From: a virus
Length of the DNA stretch: 64,000 bases
Virus record (IMG/VR): IMGVR_UViG_3300044684_000278
Location: 62,001-126,000 of that record
Direction: 5' to 3' (one strand)
Below the pieces are notes generated by a model, which searched no databases, was not told the DNA's origin, and worked only from the letters and a program-made list of their open reading frames with translations. The position numbers and the translations under genes are program-made. Below, piece after piece: positions 1 to 64,000 of this stretch (its first letter is position 1; each line of letters starts with the position of its first letter).

Positions 1-471
1 AAAATTGCTGTCCTTGATAGCTCTGATGGCCATTTGGATAGGAGCATACCGTGTTTTGGTAAACATATCCTCAATAACCATTCTCAGCCCTCTGACGAAT
101 TTATCCTGAGCATCCTCTTCCTTCTTGTCTCCCTCGGGCTTCTTTTCGGATTTTTTGTTCTCCATTGCCTCAAGCTCTTCATAGAGCCCCAGCACTTCTG
201 AACGGACATCCCTGAAGATCAATAGACAATAGGTCTGCTCTTCCGGGGTTCTCAGATGAGAAAAGGCCAGGTCAAGAGTGCCTGTTGCAGTGGTCAGCTC
301 ATCCGGAGCCTCATCCGGGCTGTCATACAGGTCTTTAACCAGCATCCTGGCGGACAATGCCTCAAACAGGATGGCATTACTCACAAAGTTTCTCTGATAG
401 AAAGAGAGACCCAGGGAATCTTCCCAGTTCTCTGCTTTGTGGTTCAATTTGGGTAGGATTAGCTTTTGCAT
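1..471 (-). CDS. Hypothetical protein, C-terminus cut by window edge
   Basis: An open reading frame starts at ATG 469-471 and runs off the left edge (157 codons present). It begins MQKLILPKLNHKAENWEDS and contains a Lys/Glu-rich stretch (NKKSEKKPEGDKKEEDAQD) after about 105 residues, likely a flexible linker between helical segments. I do not recognise the family. It is the first gene of a new leftward unit: upstream at 472-540 lie an inverted repeat and a promoter-like segment, and a terminator at 541-562 separates it from the next unit. Confidence 0.8.
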   Translation of the reverse strand, partial: MQKLILPKLNHKAENWEDSLGLSFYQRNFVSNAILFEALSARMLVKDLYDSPDEAPDELTTATGTLDLAFSHLRTPEEQTYCLLIFRDVRSEVLGLYEELEAMENKKSEKKPEGDKKEEDAQDKFVRGLRMVIEDMFTKTRYAPIQMAIRAIKDSNF

Positions 472-504
472 TTCTTTTAAAGATTGGGTAAAAATAATAA
501 GATT

Positions 505-531
505 CTGTAGAATACCAAAAAACTTCTACAG
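505..531. promoter_or_regulatory. TTCTACAG dyad upstream of leftmost gene
   Basis: Perfect 8-bp inverted repeat CTGTAGAA-N11-TTCTACAG, 34 bp upstream of the gene starting at 471. On the minus strand it follows GGTTTAAAC. Similar TTCTACA/TGTAGAA elements recur in other control regions of this window, so I read it as a candidate operator or promoter element. Confidence 0.5.
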
Positions 532-540
532 TTTAAACCT

Positions 541-562
541 AAAAAATGTAGAGTGGTCTACA
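541..562 (-). terminator. Intrinsic terminator of the MIB-like gene array
   Basis: On the minus strand TGTAGA-CCAC-TCTACA is followed by TTTTTT. It lies just beyond the stop codon of the last gene of the array (569). Confidence 0.65.
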
Positions 563-568
563 AAATGG

Positions 569-904
569 TCATTTCAGCTTTTCAGCTAATTGGTCAAGTG
601 CTTTTTCCAGGTCTTCCATGGAAGGTGGATTCTCATAGTAGGACAGCTCATAGAGTCCTTTTTTCTCACTTATGTAGTAGCTGCAATAATCGTTGGTATC
701 ATCCCATTTAACTAAGGCTACGTCAGTATTAATTTGTGTAAGAGTTCCTCTTGGTTTAAAACCGGTATACTTTTCTTCCCAGAGGCCACCTTTTCTTTTT
801 CCCCAGTCAGGGCCGGGCATGACACGTAATCCGACCTTTGCGTTCAACGGGGTAATGGGTTCTCCGTGATATATTACCTTGTCACAGGATTTAGGAAAGT
901 ACAT
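569..904 (-). CDS. Small MIB/HERC2-like domain protein, array member 1
   Basis: 111 aa from ATG 902-904. The start is preceded by a clear ribosome binding site (GAAAGGAG, 6 nt away) and overlaps the upstream gene by 14 nt. An N-terminal half with VGLRVMPGPDWG and a later KWDDTNDYCSYY-YELSYYE pattern resembles the MIB/HERC2 beta-barrel fold (GPDW entry, WD.G core, YR.G..G.YDL exit). The last residues, KALDQLAEKLK, form a short amphipathic helix shared with at least nine other proteins in this window. Function unknown; last gene of a leftward unit, followed by a terminator. Confidence 0.8.
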   Translation of the reverse strand: MYFPKSCDKVIYHGEPITPLNAKVGLRVMPGPDWGKRKGGLWEEKYTGFKPRGTLTQINTDVALVKWDDTNDYCSYYISEKKGLYELSYYENPPSMEDLEKALDQLAEKLK

Positions 905-1202
905 ATAAACTCCTTTCAAATTTTTCTTCCAATTTATCAAGGGCTTCTGTGAATTCATCCAGGGATGGCATATCCTCAACATAATACAGGTCATAAGAAT
1001 CCTTAGCTCCTGCACGGTAATCATTATCTATACAGTTATCTTCCCATTCTACAGTGACCCAACCAATAGATCCATACCTTTCCAACTCTACCAGCTTACC
1101 TATACCGGTTTTATCACCATCCTGGTCGCCCCATTCCCAGTCTTTACCCCGTTTTACACGAGCTCCTTTTTTATAGTTTTCAACTGTTACCGGTATCTCC
1201 AT
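891..1202 (-). CDS. Small MIB/HERC2-like domain protein, array member 2 (best match)
   Basis: 103 aa. Two adjacent ATGs (1205 and 1202) follow the ribosome binding site AAAAGGAGGA; the second has workable spacing and is chosen. Residues 13-29 read GARVKRGKDWEWGDQDG, and further on come VTVEWEDN and YRAGAKDSYDL. This is very close to the MIB/HERC2 domain known from the eukaryotic ubiquitin ligases Mind bomb and HERC2, where it binds peptide ligands. No RING, ankyrin or other ligase part is present. The C-terminus EALDKLEEKFE is the shared helix of the family. Role in the phage is unknown; ligand binding is inferred from the fold only. Confidence 0.85.
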   Translation of the reverse strand: MEIPVTVENYKKGARVKRGKDWEWGDQDGDKTGIGKLVELERYGSIGWVTVEWEDNCIDNDYRAGAKDSYDLYYVEDMPSLDEFTEALDKLEEKFERSLYVLS

Positions 1203-1497
1203 CATTCCTCCTTTTCAGCTGGGAAGCAAGCCTGTTCAGAGCAGCTTCAATATCCTTAAACTCTACTTCGGGGTAGATCAGAGGAATCTTTCCAGACTTT
1301 ATCTGGTACCCTGGCCATATCCCTTTGGCAAGCTGTGGAAATCCTTTCCATTTTACCTGGATGATTTCTGAGTACTTGTGGATCTCTACAATCCTGCCCT
1401 TTTTTACTCCCTTAAACCGGGAATCGTGAGGTCCCCAGTCAGGGCCTGGAATTACTATGTCTCCAATTTTGGCAGTATTAACGTTAACTGGTTTCAT
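1180..1497 (-). CDS. Small MIB/HERC2-like domain protein, array member 3
   Basis: 105 aa, ATG 1495-1497, AAAGGA 6 nt upstream. It contains IGDIVIPGPDWGPHD, a KGRIVEIHKYSEIIQVKW core and a YQIKSGKIPL exit, a divergent version of the same barrel. AALNRLASQLKRR near the end is the shared C-terminal helix. The reading frame overlaps its neighbours on both sides, as in the rest of the array. Confidence 0.8.
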   Translation of the reverse strand: MKPVNVNTAKIGDIVIPGPDWGPHDSRFKGVKKGRIVEIHKYSEIIQVKWKGFPQLAKGIWPGYQIKSGKIPLIYPEVEFKDIEAALNRLASQLKRRNDGDTGNS

Positions 1498-1798
1498 GAT
1501 TTATCCTTTCTTGCTTTTCAATGAGTTTCTCCACTTCCTGGAATAAGGTTGTTAAATCCTCTGTAGTTGAATCATAGACTGCCAGTTCGTATTTTCCCGC
1601 CGCTCCAATTCGGTAAGAATAGTTGAATCCTCCTGGTTTCCACCTCACATCAGCATACCATCCGGCAATGTCATCACATACTTCGGTAATAATACCATAC
1701 TGACTAACACCAACGTGATGATTCTCCGAATGATTCCAATCAGGGCCTTTGCAGACTTTCATGCCTACAAAAGCATTTTCATGCGTCACCTTTTCCAT
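1484..1798 (-). CDS. Small MIB/HERC2-like domain protein, array member 4
   Basis: 104 aa from ATG 1796-1798. It shows FVGMKVCKGPDWNHSE, YGIITEVCDD, ADVRWKPGGFNYSYRIGAAG and GKYEL, i.e. all the landmarks of a MIB/HERC2 barrel in order. The C-terminal helix reads QEVEKLIEKQERI, a weaker version of the family tail. Overlaps the upstream gene by 13 nt and the downstream gene by 14 nt. Confidence 0.82.
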   Translation of the reverse strand: MEKVTHENAFVGMKVCKGPDWNHSENHHVGVSQYGIITEVCDDIAGWYADVRWKPGGFNYSYRIGAAGKYELAVYDSTTEDLTTLFQEVEKLIEKQERINHETS

Positions 1799-2400
1799 AG
1801 AACTTTACTCATCAGATACAGTGTTTCTATAAATATCCTGGGGATACTCAGCAGGAACTTCTTGATCTTCCTGGGAAGACGTAGCAGCCAGGCTATCAGG
1901 TTACCATGCTTTTTACCCAGCATGATGTCTGCCTGGATCTGGTCCAGTCCATCCATGATCTGCTCAATGGTCTCCTGTTTCTTCTCCACTGTAGATTCAG
2001 ATACATCTTCTGCCGGAAGGGTAGCACCTGTGTAAACAGGTTTTGAGAAAGAGGAAGATTTACCATGTGCAGCCAGGAAGTTATCTTTGTATTCCTGCCA
2101 TTGGTCCACGGTTGGGAATCCTTTTCCAGGAGAAAGTTCCTGTTCATAAACATGCCTTAAATCATGCCGTGAACTGAGTCCTGTTCTATATTTAGCTGAC
2201 TTTCCATTATCCCATTCTACTTCACAGTACAAGCCGTTCTTAAACACAATAACAATAGTCCCCATGGTTCCGGGAAGCATCTCATATATAGTAAAGGGAA
2301 AGTCAAAAGTGGTATCCCTGCACCAATCGGGACCACCCGCCATTACTCTTAGTCCGACCCTTACTTCATCATAGCGTACAGGATCTCCTGGTTTTAACAT
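1786..2400 (-). CDS. MIB/HERC2-like protein with long cationic hydrophobic C-terminus, array member 5
   Basis: 204 aa, ATG 2398-2400 preceded by a strong ribosome binding site (AAAGGAGG, 7 nt). Residues ~14-80 hold the MIB-like barrel (VGLRVMAGGPDWCRD, CEVEWDNGKSAKYRTGLSS, RHDL). Instead of the short family tail there is a linker and then a C-terminal ~45 residues rich in Leu, Ile, Trp and Lys/Arg (AWLLRLPRKIKKFLLSIPRI). This could lie on or insert into a membrane. First gene of the MIB-type run; possibly a membrane-anchored version of the same binding domain. Confidence 0.8.
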   Translation of the reverse strand: MLKPGDPVRYDEVRVGLRVMAGGPDWCRDTTFDFPFTIYEMLPGTMGTIVIVFKNGLYCEVEWDNGKSAKYRTGLSSRHDLRHVYEQELSPGKGFPTVDQWQEYKDNFLAAHGKSSSFSKPVYTGATLPAEDVSESTVEKKQETIEQIMDGLDQIQADIMLGKKHGNLIAWLLRLPRKIKKFLLSIPRIFIETLYLMSKVLWKR

Positions 2401-2726
2401 TGGTTTCCTCCTTTCTGATCTGCCACTTTAAGCAGGAGCAGATCCAGATTAAAATAGATTTGTTCAATAACAGGGAGCTGCTTCACCAGATTCCTGGGAA
2501 GTTCTTTGATGGATACCTTGAAGTACTTATTCTTCCTGTTATTCTTACAGCCCCAGGCATACTTGATTTCTTCAAACCTGAGTTTTTTGTTGTGTGTGAT
2601 CTCTTTAACTGTCAGCACCTGTCCCGGCTTTACCCAGGACTGCTCACAGTCATTTAGTATTTTGATTTTGCAGCCTATAAGGGACTGGCTGATTTCAGGA
2701 TGGATAAGATCTTCATAAGTAGCCAT
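2394..2726 (-). CDS. Small SH3-like barrel protein, paralogue of the next gene
   Basis: 110 aa. GCKIKILNDCEQSWVKPGQ, LTVKEI, RFEEIKYAWGCKNNRKNKYFKV match the same segments of the protein encoded at 2729-3037, so the two are paralogues. The fold looks like a small beta-barrel. The C-terminus VIEQIYFNLDLLLLKVADQK takes the place of the family helix. Overlaps the downstream gene by 7 nt. Confidence 0.75.
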   Translation of the reverse strand: MATYEDLIHPEISQSLIGCKIKILNDCEQSWVKPGQVLTVKEITHNKKLRFEEIKYAWGCKNNRKNKYFKVSIKELPRNLVKQLPVIEQIYFNLDLLLLKVADQKGGNQC

Positions 2727-2728
2727 AT

Positions 2729-3037
2729 TTAACTCAGTTTATCTTCCAGCCGCTCCAGATGAAGTAGTATATCATCCATCAGCGGTGAGAGTGCTTTATC
2801 AATATGTTTTAACTCATAGATCATCTCCTGACCTTCCAGTACCTGGAATAATTTTCTACTGGAGTTATTGGCACATGACCAGTAGCGGCCTCCCATTTCC
2901 TTGATACCAAGGTTCTTTGACCGGTATGAGGAAACCGTATAGATCTGTCCGTTCTTCAGGTGATTAAACCCGTTGTTGTTCACGATCAGGATCTGTTTGC
3001 CTACCAATTCTCTGCAGGCATCAGGGAAATAGCTCAT
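2729..3037 (-). CDS. Small SH3-like barrel protein with family C-terminal helix
   Basis: 102 aa. GKQILIVNNNGFNHLKNGQ, YTVSSYRSKNLGIKEMGG and YWSCANNSSRKLFQVLEG align with the neighbour at 2394-2726. Ends HLERLEDKLS, the shared ALDKLEEKL-type tail. No recognised family. Part of the same leftward, overlapping gene run. Confidence 0.75.
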   Translation of the reverse strand: MSYFPDACRELVGKQILIVNNNGFNHLKNGQIYTVSSYRSKNLGIKEMGGRYWSCANNSSRKLFQVLEGQEMIYELKHIDKALSPLMDDILLHLERLEDKLS

Positions 3038-3348
3038 GGTGATTGAATTTGTAATTTGTTTTCCAGTTTGTCCAGGGCTTTCATAATCAGTTCAATATCA
3101 GCATGAAGAGAAAGAGCATGTTCTGCTATGATTACCATAGATGCATTAGGTCTTATCGCAAGTCCATAGTACCATTCATTACGGTCTTCATGCCAGTATG
3201 TTGCCATCACCTGATAAACCCTGTTAGCTACCCCGTTCACTGCTGCATATCTGTTTGTACTGGGATAATAATATCCAAAGCCGTTACAGCCATCTTTTTT
3301 GCAAGCCCTGACTTTGTCCAGGGGCTTGAATTTGGGTTCTGGTCTCAT
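3034..3348 (-). CDS. Small barrel protein with family C-terminal helix
   Basis: 104 aa. The N-terminal part (KFKPLDKVRACKKDGCNGFG ... YQVMATYWHEDRNEWYYGL) looks like another small beta-rich domain with two early cysteines. The C-terminus MKALDKLENKLQ is the family tail. Start ATG 3346-3348 with AGG 7 nt upstream; overlaps the next gene by 4 nt (ATGA). Confidence 0.75.
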   Translation of the reverse strand: MRPEPKFKPLDKVRACKKDGCNGFGYYYPSTNRYAAVNGVANRVYQVMATYWHEDRNEWYYGLAIRPNASMVIIAEHALSLHADIELIMKALDKLENKLQIQSP

Positions 3349-3444
3349 AAAACCTAATAAAATGGTAAAGCATGACAGACCAAACCTGGAGAGGAGTAAG
3401 CATTACTGCCCCTGTGTCTCCATTAAGCCTGCCATGCTTATGTC

Positions 3445-3861
3445 CTACTTAATCCACAGTTGCCCTTCAACCTGTTTTTCATTAGGTTCATTGGCAGCCT
3501 TGCGTGATTTCTCTTTCATGGCCTCCAGTTTCCGGTTGATCAGATACTTGGCCACCGGTTCATAGGCACGTAAGAGCACATAGTGAACCAGCCCCTGGAT
3601 AGAGCACATTATAAAGGCCGTAAACAGAAAGTTATACAGCCAGTAGTGTGATACTACCACCACAGGGAGATCGCTCGTCAGAAGCAGGATAAACACGCAC
3701 CAGTGCCCAAAGCACCACGGGCAGTGAATCAGGTCTTCAATCTTTGTATGAAACTTGCTGATCCACTCACGGAATGGTTTGAAAATACCGGTGGATGTGA
3801 CGGTGAAGGAAACAGAGGCACAGCATAGTGCCCCCATTACCAGGAATAGGAATTCTTTCAT
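3445..3861 (-). CDS. DUF1360-like integral membrane protein
   Basis: 138 aa from ATG 3859-3861, one base after the upstream stop, with GATGAGG upstream. There are about three hydrophobic segments (FLFLVMGALCCASVSFTV, WCVFILLLTSDLPVVVV, WLYNFLFTAFIMCSI) and the motif HCPWCFGHWC typical of DUF1360-like phage and bacterial membrane proteins. The basic C-terminus (RKLEAMKEKSRKAANEPNEK) is probably cytoplasmic. Function of the family is unknown; inner-membrane location is expected. Confidence 0.7.
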   Translation of the reverse strand: MKEFLFLVMGALCCASVSFTVTSTGIFKPFREWISKFHTKIEDLIHCPWCFGHWCVFILLLTSDLPVVVVSHYWLYNFLFTAFIMCSIQGLVHYVLLRAYEPVAKYLINRKLEAMKEKSRKAANEPNEKQVEGQLWIK

Positions 3862-3862
3862 A

Positions 3863-4165
3863 TTATAATACCTCATCAGCTTCTTCAAGCCCGTCTTCCG
3901 AAATCCGGTCACCATCCTGCAGGTCCGAGTCTTCAGGCACTTCCCTTAAGATCTCAAAGTCTGCTCCCCCACACCCACAGCCTGAGTACACCACCAGCCT
4001 TACCTTGCGGGTCTTTGGCATATAAGCTCCCAGAATGTCCTCTATACTCACCTCTTCTGCCTTTTTGATCACAGGAGCTTTTTCCTGTTCCTTGTGGAAC
4101 TCTTCTCTCAGTTGGGCCAGGTTGTCCTTCTCCTGACCGGCTTTACGGTTTTTAAGCTTTTGCAT
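3863..4165 (-). CDS. Hypothetical acidic protein with CGCGG motif
   Basis: 100 aa. Charged helical N-terminus (QEKDNLAQLREEFHKEQEKA), then VYSGCGCGGADFEILREV and a very acidic tail (EDSDLQDGDRISEDGLEEAD). The cysteine cluster suggests a metal or redox site but the family is not recognised. Overlaps the AAA+ gene by 14 nt, so the two are probably translated together; it might be an adaptor for that ATPase (inference from position only). Confidence 0.7.
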   Translation of the reverse strand: MQKLKNRKAGQEKDNLAQLREEFHKEQEKAPVIKKAEEVSIEDILGAYMPKTRKVRLVVYSGCGCGGADFEILREVPEDSDLQDGDRISEDGLEEADEVL

Positions 4166-5321
4166 AACTTGAGTTTATTAATTTGATTGATTCTTCCAGG
4201 TCTGCTGCAGTAACTCCCTTAGGAGTTTTCTTGGTAGTAGTCATCCTGGTCAGGGCTTTGCGTACAGCACCTTTGGCAATGGCTTCCACCATAGCTCCCG
4301 ATACTTTACTCTTACAGGGAAGACTAAATAACATATCAGCTCCTTTGATGGCCAGGTCTTCTACCTTGTCATGGCATTTTACCTTCTTAAGGTGGATCTC
4401 AAAGATCTCCTTGGTATCCGGATGATCCGGACGGTTGATGCCAATCTTCAAGTCTATCCTTCCTTCCCGGACAATAGCCTCATCCAGCGCATTAGGGAGA
4501 TTAGTGGCCAAAATGAAAATCGGGTTGTGCTCTTTTTCCAGTCCGTCCATTTCTGAAAGGAACGTAGGCACAATGGTCATCTCCACGTCTGATGATTTAC
4601 CGCTGCCTCTCTGACGGAGCAGGGCTTCTGCTTCATCCATGAAAACAACAGCACGCTGGCCGGTCTTTTTACAGTACTGGCGGGTAGCATGAAACATGTG
4701 GGCTACTTTCTGCTCTGCCTCACCTACGAACTTGCTCAGCATCTCTGCCCCTTTTACGTAAACAAAGGCTGCGGGATCCACTTTTGTGGAACCAAGGATC
4801 GTAGAGGCAATGGCTTTACCGATCAGGGTCTTGCCACATCCCGGAGGACCATAGAGTACCAGGCCGGGAAAATCTCCCAGACCCATCTCTTTTGCCAGCT
4901 CCTGGTGTTTCAGGGGCAGCTCAATGGCTTCACGGATGTTGCTTAACTGTGATTTAAGTCCACCGATCTCATTCCAGTCAATCAGGTTGAAATGAGGAAT
5001 GTCAGTTACTTTCTCCAGCTCTTTGGGAACCACGGCAATGATGGCGGATCCAATACAGATCACCTCTGTTCCCGGCTCAAGAATTTGGGTAATAGGGTCT
5101 CCGAAGATAGGCTCTTCATTCAGGAACATAACCGTTCCGTTTACCCGGTAATACTGGGCATTGTTATGAACAAAAGGGCCAGCTACAATGGTGTGTACTT
5201 CTTTTTTCTCACCAAGGAACTGCTCCAGCATCTGCTCATATTTATCAACCTGCTCTCTGAGGGCTGATAATTCGTCTGTTGGGGCTACGGGAGCCTCAAA
5301 TGTTGCTTCTTCCTGAAACAT
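4152..5321 (-). CDS. AAA+ ATPase of the proteasome-activator (PAN/Rpt) type
   Basis: 389 aa from ATG 5319-5321 (a longer GTG-initiated form from 5405 is possible but adds an unconvincing leader). Order: acidic start, coiled coil (~15-40, LSALREQVDKYEQMLEQFLG), OB-like beta domain (~45-110), then the AAA+ core with Walker A GPPGCGKT (158-165), Walker B VVFMDEAEALL (D229, E230), DGLEKEHN, and the ATNLPNALDEAIVREGRID region with sensor and arginine-finger-type residues. Coiled coil plus OB plus AAA+ is the layout of proteasome-activating nucleotidases and related unfoldases. No protease domain is fused. It could unfold host proteins or remodel a phage complex; partner unknown. Confidence 0.88.
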   Translation of the reverse strand: MFQEEATFEAPVAPTDELSALREQVDKYEQMLEQFLGEKKEVHTIVAGPFVHNNAQYYRVNGTVMFLNEEPIFGDPITQILEPGTEVICIGSAIIAVVPKELEKVTDIPHFNLIDWNEIGGLKSQLSNIREAIELPLKHQELAKEMGLGDFPGLVLYGPPGCGKTLIGKAIASTILGSTKVDPAAFVYVKGAEMLSKFVGEAEQKVAHMFHATRQYCKKTGQRAVVFMDEAEALLRQRGSGKSSDVEMTIVPTFLSEMDGLEKEHNPIFILATNLPNALDEAIVREGRIDLKIGINRPDHPDTKEIFEIHLKKVKCHDKVEDLAIKGADMLFSLPCKSKVSGAMVEAIAKGAVRKALTRMTTTKKTPKGVTAADLEESIKLINSSYAKA

Positions 5322-5428
5322 GTTAAAGTAGGATTTATGAGTAAATAATTGTTGATGGATTAAAAAGGCCAGGACAGGAATATCCCAGGCCGTCTTACTA
5401 ACCACATAATGTTTTTGTTACGTTACTA

Positions 5429-5473
5429 CAAAAAAAGCCGAACTTGTAGAGGTTTATTCTACAAATCCGGCTC
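5429..5473 (-). terminator. Intrinsic terminator upstream of the AAA+ gene
   Basis: Minus strand AGCCG-GA-TTTGTAGA ... TCTACAA-GTT-CGGCT followed by TTTTTTT. It would stop transcription coming from the gene ending at 5550. The stem contains the recurrent TTGTAGA/TCTACAA sequence. Confidence 0.75.
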
Positions 5474-5549
5474 TAACTTAGAGATATATGAGGAGTGTGG
5501 ACAACCTGAGTTCTCCACAACGTTAAGTGGTGGTGTGGGTCAACTCAGG

Positions 5550-5930
5550 CTAAATCTGCTCTGCAGACCCCTCTTTCTGTGAACAAAGATTGTCTATAAC
5601 TTTTTGAGTTTGCTTGTGCTTATAGTACACAATGGCCCTTCTAAGGGTCAGATCCAGCATATGGTAGAAGTCAAACTCCCCATACTGGATCTCTGCATCA
5701 GTGATCGTAAGCCTGACTGCCGGGTAACTAAGCAGCACATGGATATGCCCCACATGTCCCAGTATTTCATTTACCGTGCATTCAGTGGTGACATACGTAT
5801 CCAGGAAGCATTCCCTTCTCAGGAAATCCTGTGCATGTGTGTACGGGATCCTTTCACGGGGATGTCCGGGATAACCCATGGCTATCAGGTCTTCAGCAAC
5901 GTCAAGTGGTACGAATAGAGGCTTGTTCAT
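5550..5930 (-). CDS. Hypothetical protein
   Basis: 126 aa, soluble, mixed composition (MNKPLFVPLDVAEDLIAMGY ... GHPRERIPYTHAQDFLRREC). No family recognised. Followed by two hairpins, an 8-bp CCTGAGTT/AACTCAGG repeat at about 5505-5548 and the terminator at 5429-5473. Possible head-of-unit partner of the gene at 5948-6223, 17 nt upstream. Confidence 0.65.
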   Translation of the reverse strand: MNKPLFVPLDVAEDLIAMGYPGHPRERIPYTHAQDFLRRECFLDTYVTTECTVNEILGHVGHIHVLLSYPAVRLTITDAEIQYGEFDFYHMLDLTLRRAIVYYKHKQTQKVIDNLCSQKEGSAEQI

Positions 5931-5947
5931 TTTATAGTGTTTAATTG

Positions 5948-6223
5948 TTAATCTTCCATGGAGTCCAGGAGCTTCTTGGATGGATCATAGGTTTCCTGTT
6001 TGTAAACCTGAAGCATACTGTTTATGAACTCCTCATCCTCAAAATACTCATCACGGCTGGACTCCGAAGTAGTCCGGTGGTATAGACACGGATTGATCTC
6101 CACATTATCATTTTCCAGAGTAGTAGAGATCTTGATGCCATATGGCTTCTCTTCTTCTGTATTGTACTCCTTCTCAACGGTTACCTGGATGTCGGTCCCA
6201 GGGATGGTAACTAATTTTTTCAT
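5948..6223 (-). CDS. Hypothetical protein, acidic C-terminus
   Basis: 91 aa from ATG 6221-6223 (MKKLVTIPGTDIQVTVEKEY). A longer non-ATG start is possible but would overlap the terminator at 6235-6267. Beta-rich first half, then an acidic stretch (SRDEYFEDEEFINSMLQVYK). Family not recognised. Confidence 0.65.
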   Translation of the reverse strand: MKKLVTIPGTDIQVTVEKEYNTEEEKPYGIKISTTLENDNVEINPCLYHRTTSESSRDEYFEDEEFINSMLQVYKQETYDPSKKLLDSMED

Positions 6224-6234
6224 TTCAGACGGTA

Positions 6235-6267
6235 TTAAAAGGGGCTTTGATGTGATCTCAGCCCCCA
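6235..6267 (-). terminator. Intrinsic terminator
   Basis: Minus strand GGGGCT-N13-AGCCCC followed by TTTTAAT, 20 bp beyond the stop of the coiled-coil gene at 6288. Confidence 0.7.
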
Positions 6268-6287
6268 ACAGTTAAACAAGTGGTTGA

Positions 6288-7235
6288 TTATTTTTTGTTG
6301 TCCTGGTTTACAGTAACCTCAGACTTGGCAGCTTCAACAGCTTTAGCCAATTGGCCAGGGAAAGCTTTGATCTGCTCTTTTAGTTCAGCAATCAGTGCTT
6401 CCTGGGTAGAGATGGTACCTTTTAAGTAATCCACATCTTTTTCCAACAAGGCAATCTTAGCATCTTTCTCTGCTTTCAGAGAAGAGATCTTAGAGCCTTC
6501 TGAAGCAAACACTTCAGATTTAGCGGCTTTTACGGCAGCTTCGATCTGAGCCTGTACGTCTTTAGCCTCAGTAGCTTTGAAGTCTTTAAGCGTAGTGTAC
6601 TCTTTAGCGTCCACCAGCACTTTTTCATAAATGGTAGCAATCTTTTCAGCGGCCTTCAGGTTCTCATCCCTTAAAGCAATACCGTTGTCATAACGGGTCT
6701 GCTCCATTTTACGGCTGTGCTCCAAAGCAAGTTTGGCAATTTCCTCACCAGACTTCACACGGGTTTCTTCTACACGGGCATTGGAAGCAGCAATCTTCTC
6801 TTCATTTTCAGCAACGATCTGATCCAGGCGGGCATTGAGGGCATCAATTTTCTCCTGGTTCTCAATCTCTGCTTTCTTCAGGCCGAAGCTCAGGTCATCA
6901 GCAGCTACCTGGGCACGTTTTTCCAGGTCAGCAAATAGTTTTTCCAGGTTAAGGGCTTCAGTACCTTCTTCAGATACAAAATCCAGCTCCATTTTACGCT
7001 TAGCCAGGTCAAACTGGTTTTGTAACTCCTGGAGAGCTTTGGTATGTTCCTGTTCACGTTTAACAGCATTGTCTTTTACGGTCTGGGCCTGACGAGCAAG
7101 GTCCAATAAGGCACGCTCAATCTGAGAAGAGCTTAGTGGGCCGTTCTGATACGCAGCCAGACGTAATTGTAGTTCTGCAGCTAGTTCTACTAATTGTGAT
7201 TTGTTTTTGCTGTTTAATTGTGCTTCTGTAAACAT
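6288..7235 (-). CDS. Long coiled-coil protein
   Basis: 315 aa. A short N-terminal motif NSKNKSQLVELAAELQLRL is reminiscent of SAP/HeH-type helical hairpins. Almost the whole remainder is heptad-rich, Glu/Lys/Ala-rich coiled coil (e.g. LEKLFADLEKRAQVAADDL, ALNARLDQIVAENEEKIAAS). The ending is AVEAAKSEVTVNQDNKK. No enzymatic motif. Likely a cytoplasmic filamentous or scaffold-type protein; its role is unknown. Own terminator downstream. Confidence 0.75.
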   Translation of the reverse strand: MFTEAQLNSKNKSQLVELAAELQLRLAAYQNGPLSSSQIERALLDLARQAQTVKDNAVKREQEHTKALQELQNQFDLAKRKMELDFVSEEGTEALNLEKLFADLEKRAQVAADDLSFGLKKAEIENQEKIDALNARLDQIVAENEEKIAASNARVEETRVKSGEEIAKLALEHSRKMEQTRYDNGIALRDENLKAAEKIATIYEKVLVDAKEYTTLKDFKATEAKDVQAQIEAAVKAAKSEVFASEGSKISSLKAEKDAKIALLEKDVDYLKGTISTQEALIAELKEQIKAFPGQLAKAVEAAKSEVTVNQDNKK

Positions 7236-7273
7236 GATAGTTTTTGATAAATGGATAAATGGATTTGGGTGAA

Positions 7274-7639
7274 TTAACTCTTTTGAGCTCTAAGCTCTTT
7301 TAGTGTGACCTGCTGCACTCCGCATTGGAATGCTTCCTGGGACGTAGGTGGCCCGAGCTGTGATATTTTACCAAAAATGGGATGCTCACAATCAAACACC
7401 TGCTCGATCTGGGTACGGATTTCATTGCTGTAGTAGCCTGCCCAATAAGCCAGGTTAGATTTGGCTGCCTTCATGCCTTCCTGGTAGTCTTGAATGGTTC
7501 CTTTCAAACGGGAAGCTTTGATGATGACTGTAGCATAGTCAATCAGGAATCGTTCTGCTTCTTCTGGGTCTGTAATCATACAGGCAGCTCCCATGATCTG
7601 ATCCGTGGTGGAATTGCTGTCAAAATCAAATTTTCTCAT
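7274..7639 (-). CDS. Hypothetical protein
   Basis: 121 aa, mostly helical (SNLAYWAGYYSNEIRTQIEQ). Its ATG (7637-7639) overlaps the TGA of a 32-codon gene upstream (ATGA), indicating translational coupling. No recognised domain. Confidence 0.7.
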   Translation of the reverse strand: MRKFDFDSNSTTDQIMGAACMITDPEEAERFLIDYATVIIKASRLKGTIQDYQEGMKAAKSNLAYWAGYYSNEIRTQIEQVFDCEHPIFGKISQLGPPTSQEAFQCGVQQVTLKELRAQKS

Positions 7640-7734
7640 AGTCCGGATAGTAGGGTAATAAGTGCGTCCAGTCCTACTATGGCTGCTAAAGCCAGGAAGT
7701 AGAACAGGTAATGGTATTTTCTAACGGTTTTCAT
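7636..7734 (-). CDS. 32-aa single-TM microprotein
   Basis: ATG 7732-7734 to TGA 7636-7638: MKTVRKYHYLFYFLALAAIV then GLDALITLLSGL. A basic N-terminus followed by one or two hydrophobic helices. It overlaps both neighbours through ATGA (start within the stop of 7731-8015, stop within the start of 7274-7639), which strongly supports translation despite its size. Confidence 0.65.
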   Translation of the reverse strand: MKTVRKYHYLFYFLALAAIVGLDALITLLSGL

Positions 7735-8015
7735 AACCATTTGGGTGGTTTGGGCTGTCTATACTCTATCCACTCTTTAATGAACATAAAGGGCATCATG
7801 ATGATTACGCCTGCAATCAATACCCAGGAAAAAGCGGATATGACTAAGTTTTCCTTAACATCCTCCCAGGAGTAGAAAGAGCCTCTCTCATCTCTGCTTT
7901 TTGCACGTACAAAAAAGTACACAATAGCAACTCCCAACAGGTAGATAAGGACATAGAACCACCAGTGATGATGTGTCACTGGTGGTGTCTGGTTAATTAC
8001 TTTCACAAGCTTCAT
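7731..8015 (-). CDS. Two-TM membrane protein
   Basis: 94 aa. Hydrophobic segments WWFYVLIYLLGVAIVYFFV and LVISAFSWVLIAGVIIMMPF separated by a charged loop (RAKSRDERGSFYSWEDVKEN). Short proline-rich tail (RQPKPPKWL). Inner-membrane protein of unknown function. Confidence 0.7.
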   Translation of the reverse strand: MKLVKVINQTPPVTHHHWWFYVLIYLLGVAIVYFFVRAKSRDERGSFYSWEDVKENLVISAFSWVLIAGVIIMMPFMFIKEWIEYRQPKPPKWL

Positions 8016-8017
8016 GA

Positions 8018-8323
8018 TTATTTGCCTGCGTAATATTGTTCACGGGTAATAGTAGTGATGGCATATCCTTCCAGGTGTTTTTGCACCATGTCTTCAGGAC
8101 CCCACCAGCATTCACAGCCCCATACATCCTCACCGCTGTCCAGGGTGATTTTAGGATTCTTGATCCCGTTCTCATGAAGCATTCCCATCATGGGATTACG
8201 CTCATCTGCAGGAGGAACCTCTTCTCCCTGGTAGATGCCAAAGCCAAACAAAGTGGCTGTTTTGTCTTTCTGGTTCGTGCTGACTATTGCACCGGCACGG
8301 TCACCAACATTTAATCTTGCCAT
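8018..8323 (-). CDS. Hypothetical small beta-rich protein
   Basis: 101 aa from ATG 8321-8323, 4 nt after the upstream stop (a start at 8365 would overlap the upstream gene). MARLNVGDRAGAIVSTNQKD ... LFGFGIYQGEEVPP ... KITLDSGEDVWGCECWWG. This pattern of a small barrel ending in VWGCECWWGPED appears in other phage proteins of unknown function as far as I recall. Soluble. Confidence 0.65.
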   Translation of the reverse strand: MARLNVGDRAGAIVSTNQKDKTATLFGFGIYQGEEVPPADERNPMMGMLHENGIKNPKITLDSGEDVWGCECWWGPEDMVQKHLEGYAITTITREQYYAGK

Positions 8324-8327
8324 TTCT

Positions 8328-8636
8328 TCAATCAGTTGTTTCTGTGACTTTTCCCAATAGAGCATCTATGGGATTTCTATAGTACCTGTGGTACCTGATT
8401 ACGTTAAACTCCGGGTTATGCTCCGGATCTTCCTTATAGGCAGGGTTATCTATCCATCTCCATCCGCTGTCCAGTGGAAATCCAAAGATTCCCTCCTCGT
8501 CCCATATACACTGCACATCAGAGATCCTGAATCTCCATAGGAAGACCAGCAGGGAAACAATCAGAATCATTGCTCCGAAAAGGAGCTGGGCAATGACCAC
8601 TATGACCATCACCACAATTCTCCAGAGCCATTTCAT
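8328..8636 (-). CDS. Membrane-anchored hypothetical protein
   Basis: 102 aa. A long N-terminal hydrophobic region (WRIVVMVIVVIAQLLFGAMI LIVSLLVFLW, probably a two-helix hairpin), then a soluble aromatic-rich tail (SGWRWIDNPAYKEDP, NVIRYHRYYRNP). Its first base is the last base of the upstream gene's stop region, so it is coupled to 8636-8965. Confidence 0.68.
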   Translation of the reverse strand: MKWLWRIVVMVIVVIAQLLFGAMILIVSLLVFLWRFRISDVQCIWDEEGIFGFPLDSGWRWIDNPAYKEDPEHNPEFNVIRYHRYYRNPIDALLGKVTETTD

Positions 8637-8965
8637 TAGTATCCCCGCATCTGTGCCAGGAACCTTCTCAGTTCAGGGACGTTATCCATGGTAGCGGCAT
8701 CAAAGTTTGCATACCGGTCACGGACCACATTCTGAATGATTTGTTTGTCCTGAGGATCCTTTGCCTTTTCGTATTGCTCTTTATAAGAGGCCAGGTCCTG
8801 GATCTTTCCATCCACGTAACTCTGGGTGTGTTCAAACACGTTACGTTTAACGTTCTCCTGCCTGGGAGCCCAGAAAGCAAATGATCCGAGTTCAATGGCT
8901 GAAACAATCCATGTAAATGCTATCAGGGCCACTATGACTCCAATAGCTTTAAAAGCGGTCTTCAT
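8636..8965 (-). CDS. Single-TM membrane-anchored hypothetical protein
   Basis: 109 aa. N-terminal TM/signal anchor (FKAIGVIVALIAFTWIVSAI) followed by a helical domain (HTQSYVDGKIQDLASYKEQY, QIIQNVVRDRYANFD). The soluble domain is probably periplasmic. Coupled directly to the lipoprotein gene upstream, so the two may work together at the envelope. Confidence 0.68.
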   Translation of the reverse strand: MKTAFKAIGVIVALIAFTWIVSAIELGSFAFWAPRQENVKRNVFEHTQSYVDGKIQDLASYKEQYEKAKDPQDKQIIQNVVRDRYANFDAATMDNVPELRRFLAQMRGY

Positions 8966-9483
8966 TATATGTTAAGCTTGAATGGTGATACGATAACACG
9001 CGGCTCTATATAAACCGGCTTACGCTGGTTAGTTTCAGGGTCAATCATTATTAACCAGGTTCCTTCTGCATCATTGGGCATAAACAGACCATTGGGCTCC
9101 GATTGAGGTAGTGATCCAAAGCTCTCCTGGTATCCTCCTGGATAAACCTGCTTCTGAGGATTGGAGAACTGTGCAGCGTAAGGAATACCGTATCCAATGC
9201 ACTTACCAAAGAAGATCAGCTTCCCGGTCATCTCTGAATACAGGTAAGCATAGCAAACCAGATTGGGATTATCCCTTAACTCATAGAGATCAGCAATCTG
9301 CTTTTTCTCTGTAAAGTTGTGGATGGCAGGCATACCTACCTGGCGGGTAGCTTCCTGCTGCAGTTGTTCCTGCCGGTTCTGGTCTATACGGTCCGCATTC
9401 GGCTGGGCAGGTACATTGGTACAAGAGAATAGCCCTGTGATAGCTACACAGGTTAACAGGCTGAGAATAGCTCTTTTTTTCAT
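8965..9483 (-). CDS. Phage-encoded lipoprotein
   Basis: 172 aa. Signal peptide MKKRAILSLLTCVAITGLFS with lipobox LFSC (Cys21), then a Gln/Asn/Arg-rich linker and a beta-rich domain (NLVCYAYLYSEMTGKLIFFG, TWLIMIDPETNQRKPVYIEP). Expected to be lipid-anchored in the host envelope. Phage lipoproteins often block superinfection by related phages; here that is only an inference from localisation and from the membrane proteins encoded next to it. Confidence 0.75.
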   Translation of the reverse strand: MKKRAILSLLTCVAITGLFSCTNVPAQPNADRIDQNRQEQLQQEATRQVGMPAIHNFTEKKQIADLYELRDNPNLVCYAYLYSEMTGKLIFFGKCIGYGIPYAAQFSNPQKQVYPGGYQESFGSLPQSEPNGLFMPNDAEGTWLIMIDPETNQRKPVYIEPRVIVSPFKLNI

Positions 9484-9560
9484 GTTTTGAATTGATGTAT
9501 AAAAGTGTGAATAATAGGTTACAGTAGTTGATTATCAGGGGTAGAGTTACAGACATGTTT

Positions 9561-9592
9561 AAAAAAACCGGGAAGGATTGCTCCCGCCCGGT
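9561..9592 (-). terminator. Intrinsic terminator
   Basis: Minus strand ACCGGG-N14-CCCGGT followed by TTTTTTT, 30 bp beyond the stop of the 55-aa gene at 9622. Confidence 0.8.
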
Positions 9593-9621
9593 CCATCAAC
9601 ATAAACACATAAAACAACTCT

Positions 9622-9789
9622 TTATATCTTCCTAATGGTATAGCCAAACTTGCTGAGCAAGCTGTTGACATTTTCCAGTGTAGGCAGGGACATGCTCTGA
9701 AGTGCAGAACAAATTCCACGGATAAGTACGGATTCTTTCACCTTCTGATCCTTGTCAGAATGGGTGATAGTGTGATTATTTACGGGCAT
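9622..9789 (-). CDS. Hypothetical 55-aa protein
   Basis: ATG 9787-9789 to TAA 9622-9624: MPVNNHTITHSDKDQKVKES ... LQSMSLPTLENVNSLLSKFG. It overlaps the end of the upstream gene by 14 nt, the same overlap seen in the MIB array, and is followed by a strong terminator. Helical, no known family. Confidence 0.65.
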   Translation of the reverse strand: MPVNNHTITHSDKDQKVKESVLIRGICSALQSMSLPTLENVNSLLSKFGYTIRKI

Positions 9790-10072
9790 AGGTTTCTTTA
9801 AGATGACTCATACCTTTTTTAATCAACTCATCCAATGGACTCAGACCAATGGTATGGATCATCAGCCCCAGGGATTCTGTTATAAATCCAAAGGCTCCTG
9901 CTTCCACCTTCATGATCTTATATCCTACTACAGCTATAAGTGCTCCCACACTCATACGATGGTAAAATGTGTGATCTTCTCCCAGGAGATGATTACAGAT
10001 TTTACGGGTAGGACTGAAGTCCTGGACCCTGTTATTAAGGTAAAGCACGTTCCGTAAGATGTATTTGTGCAT
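9776..10072 (-). CDS. Hypothetical protein with hydrophobic centre
   Basis: 98 aa. SVGALIAVVGYKIMKVEAGA FGFITESLGLMIHTIGLSP in the middle is hydrophobic with glycines and could be one or two weak membrane helices. Ends ELIKKGMSHLKETYARK. Family not recognised. Confidence 0.6.
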   Translation of the reverse strand: MHKYILRNVLYLNNRVQDFSPTRKICNHLLGEDHTFYHRMSVGALIAVVGYKIMKVEAGAFGFITESLGLMIHTIGLSPLDELIKKGMSHLKETYARK

Positions 10073-10107
10073 AACTTGTTGGTTGGTTGGTTGTCACAAT
10101 GGATTAA

Positions 10108-10719
10108 TTATAATTTGCCAAAAAGCTCCTTGAGGTTATTGAAGCAAATACCTTGATTTTCTTTCTGTTTCATGGTATGGCTGGTATAGGTCACCTCATC
10201 TTCTTTGGGTAGCCTGAAGGTCTTTCCAGGCTGATATACTTCCAGGAGACCAAATACATAGTCCAGCCGCTCCCGGATAAAACCAGTGCAACCTCTGTCA
10301 AAGACTGGATTCCATTCACCCTTTTCAACAAGAAGGTTTAGCTGCTCAGGGTTCATGGGAAAGAAATTATCACAGTGCTCAATGACCGTATTGATAATAC
10401 CACGGGAATCTATGTACAGGTCCTGCAGCTTGATCACAATATGATCATCACCTGCTTTTTCCACGTCTGATCCGTCTTTCAGGAAATTCTTCATGGCTTT
10501 ACGGGCACCCTCAGTGAATTTGTGGGTATCATCATAGAACAGTCCTATGATCTCAGGCTCCTGGCCCATCTCTTTTAGCTTGTTATAAAGCAGTCCTGCA
10601 AACACACCACAGCCCCCGGAATTGATGTCCGTAGGTGTCCATGCGTCTACAAAGGGTAAGGCTTCCTGTAAAAATGCTACAAAATGCAATGTTTCTTGTG
10701 GGTTAGTTAGTTGATACAT
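10108..10719 (-). CDS. Putative cysteine-peptidase/transglutaminase-fold protein
   Basis: 203 aa. NSGGCGVFAGLLYNKLKEMG (Cys37 at the start of a helix), DDHIVIKLQDLYIDSRG (His93, Asp104) give a Cys-His-Asp triad in the spacing and order of papain-like and transglutaminase-like folds. These include several phage proteins with an N-terminal GGCG motif. The C-terminal half (GCTGFIRERLDYVFGLLEVY) is helical. It may cleave or modify a peptide or amide bond; target unknown. No signal peptide, so cytoplasmic. Confidence 0.6.
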   Translation of the reverse strand: MYQLTNPQETLHFVAFLQEALPFVDAWTPTDINSGGCGVFAGLLYNKLKEMGQEPEIIGLFYDDTHKFTEGARKAMKNFLKDGSDVEKAGDDHIVIKLQDLYIDSRGIINTVIEHCDNFFPMNPEQLNLLVEKGEWNPVFDRGCTGFIRERLDYVFGLLEVYQPGKTFRLPKEDEVTYTSHTMKQKENQGICFNNLKELFGKL

Positions 10720-10765
10720 TGTCTTAAATGGTTTTTATGGATGAATGGATGAATTAGTTCAAATG

Positions 10766-10797
10766 AAAAACCCTGGCAGCCGTTACACATGCCAGGG
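10766..10797 (-). terminator. Intrinsic terminator
   Basis: Minus strand CCCTGGCA-N11-TGCCAGGG followed by TTTTT, 30 bp beyond the stop of the gene at 10829. Confidence 0.85.
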
Positions 10798-10828
10798 AAT
10801 AAACAGAAATTATGGTCAGTTAAAGCGT

Positions 10829-11110
10829 TTACTGTTTGTACTTGCGAAACCGCTCGTTCACTTCCTTGTAGGCATCTTCAGCACGCTGGATGCTCTCCTC
10901 AATCCTCTTTATACGGGCACGGTGTTTATCCTCTTCCCGGATAAACTGATTGGTTTTGTGAATAATGTAGATAATGGTAAGCAGGTAAGCTATGGCCATC
11001 ATATCCCAGGGAACCTGGCTGCCTGAATACAGGATCAGTCCTGCATATACTCCCCAGATGATATGGGCTAATAACAGGGATCCCCAGGCTTCTTTAAAGA
11101 ATCTTTTCAT
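10829..11110 (-). CDS. Two-TM protein with coiled-coil tail
   Basis: 93 aa. Hydrophobic segments SLLLAHIIWGVYAGLILY and DMMAIAYLLTIIYIIH, then a charged helix (REEDKHRARIKRIEESIQRA EDAYKEVNERFRKYK). Probably inner membrane with a cytoplasmic coiled coil. Bounded by tRNA-Ile upstream and a terminator downstream. Confidence 0.68.
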   Translation of the reverse strand: MKRFFKEAWGSLLLAHIIWGVYAGLILYSGSQVPWDMMAIAYLLTIIYIIHKTNQFIREEDKHRARIKRIEESIQRAEDAYKEVNERFRKYKQ

Positions 11111-11135
11111 GGTTAATTAGGATTTGGATTATAAG

Positions 11136-11208
11136 TGCGGAGAGAAAGATTCGAACTGACGACCTTCCGGGTATAAGCCGGATGCTCTATCCACTGAGCT
11201 ATCTCCGC
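11136..11208 (-). tRNA. tRNA-Ile (anticodon TAT)
   Basis: Acceptor stem GCGGAGA/TCTCCGC, D arm GCTC...GAGC, anticodon stem TCCGG/CCGGA with loop CTTATAC (anticodon TAT), variable AGGTC, T arm with TTCGAAT. Discriminator A; CCA not encoded. Reads AUA, typically rare in bacteria. Confidence 0.93.
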
Positions 11209-11215
11209 ATGTAGT

Positions 11216-11241
11216 AAGAGCCAGAAGTTAATCCGGCTCTT
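11216..11241 (-). terminator. Hairpin between coiled-coil gene and tRNA-Ile
   Basis: AAGAGCC-N12-GGCTCTT inverted repeat, no T-run on the minus strand. Either a weak terminator or a processing signal 5' of tRNA-Ile. Confidence 0.4.
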
Positions 11242-11252
11242 AAATAAGTTAA

Positions 11253-11612
11253 TTATTCAGCTGAGTTGAATTCAGCAAGAATACCAGAGAAGTAAGCTAT
11301 TGAGTCCTCTGTGGCTGCTTCTACAGCAATAGCATTCTCCAGATTTTCCTGGGCACGCACAATACCTTGTACATAGGCTTTATTATCACTAAACAAGTTA
11401 GTGGGATACTTAGCTGCAGCCAATGCTTCTTCTGCTGACTCCACTGCGTTCTCGTCATCAACGAGTTTGGCTTTCAGAGCGGCTACCTGGCCTTCCAAGG
11501 CAGATACAGCTTTACGGGCAATTTTACCAGCTAATGCTTCAGTGTCATCACCTTTTAAACGGTTAAGAATTCCAGCTACTAAAATGGTCTTTTTTGATGT
11601 GTTTTTTGACAT
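11253..11612 (-). CDS. Helical hypothetical protein
   Basis: 119 aa, alanine-rich helices (KIARKAVSALEGQVAALKAK, ENAVESAEEALAAAKYP, AQENLENAIAVEAATEDS). Basic N-terminus SKNTSKKTILVAGILNRLKG. Probably a small helical bundle; no known family. Starts 5 nt from the end of the gene at 11618-13009. Confidence 0.65.
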   Translation of the reverse strand: MSKNTSKKTILVAGILNRLKGDDTEALAGKIARKAVSALEGQVAALKAKLVDDENAVESAEEALAAAKYPTNLFSDNKAYVQGIVRAQENLENAIAVEAATEDSIAYFSGILAEFNSAE

Positions 11613-11617
11613 GGTTT

Positions 11618-13009
11618 TTACGGATTAAGGATTATTATTTTTGTTACTTGTTTCTTTTTGGTTAGTACTACGGGACTTTGATGACTAACCTGTGGCTGTC
11701 CCAGGGCTGCAGGTGTTTTTACGGGTAATGTGACAGGAGTGTTATCGGGCTGAGGGGATGGATTAACAGGGTAACAGAATGAATCCAATATTCTGATGTT
11801 TGCTGATTCATATATACCCAGATCTGCAGGCGTGATTTCTACATTGGTATTTTTATCAAACCATTTTCTGTCATTGCCTAAGAAGGATAGAGTCAGGTTG
11901 TCGGAAAATAGTGCATAAGAATCAGTATACATAACCCGTCTTTCATTTAATCCCCACTTATGACCTAATTCAAACAACTTTTCCTGCACTCTTCTGGAGA
12001 GATCAGGGTTATTTCCAGTCCAGATCTTGAAGTGGTTTGGCAGCTTTGATACCGGCTTCTCATCCTGGATGATTTCAGCCCACTGATAACCTGTAAATAT
12101 TTGTATCTCTTTCAAGGTACTTCCTTCTACTGTACAGATAACACTTTTTAAACTTTCCACTTTCGGGACTCCAACAATTGTATAGGTATCACCTGAAATA
12201 AATCCCTTTACTTTAGTACCAATAGGATATTTTCTCTTAGCTTCAGCTAACAGCTCTTCTTTTGGATCAGGTCTTACTTCCTGGGATAGTTGTTCTACTT
12301 TCTTAGCCCAGCCTTTATCTGATTGCCATACTACTCCTCCCCAACCATCTGTAATAAAAGATGAATTGTTGCTATCATGATAACCCCATACTTCTTTGTG
12401 TGTACACGGCTCTTTTGGATGGCCACTGACAGAGTAATACTTTGTACCCTCAGGATAGTTCTTTTCAGCCTCAATGAGTAATGCCTGATGATGCAGTGTT
12501 TTAGCACCACGTTTGGCATATCCTGGTTTAACAAGTTGAGGCTTATCATACTCTTCAAACTCTGATTCCAACATTGTCAGGGAAGAATGAAATGAGCATT
12601 CAACTTCTATTCTATGACACGGGTAGTCAGAATTATAATCATGGTATCTTATAACTTTTCCTGTTTTACCTTCTTCATCAAAATGCCAAAAGCAATAAGG
12701 ACCTTTTTTAAAAGTAACAGTATCCCCGATCTTAAATCTTAGCTCTGGTTCCTTTTTTTCTCCCTTAGCAGGTTGAATAATCTCAGCCCAGTATCCCATA
12801 CTATAGATCCTGGCTGTTTTCCTGTCTTCTGGGTTAGGAGCTACATCAACATATACATCCTGTCCTACCCAGTCAGAGGGGACATTTCTGAGACTCTTAA
12901 AGGGATTATCTGCTACTGTAAACTCTCTACCTTTTACAAGGTCTTTGAAACGGGCACCAGGGACAAATCCTTTTTGTTCAGCCCTGGCCGTAAATTCACT
13001 TTTTCTCAT
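11618..13009 (-). CDS. Multi-domain beta-barrel repeat protein
   Basis: 463 aa with a strong ribosome binding site (AAAGGAGG, 4 nt). Repeated short motifs suggest several small barrel modules: FVPGARFKDLVKGREFTV ... GYWAEIIQ; FKIGDTVTFKKGPYCFWHF; YPEGTKYYSVSG; YPIGTKVKGFISGDTYTIVG ... GYQWAEIIQD. The C-terminal region is proline-rich (NPSPQPDNTPVTLPVKTP) and ends KKKQVTKIIILNP. The WAEIIQ segment occurs twice, so the protein probably arose by internal duplication. The barrels recall the small-barrel family encoded at both ends of this region. Function unknown. Confidence 0.7.
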   Translation of the reverse strand: MRKSEFTARAEQKGFVPGARFKDLVKGREFTVADNPFKSLRNVPSDWVGQDVYVDVAPNPEDRKTARIYSMGYWAEIIQPAKGEKKEPELRFKIGDTVTFKKGPYCFWHFDEEGKTGKVIRYHDYNSDYPCHRIEVECSFHSSLTMLESEFEEYDKPQLVKPGYAKRGAKTLHHQALLIEAEKNYPEGTKYYSVSGHPKEPCTHKEVWGYHDSNNSSFITDGWGGVVWQSDKGWAKKVEQLSQEVRPDPKEELLAEAKRKYPIGTKVKGFISGDTYTIVGVPKVESLKSVICTVEGSTLKEIQIFTGYQWAEIIQDEKPVSKLPNHFKIWTGNNPDLSRRVQEKLFELGHKWGLNERRVMYTDSYALFSDNLTLSFLGNDRKWFDKNTNVEITPADLGIYESANIRILDSFCYPVNPSPQPDNTPVTLPVKTPAALGQPQVSHQSPVVLTKKKQVTKIIILNP

Positions 13010-13020
13010 GTTCCTCCTTT

Positions 13021-13200
13021 CTATGGACTCATTTGATACTCATCAAAATCCATGACCAGGAAATAGGCCAGGATCAGTGTTAAAACAATAGCAAGCCACA
13101 TTTCAGGCTGACCTCTTAAGATCAGGATGACGGGCAATAGGGTAAGGATGGCTATAATACGGAGTATAATAATCACCATAAGTGTTCTTTTACCCCTCAT
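13021..13200 (-). CDS. 59-aa two-TM protein
   Basis: ATG 13198-13200 to TAG 13021-13023. MRGKRTLMVIIILRIIAILT then LPVILIL and AIVLTLILAYFLVMDFDE: two hydrophobic helices around RGQPEMW. The start overlaps the upstream TGA (ATGA). One of the few TAG stops in the window. Confidence 0.65.
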   Translation of the reverse strand: MRGKRTLMVIIILRIIAILTLLPVILILRGQPEMWLAIVLTLILAYFLVMDFDEYQMSP

Positions 13201-13403
13201 AACCTATCCCTTTCTTGAAATTCATCCCGGAAGCTATCCAGGCTGGTAGCTATCCATAAAAGCATAAGCAGGATCAGGTACAGAAAAGTAGCTGTAATAA
13301 TATCCCCGGCAGACAGCTTGATCTGTAAAAACAGGGGAACAAGAAGTGCTATGGATATATAAAAGATCGTGCAGTAGCAAAATAACGTATTGAATGTTCT
13401 CAT
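13197..13403 (-). CDS. 68-aa two-TM protein
   Basis: MRTFNTLFCYCTIFYISIAL LVPLFL and AGDIITATFLYLILLMLLWI form two membrane helices; the tail DSFRDEFQERDRL is charged. ATGA-coupled on both sides (to 13400-13468 upstream and 13021-13200 downstream). Confidence 0.68.
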   Translation of the reverse strand: MRTFNTLFCYCTIFYISIALLVPLFLQIKLSAGDIITATFLYLILLMLLWIATSLDSFRDEFQERDRL

Positions 13404-13468
13404 AATGCCAGGATATGTCCAAGGGTTAAGAGTAGCCCCAGGATGTATACGATAAAGAATGTTTTCAT
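13400..13468 (-). CDS. 22-aa single-TM microprotein
   Basis: ATG 13466-13468 to TGA 13400-13402: MKTFFIVYILGLLLTLGHIL AL. It is little more than one membrane helix. Both ends share ATGA with the adjacent genes, so the whole run 13806-13021 is translationally chained; that is the main evidence that it is real. Confidence 0.55.
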   Translation of the reverse strand: MKTFFIVYILGLLLTLGHILAL

Positions 13469-13806
13469 GATTGTTTCAGTTTTTCAGAGAGCTGGTCTAA
13501 TGCAGTCTCTATTTTGTCAATGATATGTGGATTTGTTAGCTGACTGATGTTAACGGGTCTGTTTACTTTGTCATAAGCCTCTCTTTCATAATCTTCAGCA
13601 TATCTCCAGGAATAGGATTTCCCTGCAGCACGGTAATTCAAAGGATCAAAACAGATTCTTGTGTTACCATTTGTGTCATCTCCTCTTAAGTCTATTTCTG
13701 GCCGTAACCAGTCACAGTCCTCCCGTTGCTTAAAGACATAATTCTTTTTCCATGCTGGAAACGGTGTGTCTTCCAACAAGACAATATAATCTCCCTGCTT
13801 AAACAT
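13465..13806 (-). CDS. Small barrel protein with family C-terminal helix
   Basis: 113 aa, start preceded by AAAAGGGGGGAAAG. FKQGDYIVLLEDTPFPAWKK opens a beta-rich domain; SYSWRYAEDYEREAYDKVNR PVNIS leads to a C-terminal helix ETALDQLSEKLKQS, matching the tail of the proteins encoded at 569-3348. The RPVNIS / GPVRVS linker is shared with the gene at 13799-14143, its closest paralogue. Confidence 0.72.
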   Translation of the reverse strand: MFKQGDYIVLLEDTPFPAWKKNYVFKQREDCDWLRPEIDLRGDDTNGNTRICFDPLNYRAAGKSYSWRYAEDYEREAYDKVNRPVNISQLTNPHIIDKIETALDQLSEKLKQS

Positions 13807-14143
13807 CTTTCCCCCCTTTTAACTTGTCAGTTAGTTTATCCAAAGCCTGATCAAGCAGGTCTATTACTGGAGTATAGTCCACTTCTGAAACACGGACTGG
13901 GCCTCCATTCTTATTGTAAGCCTCTATCTCTTCTGTGGTAGCTGGACGAAGATCTTTCAGACAGAAGTTAACACACCAGCGATTGTCCTCCAAGATAGTG
14001 ATGAGATTCTTTTTAGCATAATCCCAGTCAAAATTGGGTGGCCAGGTACATTTACAGATTGTACCCACAAGGTGTGAGTAACTAAACTGATCATAGTTAG
14101 CAGACTTAATGACTACAATATCTCCGTTTTTTACTGTTTCCAT
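13799..14143 (-). CDS. Small barrel protein with family C-terminal helix
   Basis: 114 aa. VKNGDIVVIKSANYDQFSYS HLVGTICKCTW and NLITILEDNRWCVNFCLKDL suggest a small barrel; GGPVRVSEVDY is followed by DQALDKLTDKLKGG, the family tail. Overlaps the next gene by 8 nt. Confidence 0.72.
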   Translation of the reverse strand: METVKNGDIVVIKSANYDQFSYSHLVGTICKCTWPPNFDWDYAKKNLITILEDNRWCVNFCLKDLRPATTEEIEAYNKNGGPVRVSEVDYTPVIDLLDQALDKLTDKLKGGKDV

Positions 14144-14156
14144 ACTGGTTCAGATT

Positions 14157-14183
14157 AAAGCCTGGAAGATGTCCCCCAGGCTT
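14157..14183 (-). terminator. Weak intrinsic terminator
   Basis: Minus strand AAGCCTGG-N10-CCAGGCTT followed by only TTTAAT; lies between the stop at 14191 and the start at 14143. Confidence 0.5.
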
Positions 14184-14190
14184 AATAGAG

Positions 14191-14367
14191 TTACACTTTC
14201 CGGACGGACAGCCGGTTGATACTTGGTCTGTCAGCAATACACAGATCACTGAACATGCTGCTGATTTCATCATGGATAGATTCCTGTGATAATTTGTTTT
14301 TTACCAGTACTTTACCGGTAATTCCAATGCCCAGTACCTTGACTGGTTTTCCATTTTGGTTTTTCAT
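14191..14367 (-). CDS. 58-aa hypothetical protein
   Basis: ATG 14365-14367 to TAA 14191-14193. MKNQNGKPVKVLGIGITGKV LVKNKLSQESIHDEI ... DRPSINRLSVRKV. Beta then helix; no recognised family. Preceded by the strongly structured intergenic element at 14434-14552 and followed by a hairpin. Confidence 0.65.
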   Translation of the reverse strand: MKNQNGKPVKVLGIGITGKVLVKNKLSQESIHDEISSMFSDLCIADRPSINRLSVRKV

Positions 14368-14433
14368 TGTTAATACGGATTGAGTTTTGAACTATTCCAC
14401 TATCTGCTACTTTGAATACACAGATGTTGGGTT

Positions 14434-14552
14434 ACAGTAGTAAGAGACACAGTATCACTATACTGGAAGGCTGTGTCTTTTCTCCAGCTCAACTTACTAC
14501 TGTCATCACCTATTAGTGGGTGAAGATCTTTGTCATCCCGGACCTCGTCCGG
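14434..14552 (-). ncRNA. Candidate structured RNA or attenuator
   Basis: Within 230 bp without a gene: 14434-14444 (ACAGTAGTAAG) pairs perfectly with 14493-14503, and the next 8 bp 14445-14452 (AGACACAG) pair with 14471-14478. This gives a 19-bp coaxial stem with an 18-nt loop and a 14-nt bulge. A separate hairpin CCGGAC-CTC-GTCCGG lies at 14538-14552. No T-run follows, so it is not a simple terminator. It could be an ncRNA, a leader for the 58-aa gene, or an mRNA stability element of the ATPase transcript. Confidence 0.45.
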
Positions 14553-14597
14553 ATCCTGCTATAGAGCCAGGAGAATGAATCATGACTTTACCGGTGC

Positions 14598-15365
14598 TCA
14601 TGCTGCCTGATATGAATTGGCAAGGATCATATTGACCAGTGACTGGTGTCCGGCACCAAGTCTGTCAATACTTTCTTCGGGTTTGTCCTTTTGTTTGATG
14701 TAGATCATGGCTGCCTTGTAATCCACACGAATGTTCTCAAGGGTAAAATTCTCATCAAAGCCGTGCATTTGCTTGTTGAACAGTTCTATAAGCTTTGGGG
14801 TGGTACTATGCTCTATTTGCTGTATAAGTCTTTCTACGTACATAATATCATAGATCCGGTACATCTCCAGAAGCTTCAGTGTGTCAGCTTCATTGAGTAC
14901 TCCAGGATCTATACCCAGTGTCTTACGGAACTTTAAATACCGGACAATATCACTGAACAGCCTGGTATCCTTACTCATAAAGATCGGGAACGGCCCAGGT
15001 GTCAGGTTTTCATCCAGTAAGTAGTTTACATCCTTCACCTTCCCATTTTCCATGGTGATGTTGATGATGTCTCCTATACCATACATGAATTTCAGGGTAC
15101 CATCCAGGTTGTTTTCTGTGAAGGTATGATCCATCAGGAATTGCAGGGTCTCCTGGTCATTGAATGGCACGCCCATATGTTTTGCCATGAGCTTCATATA
15201 GAGCTGCATAGTGACAACCCATACGAGTTTCATGATAAATGACTTTCCTGTGCCGTTCTTTCCTACCAGGATGGCAAGCTCACGATACTCCATTTCTGAC
15301 ATATCCATCTTGAGTGGCTGTGTCAGGTTTACTGCTATTGTCTTTAAATGTCCTAATGAACTCAT
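14598..15365 (-). CDS. ABC/SMC-type ATPase lacking a visible Walker B region
   Basis: 255 aa from ATG 15363-15365 (MSSLGHLKTIAVNLTQPLKM). Walker A ILVGKNGTGKSFIMKLVW lies near residue 30 in the AAA_15/SMC-like context (preceding beta-strand, ELAILVGKNGTGKS). Near the C-terminus DRLGAGHQSLVNMILANSYQ resembles the ABC signature followed by its helix, but the protein stops there. The hydrophobic-DE Walker B strand, D-loop and switch His are absent. It may be a degenerate ATPase, a nucleotide-binding switch, or rely on a second subunit. Confidence 0.65.
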   Translation of the reverse strand: MSSLGHLKTIAVNLTQPLKMDMSEMEYRELAILVGKNGTGKSFIMKLVWVVTMQLYMKLMAKHMGVPFNDQETLQFLMDHTFTENNLDGTLKFMYGIGDIINITMENGKVKDVNYLLDENLTPGPFPIFMSKDTRLFSDIVRYLKFRKTLGIDPGVLNEADTLKLLEMYRIYDIMYVERLIQQIEHSTTPKLIELFNKQMHGFDENFTLENIRVDYKAAMIYIKQKDKPEESIDRLGAGHQSLVNMILANSYQAA

Positions 15366-15388
15366 AGTGGTTAAAATGATAAAGTTAA

Positions 15389-15423
15389 GAGCTTCCCATT
15401 GGCTCAGGACCTCCGGGAAACTC
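15389..15423 (-). terminator. Terminator-like hairpin
   Basis: GAGCTTCCC ... GGGAAACTC with one C-A mismatch; on the minus strand followed by CTTAAC. Weak; may reduce read-through from 15431-15598 into the ATPase gene. Confidence 0.4.
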
Positions 15424-15430
15424 AAATGTT

Positions 15431-15598
15431 TTAAACAAGCTCTTCTATTTTCTCTTCTGTGGGTTGATTAAGCTTGATCTGCTTTTTCAGGTTCTTTCCC
15501 ATGATCAGGCTGTCATATGCCATCTTGCAAAGACCTCCTACAAAGAACAATACTGCAGCTACTGCAAGAGCTACCAGTAGATAATGAAATGCGTTCAT
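15431..15598 (-). CDS. 55-aa single-TM protein
   Basis: ATG 15596-15598 to TAA 15431-15433. MNAFHYLLVALAVAAVLFFV GGLCKM is a membrane helix; the rest (KNLKKQIKLNQPTEEKIEEL V) is a charged cytoplasmic-type tail. Function unknown. Confidence 0.65.
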   Translation of the reverse strand: MNAFHYLLVALAVAAVLFFVGGLCKMAYDSLIMGKNLKKQIKLNQPTEEKIEELV

Positions 15599-15646
15599 AG
15601 TAATAACGGATTAGTGGGTTAGTGATTCTGTTAATAACTTGATTTT

Positions 15647-15761
15647 TGGCTGGGATGCCCGGACTCGAACCGGGGACCTTCTGGTAACGTCGGCAATCAT
15701 CTGCAATAGATGAACATCGGAAATGCCAGTTGCTCTATCCCTCTTTCTGAGCTACATCCCA
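15647..15761 (-). tRNA. Aberrant tRNA-like gene with enlarged anticodon region
   Basis: 115 nt. Intact parts: acceptor TGGGATG/CATCCCA, TA at positions 8-9, D stem GCTC/GAGC, variable AGGTC, T arm CCCGG-TTCGAGT-CCGGG, discriminator G and encoded CCA. The anticodon arm is abnormal: CTGG/CCAG enclose 41 nt instead of 7, and inside them sits a hairpin TCATCT-ATTGC-AGATGA. No standard anticodon can be read: a simple 34-nt excision would leave A at position 33. Too short for a group I intron. Could be an intron-bearing tRNA of unknown type, a tRNA mimic, or a decaying gene. Confidence 0.6.
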
Positions 15762-15772
15762 GTGTATGATAA

Positions 15773-15794
15773 AGCCAGGCTGATGTTCCTGGCT
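15773..15794 (-). terminator. Weak terminator hairpin overlapping a stop codon
   Basis: Minus strand AGCCAGG-N8-CCTGGCT then TTTATC; includes the end of the gene at 15793. It separates that gene from the tRNA-like gene downstream. Confidence 0.45.
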
Positions 15795-16191
15795 AAAAGA
15801 TTTTATGGATAAACGGGTTCAGCTCCTCAAGCTGGCTAACATTGAGCTTCTTAAACCACCTGTAGTATTTGATATACCAGTAACAGAAGTATGGATTAAG
15901 GAAGGTATAAAATGCATAATGGAGATGAGGGCCGTTCCATGGACCCCCTTTACCAAGAATAAAACACCCTGATTCCTGGTTAAAAGAGAATCCTCCGGTT
16001 CCGTAGATGAATGCTTTGTTATCCGGGATTGATCCACCCTGTGTAGCCTTATAGAAGGTTTTGTATTTAAGGGTATTATAGACAATCCTGTAAAACTTCA
16101 TGTCATTCCACAATACGTATGTGGAACAAAGGATTAATAACAGCAGGACAATACCTGATGCCATCAGGAAGGATAAAATGTAGTGATACAT
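15793..16191 (-). CDS. Membrane-anchored hypothetical protein
   Basis: 132 aa. N-terminal TM segment (ILSFLMASGIVLLLLILCST YVLW), then a soluble domain with IYGTGGFSFNQESGCFILGK and an aromatic stretch AFYTFLNPYFCYWYIKYYRW. Ends NVSQLEELNPFIHKIF. Unknown family; own terminators on both sides. Confidence 0.68.
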   Translation of the reverse strand: MYHYILSFLMASGIVLLLLILCSTYVLWNDMKFYRIVYNTLKYKTFYKATQGGSIPDNKAFIYGTGGFSFNQESGCFILGKGGPWNGPHLHYAFYTFLNPYFCYWYIKYYRWFKKLNVSQLEELNPFIHKIF

Positions 16192-16200
16192 GTTGATTAA

Positions 16201-16234
16201 AATAAAAGCCCAGGATGTAGAAACACCCCAGGCT
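16201..16234 (-). terminator. Intrinsic terminator
   Basis: Minus strand AGCCTGGG ... CCTGGGCT (8 bp with two G-T pairs) followed by TTTTATTTT, 22 bp beyond the stop of the gene at 16257. Confidence 0.65.
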
Positions 16235-16256
16235 AAACCGTCCGACTAAAATGAGT

Positions 16257-16556
16257 TTATACAGCAAGTTTCACAGTGCTGGTTCCTTTGCTTATTTCAG
16301 CCCCGTCATTCCCTATCTTAATGGTGTATCCATAAACAGATAGTTCAAATACCGGTGTCTGAGAAACAGGTTTTACTTCTGATTTCCTGTGGATCTGTGT
16401 ATAATAAGCAGCTTCACAAGCTCCAGCACTTCTGCCTAATAATTTGGCAGTTTCTCTGAATGCTTCATCTTTTGTTCTGCATTTCTGCAGCTGTTCTAAC
16501 AGTACAGTCCTCTCCTGGGAAGACCAAGTGTTACGATTTAAGGGTTTTCCTGACAT
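16257..16556 (-). CDS. Myb/SANT-like DNA-binding protein
   Basis: 99 aa. NTWSSQERTVLLEQLQKC ... EAFRETAKLLGRSAGACEAA YYT has the Trp, helix spacing and RS-x-A motif of SANT/Myb-like three-helix domains used by phage and bacterial regulators. A small beta-rich C-terminal part follows (FELSVYGYTIKIGNDGAEIS). Probably binds DNA. Single-gene unit with its own terminator. Confidence 0.65.
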   Translation of the reverse strand: MSGKPLNRNTWSSQERTVLLEQLQKCRTKDEAFRETAKLLGRSAGACEAAYYTQIHRKSEVKPVSQTPVFELSVYGYTIKIGNDGAEISKGTSTVKLAV

Positions 16557-16586
16557 GGATTATTATAAATGAATGAGTTAATGAGT

Positions 16587-16823
16587 TTATTTGATGCCGT
16601 GGTTCATATACATGAATACAGCATAGAAATAGACAAATACCATCAGGGTGAGTGTGATCAGCAGCCCGATGTTGTCCATTTGATCGAGGAAGTCATAGTC
16701 TTTCTCCATCAGTCCCCGTTTCTGGGTCTTGCGGATGAACCAACGATATAGTTTAATATCAAACACCGGATATAGCAGTGAGATAGGAAAAACAATGAGG
16801 ATGGTTAGGATTAGGGTTTTCAT
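16587..16823 (-). CDS. Two-TM membrane protein
   Basis: 78 aa. TLILTILIVFPISLLYPVFD and GLLITLTLMVFVYFYAVFMY form membrane helices around a basic loop (RWFIRKTQKRGLMEKDYDFL). Overlaps the upstream gene by 4 nt. Confidence 0.68.
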   Translation of the reverse strand: MKTLILTILIVFPISLLYPVFDIKLYRWFIRKTQKRGLMEKDYDFLDQMDNIGLLITLTLMVFVYFYAVFMYMNHGIK

Positions 16824-17089
16824 GATAAAACCTCCTCCGCATTAGATGTCAGTATTACTTCACTCATGGAGTCTTCAGTCCCGTTATCTACGTAGATGTA
16901 GAGCTTATCTGCTTCAATGTCTCCTACATAGGCTGTATCTCCTGAGAATCCTGTGTCTCTTAAGAGCTTAAAGGTATCCGGATCGTTTTCTTCCATCCTG
17001 TCCATGGATAATGGTGCCAATGGAAGAACCTGACCAAATGTTTTAATGTTTTCTTTTGCTACCTCTTTGGTGAATTTACGGTAGATCAT
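16820..17089 (-). CDS. Hypothetical protein
   Basis: 89 aa, soluble: MIYRKFTKEVAKENIKTFGQ, TGFSGDTAYVGDIEADKLYI YVDNGTED. Acidic C-terminus. No family recognised. Confidence 0.62.
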   Translation of the reverse strand: MIYRKFTKEVAKENIKTFGQVLPLAPLSMDRMEENDPDTFKLLRDTGFSGDTAYVGDIEADKLYIYVDNGTEDSMSEVILTSNAEEVLS

Positions 17090-17122
17090 AATGATATGGA
17101 TTATGTAAATGGATTGGGTTAA

Positions 17123-17437
17123 TTACTTATTTAGTTTCTTTTCAAGCTTGTTGAGGGCTGATTCTAACTGGTCTATAAGGGAAGACTCGTCCAGGACGAG
17201 CTTATCAAATTTAATCTGGGAAGCATTTTTATGACCATCCCAGATTAACTTAGCCCCAAGAGGTCTGCCGTCAGCTACTGAGTTCCAGACCCCTTTTATA
17301 GTGCCGTATTTCTTATCCTCCCAGTATTCCCAGTTGATAGCAGCATCAGTATGAAACGTTCCGTCTACTATTTCCTTGCGTGGTCTTACTCTTTTACCAG
17401 GAACACAGGTTTCCAATGTCAATAGTTGCTCTTCCAT
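17123..17437 (-). CDS. Small barrel protein with family C-terminal helix
   Basis: 104 aa. LTLETCVPGKRVRPRKEIVD opens a barrel-type domain (YGTIKGVW, GAKLIWDGHKNASQIKFDKL); the tail is LESALNKLEKKLNK. The closest paralogue is the gene at 17441-17743, which shares TCVPG-RV and the tail. The C-P-G-x-R-V-x-P opening is in the same place as the G-x-R-V-x-x-G-P-D-W of the MIB-like members, so these may be distant relatives. Confidence 0.75.
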   Translation of the reverse strand: MEEQLLTLETCVPGKRVRPRKEIVDGTFHTDAAINWEYWEDKKYGTIKGVWNSVADGRPLGAKLIWDGHKNASQIKFDKLVLDESSLIDQLESALNKLEKKLNK

Positions 17438-17440
17438 AAG

Positions 17441-17743
17441 TTACTTACTTAGTTTCTGCTCCAGTGTGTCCAGAGCTGATTGTATGTTATTCCAGGAGAT
17501 GGGCACTGTTATAAGGGCAAGATCGTAGAACTCAAGATTGTGATATTCCTCTGCATCAGGTTTGTTGTCCCATACTACGTGTGCATAATTATTCTTATCA
17601 GGCATGTGAATAACAGTTCCTTCTGCATTGGGCCCTCCAATCTTTTTTATATACCTTTCAAAAGCAGGTTGATTCAGGTGGTGACTTGGCTTAACCCGTG
17701 TTCCTGGAACACAGGTTTCCTTAGTAAGCAATACTTCACTCAT
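17441..17743 (-). CDS. Small barrel protein with family C-terminal helix
   Basis: 100 aa. LTKETCVPGTRVKPSHHLNQ, AEGTVIHMPDKNNYAHVVWD, YHNLEFYDLA and the tail QSALDTLEQKLSK. The order strand, VVWD core, Y.LEFYDL exit parallels the MIB/HERC2-like proteins at 569-2400. Three bases separate it from each neighbour. Confidence 0.75.
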   Translation of the reverse strand: MSEVLLTKETCVPGTRVKPSHHLNQPAFERYIKKIGGPNAEGTVIHMPDKNNYAHVVWDNKPDAEEYHNLEFYDLALITVPISWNNIQSALDTLEQKLSK

Positions 17744-17745
17744 GG

Positions 17746-18060
17746 TTATAACTGCAACAGCCTGATTAGTTCTCTGAGATCCTCCCCGTACTCCATATTC
17801 CTGGTTAAGGTGATTACATCATCCTTATTCCTATCCGGGCTGGATCCTTCTCTAAGGAAAGCATAATACTCTCCCTTGCCTTTATCATTACACAGTGATA
17901 AAGACAATGCTTTAAAATGATGGAGATTCGTAGCTCCTGGAAAATCAGGAGTAAAGGTTTGATCTACCAGCACCAGCATATAGGACTCCTGGATAAGACT
18001 GGGAACATGCTTGAATCCCAGCTCGTGTAATAGTTTACCGGTGATCTTTGTCTTTTTCAT
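17746..18060 (-). CDS. Hypothetical protein
   Basis: 104 aa. MKKTKITGKLLHELGFKHVP ... YMLVLVDQTF ... FKALSLSLCNDKGKGEYYAF, beta-rich with a helical C-terminus (GEDLRELIRLLQL). No family assigned. Confidence 0.65.
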   Translation of the reverse strand: MKKTKITGKLLHELGFKHVPSLIQESYMLVLVDQTFTPDFPGATNLHHFKALSLSLCNDKGKGEYYAFLREGSSPDRNKDDVITLTRNMEYGEDLRELIRLLQL

Positions 18061-18076
18061 AGCGGTATGTTTAAAA

Positions 18077-18346
18077 CTATTTTTGGATTACAAACCAGGT
18101 AGTTATTTTAAGGGCTTTTCTCCTGCTATCTGGTATACCTCTATACAACCCGTAAACCCTGCTCCAGCTGATAGCTTCATAGAGTAAGGAAAGCAGGGCT
18201 CTGTCTTTAAATACAATCCTGTAAAGGTGAGCACATTCTCTGGGATGTGAGTTATGTTTATCCTGAAGGCTCTCCAAAGAGGGAGCATAGACACCAGAGA
18301 TAAGCTTGAGAACTATTAATAGGCTTACAATTAGTAATGTGGTCAT
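18077..18346 (-). CDS. Hypothetical protein with N-terminal TM/signal segment
   Basis: 89 aa. MTTLLIVSLLIVLKLISGVY A is a membrane anchor or uncleaved signal; the rest (SLESLQDKHNSHPRECAHLY, ISWSRVYGLYRGIPDSRRKA) is soluble and basic. Another frame on the same strand is open here (18103-18294) but lacks the operon spacing and is not preferred. Confidence 0.58.
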   Translation of the reverse strand: MTTLLIVSLLIVLKLISGVYAPSLESLQDKHNSHPRECAHLYRIVFKDRALLSLLYEAISWSRVYGLYRGIPDSRRKALKITTWFVIQK

Positions 18347-18386
18347 GTTTTTATGAATTAATTAAACATCATTGTTTAAAGCAAAT

Positions 18387-18421
18387 AAAAAGTTTCCCAT
18401 TGATATTATCTCCGGGAAACT
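18387..18421 (-). terminator. Intrinsic terminator
   Basis: Minus strand AGTTTCCC ... GGGAAACT followed by TTTTTATTT, directly after the GHKL-like gene (stop 18430). Confidence 0.78.
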
Positions 18422-18429
18422 CATAATCC

Positions 18430-19629
18430 TTATACCACTGCTCTTGCCTTTTTGATACGTTGAGTGATCACATCACTACCCAGCTTGGACACAATAAGTC
18501 CAGCTATGGTTTCCGGATCACGCTGATACTTGTCATTGAGGTATACAATACCCTTATTGACAAACACCCAGCTTTCACACTCTCCGGTGCGGATTTCCAG
18601 ATCCTCCAGGTTAAGTACAGCCAGACATTTTCTGATCTCTGTCAAATCCCGTATTGTGGTAGGTAAAAACAGCTCATTACTGCCGTTTATCAATTCCACA
18701 AGACTTACAACCAACCCCATATCCAGTAATTTCTTATACCAGGATACAGGAATAGTGATAGCATCAGGACCAGAAAGACACAGTCCGCCCATTCTCTTAA
18801 TAGTAGAAGTGGTAAACTCAACACCCTGCTGGATCAGCTCAGTAAGTGCTTTAATAATACCATCAGTTGGAGTGTAATAACTTTCAATATATCCGTGATC
18901 ATCACTGTTGATCAGGATAGCCTTCAGGATGTCAGCAGGTATTTCTCCCTCTCTTATGAATTGGGTAAGCTGTTCTGCTATTTGATCGTGAGAAGTCAAC
19001 CGGTCCTCGTTGATGTAGATATTATCAAAAGTAATATCAAACATACCCTGGCTGCGGGACTCTCCGTTGTAACATTTAATCCCTTTACGGAATACATTGA
19101 TCGGACCCTGCTGCTCTTTCAGATAAATAGCTCCATACTTGTTATAGTAATCAGGTGTGCGGTTAAAGGAGAAGAAGTTATCAAAGTTATCCATCACTCC
19201 CTGGAGCTCACCATTCATTGGAATATAAATGGTGGTGGATTCAGTGTCAGTGGGCACTGGAGTGTACTTAATAACGTCAATGTTGTGATCTCCCTCATCA
19301 ATGGCATTTGATAAGATCTCTCTTACAGCCATCCAACCAGTCCACTGTGGCCCCATTTCAGAGGTAAGACTGGTACGCAGGCCATCCACAGTGATTACTT
19401 TAACAGGTTTGTCTCTGTGCAGTACAACCTCAAAATCAATTTTGATCTCTTTGTTACCTGAGTAGATAACAGGAGTACAGTCGTTACGTGTCAGCCAGGC
19501 TAATGCATACTTCCATCCAGATCCGAACATACCTATTTTACCGGTCTGTTCTCTTTTGGTAGAGCTACCAATTAGCATTAAGTCTTCTGCTACAATAAGT
19601 CCTTTGTTGGTGATTCTTAAAAAGTTCAT
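18430..19629 (-). CDS. GHKL-like ATPase, motif order apparently permuted
   Basis: 399 aa. Residues 6-40 read ITNKG...EDLMLIGSSTK followed by GKIGMFGSGWKYALAW, which look like the G1 and G2 boxes of GHKL (Hsp90, MutL, histidine kinase, phage rIIA) ATPases. The N-box-like REILSNAID (E104, N108), which normally comes first, lies after them. The remaining 280 residues contain TIYIPMNGELQGV and a helical C-terminus (ETIAGLIVSKLGSDVITQRI). Related proteins occur in other Bacteroidota phages as far as I recall. Likely a nucleotide-dependent conformational switch; role unknown. Single-gene unit with a terminator. Confidence 0.65.
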   Translation of the reverse strand: MNFLRITNKGLIVAEDLMLIGSSTKREQTGKIGMFGSGWKYALAWLTRNDCTPVIYSGNKEIKIDFEVVLHRDKPVKVITVDGLRTSLTSEMGPQWTGWMAVREILSNAIDEGDHNIDVIKYTPVPTDTESTTIYIPMNGELQGVMDNFDNFFSFNRTPDYYNKYGAIYLKEQQGPINVFRKGIKCYNGESRSQGMFDITFDNIYINEDRLTSHDQIAEQLTQFIREGEIPADILKAILINSDDHGYIESYYTPTDGIIKALTELIQQGVEFTTSTIKRMGGLCLSGPDAITIPVSWYKKLLDMGLVVSLVELINGSNELFLPTTIRDLTEIRKCLAVLNLEDLEIRTGECESWVFVNKGIVYLNDKYQRDPETIAGLIVSKLGSDVITQRIKKARAVV

Positions 19630-19727
19630 GTTTTAATGTGTTTATGAGTTTGAGCGGTGCTATGACCCTAAACCTGGTGGAAACCAGACCTAACAGCAGC
19701 TTATAGCCCTGTTATGCACTCCTGTAA

Positions 19728-19753
19728 TGAAAAAGCCAGAGAATTAACTCTGG
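19728..19753 (-). terminator. Intrinsic terminator
   Basis: Minus strand GCCAGAG-TTAATT-CTCTGGC followed by TTTTT; upstream of the GHKL-like gene, closing the unit that ends at 19820. Confidence 0.8.
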
Positions 19754-19784
19754 CCGTGGATCCTTTCTTACTCCAGGATATAGA

Positions 19785-19814
19785 GCTATACAGAGGAATC
19801 AATCCCCTGTATAG
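19785..19814. repeat. CTATACAG/CTGTATAG inverted repeat
   Basis: Perfect 8-bp arms (19785-19792 and 19807-19814) just after the stop at 19820. Probably a second transcript-end hairpin. Confidence 0.45.
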
Positions 19815-19819
19815 AGTAA

Positions 19820-20035
19820 TTACTCCTTACACTGTATAATAATAACAGGAGGCATTGCTTCACCCTGTGCAGTGTAATAAAATCCTTTAGAGAGACAATC
19901 CAGATGAACTGGTATTGCTTGCATATTGTTGCCATCCTGTGTACCTGCTATTGGTATCAGTACAGAATCAGTTTCTGATCTGCTACCACAAACAGGACAG
20001 TTTTTGTGGTCTTGAGGAAAAGGGAATACTTTCAT
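19820..20035 (-). CDS. Small zinc-binding-type protein
   Basis: 71 aa. CPVCGSRSETDS near residue 13 and IPVHLDCLSKGFYY near 45 give a CxxC...HxxC set of likely zinc ligands. Otherwise beta-rich, ending VIIIQCKE. Probably a small treble-clef or ribbon protein. Confidence 0.65.
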   Translation of the reverse strand: MKVFPFPQDHKNCPVCGSRSETDSVLIPIAGTQDGNNMQAIPVHLDCLSKGFYYTAQGEAMPPVIIIQCKE

Positions 20036-20043
20036 AGTTATAG

Positions 20044-20238
20044 CTATTTAATCCAGTTGTGAGAGATGATATATGATGGTTTGAGTGGTTTCTGAGGGAG
20101 AGAGAAAGTGTGTGTGAGATATCTCCTCATGACACAGACACACACAAATCCCAAATAAATTCCAGTACTTAGTGTACTGAATCCACTAAGAAATGATTTA
20201 TCATCCCATCTGAGTATCAGATAGTTATAACAAATCAT
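20044..20238 (-). CDS. Possible 64-aa protein
   Basis: ATG 20236-20238 to TAG 20044-20046 fills the gap between two genes with 21- and 9-nt spacers. MICYNYLILRWDDKSFLSGF has a hydrophobic region GIYLGFVCVCVM. The underlying DNA is low-complexity (GTGTGTGTGAGA), there is no ribosome binding site, and the stop is TAG, so it may be non-coding. Confidence 0.3.
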   Translation of the reverse strand: MICYNYLILRWDDKSFLSGFSTLSTGIYLGFVCVCVMRRYLTHTFSLPQKPLKPSYIISHNWIK

Positions 20239-20258
20239 TCCCGAGCGGATAGTTTTAC

Positions 20259-20546
20259 TTAGTGTGATGAGTCTTCATCAGCAACTTTTTGATCAACTTC
20301 TTCTTTCATACCAGGTACGGTATCATGGATGTGTTTGATCAGCACATCATTGGTCGTAATGAGCATGTCCAGCTCACCAGTAATAGCATCAAACATTTTC
20401 TTTTCCTCTTCTGATACAGTAGGAGGACAGGTGATTCCTGCTCTGAGCATCTGCAATGCTTCCTGGTTTGCTTCCAGAGAAGTATACAATGCTTCAATTA
20501 AACCAGCTACTACGGCTGCACTGTGTTGGGTTTCTGTCTGTGACAT
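20259..20546 (-). CDS. Hypothetical acidic helical protein
   Basis: 95 aa. SAAVVAGLIEALYTSLEANQ EALQML, EEEKKMFDAITGELDMLITT. All-helical, acidic tail (QKVADEDSSH). Unknown family. Confidence 0.65.
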   Translation of the reverse strand: MSQTETQHSAAVVAGLIEALYTSLEANQEALQMLRAGITCPPTVSEEEKKMFDAITGELDMLITTNDVLIKHIHDTVPGMKEEVDQKVADEDSSH

Positions 20547-20577
20547 GGATATATGGATTAATGAATAAGCATGATAG

Positions 20578-20666
20578 TTTTAAGTAGCTCACTGGTGGAC
20601 CCCCAACTATACTATAGTATATAAAACATTGGTATAGTTAGTGGCTCATATATGAGCTACTTAAAA
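20578..20666. repeat. Nested inverted repeats in intergenic region
   Basis: Outer arms TTTTAAGTAGCTCA (20578-20591) and TGAGCTACTTAAAA (20653-20666) are perfect 14-bp complements 61 bp apart. Inside are AACTATAC/GTATAGTT, the palindrome TATACTATAGTATA and the palindrome GCTCATATATGAGC. Lies between the stop of 20677 and the start of 20546. Regulatory hairpin, operator cluster or small RNA; cannot be told apart here. Confidence 0.6.
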
Positions 20667-20676
20667 TGATGAGTGG

Positions 20677-21009
20677 TTAGATCCTCTTGATCACAATGGC
20701 ACGTTTATAATCAGTATAGCCCCTTACCGTGTCCCTGTACTCAATGAGAATAGTCGTATCATGAGTTACTTCACAAGGCTCACAGAGTTTATACTCACCA
20801 TCATAAGAATGAGATCCCCTGCTCAGCATGATCGTGTCACCCTTATCTAAACTCTCATCACCAGCATTAAAAGTCATGACAGTGTTGTCCTTCATCTTAA
20901 GCTTTACTTTGTTATTACTGCAAGAGGCAAGTGATGCCAGCATACCCATTAACAGTACCCAGAATACAATCCTGGCTACAGTACGGTCTGATAATTCTGT
21001 TTGTTTCAT
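20677..21009 (-). CDS. Second phage-encoded lipoprotein
   Basis: 110 aa. Basic N-terminus, then RIVFWVLLMGMLASLASCSN with lipobox LASC, a Lys-rich linker and a beta-rich domain (VMTFNAGDESLDKGDTIMLS, TTILIEYRDTVRGYTDYKRA). Two further cysteines (CEPC). Expected in the envelope. The 5' leader holds a 14-bp hairpin (AATCTGCTG-TGGG ... CCCA-CAGCAGATT, about 21,052-21,091). Confidence 0.68.
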   Translation of the reverse strand: MKQTELSDRTVARIVFWVLLMGMLASLASCSNNKVKLKMKDNTVMTFNAGDESLDKGDTIMLSRGSHSYDGEYKLCEPCEVTHDTTILIEYRDTVRGYTDYKRAIVIKRI

Positions 21010-21118
21010 GGTCGGTTTATTGTGGATGGTTTAAAAATCTATTCATGACTAATCTGCTGATGGGTGATACATGATCCCACCAGCAGATTTAGTTTACTGA
21101 TTGATGATAATGACTTGA

Positions 21119-21163
21119 CTGAAAAAAGCAAATGGACTATTATATAGTCCAGATGCTTTTACG
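21119..21163 (-). terminator. Intrinsic terminator overlapping stop codon
   Basis: Minus strand GGACTAT-ATA-ATAGTCC flanked by AAAGC/GCTTTTTT. The stop codon of 21140-21442 lies inside the stem. Confidence 0.75.
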
Positions 21164-21442
21164 TTTAGAAGGATCCTGAATCCAGTAAGCCTGGTCACGC
21201 TCTGACCATTGAAGCTGCATTCCGGGCTTCACACGCAGTGTTTCATCATCAACGGGCTCAATGACCTCATCCATGGTCTTCTGGAAGAATGTTACGATTC
21301 TGCCATCAGACAGTTTAGCCTTGAAGCCCACGTTGCCATTCTGGAATGGCTGAGCTTTAACATCAGATACTTTGAATGATAGGTCTGCCAGTTGTTTCAG
21401 AGCTTCTGCTCCAGCTGCTTTAAGAAATTCTAATGCTTTCAT
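21140..21442 (-). CDS. Hypothetical protein, first gene of leftward arm
   Basis: 100 aa from ATG 21440-21442 (a longer non-ATG start to 21523 would cover hairpin sequence). MKALEFLKAAGAEALKQLAD then a beta-rich part (VKAQPFQNGNVGFKAKLSDG RIVTFF; GMQLQWSERDQAYWIQDP). Unknown function; the promoter-proximal position suggests early expression. Confidence 0.65.
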   Translation of the reverse strand: MKALEFLKAAGAEALKQLADLSFKVSDVKAQPFQNGNVGFKAKLSDGRIVTFFQKTMDEVIEPVDDETLRVKPGMQLQWSERDQAYWIQDPSKRKSIWTI

Positions 21443-21775
21443 TTTTAAGATTTTTAAGATTATGATGGGGGTAACCCCCTTGCCAGGATGAAGGCGGGGG
21501 TGGTTTGGTGGGCACTCCATCACACATCACAACACAGATCCAAAAAATATGGGGGAAAAAAATTTGCAGAAGTGGTTTCACTATGCCTATATTAGCCTAT
21601 GTCGGACGGCAATTCACAACTCTTGACTTCTTACCAGACCCGGAGAGATATAACTTCACCGGGTTTCTTTTTTAAGCAAATCCCCTTATCTCCCAGGCTT
21701 TAACACGTAAAGTATTTACCAGATCCCGTATATTTAACCTTCATCACTTTCTTTGCACCCATAAACCAACGTACT
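21443..21775. promoter_or_regulatory. Divergent control region between the two genome arms
   Basis: No gene. Contains a GGGGG-TAA-CCCCC hairpin (21467-21479), an A-rich run (about 21541-21563), and a TTGACT hexamer (21623-21628) with TATAAC (21649-21654) 20 bp on. A rightward terminator follows at 21638-21673. Leftward and rightward transcription both start from here. No clear iterons or origin signature seen. Confidence 0.55.
21638..21673 (+). terminator. Leader terminator before the rightward operon
   Basis: ACCCGG-N15-CCGGGT followed by TTCTTTTTT. There is no rightward gene upstream, so it sits in the leader of the first rightward gene (21776) and could act as an attenuator or antitermination target. 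Confidence 0.65.
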
Positions 21776-22414
21776 ATGAACAAAGTGAGCAAGGACTACT
21801 ATGCTCTGAATCTGACAGACAAGCAGACAGACCGTCTGATCACAAAAGTAGAAGCAGACATCACAATACTCATGCAGGAGATCTCCACAAAGACCGGCCC
21901 ACTCCGGGAGGCAGAGCAGTATTACATGGAATTAAAGCGGGAACATGATGCTATCCAGGATGAGCTCAATGACTCCAAATCCTTACTGGAGGCTCTGACC
22001 CGGTTCAAGACCAATGCCAGGGGAAGTAAGGAGATCCGGGTGTTGAGAACTACTTCCGTGACGGAGAGCAAAGAGAAAAAACGCAGGCATTTCAAGTGGA
22101 TCCAGATGGCTATAGAAGTGCTGACCAAAGAAGACAAGTACATGAGCCATGAAGAGCTCTGGAAGAAAATGCTCACATCCTTCCCGGAGATTGAGAAAGC
22201 CTTTAACGGGGACAAGCAGAAACTCAACCAGGTAAAGAACACCACCTTCCATAATTTCAACAGGGCCTGTGAGGAATCCAGGAAGAATAACTCCGGGAAG
22301 CTAATTGACTACCAGAAGAAGATCGGACTCTTTGGCTGGACCCTGGATAACCTGGCTCCGGATCCCCAGCACATTAAAGAGTTCATGCACGGAGGTATGA
22401 GAGCAGCCGTGTAA
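21776..22414 (+). CDS. Coiled-coil plus winged-helix (HARE-HTH-like) protein
   Basis: 212 aa. The N-terminal half is coiled coil (EAEQYYMELKREHDAIQDEL). Residues ~105-160 (RRHFKWIQMAIEVLTKEDKY MSHEELWKKML) resemble HARE-HTH/winged-helix domains that bind DNA or polymerase. First rightward gene, a position often held by regulators. The ATG is supported by ACGTACT spacing only; no strong ribosome binding site. Confidence 0.65.
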   Translation: MNKVSKDYYALNLTDKQTDRLITKVEADITILMQEISTKTGPLREAEQYYMELKREHDAIQDELNDSKSLLEALTRFKTNARGSKEIRVLRTTSVTESKEKKRRHFKWIQMAIEVLTKEDKYMSHEELWKKMLTSFPEIEKAFNGDKQKLNQVKNTTFHNFNRACEESRKNNSGKLIDYQKKIGLFGWTLDNLAPDPQHIKEFMHGGMRAAV

Positions 22415-22440
22415 AAAATACTTTGCAGTTCCTAAACTTT

Positions 22441-22460
22441 TTAGTATATTATTAGTAGGA
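22441..22460 (+). promoter_or_regulatory. AGTATATTAT-type promoter element
   Basis: CTAAACTTTTTAGTATATTA then TTAGTAGGA, 60 bp upstream of the gene at 22521. Matches the elements at 24948, 34680, 41623 and 50051. Confidence 0.6.
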
Positions 22461-22520
22461 TCAGTAAGCAATGGAGCTTCTGATTATTGCAGCAGGAACT
22501 GGCTAAGCAGTTTACACGTT

Positions 22521-23012
22521 ATGAAAACTACAGAATTAACAGGATACCGTATCCTGTCTTTCGTAGATCCACAATCAGGATCTTCTGAGAATATCTCAAA
22601 CTTTCGGCCTTATGCAATCCAAAGGGATTCAGATGGTGAGATCTTCACAATAGGTGACAGGTTCATTAACAAAAATGTGAAGCCTGGAACAAAGGCTCCT
22701 CATGGAGAGATTACCGGGTTTGAACTGCTGGAAGGCACAGTATTCATTAGACATACCTGGTCAGGAATAGGATTTTCTTTGAACAGTATAGAAAAAGACA
22801 TCACCCTTCCCTCCAGGTTTCAGATTAATGACAAGGTTGTCTTTATCATACAGGGAAAGGATTCCAATTTTGGCTGTTTTGATGCAGTAGTAAAAGGGGT
22901 TCATTTCTATAAAGGAAAAGTAAAGTATGACCTGGAACTGCAGTTTGGACAAGACGATTTCACCAGGATCTATAATATTGATTCCTGTTTTGTGGAGCCT
23001 ATAAAAAATTAA
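22521..23012 (+). CDS. Hypothetical beta-rich protein
   Basis: 163 aa. RDSDGEIFTIGDRFINKNVK, IQGKDSNFGCFDAVVKGVHF and GLLEGTVFIRHTW-like segments suggest small barrels similar in style to those on the leftward arm. No C-terminal family helix. Own promoter element upstream. Confidence 0.68.
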   Translation: MKTTELTGYRILSFVDPQSGSSENISNFRPYAIQRDSDGEIFTIGDRFINKNVKPGTKAPHGEITGFELLEGTVFIRHTWSGIGFSLNSIEKDITLPSRFQINDKVVFIIQGKDSNFGCFDAVVKGVHFYKGKVKYDLELQFGQDDFTRIYNIDSCFVEPIKN

Positions 23013-23055
23013 TACAGTCCCTGGAATTTTCTAAAATAATTAGCATATTTGCATC

Positions 23056-23133
23056 ATGATTTTTAACAACCCATTTCATCAGCAGCCCAACTTCTGGAAT
23101 CCCTTCCAGGGGCCTGGAGATGGTATGTGGTAA
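23056..23133 (+). CDS. Possible 25-aa microprotein with NPF motifs
   Basis: ATG 23056 to TAA 23131-23133: MIFNNPFHQQPNFWNPFQGP GDGMW. It lies alone between a promoter-like element (TCTAAAATAATTAGCATATT, about 23028-23050) and a strong terminator (23163-23197). That makes a short transcript likely whether or not the peptide is made. Confidence 0.4.
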   Translation: MIFNNPFHQQPNFWNPFQGPGDGMW

Positions 23134-23162
23134 TCAAGACAAATAAACATATTCATTAACTG

Positions 23163-23197
23163 AGCTCCTGGAATGCAAACCCCCAGGAGCTTTTTTA
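23163..23197 (+). terminator. Intrinsic terminator
   Basis: AGCTCCTGG-N11-CCAGGAGCT followed by TTTTT. Confidence 0.88.
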
Positions 23198-23201
23198 TTT
23201 T

Positions 23202-23274
23202 CTGGATGTAGTGAAGTTGGTATCATGCCTGGTTTGGGACCAGGAGACCGCAAGTTCGAGTCTTGCCATCCAGA
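23202..23274 (+). tRNA. tRNA-Pro (anticodon TGG)
   Basis: Acceptor CTGGATG/CATCCAG, anticodon stem CCTGG/CCAGG with loop TTTGGGA, T arm GCAAG-TTCGAGT-CTTGC, discriminator A. CCA not encoded. First of a six-tRNA cluster. Confidence 0.92.
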
Positions 23275-23281
23275 CTATTAC

Positions 23282-23356
23282 GGGACCTTAGCTCAGAGGT
23301 AGAGCAGCACCCTGTTAAGGTGATGGTCACAGGTTCAATCCCTGTAGGTCCCGCCA
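23282..23356 (+). tRNA. tRNA-Asn (anticodon GTT)
   Basis: Acceptor GGGACCT/AGGTCCC, anticodon loop CTGTTAA, T arm ACAGG-TTCAATC-CCTGT, discriminator G and encoded CCA. Confidence 0.92.
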
Positions 23357-23359
23357 TAT

Positions 23360-23431
23360 TTTCCTGTAGTGTAGCTGGCAACACAAGAGATTTTGGCTCT
23401 CTTATCACTGGTTCGAACCCAGTCAGGAAAT
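23360..23431 (+). tRNA. tRNA-Gln (anticodon TTG)
   Basis: Acceptor TTTCCTG/CAGGAAA, D stem GTGT/ACAC, anticodon loop TTTTGGC, T arm ACTGG-TTCGAAC-CCAGT. Anticodon is TTG and not the amber-reading CTA, so there is no sign of TAG recoding. Confidence 0.9.
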
Positions 23432-23433
23432 CT

Positions 23434-23509
23434 GTGTCTGTAGCTTAATTGGTAGAGCACTGGTTTGTGGCACCAGCAGGTACGGGTTCAACTCCCGTCA
23501 GACACCCCA
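23434..23509 (+). tRNA. tRNA-His (anticodon GTG)
   Basis: Acceptor GTGTCTG/CAGACAC, anticodon CTGGT-TTGTGGC-ACCAG, T arm ACGGG-TTCAACT-CCCGT, discriminator C and encoded CCA. The extra G at -1 is not encoded (T precedes). Confidence 0.92.
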
Positions 23510-23510
23510 T

Positions 23511-23583
23511 ATCCGTGTAGCTCAATTGGTAGAGCAGCGGTCTCCAAAACCGTGTGTTGGTGGTTCGAATCCATCCATGGGTG
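23511..23583 (+). tRNA. tRNA-Trp (anticodon CCA)
   Basis: Anticodon stem GCGGT/ACCGT with loop CTCCAAA; acceptor ATCCGTG/CATGGGT has two G-T pairs; T arm GGTGG-TTCGAAT-CCATC. Discriminator G. Confidence 0.9.
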
Positions 23584-23588
23584 CATCA

Positions 23589-23659
23589 GCCTTCTTCGTC
23601 CAATGGTAGGACTACGCACTTGTAATGCGTGTATGCTGGTTCGAGTCCGGCAGAAGGCT
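23589..23659 (+). tRNA. tRNA-Thr (anticodon TGT)
   Basis: Acceptor GCCTTCT/AGAAGGC, D stem GTCC/GGAC, anticodon stem ACGCA/TGCGT with loop CTTGTAA, T arm GCTGG-TTCGAGT-CCGGC. Confidence 0.92.
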
Positions 23660-23714
23660 CCTTGATTATTCCAGGGACATGTTTTACTTTTACGCCCGTA
23701 AACCTAACGGTCCC

Positions 23715-24164
23715 ATGAAAACGAAAATCATCCTGCTGCTTTCCCTGCTGTTTATCTCCCTGAGTTCTTACTGCCAGCTTTCCAACCTTACAGATCCGAT
23801 CCGTAAAGATGAAGCTTATTGCCGGGCCCTCATGAAAAATGAAAAGGCTGCCTGGGAGGACTATGGTGAATCAGGAAAGACCGTCCATTATTCCTATCCG
23901 GATTACCTGATCACATTTACCTTCATCAAGAACCGGTGCGTTAATGTGCGCATTGACTTCGTGGTGAACGAAGATGTTGTGGATAAAACCATGTATCATT
24001 GGCTTTATGAAAAAAACTATGAGTCAGCCTTTGGCGGAACTTTGTGGGGCAAGATGCTGCCACAGCCTGGAAGATCAGATGCTTCATTTCCAGTAGCCGT
24101 ACAAAAACTGGACAAGTCCTCCTGGTGGCTTTATGACGTGCTGTACTATTCAGACAGTCACTAA
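23715..24164 (+). CDS. Exported hypothetical protein
   Basis: 149 aa from ATG 23715. MKTKIILLLSLLFISLSSYC Q is a signal peptide of the Bacteroidota style; the site after SYCQ is a plausible cleavage point. The mature part (SYPDYLITFTFIKNRCVNVR, WWLYDVLYYSDSH) is beta-rich. No lipobox. Envelope function likely; ends converge with the repressor gene and overlap it by 4 nt. Confidence 0.7.
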   Translation: MKTKIILLLSLLFISLSSYCQLSNLTDPIRKDEAYCRALMKNEKAAWEDYGESGKTVHYSYPDYLITFTFIKNRCVNVRIDFVVNEDVVDKTMYHWLYEKNYESAFGGTLWGKMLPQPGRSDASFPVAVQKLDKSSWWLYDVLYYSDSH

Positions 24165-24667
24165 TGGGGCTTAGGCAACTTCCCGGTTATAATAGCTTCA
24201 ATGATACCCTGTTCCGTTTTGACCAGGTAGTCATACATGATCACATTGAGCTTATTGAGTTCCTTATTAGTCCTTTTTAATCCCTCGATCACCAGCTGCT
24301 GTTCTCCAATACTTTGCCTCATCGTTATATAAGTCTGCAGGAATGCATATGCACTTACAGGCTGGAAATGCCCGTCCTTAGCCAGCCGCACCATCTCCTG
24401 GATCCAGGGGGTCTCATCATACGTCAACGGGTTCACCAGGTCTATCTGGAACACCAGGTTGAATTTCTCTATAAAAGTTTCACTGATTTTTTTTGTCCCA
24501 CTCATGTAAGCTGCCAAGGTTGAAGCCGATACACCTACTTTTTTTGCTATGTCTGCATTATTGCGAGCTTTCTTTTTGCGGATCAGGAAATCAACAGCCT
24601 GAGTAAGAGCTTCATGGGAGTGTACCTTGAACAGCTGGTGGTACGTTTTCACTACTTTGTCTGTCAC
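24161..24667 (-). CDS. Cro/CI-type HTH transcriptional regulator
   Basis: 168 aa, GTG start 24665-24667 (no ATG upstream of the HTH). An XRE-like helix-turn-helix (NNADIAKKVGVSASTLAAYM SG) occupies the N-terminal third. A helical C-terminal half (MRQSIGEQQLVIEGLKRTNK) probably serves dimerisation. It is the only leftward gene in the rightward arm and faces a 320-bp control region, the layout of a phage regulator. On the minus strand TATATTTG (24699-24706) fits the Bacteroidota -7 box. Confidence 0.8.
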   Translation of the reverse strand: MTDKVVKTYHQLFKVHSHEALTQAVDFLIRKKKARNNADIAKKVGVSASTLAAYMSGTKKISETFIEKFNLVFQIDLVNPLTYDETPWIQEMVRLAKDGHFQPVSAYAFLQTYITMRQSIGEQQLVIEGLKRTNKELNKLNVIMYDYLVKTEQGIIEAIITGKLPKPH

Positions 24668-24990
24668 GGGTTACTTATTCTTTTGAGGTTTGATACAATT
24701 GTTACCAAATATACCGCTCTCCAAAACCAGTTCTACAGCAATAACAAATCTTTTAATCTGCTTTTAACCCTACCTACTTAGTAAATAATTTACCAACCTC
24801 ATTTTGTGTTCCCCATAACAATCTCTACAGCATACTTTTGCACTGCCTCGTGAAAACCAGTATTCCTATGGGACTTATAGACACTGTAGAATAAGTAGAG
24901 TTGCAACCTACCTAATTCTCTAATAAATTTGTAGAGTTTAAACTTTATAAGTATATTATAGTGTAGGGAGTCCCCCTAAAACCAACTAAC
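24668..24990. promoter_or_regulatory. Control region between regulator and rightward genes
   Basis: No gene. TTCTACA/TGTAGAA-type elements at 24731-24738, 24834-24840, 24884-24891 and 24928-24936, and TGTAGAATAAG, also found at 54,015. A rightward promoter-like element GTAGAGTTTAAAC-TTTATA-AGTATATTATAGTGTAGGGA lies at about 24931-24970. These are candidate binding sites for the adjacent Cro/CI-type regulator. Confidence 0.6.
24948..24970 (+). promoter_or_regulatory. AGTATATTAT-type promoter element
   Basis: TAAGTATATTATAGTGTAGG, 21 bp before the ATG at 24991, preceded by GAGTTTAAAC. Best example of the recurrent element. Confidence 0.68.
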
Positions 24991-25428
24991 ATGACAAAAC
25001 AATCCGTACCCACTGAAGCTCCCTCAAGGGAGGATAAGATCACAGCTTTGAAAGAGCAGATCGAGCTAAAAGAATACCAGGTGAAACTGCAGGAGCTTAA
25101 CACCAAGCTGGCTGTTTTCCGTGCAGATGAACTGGAAGCCTTTGCTAAAATTGCCCACTATTCCAAAAGTGCCCAGCCGGGACAGGGTGACGTGGTAGAA
25201 CATACCGTCACAGAAGCAGACCTCCAGAACAACCCTGAGATGATCGAGATGGGCATCAAAGTGGGTGACAGGATAGGCATACCTACTGCAGCCTATGACG
25301 CTTTCCTGAATAAAGTTGACCAGACAGGTCAGGACCTCCAAAAAGAATACATCAGTGAAGAAGCCAAAGCCGAAGCCACTGAAAAAGTTGAGGCCACTGA
25401 GCGCAAGCTGAAGGTGGTCAAAGACTAA
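24991..25428 (+). CDS. Hypothetical helical protein
   Basis: 145 aa. Coiled-coil N-terminus (DKITALKEQIELKEYQVKLQ), acidic centre (VVEHTVTEADLQNNPEMIEM GIKVGDRIGIP) and charged Ala/Glu/Lys-rich tail. No known family. Directly downstream of the strongest promoter-like element, so probably well expressed. Confidence 0.7.
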   Translation: MTKQSVPTEAPSREDKITALKEQIELKEYQVKLQELNTKLAVFRADELEAFAKIAHYSKSAQPGQGDVVEHTVTEADLQNNPEMIEMGIKVGDRIGIPTAAYDAFLNKVDQTGQDLQKEYISEEAKAEATEKVEATERKLKVVKD

Positions 25429-25525
25429 AGAGCTTTCCCGGAGCCAGGGGGAAACAACCAACTGAGCATGTTTAAAGGAGTTAAGGATTAAACAGATACT
25501 TATCTCCTGGTTACCGGGAAAATAC

Positions 25526-25681
25526 TGTAGGGTGGTGAAATTGGCAGACACACCGGATTGTCTATCCGGCATTTGATACACAGTGCGTTCTTTAAAAGCT
25601 ATCATCCATTAATATGCATTTGTTGTTTTATTCCCTCTCCCTGTATCAAATATGCTGGTTCGAGTCCAGCCCCTACAGCCA
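25526..25681 (+). tRNA. Aberrant tRNA-like gene with giant variable arm (anticodon-like GTC)
   Basis: 156 nt. Acceptor TGTAGGG/CCCTACA, discriminator G, encoded CCA (25679-25681), Leu-like D arm (GTGGTGAAATTGGCAGACAC), T arm GCTGG-TTCGAGT-CCAGC. Anticodon stem CCGGA/TCCGG with loop TTGTCTA: formally GTC (Asp), but with T37 and an extra possible T-A pair that would shrink the loop to 5. The variable arm has 9-bp arms ATTTGATAC (25571-25579) and GTATCAAAT (25643-25651) closing a 63-nt loop. Class II shape with an Asp anticodon is not a normal combination. Identity unresolved. Confidence 0.65.
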
Positions 25682-25735
25682 AAGCGGATCAAACGTGTAG
25701 TAACCGCAGGAGTCCGGACTCCACTACACTCAAAT

Positions 25736-25807
25736 AGCGGGGTAGAGCAGCGGTAGCTCGTGGGTCTCATAATCCCAAGGTCGTGAGTTCGAATCTCACC
25801 CCCGCTA
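25736..25807 (+). tRNA. tRNA-Met or tRNA-Ile2 (anticodon CAT)
   Basis: Acceptor AGCGGGG/CCCCGCT, D stem GAGC/GCTC, anticodon stem TGGGT/TCCCA with loop CTCATAA, T arm GTGAG-TTCGAAT-CTCAC, discriminator A. CAT may read AUG or, if modified to lysidine, AUA; the sequence alone does not decide. Confidence 0.9.
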
Positions 25808-25832
25808 CACCAAACCAAGAACCAATGACGTA

Positions 25833-26195
25833 ATGGCCACTGTAAACCAAGTTGAGAAACGTGTGAAAATGAATACGTGGGAGATCATAAAATACCAGAT
25901 CCTGACCCACTGTTACTTAAATAAGATCCAGGTGAGTGATGCTGACCTGGAATGCCTGACCCTTCTGAGCGTGCTGGGAGAACAAGAGCTGACTACTTTC
26001 TGCACAGAAGTACACAACAGGAAGATCTTCCGGTCTCCCCAGACCGTGAGGAACGCTTTAAGTAAAGCAGAGAAGAAACATCTCATCGTAAAAGAGGGCC
26101 GCACCAAGAAACGGATCCATATCAACCCCCGTATCAGCGTGCAGACCGCAGGTAACATTATGTTGGACTATAAATTCCTGGCCCTTGCGTCCTAA
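25833..26195 (+). CDS. Winged-helix-like conserved phage protein
   Basis: 120 aa. NTWEIIKYQILTHCYLNKIQ VSDADLECL then SPQTVRNALSKAEKKHLIVK EGRTKKRIHINP looks like a helical domain followed by a winged helix. Sits immediately before the IHF-like gene and overlaps its TTG start by 11 nt, as in other crAss-like phages as far as I recall. Confidence 0.7.
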   Translation: MATVNQVEKRVKMNTWEIIKYQILTHCYLNKIQVSDADLECLTLLSVLGEQELTTFCTEVHNRKIFRSPQTVRNALSKAEKKHLIVKEGRTKKRIHINPRISVQTAGNIMLDYKFLALAS

Positions 26196-26592
26196 GAAAG
26201 CTAAAGAGCTGCTGCCCCAGGTGGCGGAGGAACTGGGTCTCCCGGTCAAGATGGTGGAAGATATTCACAACCATTACTGGCGGGAAGTATGGGAGCAACT
26301 GACCTCCCCCAGGAGTATCAAGGTCCATGTAACCAACCTGGGTGATTTCAATACCAAGCACTGGTTGCTTGATAAAGAGATCCGCAAGCTGGAAGCATTC
26401 GGAGACCATACGAAACTCAAAGGGAACCAACGCTTTGCAGCGGGCATCCGGGTGAGTGAGAAACTTCAGATCCTCTACATGCTTAAAGAGATGGTGGAGG
26501 ATGAGAACCAGAGAAGAGAATTTATATACGAGCACAAGAGAGTCACCCATGAAGCTAAAGAAGAAGAACCTGATACAGATCTGGAAGAGTAA
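26185..26592 (+). CDS. IHF/HU-like DNA-binding protein
   Basis: 135 aa if it starts at TTG 26185 (RPKKAKELLPQVAEELGLPV then helix, HVTNLGDFNTKHW, TKLKGNQRFAAGIRV). Helix-helix-strand pattern with a GDF-type motif matches the IHF subunit-like proteins that crAss-like phages carry near the packaging genes. The first ATG in frame (26251) would cut the conserved start, so TTG is preferred. Acidic tail EEEPDTDLEE. Role: genome bending in packaging, or virion-associated (inference). Confidence 0.75.
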   Translation: MRPKKAKELLPQVAEELGLPVKMVEDIHNHYWREVWEQLTSPRSIKVHVTNLGDFNTKHWLLDKEIRKLEAFGDHTKLKGNQRFAAGIRVSEKLQILYMLKEMVEDENQRREFIYEHKRVTHEAKEEEPDTDLEE

Positions 26593-26905
26593 AGGCCAGA
26601 TCCTGGAAGGCATCCGAAACTCTGTATTTAAGAATGAAGATGTGGAGGAGGTAGCCAGGCACCGGATGATCATCTGCAAATCCTGTCCCTTGTTTGACGA
26701 AAAGGGCGAAGGATGTATGGTACCGGGAACGCAGCCCTGCTGTAACGAACAGAAAGGTGGTTGCGGATGCTCTTTGAACTGGAAGACCAAGTCACTTTCC
26801 AGTGAGTGCCCCAAAGGACTCTGGAAGGCCCTGCTCACCCTGCAGGAAGAAGACTTACTCCAAGCATCCCTGAACCATGAAGCAAAAGATCGTAACAACC
26901 AATGA
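26549..26905 (+). CDS. Cys-rich (zinc-binding-type) conserved phage protein
   Basis: 118 aa from ATG 26549 (MKLKKKNLIQIWKSKGQILE), overlapping the IHF-like gene by 44 nt. Cysteines follow CKSCP...GCMVPGTQPCC...GGCGCSLNWK...ECP, a likely metal-binding set. The same arrangement next to an IHF-like gene is familiar from crAss-like phages. Function unknown. Confidence 0.75.
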   Translation: MKLKKKNLIQIWKSKGQILEGIRNSVFKNEDVEEVARHRMIICKSCPLFDEKGEGCMVPGTQPCCNEQKGGCGCSLNWKTKSLSSECPKGLWKALLTLQEEDLLQASLNHEAKDRNNQ

Positions 26906-27218
26906 AGATATTCAACTGTCTATTGTCCACCCAGTGTTTAAAACACTTCGGGTAAAGATGAAAGACGAAGAGGGCAATGTCCAGTATGCAGAGAAGGAGA
27001 AGCTTGTCAAGCAGCTGGCCGTAAGGAAATGGTTCAAGAAAGATGGGTTGACCTCTGTAGAGCAGTATGTGACCACCAACAACCGGATCGCCAAGAACCG
27101 CAGTGTGGTTTACGACAGATACAGCAACCGCTATTTTGCAACCTTCCACAGTCCTGATGAACTCTGGGGGTATATCAACGAAAAGAAACAGAAACCAATA
27201 GGATTTACAAGAGCATGA
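26877..27218 (+). CDS. Conserved hypothetical phage protein
   Basis: 113 aa. FKTLRVKMKDEEGNVQYAEK, LAVRKWFKKDGLTSVEQYVT, YDRYSNRYFATFHSPDELWG. Mixed alpha/beta, basic. Overlaps both neighbours (29 and 4 nt), so part of the packaging-gene operon. Confidence 0.7.
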   Translation: MKQKIVTTNEDIQLSIVHPVFKTLRVKMKDEEGNVQYAEKEKLVKQLAVRKWFKKDGLTSVEQYVTTNNRIAKNRSVVYDRYSNRYFATFHSPDELWGYINEKKQKPIGFTRA

Positions 27219-28066
27219 GCATCATATTCCGACCCGAAAACCACGAATACATCAGCCTGGATCCGGCTGAACACATTGACTGGATCTCTGTCACCAGCTT
27301 CATTGGCAACTTCAAGTTGCCCTTTGATGCCAAGGGGCAGGCAGCCAAGAGTGCCAGGAACAAAAAGTCCAAGTGGTATGGACTGACACAGGAAGAGATC
27401 CTCCAGGCGTGGAGCAACGAAAGCAAAAGAGCTACCGACCTGGGAACCTGGTACCACGATCAAAGGGAGCAGGACATCTGTGAGTTTGAGCATATGGAAA
27501 GGGAGGGCATTACAGTACCTGTATTTAAACCAGTCTACGAGAATGGTGTCAAATACGCCCCCGAACAGAAGCTTGAGAACGGGATCTACCCGGAACACCT
27601 GGTCTATTTGAAGTCCATGGGACTGATCGGGCAGAGTGACCTGGTAGAAGTGATTGACGGAAAAGTGAACATCACAGACTACAAGACCAATAAAGAGATC
27701 AAAGAGAAGGGATACACTTCCTGGGATGGAGTGGTTTCCAAGATGCAGGCACCGGTTAATCACCTGGATGACTGCAACTTAAATCACTACACCCTGCAGC
27801 TGAGTATCTACATGTACATGATCCTGAAGCATAACCCGAAGCTGAAAGCAGGTAAGCTGATCCTGCATCACATCATCTTTGAGGAAGTGGGACGTGATAA
27901 ATTTGATAACCCTATTGCCGCTCGTGACGTAAACGGGGATCCAATAGTCAAAGAGATCGTGCAGTACGAGATTCCTTATCTCAAACATGAGGTGATCTCC
28001 CTGATGAACTGGTTAAAAGAAAACAGACATAAAATAAAATCAAAAAAGAAAGAAGCAGTATGCTAA
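27215..28066 (+). CDS. PD-(D/E)XK nuclease (RecB/Cas4-type)
   Basis: 283 aa. The fold is recognised from TWYHDQREQ (motif around His), YPEHLVYLKSMGLIGQSDLV with D142, ITDYKTNK with D155 and K157, and LQLSIYMYMI (Gln motif). Spacing fits PF12705-type nucleases. Located between the IHF-like gene and terL, where crAss-like phages keep such an enzyme; may act in replication or genome processing. C-terminal Lys-rich tail may contact DNA. Confidence 0.82.
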   Translation: MSIIFRPENHEYISLDPAEHIDWISVTSFIGNFKLPFDAKGQAAKSARNKKSKWYGLTQEEILQAWSNESKRATDLGTWYHDQREQDICEFEHMEREGITVPVFKPVYENGVKYAPEQKLENGIYPEHLVYLKSMGLIGQSDLVEVIDGKVNITDYKTNKEIKEKGYTSWDGVVSKMQAPVNHLDDCNLNHYTLQLSIYMYMILKHNPKLKAGKLILHHIIFEEVGRDKFDNPIAARDVNGDPIVKEIVQYEIPYLKHEVISLMNWLKENRHKIKSKKKEAVC

Positions 28067-28281
28067 ACACAAGTACCACCAATGAGAACTACAATTCTGT
28101 TGCTTACGAACTAACTGCAGAAGAACCACAATCTGTCCTGGATATTCAGGGACCTAATGGAAGCATCTTCCGAATTGATGACAATGGAGACATCTACGTC
28201 CGTGGAAAACTCACTACCAATGATATGGAAGTGGTTGACGGGTTCAAGGATTTCCTCCGAGAAGTTAATGAAGCAGAATAA
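28060..28281 (+). CDS. Hypothetical 73-aa protein
   Basis: LDIQGPNGSIFRIDDNGDIY VRGKLTTND shows a beta-hairpin typical of small phage structural adaptors (gp, IR-d-NG-IYV-GKL). Short helical tail. Overlaps the nuclease gene by 7 nt. Confidence 0.62.
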   Translation: MLNTSTTNENYNSVAYELTAEEPQSVLDIQGPNGSIFRIDDNGDIYVRGKLTTNDMEVVDGFKDFLREVNEAE

Positions 28282-28284
28282 TCC

Positions 28285-28557
28285 ATGACTATGAAAGCCC
28301 TTATAGAAAATATAAAGAAGCGTTATATACAAAGATCAATCATTCGTATGGCAGACAAACATTTTTGGACTGCCTATGAATATGAGAAAGAAATTGCTTA
28401 TTATAATTCTGTAGGGGCTTATCATTTACTACGTGATGAGCTCCTGAGAAGGTATTATTTCCACTGCAGGTACTACAACCGCCTGATCAACTTAGCCAGC
28501 AAATATGGGAATCAAAGAATGGTTCAAAAGAAAACCAGAGATTTCAGCACCAACTGA
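28285..28557 (+). CDS. Hypothetical basic helical protein
   Basis: 90 aa, rich in Tyr, Arg and Lys (FWTAYEYEKEIAYYNSVGAY, LLRRYYFHCRYYNRLINLAS). All-helical, no family. Overlaps the following gene by 53 nt in another frame. Confidence 0.58.
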   Translation: MTMKALIENIKKRYIQRSIIRMADKHFWTAYEYEKEIAYYNSVGAYHLLRDELLRRYYFHCRYYNRLINLASKYGNQRMVQKKTRDFSTN

Positions 28558-28855
28558 TTTATTGGAAGGCCGCTCCTATACGGAGCTGGATCAGGTGAGG
28601 ATAGCCCTTTGGATCGCTCTTTGCAAATGTTTCAATCCCAGATTGGTCTGGAGAACAACTCAGGACCATGATGGATCTATTAGCCCAGGGTGGTTCATCC
28701 TGGGCTATAAATTTCACCCGGACCGGCAGATCCGGTTCTTTGTTCCCATTGAAGACTGGGACAAGACAAATTATGCCACTACCCGCAAGCGGGCACCTAA
28801 ACACAATGGTCTCACTCCTGCTGATAATATTCAGCGGATCCGTAACCTAAGCTAA
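28505..28855 (+). CDS. Hypothetical protein
   Basis: 116 aa. MGIKEWFKRKPEISAPTD, WIALCKCFNPRLVWRTTQDH, GWFILGYKFHPDRQIRFFVP. Trp/Phe-rich beta protein. Part of the operon leading to terL. Confidence 0.6.
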   Translation: MGIKEWFKRKPEISAPTDLLEGRSYTELDQVRIALWIALCKCFNPRLVWRTTQDHDGSISPGWFILGYKFHPDRQIRFFVPIEDWDKTNYATTRKRAPKHNGLTPADNIQRIRNLS

Positions 28856-28857
28856 CC

Positions 28858-29058
28858 ATGATGATCGTAGAAGAAGCTTTTGAGATTGGAGGTTTTGTCT
28901 ATCTCAAAACAGATCCCGAACAGTTAATCAGAGTTGTCACCGGTATCACCATCCGTCCTGGTGGCCTCTTAGAGTACAAAGTATCCAACGCAGATAACGA
29001 GACCACCCACTACGAGATTGAGCTCTCACTGGAGCCCAACATCCTTGCCAAGTGCTAA
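28858..29058 (+). CDS. Hypothetical 66-aa barrel-like protein
   Basis: FEIGGFVYLKTDPEQLIRVV TGITIRPGG, YKVSNADNETTHYEIELSL. This opening-strand pattern is that of small SH3-like phage proteins. Possibly related in style to the leftward small barrels, but it lacks their C-terminal helix. Confidence 0.6.
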   Translation: MMIVEEAFEIGGFVYLKTDPEQLIRVVTGITIRPGGLLEYKVSNADNETTHYEIELSLEPNILAKC

Positions 29059-29071
29059 CCATAGACTATAC

Positions 29072-29584
29072 ATGATCAGACTATTTGATGTACAGAACGG
29101 GAAAGTCATCCCCACTGAACACTGTTACACCCTATACTTTTTACGAAACATTATGAACGAATACCCGGAGGATTATCTCTCCATCTACCAGTATTTGTTC
29201 TATATGACCTGTCCCAACCCGGAGCTGAATCCCTTCTTTCATACCCCGGAATCAGATAAGGAGGAGCTCATCCTCCAGGAGGTGGGAGCAGAATTTTCCA
29301 CGGAAGACGAAACCATACAGCACGCCCTGGAAGTCACTGCCAAACTATACGAGACAGAGACCTCCCGTGCCTACTATGCCATGAAGAAAGCCCTGGACAA
29401 TATGTCCAGAGTGCTGGCCACAGAAGTGCCTACGTTTGGACGTGATGGTTCTGCAACAGATTTGCTTCGCATCATGGAAAAGTTTGATGCAGTCCGTCAG
29501 TCATTTAAGGGTGTATACAAGGATCTGCAGGAAGAACAGCAGACCAATGTCAGGGGGGGACAACGACTATCCTATGACAGTTGA
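29072..29584 (+). CDS. Conserved hypothetical protein preceding terL
   Basis: 170 aa from ATG 29072. Helical throughout (YFLRNIMNEYPEDYLSIYQY LFYM, SRAYYAMKKALDNMSRVLAT, LLRIMEKFDAVRQSFKGVYK). Position directly upstream of the terminase would fit a small-terminase-like or packaging adaptor role, but there is no visible HTH. Confidence 0.65.
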   Translation: MIRLFDVQNGKVIPTEHCYTLYFLRNIMNEYPEDYLSIYQYLFYMTCPNPELNPFFHTPESDKEELILQEVGAEFSTEDETIQHALEVTAKLYETETSRAYYAMKKALDNMSRVLATEVPTFGRDGSATDLLRIMEKFDAVRQSFKGVYKDLQEEQQTNVRGGQRLSYDS

Positions 29585-29607
29585 TACACCAAAGACCCTA
29601 ACCCTTA

Positions 29608-31839
29608 ATGACACCAAACCCAACAACCACCACACCCTACATTACTGTACCTGTTTACGACAATGACGTTAAGATCTGGACCTCAAGAGACTTTCAAACA
29701 AGAGAAGACTATACGGCCTTCGTTAAGAGCGTCTTTAAAGAACCTGGCCTCTATGAGTTTGATGAGACCTCTTTCCTCTTTAATGAGCAGGCCCGCTATT
29801 TTGAACAGCACGGGGTCTACCCAGGCAACCTCTCTCCCTTCAGAAGCAAGGACTTCATCAAGTACTGGGACGATCAGAAAGACAAGTGCAGAAAGGGCGT
29901 TATTTATCAGCATGGAGGAAAGACCTGGTACCTGACCAGGGACTACTACATGTGGCTGAACTTTCTTCCCATCTATGACAAGGAAGAAAAGAAGTTCGGC
30001 TTTGCCAAGGTCCGGGATGCACAGTACCACATGGCTCTTTACGAGCTGCTGGCGGAGCTGCACTACAAGCATTCCTGCATCCTTAAGAAACGTCAGATTG
30101 CCTCCTCTTATTTCCACATTGCCAAACTCCTCAACCAGTACTGGTTTGAGCAGGGTGCCGTCATGAAACTGGGTGCCAGCCTCAAAGATTATATCAATGA
30201 GAAGGGCTCCTGGAAGTTTCTGGACGAGTACCGTAACTTCCTCAACGAACATACGGCCTGGTACCGCCCTAATGAGCCCGACAAGGTCTTATCATGGCAA
30301 CAACGTATCAAAGTAAGGATCGGAGGCCGCGATACCTACAAGGGCTTAAAAAGCGTGTTTACGGGCATGTCCTTTGAGAAGGATGCCACTAATGGTGTAG
30401 GTGGTCCGGTAACCTACTTCTTCCATGAGGAAGCGGGTATCGCACCCAAGATGGACGAGACCTACGGGTATATGCGTCCTGCCATGAAATCCGGTATGAT
30501 TACTACCGGTATGTTCATAGCGGCAGGCTCCGTGGGTGATCTGGACCAGTGCGGTCCCTTGAAAAAATACATCCTGAACCCGGATGCCAACGATTTCTAT
30601 TCAGTAGAGACTGACCTACTGGATGATAAGGGCACGCTGGGCCGATCCGGGCTCTTTATTCCGGAGCAGTGGAGTATGCCTCCTTACATAGATGAATTTG
30701 GCAACAGCCTCGTTAAAGAGGCCCTGGATGCCCTGGATGCTTACTTTGCCCAATGCAAGCGTGATCTTGATCCTGCAGCCTACCAGCTGGAGCTCTCCCA
30801 GCACCCCCGCAACATTGCAGAAGCCTTTGCCTCCCGTAAGGAAGCCCTCTTCCCCATACACCTGGTGAGCCAGCAGCTCAGAAGGATCGAGGAGAAGCAA
30901 TACCCCTGTGAATACCTGGAGCTCTTTGAAACAGAGGGCGGGAAGATAGATGCCAGGGCTTCCCGAAAGATCCCCATCATGGAGTTCCCGATCTCTAAAA
31001 AGACGGAAGACAAAGAAGGCGTGATCTGTGTGTGGGAACGTCCCATGCAGAATGCTCCCTGGGGAACGTACTATGCTTCTGTGGATCCAGTGGGAGAAGG
31101 AAAGACCACAACCTCCGAGTCTCTCTGCTCCATCATCGTTTACAAGAATGCTATTGAAGTCACTAAAGATGAAGGCAACGGAAAAGTCTCCACCTACGTG
31201 GAAGGAGATAAAATAGTAGCCACCTGGTGCGGAAGGTTTGATGACTTAAAGAAAACCCATGAAAGATTGGAGTACATCATCCGCTGGTACAATGCCTGGA
31301 CCCTGGTGGAGAACAACGTCTCCCTGTTCATCCAGTACATGATCTCCAAGCGTATGCAACGCTTCCTGGTGCCCAAGGATCAGATCCTGTTCTTAAAGGA
31401 ACTGGGTTCCAACATGAACGTATACGCGGACTATGGCTGGAAGAATACTGGCACCATGTTCAAGAACCACCTGCTCTCTTATGGCATCCAGTTCATGGAA
31501 GAGGAGCTGGATCATGAATTTGACGAGAATGGAAAGATCCTGAGCACTGTCCGTGGTGTGGAAAGGATCCCTGATCCCATGATCCTCACGGAGGCCGGAG
31601 CCTACCATCACGGCCTCAACGTGGACCGCCTGGTATCCTACTGTTCCCTGGTAGCTTTTGTTCATATACAGCGGGCCAGCCGTGGTATGCAAAAACGTGT
31701 AGAAGTGACCCAGGATAAATTGGAGAATTCCTCTAAAATGAGTAAATTAAATATGAGCCCCTTCCGTCACATTGGAGGCTCTACCTCTACAAACAACAGC
31801 AGCTTTTTCAAGAGAAATCCCTTCAAGAATCTCCGCTAA
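29608..31839 (+). CDS. terL: Terminase large subunit
   Basis: 743 aa. N-terminal ATPase with a divergent Walker A KKRQIASS (K160-S167), Walker B VTYFFHEEAG (E274/E275 as the acidic pair), and nuclease domain with YYASVDPVGEG (D493) and ITEAG/D-rich motif III towards the end (ERIPDPMILTEAG). Length and motifs fit the crAss-like terminase. It drives genome packaging through the portal encoded next. The C-terminus ends NNSSFFKRNPFKNLR, a tail also seen in the scaffold-like protein. Confidence 0.9.
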   Translation: MTPNPTTTTPYITVPVYDNDVKIWTSRDFQTREDYTAFVKSVFKEPGLYEFDETSFLFNEQARYFEQHGVYPGNLSPFRSKDFIKYWDDQKDKCRKGVIYQHGGKTWYLTRDYYMWLNFLPIYDKEEKKFGFAKVRDAQYHMALYELLAELHYKHSCILKKRQIASSYFHIAKLLNQYWFEQGAVMKLGASLKDYINEKGSWKFLDEYRNFLNEHTAWYRPNEPDKVLSWQQRIKVRIGGRDTYKGLKSVFTGMSFEKDATNGVGGPVTYFFHEEAGIAPKMDETYGYMRPAMKSGMITTGMFIAAGSVGDLDQCGPLKKYILNPDANDFYSVETDLLDDKGTLGRSGLFIPEQWSMPPYIDEFGNSLVKEALDALDAYFAQCKRDLDPAAYQLELSQHPRNIAEAFASRKEALFPIHLVSQQLRRIEEKQYPCEYLELFETEGGKIDARASRKIPIMEFPISKKTEDKEGVICVWERPMQNAPWGTYYASVDPVGEGKTTTSESLCSIIVYKNAIEVTKDEGNGKVSTYVEGDKIVATWCGRFDDLKKTHERLEYIIRWYNAWTLVENNVSLFIQYMISKRMQRFLVPKDQILFLKELGSNMNVYADYGWKNTGTMFKNHLLSYGIQFMEEELDHEFDENGKILSTVRGVERIPDPMILTEAGAYHHGLNVDRLVSYCSLVAFVHIQRASRGMQKRVEVTQDKLENSSKMSKLNMSPFRHIGGSTSTNNSSFFKRNPFKNLR

Positions 31840-31863
31840 GAAGCCACCCTATAGAAACGAACC

Positions 31864-34599
31864 ATGCAGATATACAATGCCCTTGATTTAAAAAAGGGAG
31901 CCAAGACTGAGCTTAAAAGAATGGGTACCCTCACCCAGCCCGTACAGTTCCTGCCCCAGAAGGATAAGGATATTGAATGGAGTTCCTGGAATATGGACTG
32001 GCTGGAGTTCCAGGGAATGAAGCAGCTGAGGCGTAATGCCAAACGGCTAATGAAGAACTACAAGCTGGCCAAAGGTATTATTGATAAGTCCGACTACATC
32101 GTAGAGGATGACAATGAATACGGGGAGATGATTGACATTCTCACCAAAGAAGATGAATCTGCCCTGGAGCTGAAGTTCTACCCCATCATCCCCAATGTGA
32201 TCAACGTATTATGCACAGAGTTCTCCAAACGGGTCAGCAAGATCCAGTTCCGTGCCGTGGATGACATCTCCTACAATGAGATGCTGGAAGAGAAGCGGGC
32301 CATGATCGAGCAGACGCTGCTTGCGGAAGCAGAGCAGAAGATGCGGATCAAGCTCATGAACATGGGCCTGGCCGAAGACTCTGAGCAGGGCAAGCAGATG
32401 ATGGACCCACAGAACCTCAAGTCCCTTCCGGAGATCGAGCAGTTCTTCCAGAAAGACTACAGGTCTCTGCAGGAAGAGTGGGCTACCCACCAGTTTAAAA
32501 TAGACGAGCAGCGTTTCAAGATGCAGGAGCTGGAAGAGCGCGGCTTCAGGGACATGCTGATCACAGACCGTGAGTTCTGGCATTTCCAGATGTATGAGGA
32601 TGACTATGAAGTGGAGCTGTGGAACCCACTGCTTACCTTCTATCACAAGTCTCCTGATGTACGCTACGTATCCAATGGGAACTACGTGGGCAAGATGGAT
32701 ATGATGTCCATCCCAGATGTGATTGACAAATATGGCTGGATGATGACCCAGGACCAGTTAGAGTCCCTGGAGGCCATCTACCCGGTACGATCTGCCGGTT
32801 ATAACATGCCGGGTGTGCAGAATGATGGCAGCTTCTATGATGCTACCCGTTCCCACGAATGGAACACCCAGATGCCATCCCTGGGCATGAGGCAGTTCAC
32901 TTCCATGTATGACAATGCCATGCCTAACGGGGACATCGTCAACTGGATCCTGGGAGAGAGTGAAGACCTCTTTGACCACGGTAACTCCTGGCTTTTAAGG
33001 GTCACCACCGTATACTGGAAAAGCCAGCGTAAGGTGGGCCACCTGACCAAGATCACCGAAGACGGCCAGCTGATCCAGGACATTGTCACTGAGGATTACA
33101 AGGTGACCGACAAGCCTGTGTACAACACGGCTGTTTATAAAACAAAGACAAAAGACAACCTCATATTTGGGGAACACATAGACTGGATCTGGATCAACGA
33201 GGTATGGGGCGGGGTCAAGATCGGCCCTAACCGTCCGGCCTACTGGGGCACCAGCAATCCTGGGGGGATCAACCCGATCTACCTGGGCCTGAAAGGTGGC
33301 CAGCCAGGAAGACTTCCTTTCCAGTTCAAGGGGGACGATAACCTTTACGGATGCAAGCTTCCGGTTGAAGGTGCTGTCTTCTCTGACCGCAACACCAAAT
33401 CTGTCGCTCTGGTAGATACCATGAAGCCGTATCAGATTGCCTATAACGTAGTAAATAATCAGATTGCTGACATACTCGTGGATGAACTGGGTACCGTGAT
33501 CCTTTTGGATCAGAATGCCCTTCCACGCCACTCTCTGGGAGAAGACTGGGGCAAGAACAACCTGGCCAAGGCTTATGTAGCCATGAAGAATTTCCAGATG
33601 CTGCCACTGGATACAACCATTACAAACACGGAAAATGCCCTCAACTTTCAACACTATAGTGTCCTCAACCTGGAACAGACTCAGAGGCTTATGTCTCGTG
33701 TTCAGCTTGCAACTTATTTTAAGAACCAGGCGTTTGAAGTCATCGGGATCAACCCACAAAGAATGGGGCAGCAGATCTCTCAGGAGACAGCAACAGGTGT
33801 GGAACAAGCCCTGAATGCCAGCTATGCCCAGACAGAGATTTACTTTACCCAGCACAGTGACTATTTGATGCCAAGGGTCCACCAGATGCGGACCGACCTG
33901 GCCCAGTACTACCACTCTACCAAGCCTTCCATAAGGCTGCAGTATATCACCTCCAATGATGAGAAGGTGAACTTCCAGATCAACGGGACCAAGCTCCTGA
34001 TGAGGGACTTCAACATCTTCTGTACGACCAATGTCAATGCCCGTGCCATCATGGAGCAGATGAAGCAGCTCGTGCTGAATAATAATACCATGGGTGCTTC
34101 TGTGTATGACCTGGGCAATGTGATCAAGGCAGACTCTGTGGCGGAACTGACCTCAGTACTGAAAGCAGCAGAACAGAAAGCCAATGCCATCCGCCAGGAG
34201 CAGCAGCAGCATGAACAACAGATGCAGCAACAACAACTCCAGAGCCAGGAGCAGCAGAAACAAATGCAGCTGCAATGGGATGCGGACCAGGCAGACAAGA
34301 ACCGCCAGAAGGACATCATGGTGGCCGAGATCCGCGCAGCCGGTATGGGTGCAGGCGTAGACCTGAATAACAATGCCCAGAATGACTACATGGATGCCCT
34401 CCAGCAGATAGAAGCCTCCAGGCAGTATCAGGATACCATGGACTTTAAACGCCAGCAGGAATCCAACAAGCTGATCCAGGCTGATCAGAAGAACCAATTG
34501 GAACGGGAAAAGCTTCAGGCCCAGAGGGAACGTGACCGCACAGCCCTGGAAGTGGCCCGAACCAATAAGAACAAGTTTGACAAACCCAAAGGGAAGTAA
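31864..34599 (+). CDS. Portal protein
   Basis: 911 aa. WSSWNMDWLEFQGMKQLRRN AKRLMKNYKLAKGII near the start is characteristic of crAss-like portals. Long helical and beta regions follow, then a Gln-rich coiled coil (QQHEQQMQQQQLQSQEQQKQ) and a charged C-terminal helix corresponding to the portal barrel. Forms the dodecameric packaging vertex. Position after terL supports the call. Confidence 0.88.
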   Translation: MQIYNALDLKKGAKTELKRMGTLTQPVQFLPQKDKDIEWSSWNMDWLEFQGMKQLRRNAKRLMKNYKLAKGIIDKSDYIVEDDNEYGEMIDILTKEDESALELKFYPIIPNVINVLCTEFSKRVSKIQFRAVDDISYNEMLEEKRAMIEQTLLAEAEQKMRIKLMNMGLAEDSEQGKQMMDPQNLKSLPEIEQFFQKDYRSLQEEWATHQFKIDEQRFKMQELEERGFRDMLITDREFWHFQMYEDDYEVELWNPLLTFYHKSPDVRYVSNGNYVGKMDMMSIPDVIDKYGWMMTQDQLESLEAIYPVRSAGYNMPGVQNDGSFYDATRSHEWNTQMPSLGMRQFTSMYDNAMPNGDIVNWILGESEDLFDHGNSWLLRVTTVYWKSQRKVGHLTKITEDGQLIQDIVTEDYKVTDKPVYNTAVYKTKTKDNLIFGEHIDWIWINEVWGGVKIGPNRPAYWGTSNPGGINPIYLGLKGGQPGRLPFQFKGDDNLYGCKLPVEGAVFSDRNTKSVALVDTMKPYQIAYNVVNNQIADILVDELGTVILLDQNALPRHSLGEDWGKNNLAKAYVAMKNFQMLPLDTTITNTENALNFQHYSVLNLEQTQRLMSRVQLATYFKNQAFEVIGINPQRMGQQISQETATGVEQALNASYAQTEIYFTQHSDYLMPRVHQMRTDLAQYYHSTKPSIRLQYITSNDEKVNFQINGTKLLMRDFNIFCTTNVNARAIMEQMKQLVLNNNTMGASVYDLGNVIKADSVAELTSVLKAAEQKANAIRQEQQQHEQQMQQQQLQSQEQQKQMQLQWDADQADKNRQKDIMVAEIRAAGMGAGVDLNNNAQNDYMDALQQIEASRQYQDTMDFKRQQESNKLIQADQKNQLEREKLQAQRERDRTALEVARTNKNKFDKPKGK

Positions 34600-34679
34600 A
34601 ACATATTATAGCCATATGATCCGCCCCTCAGCTCTACAAGATGCCATAATTCTACAAGTACCCTAAATTTTTAGAGTTT

Positions 34680-34704
34680 AAAATAGTATATTCTATTGTA
34701 GAGA
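34680..34704 (+). promoter_or_regulatory. AGTATATT-type promoter element
   Basis: GAGTTTAAAATAGTATATTC then TATTGTAGAG, 30 bp upstream of the gene at 34734. TTCTACA elements at 34633 and 34650 lie just upstream. Confidence 0.62.
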
Positions 34705-34733
34705 TACACAAAGAGACCAACAACCAACACCCT

Positions 34734-36023
34734 ATGCCAGACGTAACCACTAATGTTAAACAGGTTGATGTAGACCTGGATAATATAGACTCATGGTTAG
34801 GTGCTCCCGGATCTGACAACATCCTAACTCCAACCAGTGAAGATAAAACAAAGCCAGCCGAGGCAGCTAAACCAAACTTTTTCTCTAACAAGCCGGTTGA
34901 TCTCGGATTCATTGATAATGAAGATGAAGACCAGCCAGAACCTGTTAAGGACCCAGAGAACCAGAATCCACCAGCAGATGCTCCTCCTGTAAAGGTTGAT
35001 GACATCCTGAATGAGCTGGAGACAGCTGAGAATGACGAGGATCCGGAGAAGAAAAAACCAGGAAGGCCTAAGACTGAAAAGAACGGCCTGATTGAGTTCT
35101 TTAAAAAGCGGATTGAATCCAAGGAGATGTTTGCCTTTGATGATTATGATGAGGAAAAACAGTCCCTTGATGAATACTTAGGCTCTTTGTCTGAGAAGGA
35201 TCTGGACGAGCTGTACACAGCCAACATCACCCAGATCAAGGAAGACATTGCCAGTCAGACCCCAAAGGAATTCTTTGAATCCCTTCCACAGGAGCTGCAG
35301 TACGCTGCCAAGTATGTGGCTGACGGAGGTCAGGACCTTAAAGGTCTCTTCCAGGCCCTTGCTCATGTGGAGCAGACCAGGGAATTGGACCCTTCCAATG
35401 ACGGTGACCAGGAGTCCATCGTAAGAAATTACCTGCAGGCTACCAAGTTCGGTACACCGGAGGAGATTGACGAAGAGATTGTTACCTGGAAAGACCTGGG
35501 AGTGCTGGGTAAGAAAGCAGGCCAGTTCAAACCGAAACTGGACAAGATGCAGGAAGAGATCGTGGCCCAGAAGCTTGCCGAGCAGGAAAAGCAGAAGCAG
35601 CAGCAACAACAGGCCGTGAAAGAATACATGGACAATGTATTTGAAGCCCTCCGCCCAGGAGAGATCAATGGTCTGAAGCTGGATAAGAACACACAGGCAA
35701 AACTGTATTCCGGTTTAACCCAGGCACAGTATCCATCTATGAGTGGCCGTCCTACCAACCTGTTGGGACACTTACTGGAAAAGCACCAGTTCGTAGAGCC
35801 TAACTACCAGCTGATCGCTGAAGCCCTGTGGCTGCTCTCTGATCCGGATGACTACCGGAAGAGCCTTGCCAAGACAGGACAGAACCAGGCAGCTGCAGAC
35901 ATTTCCCGCAAGCTGAAAACAGAACAGCAGCGTAAACAGCCCTCTACCAACACACTGGAAGATCAGGAGGAAAACAAGACCCGCAGGATCCCACGTCAGA
36001 ACAACAGCTTTTTTAAAAGATAA
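34734..36023 (+). CDS. Acidic scaffold-like protein before the major capsid gene
   Basis: 429 aa, very acidic. Disordered N-terminal ~130 residues (NEDEDQPEPVKDPENQNPPA), then helical segments (LDKMQEEIVAQKLAEQEKQK QQQQ). It sits directly upstream of the major capsid gene, where scaffolding proteins are usually found, and has the composition of one. The C-terminus RRIPRQNNSFFKR matches the end of the terminase (NNSSFFKRNP). Internal scaffold or capsid-associated protein; function inferred from position and composition. Confidence 0.65.
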   Translation: MPDVTTNVKQVDVDLDNIDSWLGAPGSDNILTPTSEDKTKPAEAAKPNFFSNKPVDLGFIDNEDEDQPEPVKDPENQNPPADAPPVKVDDILNELETAENDEDPEKKKPGRPKTEKNGLIEFFKKRIESKEMFAFDDYDEEKQSLDEYLGSLSEKDLDELYTANITQIKEDIASQTPKEFFESLPQELQYAAKYVADGGQDLKGLFQALAHVEQTRELDPSNDGDQESIVRNYLQATKFGTPEEIDEEIVTWKDLGVLGKKAGQFKPKLDKMQEEIVAQKLAEQEKQKQQQQQAVKEYMDNVFEALRPGEINGLKLDKNTQAKLYSGLTQAQYPSMSGRPTNLLGHLLEKHQFVEPNYQLIAEALWLLSDPDDYRKSLAKTGQNQAAADISRKLKTEQQRKQPSTNTLEDQEENKTRRIPRQNNSFFKR

Positions 36024-36065
36024 TAACCCAAGAACCCTTAACCCTATTAAACAACCCTAAACCCT

Positions 36066-37688
36066 ATGTCAACACCAGTATTGAATAATGGTATATTCCT
36101 GCGTGACACGAACTATTCTACGAGTTCCCACGTAGACTCTTACCACTTATCCAACATGTTGAAATCAGCAGAACCCCAGGATCTCGGACCTGTAGATCTT
36201 TGGGCCATGGTACAAAAGGTAGAAATGCCTTTGTATCAGATGAGTTCATTTGGCGGAAAGAATGTTATTGAAGTCAATAACATGCGTGGAGAGTACAAAT
36301 GGCAGGTGCCAATTGTGCAGGATCTACCTTACATCGTTGAAGACATTGAGCCAGCTAACAACCAGAAAGGTGTGGATGGCCAGTCCTTCAAACTCAAAAT
36401 TAACAAACGTGCCTTTGGTCACGGTGACATCATCACCTATGATAAGTACAATGGTGCGGAAATCTACATCACCAATGATGACATCATCCCTTCTGGAGAT
36501 GGCTTCATCTACACCGTGCAGTTAGTCAACAATGACAACCTGAAATTCCTGGACAACAAGTATCTCCGTGTTGGTACCAAGGTATTCCGTAAAGGTTCTG
36601 CCCGCTCTGGTGAGTATGGAGAGCGTTTCTCAGACCTGGGTAACGTATCAAGCGGCTTCCGTGAGTTCTACAACTACGTAGGTGGTGCTGAAGCTCACGT
36701 ACACTATTCAATCAGTACCCAGGCGGATCTGATGATGAAGGGTGGCATGAACGCTGACGGTACAGTGCCTGTAGTGGAGCTCTGGAGAAACTTTGACAAG
36801 GGTATTGATCCTTCCATCACTTCCCTGGAGGACATGGCTTCCAAACTGGGTAAAGACTATGTGAAGAAAGCTTACCAGAACGGTAGCCTGTCACGCAGCT
36901 TCTTAACTACCCTGGAGGCAGCTCACTTAACCAAGATCTCTAATGACATCGAGACCTACCTCATGTGGGGTCAGGGTGGCCGCATCAAAACTGACGGTCC
37001 GGATGATGTTCGTCTGAGCGTTGGTTTGTGGAAGCAGCTGGATAACTCTTACAAGCGGATCTTCAACAAGGGTTCTTTCACCCTGGATCTGTTCAAGACT
37101 GAGCTGTTCAACTTCTACAATGGTAAAGTGGAGTTCAAAGGTCCGGATCCGAAACGCAAGATCGTAGTTCAAACTGGTATGGCCGGTATGAAACTCGTGA
37201 ACGAGGCTATCAAGAAAGAGGCTATCAACTCTGGCTTGGTGATCAATGCTTCTGACATCGGTGCCATCACTGGTAAAGGCATGGACCTGAACTTCGGTTA
37301 TGCATACACTCAATACGTGATCCCATTCCTGGCAAACGTACAGTTCGTGCTGAACCCTGCCTTTGACAATGTTCATACCAATGACATTGAGAACCCGATC
37401 ATAGATGGTTTCCCTCTGAGCTCTTACAACTTCATCATCTTTGACATCACTGACAACACCCAGGACAACATCTTCCTTCTGAAGAGGAAATGGGACAATC
37501 AGTTAAGATGGTGGTATCAGAACGGTACTATGGACTACATGGGCCGTACAGCAGGATTCCAGTCTAACGGCAACTTCACCGGTTACAAAGTCTTCATGAC
37601 TCAAACCATGCCAGCCATCTGGGTGAAGGACCCAACTAAAGTATTGAAGTTAGTAATGAGAAACCCAATCACTGGCGGATCATTCTAA
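36066..37688 (+). CDS. Major capsid protein (HK97 fold)
   Basis: 540 aa. DLGPVDLWAMVQKVEMPLYQ, KINKRAFGHGDIITYDKYNG, SQADLMMKGGMNADG-type N-domain, helical spine (NGSLSRSFLTTLEAAHLTKI), and a long C-terminal beta region ending in LKLVMRNPITGGSF. Fits the crAss-like capsid protein in length and context (after portal and scaffold-like genes). Highest-copy virion protein; the ~240-bp structured region downstream may stabilise its mRNA. Confidence 0.85.
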   Translation: MSTPVLNNGIFLRDTNYSTSSHVDSYHLSNMLKSAEPQDLGPVDLWAMVQKVEMPLYQMSSFGGKNVIEVNNMRGEYKWQVPIVQDLPYIVEDIEPANNQKGVDGQSFKLKINKRAFGHGDIITYDKYNGAEIYITNDDIIPSGDGFIYTVQLVNNDNLKFLDNKYLRVGTKVFRKGSARSGEYGERFSDLGNVSSGFREFYNYVGGAEAHVHYSISTQADLMMKGGMNADGTVPVVELWRNFDKGIDPSITSLEDMASKLGKDYVKKAYQNGSLSRSFLTTLEAAHLTKISNDIETYLMWGQGGRIKTDGPDDVRLSVGLWKQLDNSYKRIFNKGSFTLDLFKTELFNFYNGKVEFKGPDPKRKIVVQTGMAGMKLVNEAIKKEAINSGLVINASDIGAITGKGMDLNFGYAYTQYVIPFLANVQFVLNPAFDNVHTNDIENPIIDGFPLSSYNFIIFDITDNTQDNIFLLKRKWDNQLRWWYQNGTMDYMGRTAGFQSNGNFTGYKVFMTQTMPAIWVKDPTKVLKLVMRNPITGGSF

Positions 37689-37701
37689 GATACTAATGCA
37701 G

Positions 37702-37904
37702 CGGGGGAGTGAACTAAAGCTCCCCCTGTCCTGCAAATAGTTGATCCAACCCCGTATCACTATTGAATAACCCTAAACCTTACATCCTGTAACAAGCACG
37801 TCTTAGAAAAGTTTGCAACTTTTTACAGGATCCAAAAAGAAAATAAGGCAGGGGCTGCGTATGGACAAGCTGGAGAAGCAGTACAACGCCCCGGACAGCC
37901 TTAT
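37702..37904 (+). ncRNA. Structured region after the capsid gene
   Basis: 236 bp without a gene holds three stem-loops: GGGGGAG-N10-CTCCCCC; TCCTGTAA (37785-37792) pairing with TTACAGGA (37823-37830) around AAAAGTT-TGC-AACTTTT; and ATAAGGC-A-GGGGC (37843-37855) pairing with GCCCC (37888-37892) and GCCTTAT (37898-37904). A 16-codon frame inside (37861) is probably not a gene. Terminator complex, processing site or small RNA. Confidence 0.5.
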
Positions 37905-37924
37905 ATCTTAACCAACAACCAACA

Positions 37925-38941
37925 ATGAGTGTTACTATCGTAGAGAAATACCCTCAGAACAAGAGACGTACTTCAGTAGCTGTACGTCCGTTCTTTGATC
38001 CCAGGGTAGAGAATATGGGACTTCAGAACTATGGTCTAAGTCTTTTTGACGGGGCCATGCACATTGAGCAGCTGGCCTGCCTGGAGATCAACGGTATCAA
38101 AAGATACCTCACCGGCTTAAACGAGTTTGCTCCTGAACTCCTGGACCTGGATCCTGAGGAAAGAGAAGCCAAGATCCGCAACATCCGGGAGACCGTATCA
38201 CACCTGGAAAAGGTGCTTGCCTCCAACGTGGTAAAGCCAGAAGATGCAGAGTTCTGGAATAAGGTAAGGCTTCTGAAGCCTGACAATGCCGAGTTCTGGG
38301 ATAAGATAGAGATCAAAGCTGGTAATGACCCTTTGTTCCTGGATCCTGAAAAAGATCCTTATGATCTGATCAAGCTCTATGCTATTGAAGCTGGTGGTTT
38401 CTCAATCGTAGCCAGAAGCCTGGAACATGCCCGCCAGCAACCCACTCCTCCTAAGTTTTACTTAGACAAGCTGGAAGAAACCGCATCAGCCAACACAGAA
38501 GTTAAGAAACTGCGTAACAAAGCTGCAGCTGAACTCCAGAAGTTATTTGACAAGAATACCAACAAACTGTTCTACGTGGCCAAGGTACTGGATCCTAACA
38601 GTGCCCAGTACAAGAAATCCACTCCTAATGATATTGTCTATGACAACATGGATAAATACATCAACGGAGAACTGGTTGACAAGGATAAAAAGAAAACAGC
38701 TGCACGCTTCCTGGAAGTGGCCAACCTGGATATGGAATCCTTAAAGATCCGTGCCATTGTGAAGGATGCCAACTTCTACCGGTTCATAGCAACCAAGGCA
38801 GATGGATTCATCTACCACATGGAGAAACAGCTGATGATGGGCCGCACGCCAACAGACGTAGCAGAGTTCTTAAAGAACCCTCTCAACGAGGAGGCCCTGG
38901 TAGACCTTACCAAGAAAGTAGAAAAGTACTGGAACCAGTAA
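37925..38941 (+). CDS. Conserved virion-associated hypothetical protein
   Basis: 338 aa, follows the capsid gene as in crAss-like phages. An internal duplication is visible: VKPEDAEFWNKV and LKPDNAEFWDKI. Helical and charged (ARFLEVANLDMESLKIRAIV) with tail TKKVEKYWNQ. Terminator downstream. Probable head-related protein. Confidence 0.68.
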   Translation: MSVTIVEKYPQNKRRTSVAVRPFFDPRVENMGLQNYGLSLFDGAMHIEQLACLEINGIKRYLTGLNEFAPELLDLDPEEREAKIRNIRETVSHLEKVLASNVVKPEDAEFWNKVRLLKPDNAEFWDKIEIKAGNDPLFLDPEKDPYDLIKLYAIEAGGFSIVARSLEHARQQPTPPKFYLDKLEETASANTEVKKLRNKAAAELQKLFDKNTNKLFYVAKVLDPNSAQYKKSTPNDIVYDNMDKYINGELVDKDKKKTAARFLEVANLDMESLKIRAIVKDANFYRFIATKADGFIYHMEKQLMMGRTPTDVAEFLKNPLNEEALVDLTKKVEKYWNQ

Positions 38942-38952
38942 GAAGATAACAT

Positions 38953-38997
38953 ACCCCGGATGCCTCTGATCCAAGCACACTCTCCGGGGTCTTTTTC
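38953..38997 (+). terminator. Intrinsic terminator
   Basis: ACCCCGG-N24-CCGGGGT followed by CTTTTT. The same stem sequence is used at 53,923-53,950. Confidence 0.8.
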
Positions 38998-39002
38998 ACC
39001 CT

Positions 39003-39704
39003 ATGCACAACAACCTGCTCAAGCTCAAAATCAAGGAGCGTCTTAATAAGCTATCCAGCCAGGACTATGACAACATAGAAGACTGGCAGATCGCTGAGGC
39101 TTTCAACAAAGCCCAGGTGGAATGGGTACGCAGGCAGCTCCATGGCAACAACCTGTTCAAGGAAGGTGATGAGCAGAGCACCCGCAGGGTGGATGACCTC
39201 CAGATCCTGCTGCATCAAAAGGACCTCACCGGTTTTAACCAGGGAATCTACTTTGAGACAGCCACACTCCCGGAGGACTACCTGCAGTACAAACGGGTAA
39301 CCATCAAAGGCAGGACTACAACCTGTCCGCCCAGGACCTTCAGGGTATACCTGGCAGAAGAGGCGGATGCAGACCAGCTCCTGATTGATGATAACTCCAA
39401 TCCAAACTTTGAGTGGGGAGAAACCTTCTGTACCCTCATAGGTAATAAGATCCGGATCTACACCAACGGCCTCTTTGACATCGTAGCTCCCAAGCTGATT
39501 TACTACCGTCAGCCAAGACCTGTACAGTTCAGGGGCAGCATGGATATAGCCACCGGAAGTATTTACGGAGCGGACCAGACCTCTGAGTTCAAGGATGACA
39601 TCGTGGAGCTCATGATAGATGAGACCTGTTCCATCATTGCAGGAGACATAGAGTCCCAGCTGCAGTTCCAGAGAAACTCACAGAACGCTGAACGTAACAA
39701 CTAA
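39003..39704 (+). CDS. Connector/ring-type structural protein
   Basis: 233 aa. LKLKIKERLNKLSSQDYDNI EDWQIAEAFNKAQVEWVRRQ is a helical start, then a beta-rich body (LPEDYLQYKRVTIKGRT, PKLIYYRQPRPVQFRGS) and a helical end (FKDDIVELMIDETCSIIAGD). This resembles head-completion or adaptor proteins of crAss-like phages. Its last base overlaps the next ATG. Confidence 0.7.
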   Translation: MHNNLLKLKIKERLNKLSSQDYDNIEDWQIAEAFNKAQVEWVRRQLHGNNLFKEGDEQSTRRVDDLQILLHQKDLTGFNQGIYFETATLPEDYLQYKRVTIKGRTTTCPPRTFRVYLAEEADADQLLIDDNSNPNFEWGETFCTLIGNKIRIYTNGLFDIVAPKLIYYRQPRPVQFRGSMDIATGSIYGADQTSEFKDDIVELMIDETCSIIAGDIESQLQFQRNSQNAERNN

Positions 39705-40096
39705 TGATTGATAGAAAAATACCCAGATCATCCGGCTATACCAAAGAAGCAGAATTCTTTGGAAGACTGATGCAGATCAGGGACCTGGCTCACCTCACGC
39801 ACTTAAGACAGTTTCATAAGAGCGGCTGGGAGCACAAAGCTCTCAATATTCTTTATGATGAAGTGCTGGACATCGTAGATACCATCATAGAATCCTGGCA
39901 AGGGATCTATGGACTGGTAGACGTGACGGTCCCGGAGAGCAAGCCACAACAGGATTCCATCCAGATGACCCGTGAGATCTACAATTACATCATGACCTCC
40001 AGGAGCATCTTCCAGGAATCCTGGATTCAAAATGAGATAGATAATGTCTGCACCCTGCTGGCTCAGACCCTGTACAGATTACAATACCTGAAATAA
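39704..40096 (+). CDS. DUF5856-like structural protein
   Basis: 130 aa, all-helical. LMQIRDLAHLTHLRQFHKSG WEHKALNILYDEVLDIVDTI IESWQG fits the DUF5856 pattern (His-x2-His, HKAL..YD...D..DT..E..QG), a helical ferritin/Dps-like bundle common near capsid genes of Bacteroidota phages. Function unknown. Confidence 0.72.
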   Translation: MIDRKIPRSSGYTKEAEFFGRLMQIRDLAHLTHLRQFHKSGWEHKALNILYDEVLDIVDTIIESWQGIYGLVDVTVPESKPQQDSIQMTREIYNYIMTSRSIFQESWIQNEIDNVCTLLAQTLYRLQYLK

Positions 40097-40129
40097 CCCC
40101 TTTTGTTTATTTAACCCATATCAAACCCT

Positions 40130-41548
40130 ATGTATTTTCCTAATGCATTTAAGAAAGTCTACATTGCTGCCACTAACGCTGGCAGTATCACTGTAGCCAA
40201 CACTGGTACAACTGCCAACCTGACTGCAGGTGTAGTGGGTCTGTTTGATGCTAAAAGCTATGCGGCTATCACAGCTGCTCCTGCTGCTGGCACCAACCAA
40301 CCATTCATCCTGGCACAAGGTAGCTACCACAGTGTTGACAAGATCGGACCTTTCCATGGTGGATACCAGGAATCCGTAAAGTCCAAAGTGATCAACCCTA
40401 AGTATGTGAGCCGTCTGATCAAGATCACCTCACATTCTCCACAGAGCCAGATCGTTCAATTGGGCTGGACAGGCACAAACAATGCCTCAGATGTTGGTTT
40501 GAGCTTTGCCTGTGGCAAAACCTATAACCTGCGTCTGGACCTTAAAGGTTCACCTGCATTGAGGTTCCTGAGCCACAACATTTATCACACCTTTGACTAT
40601 TACACCGGCTGCTGCAATGGTGATTGCTCTTCTGGCTGTACCGGTGATCCGGTAGATGCCGCTTCTGTGATGCTCGGCTGGGCTGATCAGATTAACAACA
40701 ACCCAATCGTCAGCAACTTCGTCAAAGCTACTGCTGTAGTGAAAACTACTTCAGAGCTGGCAACTGCTGCCAGTGGTAGCACTACCCTGACCCTTGATGC
40801 TGCCAACGCAAGTGTAGCAGTAGGTCAGCTGGTATATGGTGCCGGTATTGCTCCGCTTACCAAGGTGACTGCTGTTGCAGGTACTGCGGTAACCATCAGC
40901 AAGGCTACTACAGCTGCTGTGAATGAAGTGGTGGTATTCGGTACTGCTATTGATGACACTTATGCTCCTGTAAAATATGATGGTACTAACGCTGCTGCTG
41001 TAAAAGCTGTGGTAGCAGGTGTAGTATTGCAGGTAGCTTACGTGGACACCAAGTTCGGTAACTGTACTTTCACAGTGACTGACAAGTATGACCTGGAGCC
41101 CCTGTTCATCTATCTTTCTGTAACTGATGAGAGCAATGACCCATGTGCCGTATATCCACATGCCAACACTGCCACTGCACAGAACGTAGCTGAACTGCAA
41201 GCCCCTAAACAGGCCCAGGGTGTTGGTGAAAGCGTACTGAGAGACGTGATCCTGGACAAACGCTACCGTCAGGAGCCGTTCCATGATTCAAACTTTGTGG
41301 ATGCTATCCGCATGAGAGAGATTGAGGATGACTACTCATTGAGCATCGTTGACCGCAGTGCTCTTTATGACAGAGTATACGTGCTCCATAACGTACCACG
41401 TCTGATGAACCCAACATCAACCTTTGACAACGACCAGTACTTACTGGAGATTGTGGTGCCAACTGGTACTGATACCACTCCGTTAACGAACCTGATCCAG
41501 GGTATGTTGACTTCAGCTGGTAACAGCATCGCACTGGAGACTTACTAA
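40130..41548 (+). CDS. Structural protein with inserted beta-repeat domain
   Basis: 472 aa. Opening FPNAFKKVYIA and closing LLEIVVPTGTDTTPLTNLIQ GML suggest a virion protein. Between about residues 205 and 275 lies an Ala/Thr/Val-rich beta module (STTLTLDAANASVAVGQLVY GAGI, TKVTAVAGTAVTISKATTAA) that looks inserted in the main fold. A Cys cluster (GCCNGDCSSGCTGD) lies at ~160-175. Head decoration or connector-tail structural role; family not certain. Confidence 0.68.
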   Translation: MYFPNAFKKVYIAATNAGSITVANTGTTANLTAGVVGLFDAKSYAAITAAPAAGTNQPFILAQGSYHSVDKIGPFHGGYQESVKSKVINPKYVSRLIKITSHSPQSQIVQLGWTGTNNASDVGLSFACGKTYNLRLDLKGSPALRFLSHNIYHTFDYYTGCCNGDCSSGCTGDPVDAASVMLGWADQINNNPIVSNFVKATAVVKTTSELATAASGSTTLTLDAANASVAVGQLVYGAGIAPLTKVTAVAGTAVTISKATTAAVNEVVVFGTAIDDTYAPVKYDGTNAAAVKAVVAGVVLQVAYVDTKFGNCTFTVTDKYDLEPLFIYLSVTDESNDPCAVYPHANTATAQNVAELQAPKQAQGVGESVLRDVILDKRYRQEPFHDSNFVDAIRMREIEDDYSLSIVDRSALYDRVYVLHNVPRLMNPTSTFDNDQYLLEIVVPTGTDTTPLTNLIQGMLTSAGNSIALETY

Positions 41549-41571
41549 TCCTTTATAGCACTCCTTAGAAG

Positions 41572-41608
41572 AAGGGTGTCCGCCAGGCGGATGCCCTTTC
41601 TTTTTTTG
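41572..41608 (+). terminator. Intrinsic terminator
   Basis: AAGGG-TG-TCCGCC-A-GGCGGA-TG-CCCTT followed by TCTTTTTTT. Confidence 0.88.
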
Positions 41609-41622
41609 ATAAAGTCATTTGA

Positions 41623-41646
41623 AAATAGTATATTATTAATAGGAAC
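41623..41646 (+). promoter_or_regulatory. AGTATATTAT-type promoter element
   Basis: AATAGTATATTATTAATAGG, 20 bp before the gene at 41667, directly after a terminator, so it must restart transcription for the fibre cluster. Confidence 0.68.
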
Positions 41647-41666
41647 CTTCCCTACTTTCTGCCCAA

Positions 41667-42212
41667 ATGAAACACCAGCTATCACTTGAGATTCCTGATA
41701 CCAACAATACCCAGATCTTCCGGCTATTTGATACCAGCACTTATGCTACGGATCTGAAAACAACCTGTGGGATGATTCAGATCACTGCTCCAGGATTTAC
41801 TGTTCCTGTACAGATAGAAACATTGCCTTATTTCAACCTGGTTCTTAATGCCTGTACGCTTGGGATATATCAGGGCGGTTGTTCTGAATATATGCCAGAT
41901 CTTCCTGACGGAATCTATAAAGTAGCTTATTCGGTTTCTCCTAATGACCAGGTGTTTGTGGAATACCAGTACCTCCGTATCACCCATCTTCTGAATGAAT
42001 ATTTTGAGCAGCTCTGTAAACTGGAGATAGCCGGATGTGAGCCTACCGCTGAAGTAAAGGCCAAGCTCCGGGAACTACGGTTTATCCGCTCCCTTCTGGA
42101 TGCTGCCAAGGTAAAAGTAGAGTACTGCAATGCCCCCACACAGGGCATAGAGATGTTCCAATATGCCCAGAAACGTCTTCATAAATTTTCTGGTGGCTGT
42201 AAAACCTGTTAA
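41667..42212 (+). CDS. Conserved virion-type protein
   Basis: 181 aa. Beta-rich N-terminal domain (LPDGIYKVAYSVSPNDQVFV EYQYLR) then a helical tail (LRELRFIRSLLDAAKVKVEY) with cysteines at the end (GGCKTC). This combination begins the fibre cluster in related phages as far as I recall. Function unknown. Confidence 0.66.
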   Translation: MKHQLSLEIPDTNNTQIFRLFDTSTYATDLKTTCGMIQITAPGFTVPVQIETLPYFNLVLNACTLGIYQGGCSEYMPDLPDGIYKVAYSVSPNDQVFVEYQYLRITHLLNEYFEQLCKLEIAGCEPTAEVKAKLRELRFIRSLLDAAKVKVEYCNAPTQGIEMFQYAQKRLHKFSGGCKTC

Positions 42213-42229
42213 ATCAATTCAATAATCAT

Positions 42230-42409
42230 ATGTCAACACAACCAACTTGTCCCAATTGTGGCCGCGTAATCACCTGCGGCTGCCAACGCAGAGTAGCTAC
42301 CAATGGAGCTTCTGTTTGTACAGCGTGCATCCAGACCTATGATCACCAGCTGGCCCAGAAAGCACAGGCTACCATCAATAGCAACAACACTACCACTACA
42401 GCCAAATGA
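42230..42409 (+). CDS. 59-aa Cys-rich zinc-ribbon-like protein
   Basis: ATG 42230 to TGA 42407-42409 (ATGA overlap with the next gene). CPNCGRVITCGCQRR ... ASVCTACIQTYDHQLA gives CxxC...CxC...CxxC. Similar small proteins sit between fibre genes of crAss-like phages as far as I recall. Thr/Asn-rich tail. Confidence 0.68.
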   Translation: MSTQPTCPNCGRVITCGCQRRVATNGASVCTACIQTYDHQLAQKAQATINSNNTTTTAK

Positions 42410-43029
42410 GAGATCTGATCCCCAAAAAATATGAGTACTATAAAGCCTTTGCAGACGTGGTGCAGAAGAAATTCATGCAGAAGCGTTTTGGTGTAAAGTC
42501 TTGCTCTGTAGAAGGGGATATAGAGATGGCCTGGATACGCAAGCAGATTGTTGACTGGCAGCAAAACCATGATGGAGGAGCTCTCAGTGACGTTTCCATT
42601 AATTACTCCACCAGTCTGGATGTAGTCTTTGATCCGGATACCACATATCCTGGAGTATTGTTTGACTCCCTATCAGGGGGATCCGGGACCATCCAGGAAA
42701 ATTCATGTTCTATGCCTCCAAGGAGTTTTCAGATAAACTACCCGCATGGCCTCACAAAAGACAATATCATTGAAGTAAATACAGATGGTTGTATCACCAA
42801 GATCAACCTGAATCCGGCTGTTAATATTGACGGTGGGGGAACATTCACCTTTACCCAGAGTACACCAAGCACGATCTGGATCATCCAGCATAATCTTGGG
42901 TTTATTCCAAACGTATTCACCAGGAACCTTTCGGGGGGTGTGATACGCGGGATGATCGTTCCTGTGGATACCAATAACCTGGAAATCCACTTTTCATCTG
43001 CTGTAGCAGGAACAGCTAACCTATCCTAA
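42406..43029 (+). CDS. Tail/head fibre subunit
   Basis: 207 aa. Helical start (KKYEYYKAFADVVQKKFMQK), then a beta-rich body. The C-terminal TIWIIQHNLGFIPNVFTRNL SGGVIRGMI with VDTNNLEIHFSSAVAGTANL is a motif common at the tips of phage fibre proteins. Likely receptor-binding or fibre-adaptor. Confidence 0.68.
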   Translation: MRDLIPKKYEYYKAFADVVQKKFMQKRFGVKSCSVEGDIEMAWIRKQIVDWQQNHDGGALSDVSINYSTSLDVVFDPDTTYPGVLFDSLSGGSGTIQENSCSMPPRSFQINYPHGLTKDNIIEVNTDGCITKINLNPAVNIDGGGTFTFTQSTPSTIWIIQHNLGFIPNVFTRNLSGGVIRGMIVPVDTNNLEIHFSSAVAGTANLS

Positions 43030-43032
43030 TCC

Positions 43033-44844
43033 ATGAACCAGTTAGAACAGTATTATTTTGACATTGATCTGGTCAAAAACAGGATCCTTAATGCCAGGAT
43101 GCATCCGTTGTCCACAGTGGATAGAACTACCCTTGGGAGTACGCTGACTGTAAATGATGCAGGGCTTATTGTCTATGACTTAGATATTCAGAATCTTTAC
43201 CTTTGGACAGGTGCTGCCTGGAAAACAGATACAGCCCTTTCTGATATTCAGACCCTGCTTGATAGTAAAGTAGATAAGGTTACCGGAAAGCAGTTAAGTA
43301 CCAATGATTTTACAGATGCTTACAAGGCCGCTCTGGATGTATTGAATACCACGATCAGTAACGCTATTGCCAATAAGGTAGACAAGGTAGCTGGTATGGG
43401 TCTAAGCTCTAATGACTATACCACTGCTGAAAAAAACAAGCTGGCTGGCATCCAGGATGGAGCTAAGATCAATGTACAGCCGGACTGGAATGAGGTGGAT
43501 ACCACCAAGGATGATTTTATAAAAAACAAGCCATCCATTCCTGCAAAGACAAGTGATCTGACCAATGACAGTGGTTATATTACCCTGGCGGATCTTCCGG
43601 CCTCAGGCGGTCTTGAACAATACAGTAGCATTTCAAACTTCCCGGCCACAGGAATCACAACTAAAATATACCTGGATACATCTACCAGGGAAGCTTACTT
43701 CTGGACTGGTAGTGTCTATAAGATCATTGGAAGCTTTACCAGTGATTTTACGGTCAGTCTTTCCGGAGGAAAAAACTATTTGAAGTGGACATCCGGATCC
43801 CAGGTTCCTGCAACAGATAAATCAGCCAGGATGCTACTGCTTGAAGGTGCTGTAGAAGCCATTGCTCCTACAGTTTCTCTAACAAGTCCTACTACGATAA
43901 AGTTCAACCAGACCAATATCAGTAATGTACTGAACTTTTCTTTTACCATAAACTCCTTAGGAGCTTCGGTTTCTACAGCTGTATTGCAATGGAGAAGAAA
44001 TAACACAGGAGCCTGGACCACGTTAAGCACCAGCACTGCTCTTACTACCTTCACCCATACACTGACAGATACCAACTTTAATACCCAGCCCTTTAACTAC
44101 CAGTATATTGTTACAGATTCTGCAGGGGGCACCAATACAGCAACAATAAACATTATTCCTGGTGCTTATGCGGCTCCCACTATTTCTATTTCCCAGACAG
44201 CCGGGGCTCTTAATGGTCCGCAGACCAATGCTTCCAGAGAAATAGGTAATGTGAGTACGAACATCACTGGCACGATTACCCAAAACAGTCCAAATGTAGC
44301 ACTCATATCCTATCAATTACAGTACTCTGTAAACGGAGGCACCTGGACCAATCTTAATGCCGCTGTTAGTGTCTCCGGATCATCAGTAACCATATCGTCT
44401 ATCAATCACAATGATAGCTCCTTGAAAAGCAGTACTTCTATTGCTTACCGTTTCCAGGTGACTGATGCCTATACAACATCAACTTCAGGAACCACCAGTA
44501 TCAGTTTTCAGTATTTATACCTCTATGGTTATAATGCCACTAATGGCGTGCTATCGGACACACAGACCTATGCCCTGGGCAATGGGATCCTTCTGTCCTC
44601 AAGAACCCGTACACTTACAGGGGTAACAGCTGGTACAGGCTTATATACCTTCATTGCTTATCTGGCTTCATTTGGCAATATAACAGGTATCATCCAGGAT
44701 GGAGCTACACCCGTACTTGGTGCTTTTACAGAAGTGGGGATGTCCATTACTGTAACCAATCAGTACGGGGTTACCGGGTCTTATAACCTTTATAAGTCCA
44801 ATGCCACAAACGCATTTACTAATAATACTTTAGCTATTTCCTAA
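43033..44844 (+). CDS. Fibre protein with repeats
   Basis: 603 aa. The N-terminal adaptor (MNQLEQYYFDIDLVKNRILN ARM) is followed by repeats VDKVTGKQLSTNDFTDAYKA / VDKVAGMGLSSNDYTTAEKN, typical of trimeric fibre shafts. Ig-like strands come next (SVSTAVLQWRRNNTGAWTTL) and a beta-rich tip. Starts 3 nt after the previous gene. Confidence 0.75.
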   Translation: MNQLEQYYFDIDLVKNRILNARMHPLSTVDRTTLGSTLTVNDAGLIVYDLDIQNLYLWTGAAWKTDTALSDIQTLLDSKVDKVTGKQLSTNDFTDAYKAALDVLNTTISNAIANKVDKVAGMGLSSNDYTTAEKNKLAGIQDGAKINVQPDWNEVDTTKDDFIKNKPSIPAKTSDLTNDSGYITLADLPASGGLEQYSSISNFPATGITTKIYLDTSTREAYFWTGSVYKIIGSFTSDFTVSLSGGKNYLKWTSGSQVPATDKSARMLLLEGAVEAIAPTVSLTSPTTIKFNQTNISNVLNFSFTINSLGASVSTAVLQWRRNNTGAWTTLSTSTALTTFTHTLTDTNFNTQPFNYQYIVTDSAGGTNTATINIIPGAYAAPTISISQTAGALNGPQTNASREIGNVSTNITGTITQNSPNVALISYQLQYSVNGGTWTNLNAAVSVSGSSVTISSINHNDSSLKSSTSIAYRFQVTDAYTTSTSGTTSISFQYLYLYGYNATNGVLSDTQTYALGNGILLSSRTRTLTGVTAGTGLYTFIAYLASFGNITGIIQDGATPVLGAFTEVGMSITVTNQYGVTGSYNLYKSNATNAFTNNTLAIS

Positions 44845-44847
44845 ACT

Positions 44848-47800
44848 ATGGCTTTATCCTATCCAGATATTTTTGAACCGAATAACAAGCAGAATGCCCA
44901 GCTGGATGCTGATTACCTTAGAGGGGGTACCAAAGTAGTTGCTGACCTGCCCACTCTTTATGGGCTTTCTTCAGGTCCGGGGAATGGTAAATATGACCAG
45001 CTGAAACAATACGTAACCAAGGTCTATGTTATTTCACAAGGAGCCTATTATATTCTTAAGGATATTACCAACTGTGGTAACAGTACTGGCTGGCAGCTTG
45101 AAAAGACCGTTACTTCTTTTACAGATCTCACCAATGTTCCAACTAATCTTGCTGGTTATGGTATCAATTCTTCAGACCCTCTTTTTGATAATAAGTATCA
45201 GAAGCTTCCTGATGGTTTAATCAGCATTGATCCTATTCAGCAGTCTGGTACAACTATCACCGTAAATAATGTATCCTGGAGGATTGATCTTGTTACACAT
45301 ACAGTTGCTACCCAGTCATTCACTATTACTACAGCTGATACAGGCAATCAGCGGATAGATCTGATCGTGGGTGACAGCTCCGGAAACCTTTCCCTGGTAC
45401 AGGGAACAGAAGGAACTTCGGATGTGATCGAACCTGCTGTTCCTGCAGGTTCAGTAAGAATTGCTCCCATTTATGTCAATGGTGGAACAGTAACCCAACC
45501 ACAGCCTGATTTAAGTAAGTATGTCACTATTGATTCCACAGAACAAACCATTTCAGGTGTAAAGACTTTTCAGAATGGTCTTAATTTAGGACCCGGTGTA
45601 ACAATCAAAGCCTATGCCTCAGGTGATAATAGCAGCTTAAACTATAGCATTTTCTCATCAGCCAGTCTTAGAATCAGATCTGGAGCCAGTTTATACAGTG
45701 ACTTCATGGCTGATGGCGTATACACATATAGTGGTATTCACAGAGGTATTGTCGTTTTCCCACAGAATCTAAATACGGATTCCCAGATCAATTTTCCAGT
45801 GGATGTAACAGGAACTGTTGCTCTATTATCCGATATTACCAATGCAACAGCTGTACTTGCCCCACTCGCTTCTCCAGGCTTTACCGGAATTCCTACTGCA
45901 CCTACACCAGCCACCGCAGATAACAGTACTACTTTAGCTACCACTGCTTTTGTTAAAGCAAATGGTCTTAACTATGTTCCTTATAGTGGAGCTACTGGTT
46001 ATGTTGATTTGGGTACAAATGAGATCTATGCAGGGGCTGCAGAGATCGGGGGAACCTGGGCTAATAATGCTGCTGCAGGTGGTTTCTATAACTTGTCACC
46101 TACGGGTAATGCCATGTGGATCAAGGGTGGATCTGCCACTTCCCACAATACGGATTTTTATGATTACAATAATAACCTGATAGGGTATATAAATGGAAAT
46201 GGAGACGTGCATTTTAATGGCACTATCACTGCTTCTAACTTTACCAGCACTGCAGGAAGTTCCATCACCGGGATTACCTTAAATACGCCCAACAGTATCT
46301 ATGCTTCCCCTATAAACTTTACGGTAGCCAGCGGGATTGCAACAGGCACACTTTCTTTTAACACCCAGGCGGCCAATGTTTTTTTCAGAACTACAGCTGC
46401 CGGTACACCTTCATTCAGTGTTCTGTTAGGTTCCGATGTGACAGGTGCTCTGGGTTATACTCCCTATAATCCGGCCAGCTATCCTGTCAACCTTAATGGT
46501 GAAACCCTGCAGAGCGTAGTTTCCAGGGGTAATGTAGTCAGCTCTGATATACAATATTCGGCAGCACCTGTAAATGGTACTTCCCTTATTAATAAGACCT
46601 ATGTAGATAATCTTATCACAGGTATCACCTGGAAGAATGAGGTCAAAGCAGCTACCACTACAAACATTACCTTATCAGGTATACAGACTGTTGATGGTGT
46701 ATCACTCTCTGTGAATGACCGTACCCTGGTAAGAGCACAGTCAGACGCCACCCAGAATGGTATATATGTGGTGCAGTCCGGCTCCTGGACCAGGGCTACA
46801 GATGCTAACACAGGAGCTTTGCTGGTATCAGCTACGGTCTTTGTTCAATTAGGTACTGCCCTTGGACACACTCAGTGGACCTGTATTAACAGTTCCACTC
46901 CTAATATAGGGACAGATGCTATCAACTTTGGCCAGGTAGCTGGTGCTGGCACCTATGCTGCAGGCACGGGTGTGGTTTTAAATGGCAATACCTTTGGCCT
47001 GGATACCTACTATACAGACAACCGTTATGTCTCCCTGTCTGGGACCTATAACAACCCTTCCTGGATTTCTTCAGTAGCTTATAACAAACTTACAGGCTTT
47101 CCTGGAACAGCTATTCAGTTTATCAAAGGAGATGGTACAGCAGCGGCACTGCAAAGTGCTGACGTAACTACGGCCCTTGGATATACTCCTTATAATCCAT
47201 CAAGTTACCCGGTAAATTCTGGAGGTGAGACTCTCCAGAGTGTGACTGGTAGGGGAGCTACTACAACTAATGCAATCACAGCCCCCTTTTACAATGTAAC
47301 CAATACGGATGGCACTGGTACAGTGAATATGCCTTTGCAGAACATTACTCCGAGTACACCTGGATCCGGGAACATGAAGCTGTATTATAGCTCAAATGGA
47401 CTTACCTGGATCACACCAACAGGTTTTAAACGTTCTTTCTGGGGTAATAGTTTAACTGCAGATCGTGTATATACACTGCCAGACATAACAGGTACTCTGG
47501 AGATTCAAACCAGTAAAGTACAGACAGTAGATAATTCATCCACTAACTACCCATCAACAGCTGCTGTACAGGCTTATGTTACAGATCAAAGAAAGAACTA
47601 CAAAGCCAAGATCCTGGCTAATGGATTCACAGAGACATTTGATTATATGGATGTGGCTGGTACCCTCCTGTCCTTAACAGGAAGTGCAGAAGTCACTAAC
47701 CTTCAATACAAACTTGGATCCGGAGGCACCTATGCTGCATTCCCTGCAGGAGGTGTGACTTACACTGCCGGTACAGAGATCTATTTTACATGGACCTGGG

Positions 47801-47853
47801 TTAATTCAGGCAATACAAGAGCAGTAATTATATACACAGGAAAAGATAATTAA
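44848..47853 (+). CDS. Long tail-fibre protein
   Basis: 1001 aa. Low in Cys/Met, rich in Thr/Ser/Gly. Internal duplications include GALGYTPYNPASYPVNLNGE and ALGYTPYNPSSYPVNSGGE, and adapter motifs (ATTAFVKANGLNYVPYSGA) seen in many fibres. N-terminal part shares the style of the preceding fibre gene. The C-terminal domain (SAEVTNLQYKLGSGGTYAAF) is beta-rich. Likely host-recognition fibre. Confidence 0.75.
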   Translation: MALSYPDIFEPNNKQNAQLDADYLRGGTKVVADLPTLYGLSSGPGNGKYDQLKQYVTKVYVISQGAYYILKDITNCGNSTGWQLEKTVTSFTDLTNVPTNLAGYGINSSDPLFDNKYQKLPDGLISIDPIQQSGTTITVNNVSWRIDLVTHTVATQSFTITTADTGNQRIDLIVGDSSGNLSLVQGTEGTSDVIEPAVPAGSVRIAPIYVNGGTVTQPQPDLSKYVTIDSTEQTISGVKTFQNGLNLGPGVTIKAYASGDNSSLNYSIFSSASLRIRSGASLYSDFMADGVYTYSGIHRGIVVFPQNLNTDSQINFPVDVTGTVALLSDITNATAVLAPLASPGFTGIPTAPTPATADNSTTLATTAFVKANGLNYVPYSGATGYVDLGTNEIYAGAAEIGGTWANNAAAGGFYNLSPTGNAMWIKGGSATSHNTDFYDYNNNLIGYINGNGDVHFNGTITASNFTSTAGSSITGITLNTPNSIYASPINFTVASGIATGTLSFNTQAANVFFRTTAAGTPSFSVLLGSDVTGALGYTPYNPASYPVNLNGETLQSVVSRGNVVSSDIQYSAAPVNGTSLINKTYVDNLITGITWKNEVKAATTTNITLSGIQTVDGVSLSVNDRTLVRAQSDATQNGIYVVQSGSWTRATDANTGALLVSATVFVQLGTALGHTQWTCINSSTPNIGTDAINFGQVAGAGTYAAGTGVVLNGNTFGLDTYYTDNRYVSLSGTYNNPSWISSVAYNKLTGFPGTAIQFIKGDGTAAALQSADVTTALGYTPYNPSSYPVNSGGETLQSVTGRGATTTNAITAPFYNVTNTDGTGTVNMPLQNITPSTPGSGNMKLYYSSNGLTWITPTGFKRSFWGNSLTADRVYTLPDITGTLEIQTSKVQTVDNSSTNYPSTAAVQAYVTDQRKNYKAKILANGFTETFDYMDVAGTLLSLTGSAEVTNLQYKLGSGGTYAAFPAGGVTYTAGTEIYFTWTWVNSGNTRAVIIYTGKDN

Positions 47854-47861
47854 TAAAGAAA

Positions 47862-49643
47862 ATGAGTGCAACTTATAACTGGACGTATCAACCAGGAAAG
47901 ACTAATCCTTATAGTATTACAATAAACAGTAGTGCAAATGATGTAATGCCATCTAATGCCTGTTATGTGGCCCTTTGGGGGAATGATTCTACTGGTAATG
48001 GAAGCAGAATGTTTCCCTATAGAACTATCTCTAAGGCAGTGGCACTCTGTAATACTGGTTCAATAGCTAATGGCTCTTATTGTATTATTGGGAATGGTGT
48101 TTATAGGGAAAGTATTCCAAGTTTTAATAATGGTAAATACTTGCATTTGGTGGGTGACGGTGATGTGAAGATAGATGGTTACACTTTGTCAGTTACAATA
48201 GCATTTGTAAGCCCTCAAGCGTATTGGTATAATTTAAAGATTTGGAATTTAACTATACAGCAAAACTCACAGAATTTTAACTTTACAGATTGTTCTTTCT
48301 TTGGCACGGCGTTGTCATCAAACAATGCTATGAGTTTTAATAGTTGTACGTTCAATAATTGTATCCTTAGAGATTATAATGGGGCTATGCCCAGCTTTAT
48401 TCTCTATGGAAATACATTTTACAAAACGTATATTAATCTTACTCAATATCCTATACTGACCAATACACAAAATAATATTTTCCATACATGTAATATTGAT
48501 TTTATCGGTGCGGCAACACAACAGTTTAATATGGATTTTGTGTTATTTTACCAATGCAATGTTAGATGCAGTACAACCGTTTCCATATCTACAGTGTATT
48601 ATCCAAATGCTACTCCAACTGGATACACTTATTGCAGTACTATTTCAACGTTAAAATCAACATTAGGGGCATATTTTACAGCTCAAACCTCTTTTTGCCC
48701 CTACAGCCAAATAACAGACCCATTATTTAATAACCTATCTTATTCTGATTTTTCATTGTCATTTAGTAGTCCTGCTAAAAATATGAGTTATCAGGGAGGC
48801 TATATAGGTGCAAAGTCAATCGCGTATGGCCTTAATCCTAAAGCTAATGCAGTTACTTCTGACTTTGAAAATGATACTGCTAATAACATTACTATTGCTG
48901 ATAATAGTATTACGTTTATTGATCCCACTCAGATTGGAACAATTATCACTAAGCCTATTGTAAACAGTGCGGCCAGGGAACTCCAGCGGTTTCCGGTATT
49001 TGGGACTAATGCTGACCGTAATGGGCAGTATGTTGATGCCACTGCAGATCAGGCTTCTGGAACACTATCTGCAGGAAATACATTAAATGCTGGCGTTCCT
49101 TATTCAGTTGAACAGGGGGCTATCACCTACAATGGTACGGTATACCAGCCTGGAGATAACTTTACCTCCCTGGAAAGTAGCCCTGGAACATTTACCACAA
49201 GTGCAGGAGGAGTTGTACGGGAAACTACTGAAGCAGCTGCACGGGAAAATATAGAAGTACGATTCAATGATGGGCAGAATCCTCAGATCACTGCCGGTGC
49301 TGCCTTAGAAGCATTGGGACGTTATTATGTGGTTTCAGGTTCCATCACTTACAATGGTACAACATATAATGCAGGTCAGGTATTTAAGGCAGACAACACG
49401 GGTACCAATACATTCAGCGGTGGTGGAGCTATACAACTGATCTTCCATGACAGCGATCCTTGGTACTACTTTGAGATTGGCACCAAACCACAGAGTAACA
49501 ATAATGGTAATGTTAGAACAGGGGCTATTGTCAAAGGTAATGGTGACCCCAATTTTGACCGAACTCCTGCAAACGTATTCAACATCAACCAGAAATTCAT
49601 TCAGATCCGCTATACCCTTCAACCTAATAACCTTGCTCCATAA
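47862..49643 (+). CDS. Beta-helix (pectate-lyase-like) virion protein
   Basis: 593 aa. YVALWGNDSTGNGSRMFPYR TISKAV and later KYLHLVGDGDVKIDGYTLSV are the opening of DUF1565-type parallel beta-helices; repeated Asn/Phe/Cys turns follow (FNFTDCSFFG, NSCTFNNCIL). The C-terminal third carries the module YNGTVYQPGDNF and YNGTTYNAGQVF. Base composition of the first ~1.1 kb is clearly more AT-rich than flanking fibre genes. Possible polysaccharide-binding or -degrading fibre tip, but no catalytic residues could be confirmed. Confidence 0.66.
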   Translation: MSATYNWTYQPGKTNPYSITINSSANDVMPSNACYVALWGNDSTGNGSRMFPYRTISKAVALCNTGSIANGSYCIIGNGVYRESIPSFNNGKYLHLVGDGDVKIDGYTLSVTIAFVSPQAYWYNLKIWNLTIQQNSQNFNFTDCSFFGTALSSNNAMSFNSCTFNNCILRDYNGAMPSFILYGNTFYKTYINLTQYPILTNTQNNIFHTCNIDFIGAATQQFNMDFVLFYQCNVRCSTTVSISTVYYPNATPTGYTYCSTISTLKSTLGAYFTAQTSFCPYSQITDPLFNNLSYSDFSLSFSSPAKNMSYQGGYIGAKSIAYGLNPKANAVTSDFENDTANNITIADNSITFIDPTQIGTIITKPIVNSAARELQRFPVFGTNADRNGQYVDATADQASGTLSAGNTLNAGVPYSVEQGAITYNGTVYQPGDNFTSLESSPGTFTTSAGGVVRETTEAAARENIEVRFNDGQNPQITAGAALEALGRYYVVSGSITYNGTTYNAGQVFKADNTGTNTFSGGGAIQLIFHDSDPWYYFEIGTKPQSNNNGNVRTGAIVKGNGDPNFDRTPANVFNINQKFIQIRYTLQPNNLAP

Positions 49644-50026
49644 TGGCTTATACAATAACATCAGGTCAGGTACAGCCAGGAGTGTTGTATCTGGTTAATG
49701 GGCAGCAATCCGTTGTTTACAATGGTACAACATATGCTTCAGGGACTACCTTCCGTGGAGTAACAGGGACTTCTTCATTTACCTATACAGGTACTGGTAC
49801 CCAAAGTGTGACTGAGGTGCTGGAGCTTTATGCTGCGGCCATCAGTTTTGTTGAGAACGCCCTGGACCTTCCCCACTTTAATGTCACTACTCAGCTGAAT
49901 TCCTTTGGTGTGGAGTTTGTCCAAAACAAAGGTGATATGAAAACAACTGATACTACACAAATCAACTGTTTCTCTGTGGAAGTGATGGATTATCCATACT
50001 TGTTAACACCCATTTACAGACGCTAA
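49643..50026 (+). CDS. Small protein with YNGTTY module
   Basis: 127 aa, starts within the previous stop (TAATG). GVLYLVNGQQSVVYNGTTYA SGTTFRG is a third copy of the module found twice in the preceding gene; the C-terminal half (ISFVENALDLPHFNVTTQLN) is a different domain. Probably a partner of the beta-helix protein. Confidence 0.66.
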   Translation: MAYTITSGQVQPGVLYLVNGQQSVVYNGTTYASGTTFRGVTGTSSFTYTGTGTQSVTEVLELYAAAISFVENALDLPHFNVTTQLNSFGVEFVQNKGDMKTTDTTQINCFSVEVMDYPYLLTPIYRR

Positions 50027-50050
50027 GTGGTTTGTTATTCTGATCCAAAA

Positions 50051-50084
50051 AGATTATATTATAATGTAGGGAGCTTCCTACATT
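50051..50084 (+). promoter_or_regulatory. Promoter element with perfect dyad
   Basis: AGATTATATTATAATGTAGG followed by GAGCTTCCTACATT; AATGTAGG (50063-50070) and CCTACATT (50077-50084) are an exact inverted repeat overlapping the start-proximal end of the promoter motif. Hairpin or operator. Lies 19 bp before the gene at 50103. Confidence 0.6.
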
Positions 50085-50102
50085 AACCAACATGAGTCCC
50101 TT

Positions 50103-50297
50103 ATGAATTCAATAACCCTTAACCAGGAGGAGCTGCAGGCTCTGAACCAGTTTATTAATGAAATACCTACCAAGTATGGTATCTTCCTGATTAATACACT
50201 AAATAGTGCAGCCAGGCGTAATGAGCAGGAAAAACAGGTAGCTGACGATGCTGCCAAGACTGTTGCTCCGCCTTCTGCAGAGCAGGCTACAGCCTAA
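50103..50297 (+). CDS. Hypothetical 64-aa protein
   Basis: MNSITLNQEELQALNQFINE IPTKYGIFLINTLNSAARRN, helical, with a disordered acidic/Ala tail. Leads the virion-protein transcript; unknown family. Confidence 0.62.
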   Translation: MNSITLNQEELQALNQFINEIPTKYGIFLINTLNSAARRNEQEKQVADDAAKTVAPPSAEQATA

Positions 50298-50314
50298 TCC
50301 ATCCCCTAAATAAA

Positions 50315-51544
50315 ATGATTCCAACCCGTTCCAATCTCCCTGAAAGGGGGTGTTCTCCGGTATCCTCTAACTGTGTCACATGGCAGGGCCCATGCCTTAC
50401 CTGTATTGGAGTCAATACGGGGGACAGTGTCTCTGATGTGGTAGCAGCCCTTGCCCAGCAGGTTTGCGAACTGCTGGATACGCTAAACATCACGGATCTG
50501 GATTTCAAGTGCCTGGTGGACAGTTCCCTGACCACTGGTGCTCCATCCAAGAACCTTTCTACTGCTATCACCCTTCTGATCAATAAAGTCTGCTCCCTGG
50601 AGGATGCCATTGGTGCCCTTGGAGGCAGTACGGCTACTCCTGCAGAAGTCAATGTAAACATTGCATCCTGCTTCCAGGTTACAGATACCAATGGAGATAC
50701 AGTAACCACACTTGGTATCTCTGATTACGTTAAAGCCATTGGTAACAAAGTATGTTCCCTGGCTTCCACTGTAACCGCACAGGGTAACACACTGACCAAC
50801 CATGAAGGAAGGCTCTCCACCCTGGAAAATAAAGAGAGCAGCACCACACTCCCCACCGTTGCTCCAGGATGTCTGGCTACCAGTTCCACTCCCATCGCAC
50901 TGGATAGTGCTGTGGAGGAACTGATCACCCAGTTCTGTGCCCTGCAGACAGCTACCGGAAAAGGTGCTGACCTGTTGGGTGCCGTATCAAAGCAGTGCGC
51001 TAACATAAACTCAGATACCCAGCTCTCCGGATCCGGGAACATGAGTGCTATCAGTGGCTGGAAATCTGCCCCCGCAACGGTTGCGGATTCCCTGAATAAT
51101 ATGTGGCTGGCTATCTGTGACATACGTGGTGCTGTAAAAAGCGTGATGACCTGCTGCAAGAAAACCTGTGCAGATGTGATTGTGAGCTTCGTTGCTAATA
51201 TCACAGACAATGGTGCCACCCTGAAATTATTTTTCTCCGGTTATACTTTTATTCCGGATGGATTCTCAGACTGTTCTGTAAATGGGGCCAAACTAACTAT
51301 TACTGATGGTCTTGGTGGAAGCTATACCACGTATATAAAACTTGCTACTGCTGCTGCATCTACTGATCCGATAAGTATCAATGTTGCTTCTACACCATTA
51401 AGTCCTACCGGTAACTATAGCCTGACTTTAGACAGCTGCTTAACCGATGGTACGCTCACCTGTAATAAATCTGTAGTTGTATCGGTTACTGGTACTGCCC
51501 TAAGTTGTAATGCTCCTTCTAATGTAACTGCCACTCTTGCATAA
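50315..51544 (+). CDS. Virion fibre-type structural protein (crAss-like)
   Basis: 409 aa. SNLPERGCSPVSSNCVTWQG PCLTCIG, VNVNIASCFQVTDTNGDTVT, NTLTNHEGRLSTLENK and MSAISGWKSAPATVADSLNN are familiar from head/tail fibre proteins conserved in crAss-like phages: Cys-rich knot, coiled coil, then a beta-rich tip (VIVSFVANITDNGATLKLFF). Probably forms virion fibres. Confidence 0.75.
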   Translation: MIPTRSNLPERGCSPVSSNCVTWQGPCLTCIGVNTGDSVSDVVAALAQQVCELLDTLNITDLDFKCLVDSSLTTGAPSKNLSTAITLLINKVCSLEDAIGALGGSTATPAEVNVNIASCFQVTDTNGDTVTTLGISDYVKAIGNKVCSLASTVTAQGNTLTNHEGRLSTLENKESSTTLPTVAPGCLATSSTPIALDSAVEELITQFCALQTATGKGADLLGAVSKQCANINSDTQLSGSGNMSAISGWKSAPATVADSLNNMWLAICDIRGAVKSVMTCCKKTCADVIVSFVANITDNGATLKLFFSGYTFIPDGFSDCSVNGAKLTITDGLGGSYTTYIKLATAAASTDPISINVASTPLSPTGNYSLTLDSCLTDGTLTCNKSVVVSVTGTALSCNAPSNVTATLA

Positions 51545-51546
51545 CA

Positions 51547-52062
51547 ATGTTTAAAAGAAATATCTATTACGACTATTCAGCCGGAGGATCCGGAGGTTCA
51601 ACAGGCCCTGTTGTAAGCACGATCACACCTGCTCTGGCAGGTGCAGGTGCCCTGGTATTGATTACTGGTTCAGGATTTACAGGAGCTACTGCCATCACTT
51701 TGGGTGGTATTCCGGTGGCTTCCTTCATGGTCATCAGTGATACACAGATCTCTGCTATCGTGGGGCATGGTGCTTCCGGTAGCGTGAGCATTACTACTCC
51801 ATCAGGAACTGGTCTAATGGCAGGTTTTACATTCTCACCAGTAGCCAACTGTTCCGGATGCAATACTACACCACTGGTGAATGTCTGTGCTGACCCTGAA
51901 TACTGTGAAGAACTATATGCTGATAAATGTATCAACCATACAGGTAATCTGACCAATCTTGGTGTCACAGGCAGTGCCCGTCTGGATGCAATCCTCCAGG
52001 CCATTGATGGTGCTATCGGGAACTTGAATAGTCTTGTAAATACAACTACACCCTCCCGTTAA
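51547..52062 (+). CDS. IPT/TIG-domain virion protein
   Basis: 171 aa. VVSTITPALAGAGALVLITG SGFTGATAITLGG and SVSITTPSGTGLM are the hallmarks of an IPT/TIG Ig-like domain. The C-terminal part has cysteines (CSGCNTT, CADPEYC) and an LGV..SARLDAILQAIDG helix resembling the fibre proteins. Probably displayed on the virion. Confidence 0.72.
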   Translation: MFKRNIYYDYSAGGSGGSTGPVVSTITPALAGAGALVLITGSGFTGATAITLGGIPVASFMVISDTQISAIVGHGASGSVSITTPSGTGLMAGFTFSPVANCSGCNTTPLVNVCADPEYCEELYADKCINHTGNLTNLGVTGSARLDAILQAIDGAIGNLNSLVNTTTPSR

Positions 52063-52064
52063 TC

Positions 52065-52490
52065 ATGGCTACCTTAACCGTATCCTTTATACCTCCCAAT
52101 CCTGTGCCTGCCAATGGTTTTATTGTAAAATACCGTAAAGTAGGTGACAGCACCTACACTAGGGTTTTGCCCAATCCAACTACAGCTCCCGTGTTTATTA
52201 CCGTAGCGGATAGTTCGGTGAGTTATGAAGGCATTGTACAAAGTGATTGTGGCAGTGGCTTTACCTGCCCTGAGATTAGTTTTACCATTGCCCCTACCTG
52301 TAATGGTATTAATAGGAAGTTGGTTGGAGGCATCTGTGAGATCGGTATAAAAACCTATATAGGCAGTACTGCTAATACCTCAGGTGGTTATAGCTGTAGT
52401 TACTACTACGTTTTCAGTGATGGAAGCCATACCAACTCATATATTGAATCCAATCCAGCACCTTGTACGCTGGGTGCTGTAGTAGCTTAA
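52065..52490 (+). CDS. Fibronectin-III-like display protein
   Basis: 141 aa. MATLTVSFIPPNPVPANGFI VKYRKVGDSTYTRV with YEGIVQSDC is an FN3 sheet. The second half (GGICEIGIKTYIGSTANTSG) is another small beta domain. The N-terminus is paralogous to the gene at 53051-53878. Confidence 0.7.
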   Translation: MATLTVSFIPPNPVPANGFIVKYRKVGDSTYTRVLPNPTTAPVFITVADSSVSYEGIVQSDCGSGFTCPEISFTIAPTCNGINRKLVGGICEIGIKTYIGSTANTSGGYSCSYYYVFSDGSHTNSYIESNPAPCTLGAVVA

Positions 52491-52493
52491 GAT

Positions 52494-53048
52494 ATGTCTA
52501 ATCCTATTGCAACCATTAACTGGACACCAGCAACCAATGGGAACTGCATCTCCCAGGAGATTGATTACAAAAAACAATCAGACAGTGCCTGGATAGCAGC
52601 AGGATCAGTAAGCCCCACAACAAATACATACAGTATCCCAGGACTGGAAAGCAATGTCTTCTATGACATCCGAATTCTGAGTAACTGCACGGTGGGAGGA
52701 CCTTCCCCCAGTACGGTTTTCACAGTGATTTCCATGTACTGCCCGGTAGTTACCCTATCGGCCACAGATACTGCAGTGAACTATTCCTTTCCCAATCCAG
52801 GAGAAAGTATTACTTCAGTGCATATAGAACTACTGGATAGCAGTAATGGGATCATTTCTTTTCAGAATCCTGCATTAAGCTCCACTATATCCGGAAGTTT
52901 TACAGGACTTAACCAGGGCACAGCTTACCAGATCAGATTAAGTATCAATGCCGGTACAACACTGAAGATCTGTCCTATTCAAAGTATAACAACCACCATA
53001 CCTGTCTGTGATCCGGTGACTAACCTCACAGCAGCCCTATCATCATAA
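52494..53048 (+). CDS. Fibronectin-III-like display protein
   Basis: 184 aa. IATINWTPATNGNCISQEID YKKQ ... YSIPGLESNVFYDIRILSNC is an FN3 domain; a second similar sheet follows (VNYSFPNPGESITSVHIELL, GTAYQIRLSINAG). Ends VTNLTAALSS. Confidence 0.7.
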   Translation: MSNPIATINWTPATNGNCISQEIDYKKQSDSAWIAAGSVSPTTNTYSIPGLESNVFYDIRILSNCTVGGPSPSTVFTVISMYCPVVTLSATDTAVNYSFPNPGESITSVHIELLDSSNGIISFQNPALSSTISGSFTGLNQGTAYQIRLSINAGTTLKICPIQSITTTIPVCDPVTNLTAALSS

Positions 53049-53050
53049 CA

Positions 53051-53878
53051 ATGGCCAATCTAACCATATCATTTACCGCTCCTGCCGTACCCCCTGCAGA
53101 TGGATATATTGTACAATATCGTGCAGTGGGAGATGCTTCTTATACTACGGTCAATCCTAATCCTACTTCCAGTCCTGTTGTAATTTCAGGGGTAGATACT
53201 TCAAAAGCCTATGAGGGCAGTGTTCAATGTGAATGTACTCCCACCAATAAAAGCACCATAGCTACCTTTAATGTTGGCGCATTGGCTGTACTGGATCCAT
53301 TTGACTATATGGTCATCCGTTATAAAAACAATAATGGTGGTACTGATATGGATACTGGTACCGGTTTTGTAACTACCGGAACAGACCAGGATATTGACTA
53401 TACTGCCAATACCAACTGGGTGGGTTATAGCAAACCAGCTACTACACCTTATCTGAACTGGGGGGGAGATAATACTTCAGGTGGAGGTGTTGAGGCCATC
53501 CTGGTCAACTTCAAGCAATTTATAGCAGATCATGGAAGTCTACCTTCTGTGATCAAAATAAGACTCCATTCCTGGTGGTACTCTACTATGACATCAGGAA
53601 GTATTACCCTGGAATTACAGACCTGGAAAGACGGCACAGCCCCTGTTGCCAATCCATCTGCCTATGATTTTACCAAGACAGATGGTACCCAGGTAGATTT
53701 AATTGATGTACCTATTACGGTAAACTGTGTCCGTGGAAGTGCCGCTACTGCTATTGGATGTCTTGAAAAAGTAGCTGAGGTTGTTTATGATACATCTACA
53801 AAATCAGCATCCCTTGTCACCATCACAGGTGGATGTACCTGCTCAGGATCTACCTCAGGAGGAACTGCAAACCCTTAA
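53051..53878 (+). CDS. Fibronectin-III-like display protein with C-terminal domain
   Basis: 275 aa. N-terminal FN3 (MANLTISFTAPAVPPADGYI VQYR, YEGSVQCEC) duplicates that of 52065-52490. The larger C-terminal domain (LNWGGDNTSGGGVEAILVNF, SGSITLELQTWKDG) is beta-rich and unrecognised; ends with a CTCSGSTSGG tail. Last of the display cluster, followed by a hairpin terminator. Confidence 0.7.
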   Translation: MANLTISFTAPAVPPADGYIVQYRAVGDASYTTVNPNPTSSPVVISGVDTSKAYEGSVQCECTPTNKSTIATFNVGALAVLDPFDYMVIRYKNNNGGTDMDTGTGFVTTGTDQDIDYTANTNWVGYSKPATTPYLNWGGDNTSGGGVEAILVNFKQFIADHGSLPSVIKIRLHSWWYSTMTSGSITLELQTWKDGTAPVANPSAYDFTKTDGTQVDLIDVPITVNCVRGSAATAIGCLEKVAEVVYDTSTKSASLVTITGGCTCSGSTSGGTANP

Positions 53879-53922
53879 AAAATTAGTTCTGTGTTTTGTT
53901 GGTTTTATACAGAACCCCAAGT

Positions 53923-53950
53923 ACCCCGGTAGAGCGAGTCTCCGGGGTTA
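53923..53950 (+). terminator. Terminator hairpin
   Basis: ACCCCGG-N12-CCGGGGT, weak T-content after it (TACTTATTTATG). A second hairpin GTTCTGT/ACAGAAC lies just upstream. Confidence 0.55.
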
Positions 53951-53997
53951 CTTATTTATGTCTACAACATGTCCATAACTTCTACAGAAAAACCGTG

Positions 53998-54025
53998 ATT
54001 TTAGAGAGTAAATTTGTAGAATAAG
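53998..54025 (+). promoter_or_regulatory. Promoter-like element with TGTAGAATAAG
   Basis: AGAGAGTAAATTTGTAGAAT AAG, a looser match to the recurrent element, 27 bp before the gene at 54052. TTCTACAG at 53980 and TGTAGAA at 54015 form a spaced dyad. Confidence 0.5.
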
Positions 54026-54051
54026 AAAGCATACACTAACCCCTTACCCTA

Positions 54052-55368
54052 ATGAATTTGATCAACCTTGTCTATGACTCCCTGAAGTGGAAGAAGTCAG
54101 ATGAGTTCTGTGCAGCCAAGCTGGACATTACCCTGGAAAAATACAGGAATGTAAAAGACCAGATCCGCCTGGTGAAGGAGATCTTCCAGGATGACCTGGA
54201 TGATGTGCTGAAGGATCTCATCCAAAAGAAGATCCAGGAGCAGGAAGATGAGCGTACCCTGATTGAAGAGTCCGTGCGTACCCTCCAGGAAAGAGGTGTT
54301 GTCCTCAACAAAGAACCCAAGGTCATAGAAAGTAAGCATAACCTGGATGATGGTACTGCTGAACTGAAGGCCATCTCTTTTACCGAACCAAAGAGTGCTG
54401 AGGAGATTGAGAAGATCCTAAAGATTGACAAGAGCAAGTGGAAGCTTGCCACCTACTGGAATAAAGAACATAAGGGCTACTGGCTGGTATCGGCCATGGT
54501 CACCCAGAAAAAACCCGAACCGGTTGACATCCTCCGTACCGCCCTGGAGGATCTGCAGCTGAAGTACACCCCTGTAACAGAAAATCACATCAATAAAAAG
54601 TTCACGGATAATACCTGTGCGGTCCTGTCCCTTCAGGACATCCACGTAGGAAAAGAAGTGATCGAGCATGGCGGATCCATTGAAGCCTCTGTAAAGACCT
54701 GCATCCAGCAGCTGATCTATAAATCCTACCATTCCTTCTGCCTGGACAAGATCATCTTTGTGCTGGGTGGGGACCTGGTCAACATGGATACCTGGCTGGG
54801 CACCACTACTTCAGGCACTCCTGTTGCCAACAGCATGGGAGCTTATGAAGCCTTCCAGCTGGCCTTCGAGCTGATGTTCTGGAGTGTGAACTTCTTAAAG
54901 CAGTTCTGTAATGAACTGGAAGTGGTATACATCCCAGGTAATCACTCAAGACTTACGGAGGCACACATTGCCTATGCCCTTTCCCGGCAGATCACTGATC
55001 CCCATATCACCTGGAACATTGGCTATGCCACCCGTAAGGCCATCCAGTATGGTAATTCCATGATCTGTCTGGAGCATGGGGACTTTGATACCCGCAAATC
55101 CTTTGCAGCCTTTGCCACTGAATTCCCGGAAATGTGGGGAAAGACCAAGTACCGGGTGGTTTACACAGGTCACTACCACAAGGAAAAGAAGATTGAATAC
55201 CTCACCACGGATGAACTCAACGGGTTAACCGTTAAAGTCCTTCCTTCCCTGTGCAGGAAAGACCGTTACCATGATGATCATAAATGGTTTGGCAACAAGC
55301 GTGGTGGTATCATTGAACTGCATAATGAGACCAAGGGCCCTGTGGGTCAGTTTTCTTACTATGAATAA
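54052..55368 (+). CDS. Calcineurin-like metallophosphoesterase
   Basis: 438 aa. After an HTH-like, charged N-terminal region come the metal-ligand motifs in order: QDIHVG (D196, H198), GGDLV (D241), GNH (N297, H298), LEHGD and GHYH (H374, H376). These define the calcineurin-like phosphoesterase superfamily. Substrate unknown: could be DNA, nucleotide or phosphoprotein. It lies between virion genes with its own promoter-like element. crAss-like relatives are likely. Confidence 0.85.
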   Translation: MNLINLVYDSLKWKKSDEFCAAKLDITLEKYRNVKDQIRLVKEIFQDDLDDVLKDLIQKKIQEQEDERTLIEESVRTLQERGVVLNKEPKVIESKHNLDDGTAELKAISFTEPKSAEEIEKILKIDKSKWKLATYWNKEHKGYWLVSAMVTQKKPEPVDILRTALEDLQLKYTPVTENHINKKFTDNTCAVLSLQDIHVGKEVIEHGGSIEASVKTCIQQLIYKSYHSFCLDKIIFVLGGDLVNMDTWLGTTTSGTPVANSMGAYEAFQLAFELMFWSVNFLKQFCNELEVVYIPGNHSRLTEAHIAYALSRQITDPHITWNIGYATRKAIQYGNSMICLEHGDFDTRKSFAAFATEFPEMWGKTKYRVVYTGHYHKEKKIEYLTTDELNGLTVKVLPSLCRKDRYHDDHKWFGNKRGGIIELHNETKGPVGQFSYYE

Positions 55369-55528
55369 ATTCTCACAACTCAATCACAAAGAAATATATC
55401 ACCATATACAGAAGTACGGAGTCAACAGTGCCTGCAGAAGATTCAACATCATGAGAGATGATGCCCTGATCATCTGCAGGACTTTTGTCCCGGTTACGGA
55501 TGTTCGTAAACCCCTGAGGTTTAGTTAG
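55361..55528 (+). CDS. 55-aa HTH-like protein
   Basis: ATG 55361 (8-nt overlap with the phosphoesterase gene) to TAG 55526-55528. NHKEIYHHIQKYGVNSACRR FNIMRDDALIICR looks like a small helix-turn-helix. Likely co-translated with the phosphoesterase. Confidence 0.58.
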   Translation: MNKFSQLNHKEIYHHIQKYGVNSACRRFNIMRDDALIICRTFVPVTDVRKPLRFS

Positions 55529-55540
55529 GAAACCTATAAG

Positions 55541-55567
55541 ATTTTTTGTAAATTATAATGTAGCATC
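55541..55567 (+). promoter_or_regulatory. Promoter-like element
   Basis: TTTTTTGTAAATTATAATGT AGCATCC, 6 bp before the gene at 55573; shares ATTATAATGTAG with the element at 50051. Confidence 0.5.
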
Positions 55568-55572
55568 CGTAG

Positions 55573-56157
55573 ATGAAGCCCTTTAAAGCACCAGATCTCT
55601 CTGCTCCCCGTTATCGTCCCAAAAAGCTGAATCTACTCAATAATGAGTTCTGTGAACGGTTCAGGGAAAAGTATCCCAAGTACAAGCACCTCAGTAACCA
55701 GCAGATCAAAGAAGTGGTGAAAGCAGTGAATGGTGCCATGTGGCAGGAAGTTATTTCTTCCCGTGACGGCATTGAGCTACCGGAGCAGCTGGGATTTATT
55801 TTTATCGGGACATGTCCCCGCAAGCACGGGGAGAACACGGACTATAAGAAGTCCAGGGTCTACGGAGTAAAGACACAGAACAAGAACTGGGAATCTGACC
55901 AGTACGTGGCCAAGATCTTCTACACGAATTTTGAGACCAAGTATCACTTTAGATTTCATGAGCTCTGGGGATTTACAGCGGTAAGGGACTTCAAGAGGAC
56001 CGTGGCCAGCACCTATCCGGAGCAGTGGAAACAATACGTGATGGTGGACAACCTGGTAAAGGTATCCCGCATATTCCGCAAGCAAGTCTACAAAGAACAC
56101 ATACAGAAAGAGACCCTACTGAGGCTGGAAGACTATGATGAGTTTGACCTCAGCTAA
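55573..56157 (+). CDS. Conserved crAss-like structural protein
   Basis: 194 aa, basic. LNLLNNEFCERFREKYPKYK HLSNQQIKEVVKAVNGAMWQ then a beta-rich core (LPEQLGFIFIGTCPRKHG, YHFRFHELWGF) and a helical end. This is the first gene of the ring-muzzle block; a virion or packaging role is likely from its place. Confidence 0.7.
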   Translation: MKPFKAPDLSAPRYRPKKLNLLNNEFCERFREKYPKYKHLSNQQIKEVVKAVNGAMWQEVISSRDGIELPEQLGFIFIGTCPRKHGENTDYKKSRVYGVKTQNKNWESDQYVAKIFYTNFETKYHFRFHELWGFTAVRDFKRTVASTYPEQWKQYVMVDNLVKVSRIFRKQVYKEHIQKETLLRLEDYDEFDLS

Positions 56158-56171
56158 CCTACCTAAACCCT

Positions 56172-56855
56172 ATGAGCAGAAAAACGATTGGAGATGTTGT
56201 TTCCAGGATCCGTAATAATCTCAAATCCGTTAACCAGGATGCGTTCCTGACGGACCGTTACATCTACTCCGTTGTGCTCAAGCACGGAGCCTGGCTGATG
56301 AAGCGTGAAGATGGAGCCTTCAAGCTCATGAAGTTCCAGAGCATATTTCAGACGCTGGACTTTGTGGAGCTGGAAGAAGTGGATAAGATCACGGCCCAAT
56401 GTACCGGACTTACTTCTGACTGCACCATTAAACGCACTAAAGATAAACTCCCTTCCTTCATGGAGGGTTACTGGGGCCCGCTGATCCGGGCGGTAACCTC
56501 CATTGACGGCTCCTTCAAAGTAGAAGCTACCACTCCCAATGATTACCTCAGGCTCTCCAGACAGAAGAACTTCAAGTACAACAAGACCCTTTATTACTGG
56601 TTCATCAATGACTACCTGTACTTCCCCAACCTGGAATGGGATGCGGTGAGGATAGAAGGCATTTTTGAAGATGACATCTCTGCCTACACCTGCCTTGAGT
56701 GCGGTGATGATGGCTGTATGCCCCGCCAGAGTCAGTACTGCAATATCCCCGAATACCTGCTGGGTGAACTGGAAACCCATGTTCTCCAGGAGATGGGGCA
56801 GATGATGCAGTTCCCTGTAGATCCTACCCATGACAAACAAAATCCTTCCCGCTAA
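56172..56855 (+). CDS. Ring/connector structural protein
   Basis: 227 aa. SRKTIGDVVSRIRNNLKSVN QDAFLTDRYIYSVVLKHGAW LMKRED is a strongly crAss-like signature; FNINDYLYFPNLEWDAVRIE G-type beta core and a Cys pair region (CLECGDDGC) follow. Likely one of the tail-ring proteins between portal and muzzle. Confidence 0.75.
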   Translation: MSRKTIGDVVSRIRNNLKSVNQDAFLTDRYIYSVVLKHGAWLMKREDGAFKLMKFQSIFQTLDFVELEEVDKITAQCTGLTSDCTIKRTKDKLPSFMEGYWGPLIRAVTSIDGSFKVEATTPNDYLRLSRQKNFKYNKTLYYWFINDYLYFPNLEWDAVRIEGIFEDDISAYTCLECGDDGCMPRQSQYCNIPEYLLGELETHVLQEMGQMMQFPVDPTHDKQNPSR

Positions 56856-56858
56856 TCC

Positions 56859-57773
56859 ATGAAGACTGAACTTACTTATAGAACCTTTGATGAACTGATA
56901 GATGCGGTGATGCTGGATTTACAGATGTATGCAGGAGAAAGCATGATCCAGCACGCACAACTCATTAAAGTGGCCCAGCGGGTGAACTATGAACTGGGTC
57001 TGAGAATATACAAGACCAAGCAGGATGTCATTGAGATCAACCATGGTAAGGCAAGGCTGCCGGATGATTTCTACGTACTGAACTATGCCCTTCTGTGCTC
57101 CCATTACAAGATTATACAACCCAAAATACAAGGAACCCATAAAGAAGATGCAAGAGCTTTTTTTAACTGTGATACTACGTGTACTCACTGTCATAAACCC
57201 AATCCGTGTGCAGATAAAGAAGGTATTGATCCGGATGATTTTGATTTCTGCAGATGTGACAAAGTATTTACCAATGAATGCGGAGATACTTTCACTGTTA
57301 TTCATAAGGTAGGCTGGGAATTCCGCTCCTATGATGAATTTGAGCACCTGGCGTTCCGTCCTGATAAAAAAGTAGACCCTCTTTTCCAGCATAATGCCTT
57401 TACACGTCATCACCGGAACGTAGCGGAGATCCGTAACAACTTCATTTATGTGAACGGACTGCAGACCGGGAAGCTCTATATCTCCTATGAGGGAGCCCTG
57501 GAAGATGATGAGGGGAACCTGCTGGTGCTGGATCACCCACTGGTGAACGAGTACTATGAGTATGCCCTCAAGCAGCGGATCCTGGAAAACCTGTATATGA
57601 ATGGTGAGGATGTGGTACAGCGTCTCCAGCTCATAGAGCAGCGGATACGTCCCGCCCGTAACAATGCCTACACCATTGTCAACACCCCTGACTTCCAGGA
57701 GTTGCAGGCAGTCCATGACATGAACCGTAAAGCCTATTACAAACGATTTGTTTCCATGTTCGTCGTAAGATAA
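56859..57773 (+). CDS. Ring/connector structural protein
   Basis: 304 aa. TFDELIDAVMLDLQMYAGES MIQHAQLIKVAQRVNYELG, LYISYEGALEDDEGNLLVLD, and a Cys/His cluster (CDTTCTHCHKPNPC, CRCDKVF) in the middle. The helical C-terminus (YYEYALKQRILENLYMNGED VVQRL) matches head-tail ring proteins. Neighbours on both sides are of the same module. Confidence 0.72.
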   Translation: MKTELTYRTFDELIDAVMLDLQMYAGESMIQHAQLIKVAQRVNYELGLRIYKTKQDVIEINHGKARLPDDFYVLNYALLCSHYKIIQPKIQGTHKEDARAFFNCDTTCTHCHKPNPCADKEGIDPDDFDFCRCDKVFTNECGDTFTVIHKVGWEFRSYDEFEHLAFRPDKKVDPLFQHNAFTRHHRNVAEIRNNFIYVNGLQTGKLYISYEGALEDDEGNLLVLDHPLVNEYYEYALKQRILENLYMNGEDVVQRLQLIEQRIRPARNNAYTIVNTPDFQELQAVHDMNRKAYYKRFVSMFVVR

Positions 57774-57777
57774 TCCC

Positions 57778-60700
57778 ATGCCAGGCCAACCATCCCAAAA
57801 TAATTCTACTTCCAACGCTGTTACCAACCTCTTCTCCAAGGGGCTCAATAAAGACTACAATGAGAGCTTCCTGGGAGAGGGTGTATGGACACATGCCCGT
57901 AATGCAGTGAACAATTCCCATGACGGGCAGAAGGGTGTACTGGGTAATGAACCTAGTAACCTCAGGTGCGTACAGCTTCCTTACACCTATATTGGCTCGA
58001 TCCCTCTGCTGGGAGATGAGTGGGCTATTTTTACCACAGATGATACCAGCTGTGAGATCGGTATCTTCAATGAAGCCCAGTGCAGCTATATCAAAGTAGT
58101 AAACGATCCCGGACTGGGTTTTAAGCGTACCAACCTGATCACAGGTGTGTACCGGCAAACCTTCAACTGTGGACGCAAGATCTACTGGAGTGATGCCCTG
58201 AACCCGGACCGCTGCATGAACCTGGACAATCCTCCTTACGTGCAGCAGAAGGTCCTGAGTGGCGGCTGCTATATTGATACCAATACTTCACAGCTGGACA
58301 TCGAGGCCCTCAGACTGGCTCCGTTATTAACTATCCCCACACTCGGGCTGAAGAAAGGAAAAGGATCCGGCACCCTTGCCAATGGTACCTACCAGGTGGC
58401 TATTGCATACACGGTGAATGAAATCCGGGTAACAGATTACCTGGTGCTTTCCCCTGAGCAGCCCCTGTTCTCCCATGAGAACCTCTCAGGTTCCCTGGAG
58501 TTATCCGTTACCGGCACTGATCCGGAGTTTGATGAGATGGAAGTGGTGATCATTTCCACAGTAAATGCCAACACTGTGGTAAAACGCCTGGGTATCTACT
58601 CTACTGCCCAGAGCACGATCTATATTGATACCATTGATAATTCCCTGCCTACTATTCCCATCAGCCTGATCCCGCTGCGTACACCAGCCATAGAAAAATC
58701 AGACAGTATCTGGGGCGTGGGAAGCTACCTGCTTCGTCTGGGCATCTATCCCAAACAGGAGCTGAACTACCAGCCACAGGCCAACAAGATCACCACCAAG
58801 TGGGTGGCTGTAAAATACCCTGCTGATTACTACCTCAAGGGTGGAAACAAAGCCTCTTACATGAGGGATGAGCAGTACCCCTTCTTTATCCGCTGGATTT
58901 ATAATACAGGGGACCGTACAGCCTCTGCTCATATTCCAGGACGTGCTCCGCTCACAGATGATCTGGCACTGGTCACCAATGCAGATGCCATAGAGCTTTC
59001 TTATGATGGTAGTACGCCACAGAGATGGCAGGTATATAACACGGCTTCCGTGACCGCCAATACTGCCACACAGACTCCTGATGGTGGTACTATTGTCATG
59101 GAAGGTCAAATGGGATACTGGCAGAGCTCTGAGATCTACCCGGATGACAAACCGGAGATCTGGGGAAATCTATGTGGTAAACATATCCGGCATCATAAGT
59201 TCCCAGATAACTCCCTGGTTCCGCACTTCTCTGATAACGGGTCAACTATTACGATCCTGGGCGTGAAGTTTGAGAACATCACCCACCCGCTGGATGATAA
59301 CGGGAACCCTATTACCTCCATTGTAGGATACGAGATCCTGCGTGGCTCCAGGGAAGGGCAGAAGACTGTAATTGCCAAAGGCATTATCAATAACATGCGG
59401 GAGTATACCATCACCGGTAACACTGACATGCAGGGCCTGTTTCAGAACTACCCTTATAACGATTTACGTGCAGACAGCTTCCTGACCCCTGAAAGACAGA
59501 AGGGAGACAATGGTGCTGCCAATGCACACTCCTCCAAGCTGAGTGGGTATAAAAAGGACATCTTCTCTTTTCACTCTCCGGAGACCACTTTTAACAAGCC
59601 TTTTCTGTCAGCAGAAGAGCTGAAGATCTATGGGGAAGTTTCCGGTACCGCTGTGGGGCGTTTTGAGACCCCTTACAAGCATCCTAAGTTTAAGCTGACT
59701 ACTAATGCCGATGACGTAATTGGAGACATTATAGGAGTCCTGAGTGCGCTTAATTCCTTTACCAGTGGTATAGATATAGGAGCTACAGAAGACTATCCCA
59801 TTGGATTAAAAATAGGTCCACTTCCTCCGCTTCCCTATATGCCACTGGACTTCTATGGCGTGGTGGATTCTGATCCGGCAGGACAGATTGCAAACTGGGC
59901 TACATGGGGTGTACAGGCTATTGAATTTGCTGCTGCAGCTGTAAGCCTCATCACTACCATTGGCAAGTTTGCAGAGCTGGAAAAGGAGAAGTTCTTTTCC
60001 CTGATGCGTACCCTCATCCCAAAGGTGCAGTATGGAGCCCAGTATGTCAGTCATGGATTCTATGACAGTTACCAGGCTGCCCAGGAAGGTCAGACACGCA
60101 AGCTCATTACCAAGAGTAACTACCTGACAGATAACCTGCAGACTTTCAACAGCAAGTACCAGGTGAATAATATTTTCCGTGGGGCTTCTGTGATTGTTCA
60201 AACCGGCAGTGAAGTTCCGGATCCTTCTACCCAGGATCAGAGCCGTAAACTCCTCTCTGAAGCCGGAGTGGATCTGTATCAGAATTTCACTACCCCGATC
60301 AGCTCACACTATGTAGGGCTTAAAGTGAACTTATCCGCCCAGTACGGACAGATAGATTCCATCAAGCAGCTGCCTATCATGAGTGGGATCATCCGCACTC
60401 TTCCAGTGAGGAACCAGAAGTTCACTTCTGATATTCTCTTTGGCGGAGATACGTACATCAACCGATTCACGGAGAAAAATTCCTTCTTCTATTTCTATGA
60501 CTGGCTCTTTGACATGCCGGATGAATTCCAGTATGATTATACGCTCTATGTCAACGTACCTTACCCAAGATTCTGGGTTAACAATGAGCAGTATAACCGT
60601 AGCATCTTAAAGGTCTCCTCCAATTACCGTGTCCTGGATGCCAGGGATTCCACTGCTACCTATGTGAAGAAGGGTTACTTCTACCTGTTCAACTCAGGAG

Positions 60701-63174
60701 TGCGCGACTTCTTTGTGGAAAGTGAAGTGAACCTGGCCCTTCGTGACTGGGATGACAGTGACAACAAGCGTCACTATGATCCATATGGATACTCGGACCT
60801 GACCACCATGTTCCGCAGTGATATTATCAAGAGCGGCAACTACTATAAGTATGATTATTCCCTGAGTAATACAAGGCTCTTCAACTCCTACATCTCCTGG
60901 GGTAATATCCTTCCAAGGGATTATGATCCTGCGGATGCAGCCTGCTACAGCTACTACCCGAAGCGGATCATGTATTCACTCCCTCAGGAGCTGGAACAAA
61001 AGAAAGACAACTGGAAGAGTTTTCTTCCCAACAACTATAAGGACTTTCCTTCCCCGGTAACCTCTGTGAAGTCCATCAACCGGAGCGGTGCCCTGATCAT
61101 GATGAAAAATGACAGCCCGGTACAGTTCATGGGCGTGGACAGTTTCCAGACCGATGCAGGCATAAAGGTGACTGTGGGGGATGGAGGATTATTCAACCAG
61201 CCACTGCAGAGCATTACCAACTCTGACCGCATGTACCAGTATGGTGCCTGCCAGCATAAGTATGCCGTAACTGCTACGACCTACGGTGTGTTCTATATGT
61301 CCCAGGAAGCAGGAAAGATCTTCAATTTCTCCAGCGGCCTGGAAGAGATCAGCAACTATGGCAACAAGTGGTGGTTCTCCCAGTACCTGCCAAGCCAGCT
61401 GCTGCGTCAGTTCCCAAACTATCAGTATTATGATAACCCGGTAATTGGTGTTGGCTGCCAGGTGATCTATGACAACACGGATGATATTGTATATTTCTGT
61501 AAAAAAGACTATAGGTGTACGTCCAGTGAGGTGATCTATGATCCGGTTTACGGATTTGGTATTCCTCATGGCACCACTACAGTCACTGTATCACCAGCCT
61601 GGACAGAAACCGTACAAGCAGCCTATACGGAGACCATCAGTGATGCATACACAGAGCTGGTTCCCAGTCCTGCTACCTGCAATCCCCCCATTGACATGGT
61701 GTTTGTCCTGGACATTACCGGATCCATGGGTTCTACCATTGATAATCTCAAGACCTCAGTGGTAAACATTGCCCAGGCTCTTTCTACCAAGTCCAATAAT
61801 GACTACCGTGTAGGCCTGATTACTGTGAATGAGTATTATAACGGAAGCATGACGCTCTCCAACCTGGTAAATGATGACCAGATTGCCATACCTCTGAACA
61901 CCTCTAATAATCTCACAGAGCTTCAAACAGCTGTGAACGGACTTTATGCGGAGGATGGTGGAGGCATTCCGGAGCCTACAGACGTAGCACTGGATGCTGC
62001 CATCAATAACACCACCCTTCATGGCAAGAACCTGGGAACCTGGAGGAGTGGAGCTGTGAAGATGATCATTCTGATCACAGATGCCATGCCTTCCGGAAAC
62101 GATGATTACTACCAGGTAGGCGTAGATGATCTGCGTGCCAATCAGCTTGCCCAGCAAGCAAAAGCTGCAGGCATCAAGATCTACCCGATTGCAACCGGGG
62201 TAGCTGCTTCCGATGCTTCCATCCAGGCACTCATGCAGAACTATGCAACCGTAACAGGGGGCAGGCTGTATATTTCAGCCACTGGTGTAGTGGATACTTC
62301 CATCCAGGATGCGGTGGAGAATATCCCATGTCCTCCTACAAGCGTATACCATCCTGCGGTTACTGTATATCACCCGGCCATAACCGTGGATCACCCGGCT
62401 ATAACCAAAGTGGTCCCCATCCTGACCAAGATAATCCTTGGAGATCCTAACTACTTTGAGGATGCTTCCTGGACCGTCAGCTACGATCCAAAAGAAAAAC
62501 AATGGCTCTCGTTCCATGACTGGTTCCCAACAGGGGTGCTTCCCGGAAAGAATCACTTTGCCACTGTTAGCGTGGATTCTATCTGGAAACACAACGTGCG
62601 TACAGACTCCTACTGCAACTTCTATGGGGTGGATTATCCTTTTGAAGTGGAGTTCGTGGCTTCCACTGGCCAGCAGGTCAACACTGTCAGATCCGTGGAA
62701 TACATCCTGGAATCTTACAAATACTACAACAATGGCCAGGATAAGTTCCATGTGCTGGATAACAACTTTGACCGGGCCGTGGTATACAACTCAGAGCAGG
62801 TATCCGGTATGCTGAGGCTGAACCTCAAACCCAAGAATGATCCGGTGGCCATCCTGCAGTATCCTAAAGTAAGCGGATCCACTATTGACATTCTTTATTC
62901 CAAGGAAGAGAACCGGTACAGGTTTAACCAGTTCTGGGACATCACTAAAGACCGTGGTGAGTTCTCCGGAGTGGAAAAACCGATGTTCATCACCAAAGCA
63001 AACGGGTACGTCTACCAGATCAACCCTGCCTATGTCAATTACAGCAAGGCTCCTACAGAACACAAGAAGTTCCGTCACTACTCTAACAGAGTATTCCTGA
63101 GAAAACTTGTTTCAGGAGAGCTTAAGATGATCCTGAAGATTCATAATACCAAGACTTTACTGAGCTCCAGATAA
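57778..63174 (+). CDS. Giant muzzle-type tail protein with inserted vWA domain
   Basis: 1798 aa. Residues ~1-1270 and ~1540-1798 look like the large muzzle/tail-hub protein of crAss-like phages: NLFSKGLNKDYNESFLGEGV W, a beta-rich body, and EDASWTVSYDPKEKQWLSFH DW in the C-terminal part. Between them, ~1303-1517, is a complete von Willebrand A domain with the MIDAS-like D1312-I-T-G-S1316, LITDAMPSGN as the second metal-site strand, and VTGGRLYISATGV at the end. Short repeats flank it (AWTETVQ-AYTETIS-AYTELV before; YHPAVTV-YHPAITV-DHPAITK after). The muzzle forms the tail exit; the vWA could bind a host surface ligand through Mg2+ or Ca2+. Confidence 0.82.
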   Translation: MPGQPSQNNSTSNAVTNLFSKGLNKDYNESFLGEGVWTHARNAVNNSHDGQKGVLGNEPSNLRCVQLPYTYIGSIPLLGDEWAIFTTDDTSCEIGIFNEAQCSYIKVVNDPGLGFKRTNLITGVYRQTFNCGRKIYWSDALNPDRCMNLDNPPYVQQKVLSGGCYIDTNTSQLDIEALRLAPLLTIPTLGLKKGKGSGTLANGTYQVAIAYTVNEIRVTDYLVLSPEQPLFSHENLSGSLELSVTGTDPEFDEMEVVIISTVNANTVVKRLGIYSTAQSTIYIDTIDNSLPTIPISLIPLRTPAIEKSDSIWGVGSYLLRLGIYPKQELNYQPQANKITTKWVAVKYPADYYLKGGNKASYMRDEQYPFFIRWIYNTGDRTASAHIPGRAPLTDDLALVTNADAIELSYDGSTPQRWQVYNTASVTANTATQTPDGGTIVMEGQMGYWQSSEIYPDDKPEIWGNLCGKHIRHHKFPDNSLVPHFSDNGSTITILGVKFENITHPLDDNGNPITSIVGYEILRGSREGQKTVIAKGIINNMREYTITGNTDMQGLFQNYPYNDLRADSFLTPERQKGDNGAANAHSSKLSGYKKDIFSFHSPETTFNKPFLSAEELKIYGEVSGTAVGRFETPYKHPKFKLTTNADDVIGDIIGVLSALNSFTSGIDIGATEDYPIGLKIGPLPPLPYMPLDFYGVVDSDPAGQIANWATWGVQAIEFAAAAVSLITTIGKFAELEKEKFFSLMRTLIPKVQYGAQYVSHGFYDSYQAAQEGQTRKLITKSNYLTDNLQTFNSKYQVNNIFRGASVIVQTGSEVPDPSTQDQSRKLLSEAGVDLYQNFTTPISSHYVGLKVNLSAQYGQIDSIKQLPIMSGIIRTLPVRNQKFTSDILFGGDTYINRFTEKNSFFYFYDWLFDMPDEFQYDYTLYVNVPYPRFWVNNEQYNRSILKVSSNYRVLDARDSTATYVKKGYFYLFNSGVRDFFVESEVNLALRDWDDSDNKRHYDPYGYSDLTTMFRSDIIKSGNYYKYDYSLSNTRLFNSYISWGNILPRDYDPADAACYSYYPKRIMYSLPQELEQKKDNWKSFLPNNYKDFPSPVTSVKSINRSGALIMMKNDSPVQFMGVDSFQTDAGIKVTVGDGGLFNQPLQSITNSDRMYQYGACQHKYAVTATTYGVFYMSQEAGKIFNFSSGLEEISNYGNKWWFSQYLPSQLLRQFPNYQYYDNPVIGVGCQVIYDNTDDIVYFCKKDYRCTSSEVIYDPVYGFGIPHGTTTVTVSPAWTETVQAAYTETISDAYTELVPSPATCNPPIDMVFVLDITGSMGSTIDNLKTSVVNIAQALSTKSNNDYRVGLITVNEYYNGSMTLSNLVNDDQIAIPLNTSNNLTELQTAVNGLYAEDGGGIPEPTDVALDAAINNTTLHGKNLGTWRSGAVKMIILITDAMPSGNDDYYQVGVDDLRANQLAQQAKAAGIKIYPIATGVAASDASIQALMQNYATVTGGRLYISATGVVDTSIQDAVENIPCPPTSVYHPAVTVYHPAITVDHPAITKVVPILTKIILGDPNYFEDASWTVSYDPKEKQWLSFHDWFPTGVLPGKNHFATVSVDSIWKHNVRTDSYCNFYGVDYPFEVEFVASTGQQVNTVRSVEYILESYKYYNNGQDKFHVLDNNFDRAVVYNSEQVSGMLRLNLKPKNDPVAILQYPKVSGSTIDILYSKEENRYRFNQFWDITKDRGEFSGVEKPMFITKANGYVYQINPAYVNYSKAPTEHKKFRHYSNRVFLRKLVSGELKMILKIHNTKTLLSSR

Positions 63175-64000
63175 TGAAGAAGAAAATTCACATAAAGAAA
63201 TCCCATGAGGGCAGATTCACACAGTGGGCCAAAGAGCATCACATGAGTGTCTCTGAAGCTGCCCACCATGTGATGGCACACCAGGGAGATTATTCATCCC
63301 ACGTGGTATCCATGGCCAATTTTGCCAAAAACTTTGGTAAGAAGAAAGCAGATGGCGGTCCCTATATAGATGATAAAGGACTTGTCAACGGAGCGGATCC
63401 ACGCTATGTCACCCAGGCTGATACAGATGCCCTGGGACTGGGAGATCCGTCCAACCCACAAAATCAACAGGGGCAGCAACAGCCAGGCCCCTCTGCATTC
63501 AATGCAGCACTGAGGAAGTTTGCTATAGGTGCCAGCAACTTTGCTGGCGGTTACCTGAATCAGTTAGCCAATCCTTTTTCTATAGCCAATGGATTGAACT
63601 CTATGGACATGCTGGGTAATACCATCAACAACATCCAGCAGAACCATTACATGAAAAATTACCTCAGGGATCACATGACCTCTGACCAGGTCTTTTCTGT
63701 AGTAGACGGGTCCCAGAGCGGAATGCGTGGTGATTACAATGTCACTGGTTCTGCCTATGGCATGTTCCGTCCCGACCAGCTGGGAGCCAAATCCCCCTAC
63801 GGAATGTTTAACGGGAAGTATTACCCCAAACAGGAAAAGGGCGGAGAGCTTCCAAAAGCAGCGGCAGGATATGTGGCAGACGAGCTTAGCTATACACCCA
63901 GCTTCATGGGCAATACGTCCACCACTGCGCCTGTGAATCCGGAGATCCCCGGAATGCATCTCCCCGCTTCTCCCATGACCTATCCAGGATTTAACAGCAA
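63174..64000 (+). CDS. Cargo-type virion protein, C-terminus beyond window
   Basis: Starts at ATG 63174 inside the preceding stop (TAATG). MKKKIHIKKSHEGRFTQWAK EHH and VSEAAHHVMAHQGDYSSHVV SMANFAKNFG match the K-K-x-H-I-K-x-x-x-x-G-x-F-T opening of the ejected cargo proteins that follow the muzzle gene in crAss-like phages. A Gly/Gln/Pro-rich region follows (NPQNQQGQQQPGPS). At least 275 codons lie in the window. Confidence 0.78.
   Translation, partial: MKKKIHIKKSHEGRFTQWAKEHHMSVSEAAHHVMAHQGDYSSHVVSMANFAKNFGKKKADGGPYIDDKGLVNGADPRYVTQADTDALGLGDPSNPQNQQGQQQPGPSAFNAALRKFAIGASNFAGGYLNQLANPFSIANGLNSMDMLGNTINNIQQNHYMKNYLRDHMTSDQVFSVVDGSQSGMRGDYNVTGSAYGMFRPDQLGAKSPYGMFNGKYYPKQEKGGELPKAAAGYVADELSYTPSFMGNTSTTAPVNPEIPGMHLPASPMTYPGFNS

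Follow-up and report, generated by a model that had tools for sequence, protein, structure and literature searches.

The MIB/HERC2 domain is the substrate-binding part of animal ubiquitin ligases. MIB1 binds short peptides (Delta/JAG1; PMC11887331), and a literature search for MIB/HERC2 in phages found no paper. Small phage proteins of diverse kinds that share a targeting sequence are already known from T4, and the proteins described here, in which targeting is putative, would be of that kind: the internal proteins of T4 form a very diverse set united only by a capsid targeting sequence (CTS) (PMC3012670). The virions of crAss-like phages, in turn, hold and eject cargo proteins (PMC10172136). 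AAA+ adaptor systems, such as Pup/Mpa coiled-coil docking and MoxR-vWA, offer a further comparison. A small stand-alone barrel is also encoded by the SPbeta prophage (YorP), and we know of no common tag or array for YorP or for the Tudor/SH3-like small proteins of phages.

The window analyzed here is a stretch of 64,000 nucleotides (bases 62001 to 126000) of a 136,320-base virus record, hereafter G000, which is a crAss-like phage by its capsid protein (Crass_capsid PF23898, 2.9e-32). A first-pass annotation had described an array of five adjacent, overlapping genes for MIB/HERC2-like domains at 569–2400. These genes are real, their coordinates were confirmed, and all lie on the minus strand with overlaps of 13 to 23 nt, but the row does not end with them. 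It continues with 2726..2394, 3037..2729, and 3348..3034, giving eight small minus-strand genes at the left end of the window (569 to 3348), separated by overlaps or gaps of a few bases. Likewise, the MIB domain had been taken as the unit of the array; it is present in the five genes, but the common element of the row is a C-terminal helix (tag A, below) that had been overlooked.

569–904, minus strand: MIB/HERC2-like domain with tag A (about 572–625), 111 aa; BLASTP to neighbours 2e-10 to 6e-9, seed of the tag HMM
891–1202, minus strand: MIB/HERC2 domain with tag A (about 912–968), the best member; PF06701 3.7e-17, AF2 and Foldseek
1180–1497, minus strand: MIB/HERC2-like domain with tag A (about 1210–1263); BLASTP 2e-9 to the 569 protein, invariant residues
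1484–1798, minus strand: MIB/HERC2 domain with a degenerate tag-like helix; PF06701 1e-10
1786–2400, minus strand: 204-aa protein in which a MIB/HERC2-like domain is followed by a linker, the tag-like ETIEQIMDGLDQIQADI, and a basic, hydrophobic tail; PF06701 3e-4
2394–2726, minus strand: paralog of 2729–3037 with a weak tag, no Pfam match; BLASTP 3e-7 to the 2729 protein
2729–3037, minus strand: small non-MIB domain with tag A (about 2732–2785); tag HMM 21.9 bits
3034–3348, minus strand: small non-MIB domain with tag A (about 3049–3099); tag HMM, missing from a 97%-identical phage

The listed ORF of the 569 gene starts at 1024, but an ATG at 904 sits behind AAAGGAG and yields the 111-aa protein. 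For the 891 gene, the ORF list gives the start as 1205, and the ATG at 1202 is preceded by AAAAGGAGG.

Two of the five MIB-type proteins exceeded the curated Pfam cut-off for PF06701 (33.5 bits), namely those of the 891 gene (62.4 bits, E 3.7e-17) and the 1484 gene (41.8 bits, E 1e-10). The 1786 protein (21.1 bits, E 3e-4, a match to the domain's second half alone) and the 569 protein (12.7 bits, E 0.12) fell below it, the Pfam search gave no PF06701 match for the 1180 protein, and a search of the whole G000 genome returned just these four matches. The three proteins that did not reach the cut-off are tied in by BLASTP (569 with 1484, 2e-10; with 1180, 2e-9; with 891, 6e-9; and, weakly, with 1786, 5e-4) and by nine residues invariant in the five proteins and eight phage relatives (G14, V17, D22, W23, G36, V52, W54, Y63, and L73). 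Searched against the PDB, a profile from four of the five proteins matched MIB1 (4xi6) at 2e-16 and HECTD1 (2dk3) at 6e-10. Judged by sequence, the homology of the five is well beyond chance and all carry a MIB/HERC2 domain; for the 891 protein a predicted structure agrees. The AlphaFold2 model of this protein, the one of the five modelled (pLDDT 77.9, pTM 0.58), had the Mib-herc2 domain of HECTD1 as its best Foldseek matches in the PDB (3dkm and 2dk3, both prob 1.00, E 1.8e-3 and 1.9e-3), so that the expected structural match to the PF06701 fold is borne out for this member. YorP of B. subtilis SPbeta (2heq) ranked third (prob 1.00), with 15% identity in the fold alignment, followed by Tudor/KOW barrels. 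The model of the 2729 protein, in contrast, was of low confidence (pLDDT 60.9) and too poor for use.

PF06701, BLASTP, and PF23898 matches together support the earlier description of stand-alone MIB/HERC2 domains in a diversified tandem row of a crAss-like phage. The proteins resemble MIB1, HERC2, and HECTD1 in sequence, in predicted fold, and at the invariant G, V, DW, G, V-W, Y, and L positions, but they are stand-alone, about 105 residues long, encoded in tandem, and C-terminally tagged, and they have no RING, HECT, or ankyrin parts. Pfam found neither a RING nor a HECT catalytic domain, nor any other family above cut-off, in these proteins of 104 to 204 aa. Searches of GenBank phages with the 891 protein, and of IMG/VR with it alone, gave no result. 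Such a stand-alone set is a minimal system for asking what the MIB/HERC2 fold binds.

Alignment of the eight genes of the row identified the C-terminus as the element running through all of them, an amphipathic helix with the consensus IxxIxxALDKLExKL and a helical moment far above that of shuffled sequence, which we call tag A. The AlphaFold2 model of the 891 protein shows it as one terminal helix (residues 82–103) behind the barrel. An HMM built from nine C-termini within the window gave, at ≥10 bits, 13 matches in G000 (the nine seeds and four independent genes) and five in a second, independent phage, G001, described below. All of these matches lay within 12 residues of the C-terminus, and no match was obtained in reversed or shuffled proteins or in four related phages. 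Throughout G000 the tagged genes are on the same strand, always with the tag at the extreme C-terminus. Identity among tags was 53, 79, and 35% at the first, second, and third codon positions, which indicates that the tag is conserved as protein; the third-position value rules out recent DNA duplication. Each of the four diverged ortholog pairs shows higher identity in the tag than in the head (tag/head 79/56, 65/48, 71/57, and 89/50%), a modest difference over four pairs and short tags. Some members of the row (1484, 1786, and 2394) have only degenerate tags. In the 1484 protein DLTTLFQEVEKLIEKQE occupies the tag position, and in the 1786 protein the helix was recognized by eye, both under the HMM threshold. 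The basic tails (AAA AGG AGG) may double as ribosome-binding sites, but an origin of the tag as a by-product of such sites in overlapping gene ends was rejected, as it explains neither the I/L/A/D core nor those tagged genes that do not overlap.

Tag A is also found at the end of four further window genes and of at least four genes in the rest of the 136-kb genome. Those of the window are as follows.

13465–13806, minus strand: tagged small protein (tag A), paralog of 13799; tag HMM 25.6 bits, tagged homolog in G001
13799–14143, minus strand: tagged small protein (tag A); tag HMM, 57% identical in the 97%-identical phage
17123–17437, minus strand: tagged small protein (tag A); tag HMM 24.4 bits
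17441–17743, minus strand: tagged small protein (tag A) with a weak Phage_tudor match (PF24144 E 0.026, below cut-off); tag HMM 27.5 bits

In genome coordinates, further HMM matches are at 38233–38511, 38495–38719, 50831–51097, and 55181–55465, with weaker ones at 38706, 38986, and 57399. The heads that precede the tag are unrelated: PF06701, WGR, SH3-like, ferredoxin-like, and others without any family, most SH3-like and other heads being assigned by eye, since Pfam recognizes few. The WGR head was matched at 7e-7 in G000 and 1.6e-7 in G001, and this tagged WGR protein, common to the two phages, is 41% identical between them. Given the common tag, the MIB genes are one part of a larger family that carries unlike heads on a like tail.

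The tagged WGR gene of G000 (genome 57399–57701) adjoins a gene that by eye resembles a macro-domain gene (57399–58191 for both); Pfam gave no match at 0.01, and a macro domain here would point to functions related to ADP-ribose. A 463-aa protein at 11618–13009 of the window contains repeated "LLxEAxxxYPxGT" modules, and its counterpart in the 97%-identical phage shares just 52% identity with it. Modules of this kind are also found on their own in G001 (129427–129705), with the second tag of that phage, and behind a MIB domain in other loci (L019–L024).

G001 (IMGVR_UViG_3300022932_000001; 134,893 bases), whose capsid protein is 82% identical to that of G000, was identified through its single MIB gene. 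This gene carries tag A at its end, and so do other genes of the phage, at least 17 in all. A tag model of 22 rows, nine of them from G001 itself, gave 17 matches in G001 and 13 in the near-identical phage G007. A de novo comparison of C-termini likewise found an excess of similar pairs over internal stretches in G001 (309 vs 18) and in G000 (34 vs 10), and background level in tagless relatives. G001 also has a second C-terminal tag (tag B), ELxxARxIIYED or LxxIRxWLYxD, on 22 small genes other than those with tag A. It is about 13 residues long, less amphipathic than tag A, and present in none of six other genomes (G000 and five more). Genes that carry it lie at the following positions.

L128: 257–580, 567–902, 892–1194, 1187–1483, 2193–2456, 3120–3368, 5942–6253
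L134: genome 127550–133476

Two head types, SH3-like "GDxV" and "YLxxxGY" (recognized by eye), occur with either tag. We take this cross-combination as the strongest evidence that the tails can move between heads and serve a function themselves.

Turnover of the genes was assessed in G007 (IMGVR_UViG_3300045836_000189), a 97%-identical phage that has the row of G000 with three changes: the 3034 gene is absent, a 35%-identical MIB gene with the same tail stands in place of the 569 gene, and identity of the 891 protein is down to 58%. Four of 19 tagged genes fell below 80% identity between the two phages, as did 20% of other small early genes. We therefore claim no special diversification; a hypervariable array was considered and rejected, because other small early genes turn over equally often.

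Distribution among other phages was narrow. PF06701 was absent from all 42 IMG/VR records of the nearest capsid relatives (79 to 87% identical), many of which are fragments, and the idea that such arrays are widespread in Crassvirales finds no support in these records. Tag A was absent from the tested capsid relatives, records of 100 to 125 kb included, and when IMG/VR was scanned with a DNA pattern of the tag, only the G001 lineage was recovered besides that of G000. The tag is real but rare, occurring in two phage lineages, and the MIB domains of other phages are without it. At least five MIB genes in a row occur, for example, at L025 6554–8527 (IMGVR_UViG_3300006750_000009), without tag A and with a common N-terminal helix, NTFVMERLVDVWGELYxC. 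In another record (L017 4961–6247; IMGVR_UViG_3300046786_000471), one protein combines a MIB/HERC2 domain and a MoxR-type AAA domain in a fusion (PF06701 3e-8, PF07728 8e-10).

We lean, by a small measure, toward a general docking explanation, in which these are interchangeable small binders with a common docking helix for one partner. Each of these small, early-strand proteins would combine two modules: a head that can be exchanged (MIB/HERC2 in the row, but WGR, SH3-like, or another small domain in the rest of the genome) and tag A, the amphipathic helix that stays constant at the C-terminus. The heads would bind different putative targets, and the helix would plug every head into one common partner, so that the phage would gain, drop, or diversify heads with the partner unchanged. 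Both the docking of the helix and a docking partner common to all heads are inferred. Candidates for that partner are the AAA+ operon beside the row, a MoxR/VWA-like pair, the virion, and the tags themselves, none of which we rate individually as better than unlikely. Identification of a common partner would make the tag a handle that gives function to some 13 to 18 unknown genes, and interchangeable C-terminal tags on unlike genes, two kinds per genome, would be a clue for annotating the "dark" early genes of phages.

The AAA+ candidate is encoded directly upstream of the row, in an operon that is a fixed neighbor of tagged genes in both lineages.

3445–3915, minus strand: DUF1360-like membrane protein encoded third in the AAA operon, probably from ATG 3861; PF07098 match below cut-off (E 0.0075)
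3863–4165, minus strand: small "GCGCGG" protein, second gene of the operon; kept in G001 and in unrelated phages
4152–5405, minus strand: AAA+ ATPase, candidate partner, likely start ATG 5321; PF00004 1.5e-30
506–530 and 547–562: TGTAGA..TCTACA inverted repeats, directly downstream of the row
5445–5463: TGTAGA..TCTACA inverted repeat, upstream of the AAA gene

An N-terminal coiled coil of the ATPase was read by eye from an alignment, and an OB-like part is putative. The MoxR/VWA-like pair lies at genome 52770–55233; its MoxR (54007–55233) matches bpMoxR (PF20030, 6.5e-16), and in the neighbor a MIDAS-like DFSGSM was recognized by eye, but Pfam gave no VWA match at 0.01 and no beta-propeller was seen. 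Five perfect TGTAGA..TCTACA inverted repeats are present in G000 (mean of 0.02 in a shuffled window), the two outside the list being at genome positions 16680 and 32074, and for the longer repeat none is expected in shuffles. Those of the window are intergenic and bracket the AAA operon and the row as one block.

Tagged client adaptors might dock on the PAN/Mpa-like coiled coil of the 4152–5405 ATPase or on the MoxR/VWA-like pair. The operon beside the row, its interleaving with tagged genes in G001 (where the AAA homolog is 54% identical), and the hairpins that enclose operon and row together are in favor, as are the sharing of the AAA module and the pair by G000 and G001, both missing from four tagless relatives, and the bpMoxR match; helical docking would fit as well. 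Proteins at genome 56053–56616, 76598–77425, and 79746–80060 are likewise common to G000 and G001 and missing from tagless relatives. The MIB–MoxR fusion in L017 and the MIB gene that adjoins a MoxR gene in L019 point the same way, but they are one fusion and one adjacency, the association is absent in L020–L025, and a general MIB–MoxR link was rejected. Against this AAA+ reading, the tag is missing from all 22 further phage records that contain the AAA gene (a single match, below threshold, fell inside a 332-codon frame) and from LR756500 (462 kb), and for this reason we demoted it from main explanation to rival. Moreover, tagless relatives commonly have MoxR-type AAA genes too, Pfam finds no VWA domain at 0.01 in the second protein of the pair, no beta-propeller component is seen, and the ATPase ends in ...LINSSYAKA, with no C-terminal HbYX motif for proteasome docking. 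On balance, an AAA+ machine as the common partner appears unlikely. The three-gene operon itself, with the DUF1360-like gene kept behind the AAA gene, also occurs in unrelated phages of up to 462 kb (L011, L163, L164, L165, L166, L176, and L178).

The helix could equally be a self-association coil, forming mixed oligomers that present several heads together. Its I and L residues are spaced 3-4-3-4 over about two and a half heptads, its helical moment is strong (0.466 vs 0.216 ± 0.022 shuffled), and many different heads are attached to the same helix. A stable coil of this length would be short, however, and the second tag of G001, with its 13 or so residues and lower amphipathicity, is put to the same use. 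We regard self-association as improbable, on a par with the AAA+ machine.

A packaging signal, by which the small proteins would ride in the virion and be injected like the T4 internal proteins, is a still weaker prospect. The likeness to T4 is that many unlike small proteins are joined by one conserved short sequence, and cargo storage and ejection by crAss-like virions would suit it. The capsid targeting sequence of T4 is N-terminal, whereas the tag HMM places the common element here at the C-terminus. More than one tag exists in the related phage, the tagged genes are on the strand opposite the structural genes, and the cargo of crAss001 comprises five large proteins with no small tagged ones among them (PMC10172136). 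Because relatives whose major capsid protein is 79 to 85% identical have no such tag, any dock in the virion would need to be lineage-specific. Ordinary paralogy, in which an ancestral barrel-plus-helix gene was duplicated and the helix is part of the fold, accounts for the paralogs among the MIB genes and in the 2394/2729 and 13465/13799 pairs, and many heads may be SH3-like barrels, but it is already weakened and seems a poor prospect, since the same helix is found on WGR and ferredoxin-like heads, the same head types carry a different tag in G001, and the MIB domains of other phages are without this helix.

The general docking explanation would also allow an ambitious form, for which we see only a small chance: a two-part adaptor system of some large crAss-like phages, in which dozens of small binders, MIB/HERC2 domains included, would be sent to distinct phage machines, such as an AAA+ unfoldase, according to a small number of orthogonal helix codes at their C-termini. 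If true, phages would have their own equivalent of targeting by ubiquitin ligases or Pup, minus ubiquitin.

Outside phages, a strict MIB pattern matched only three of 84,980 prokaryote genomes, with the match inside a MIB domain in two of the three. These rare bacterial domains (L234 and L235) are in a 604-aa, secreted-looking protein of an uncultured proteobacterium, which has two copies of the domain, and in a long frame of a planctomycete MAG.
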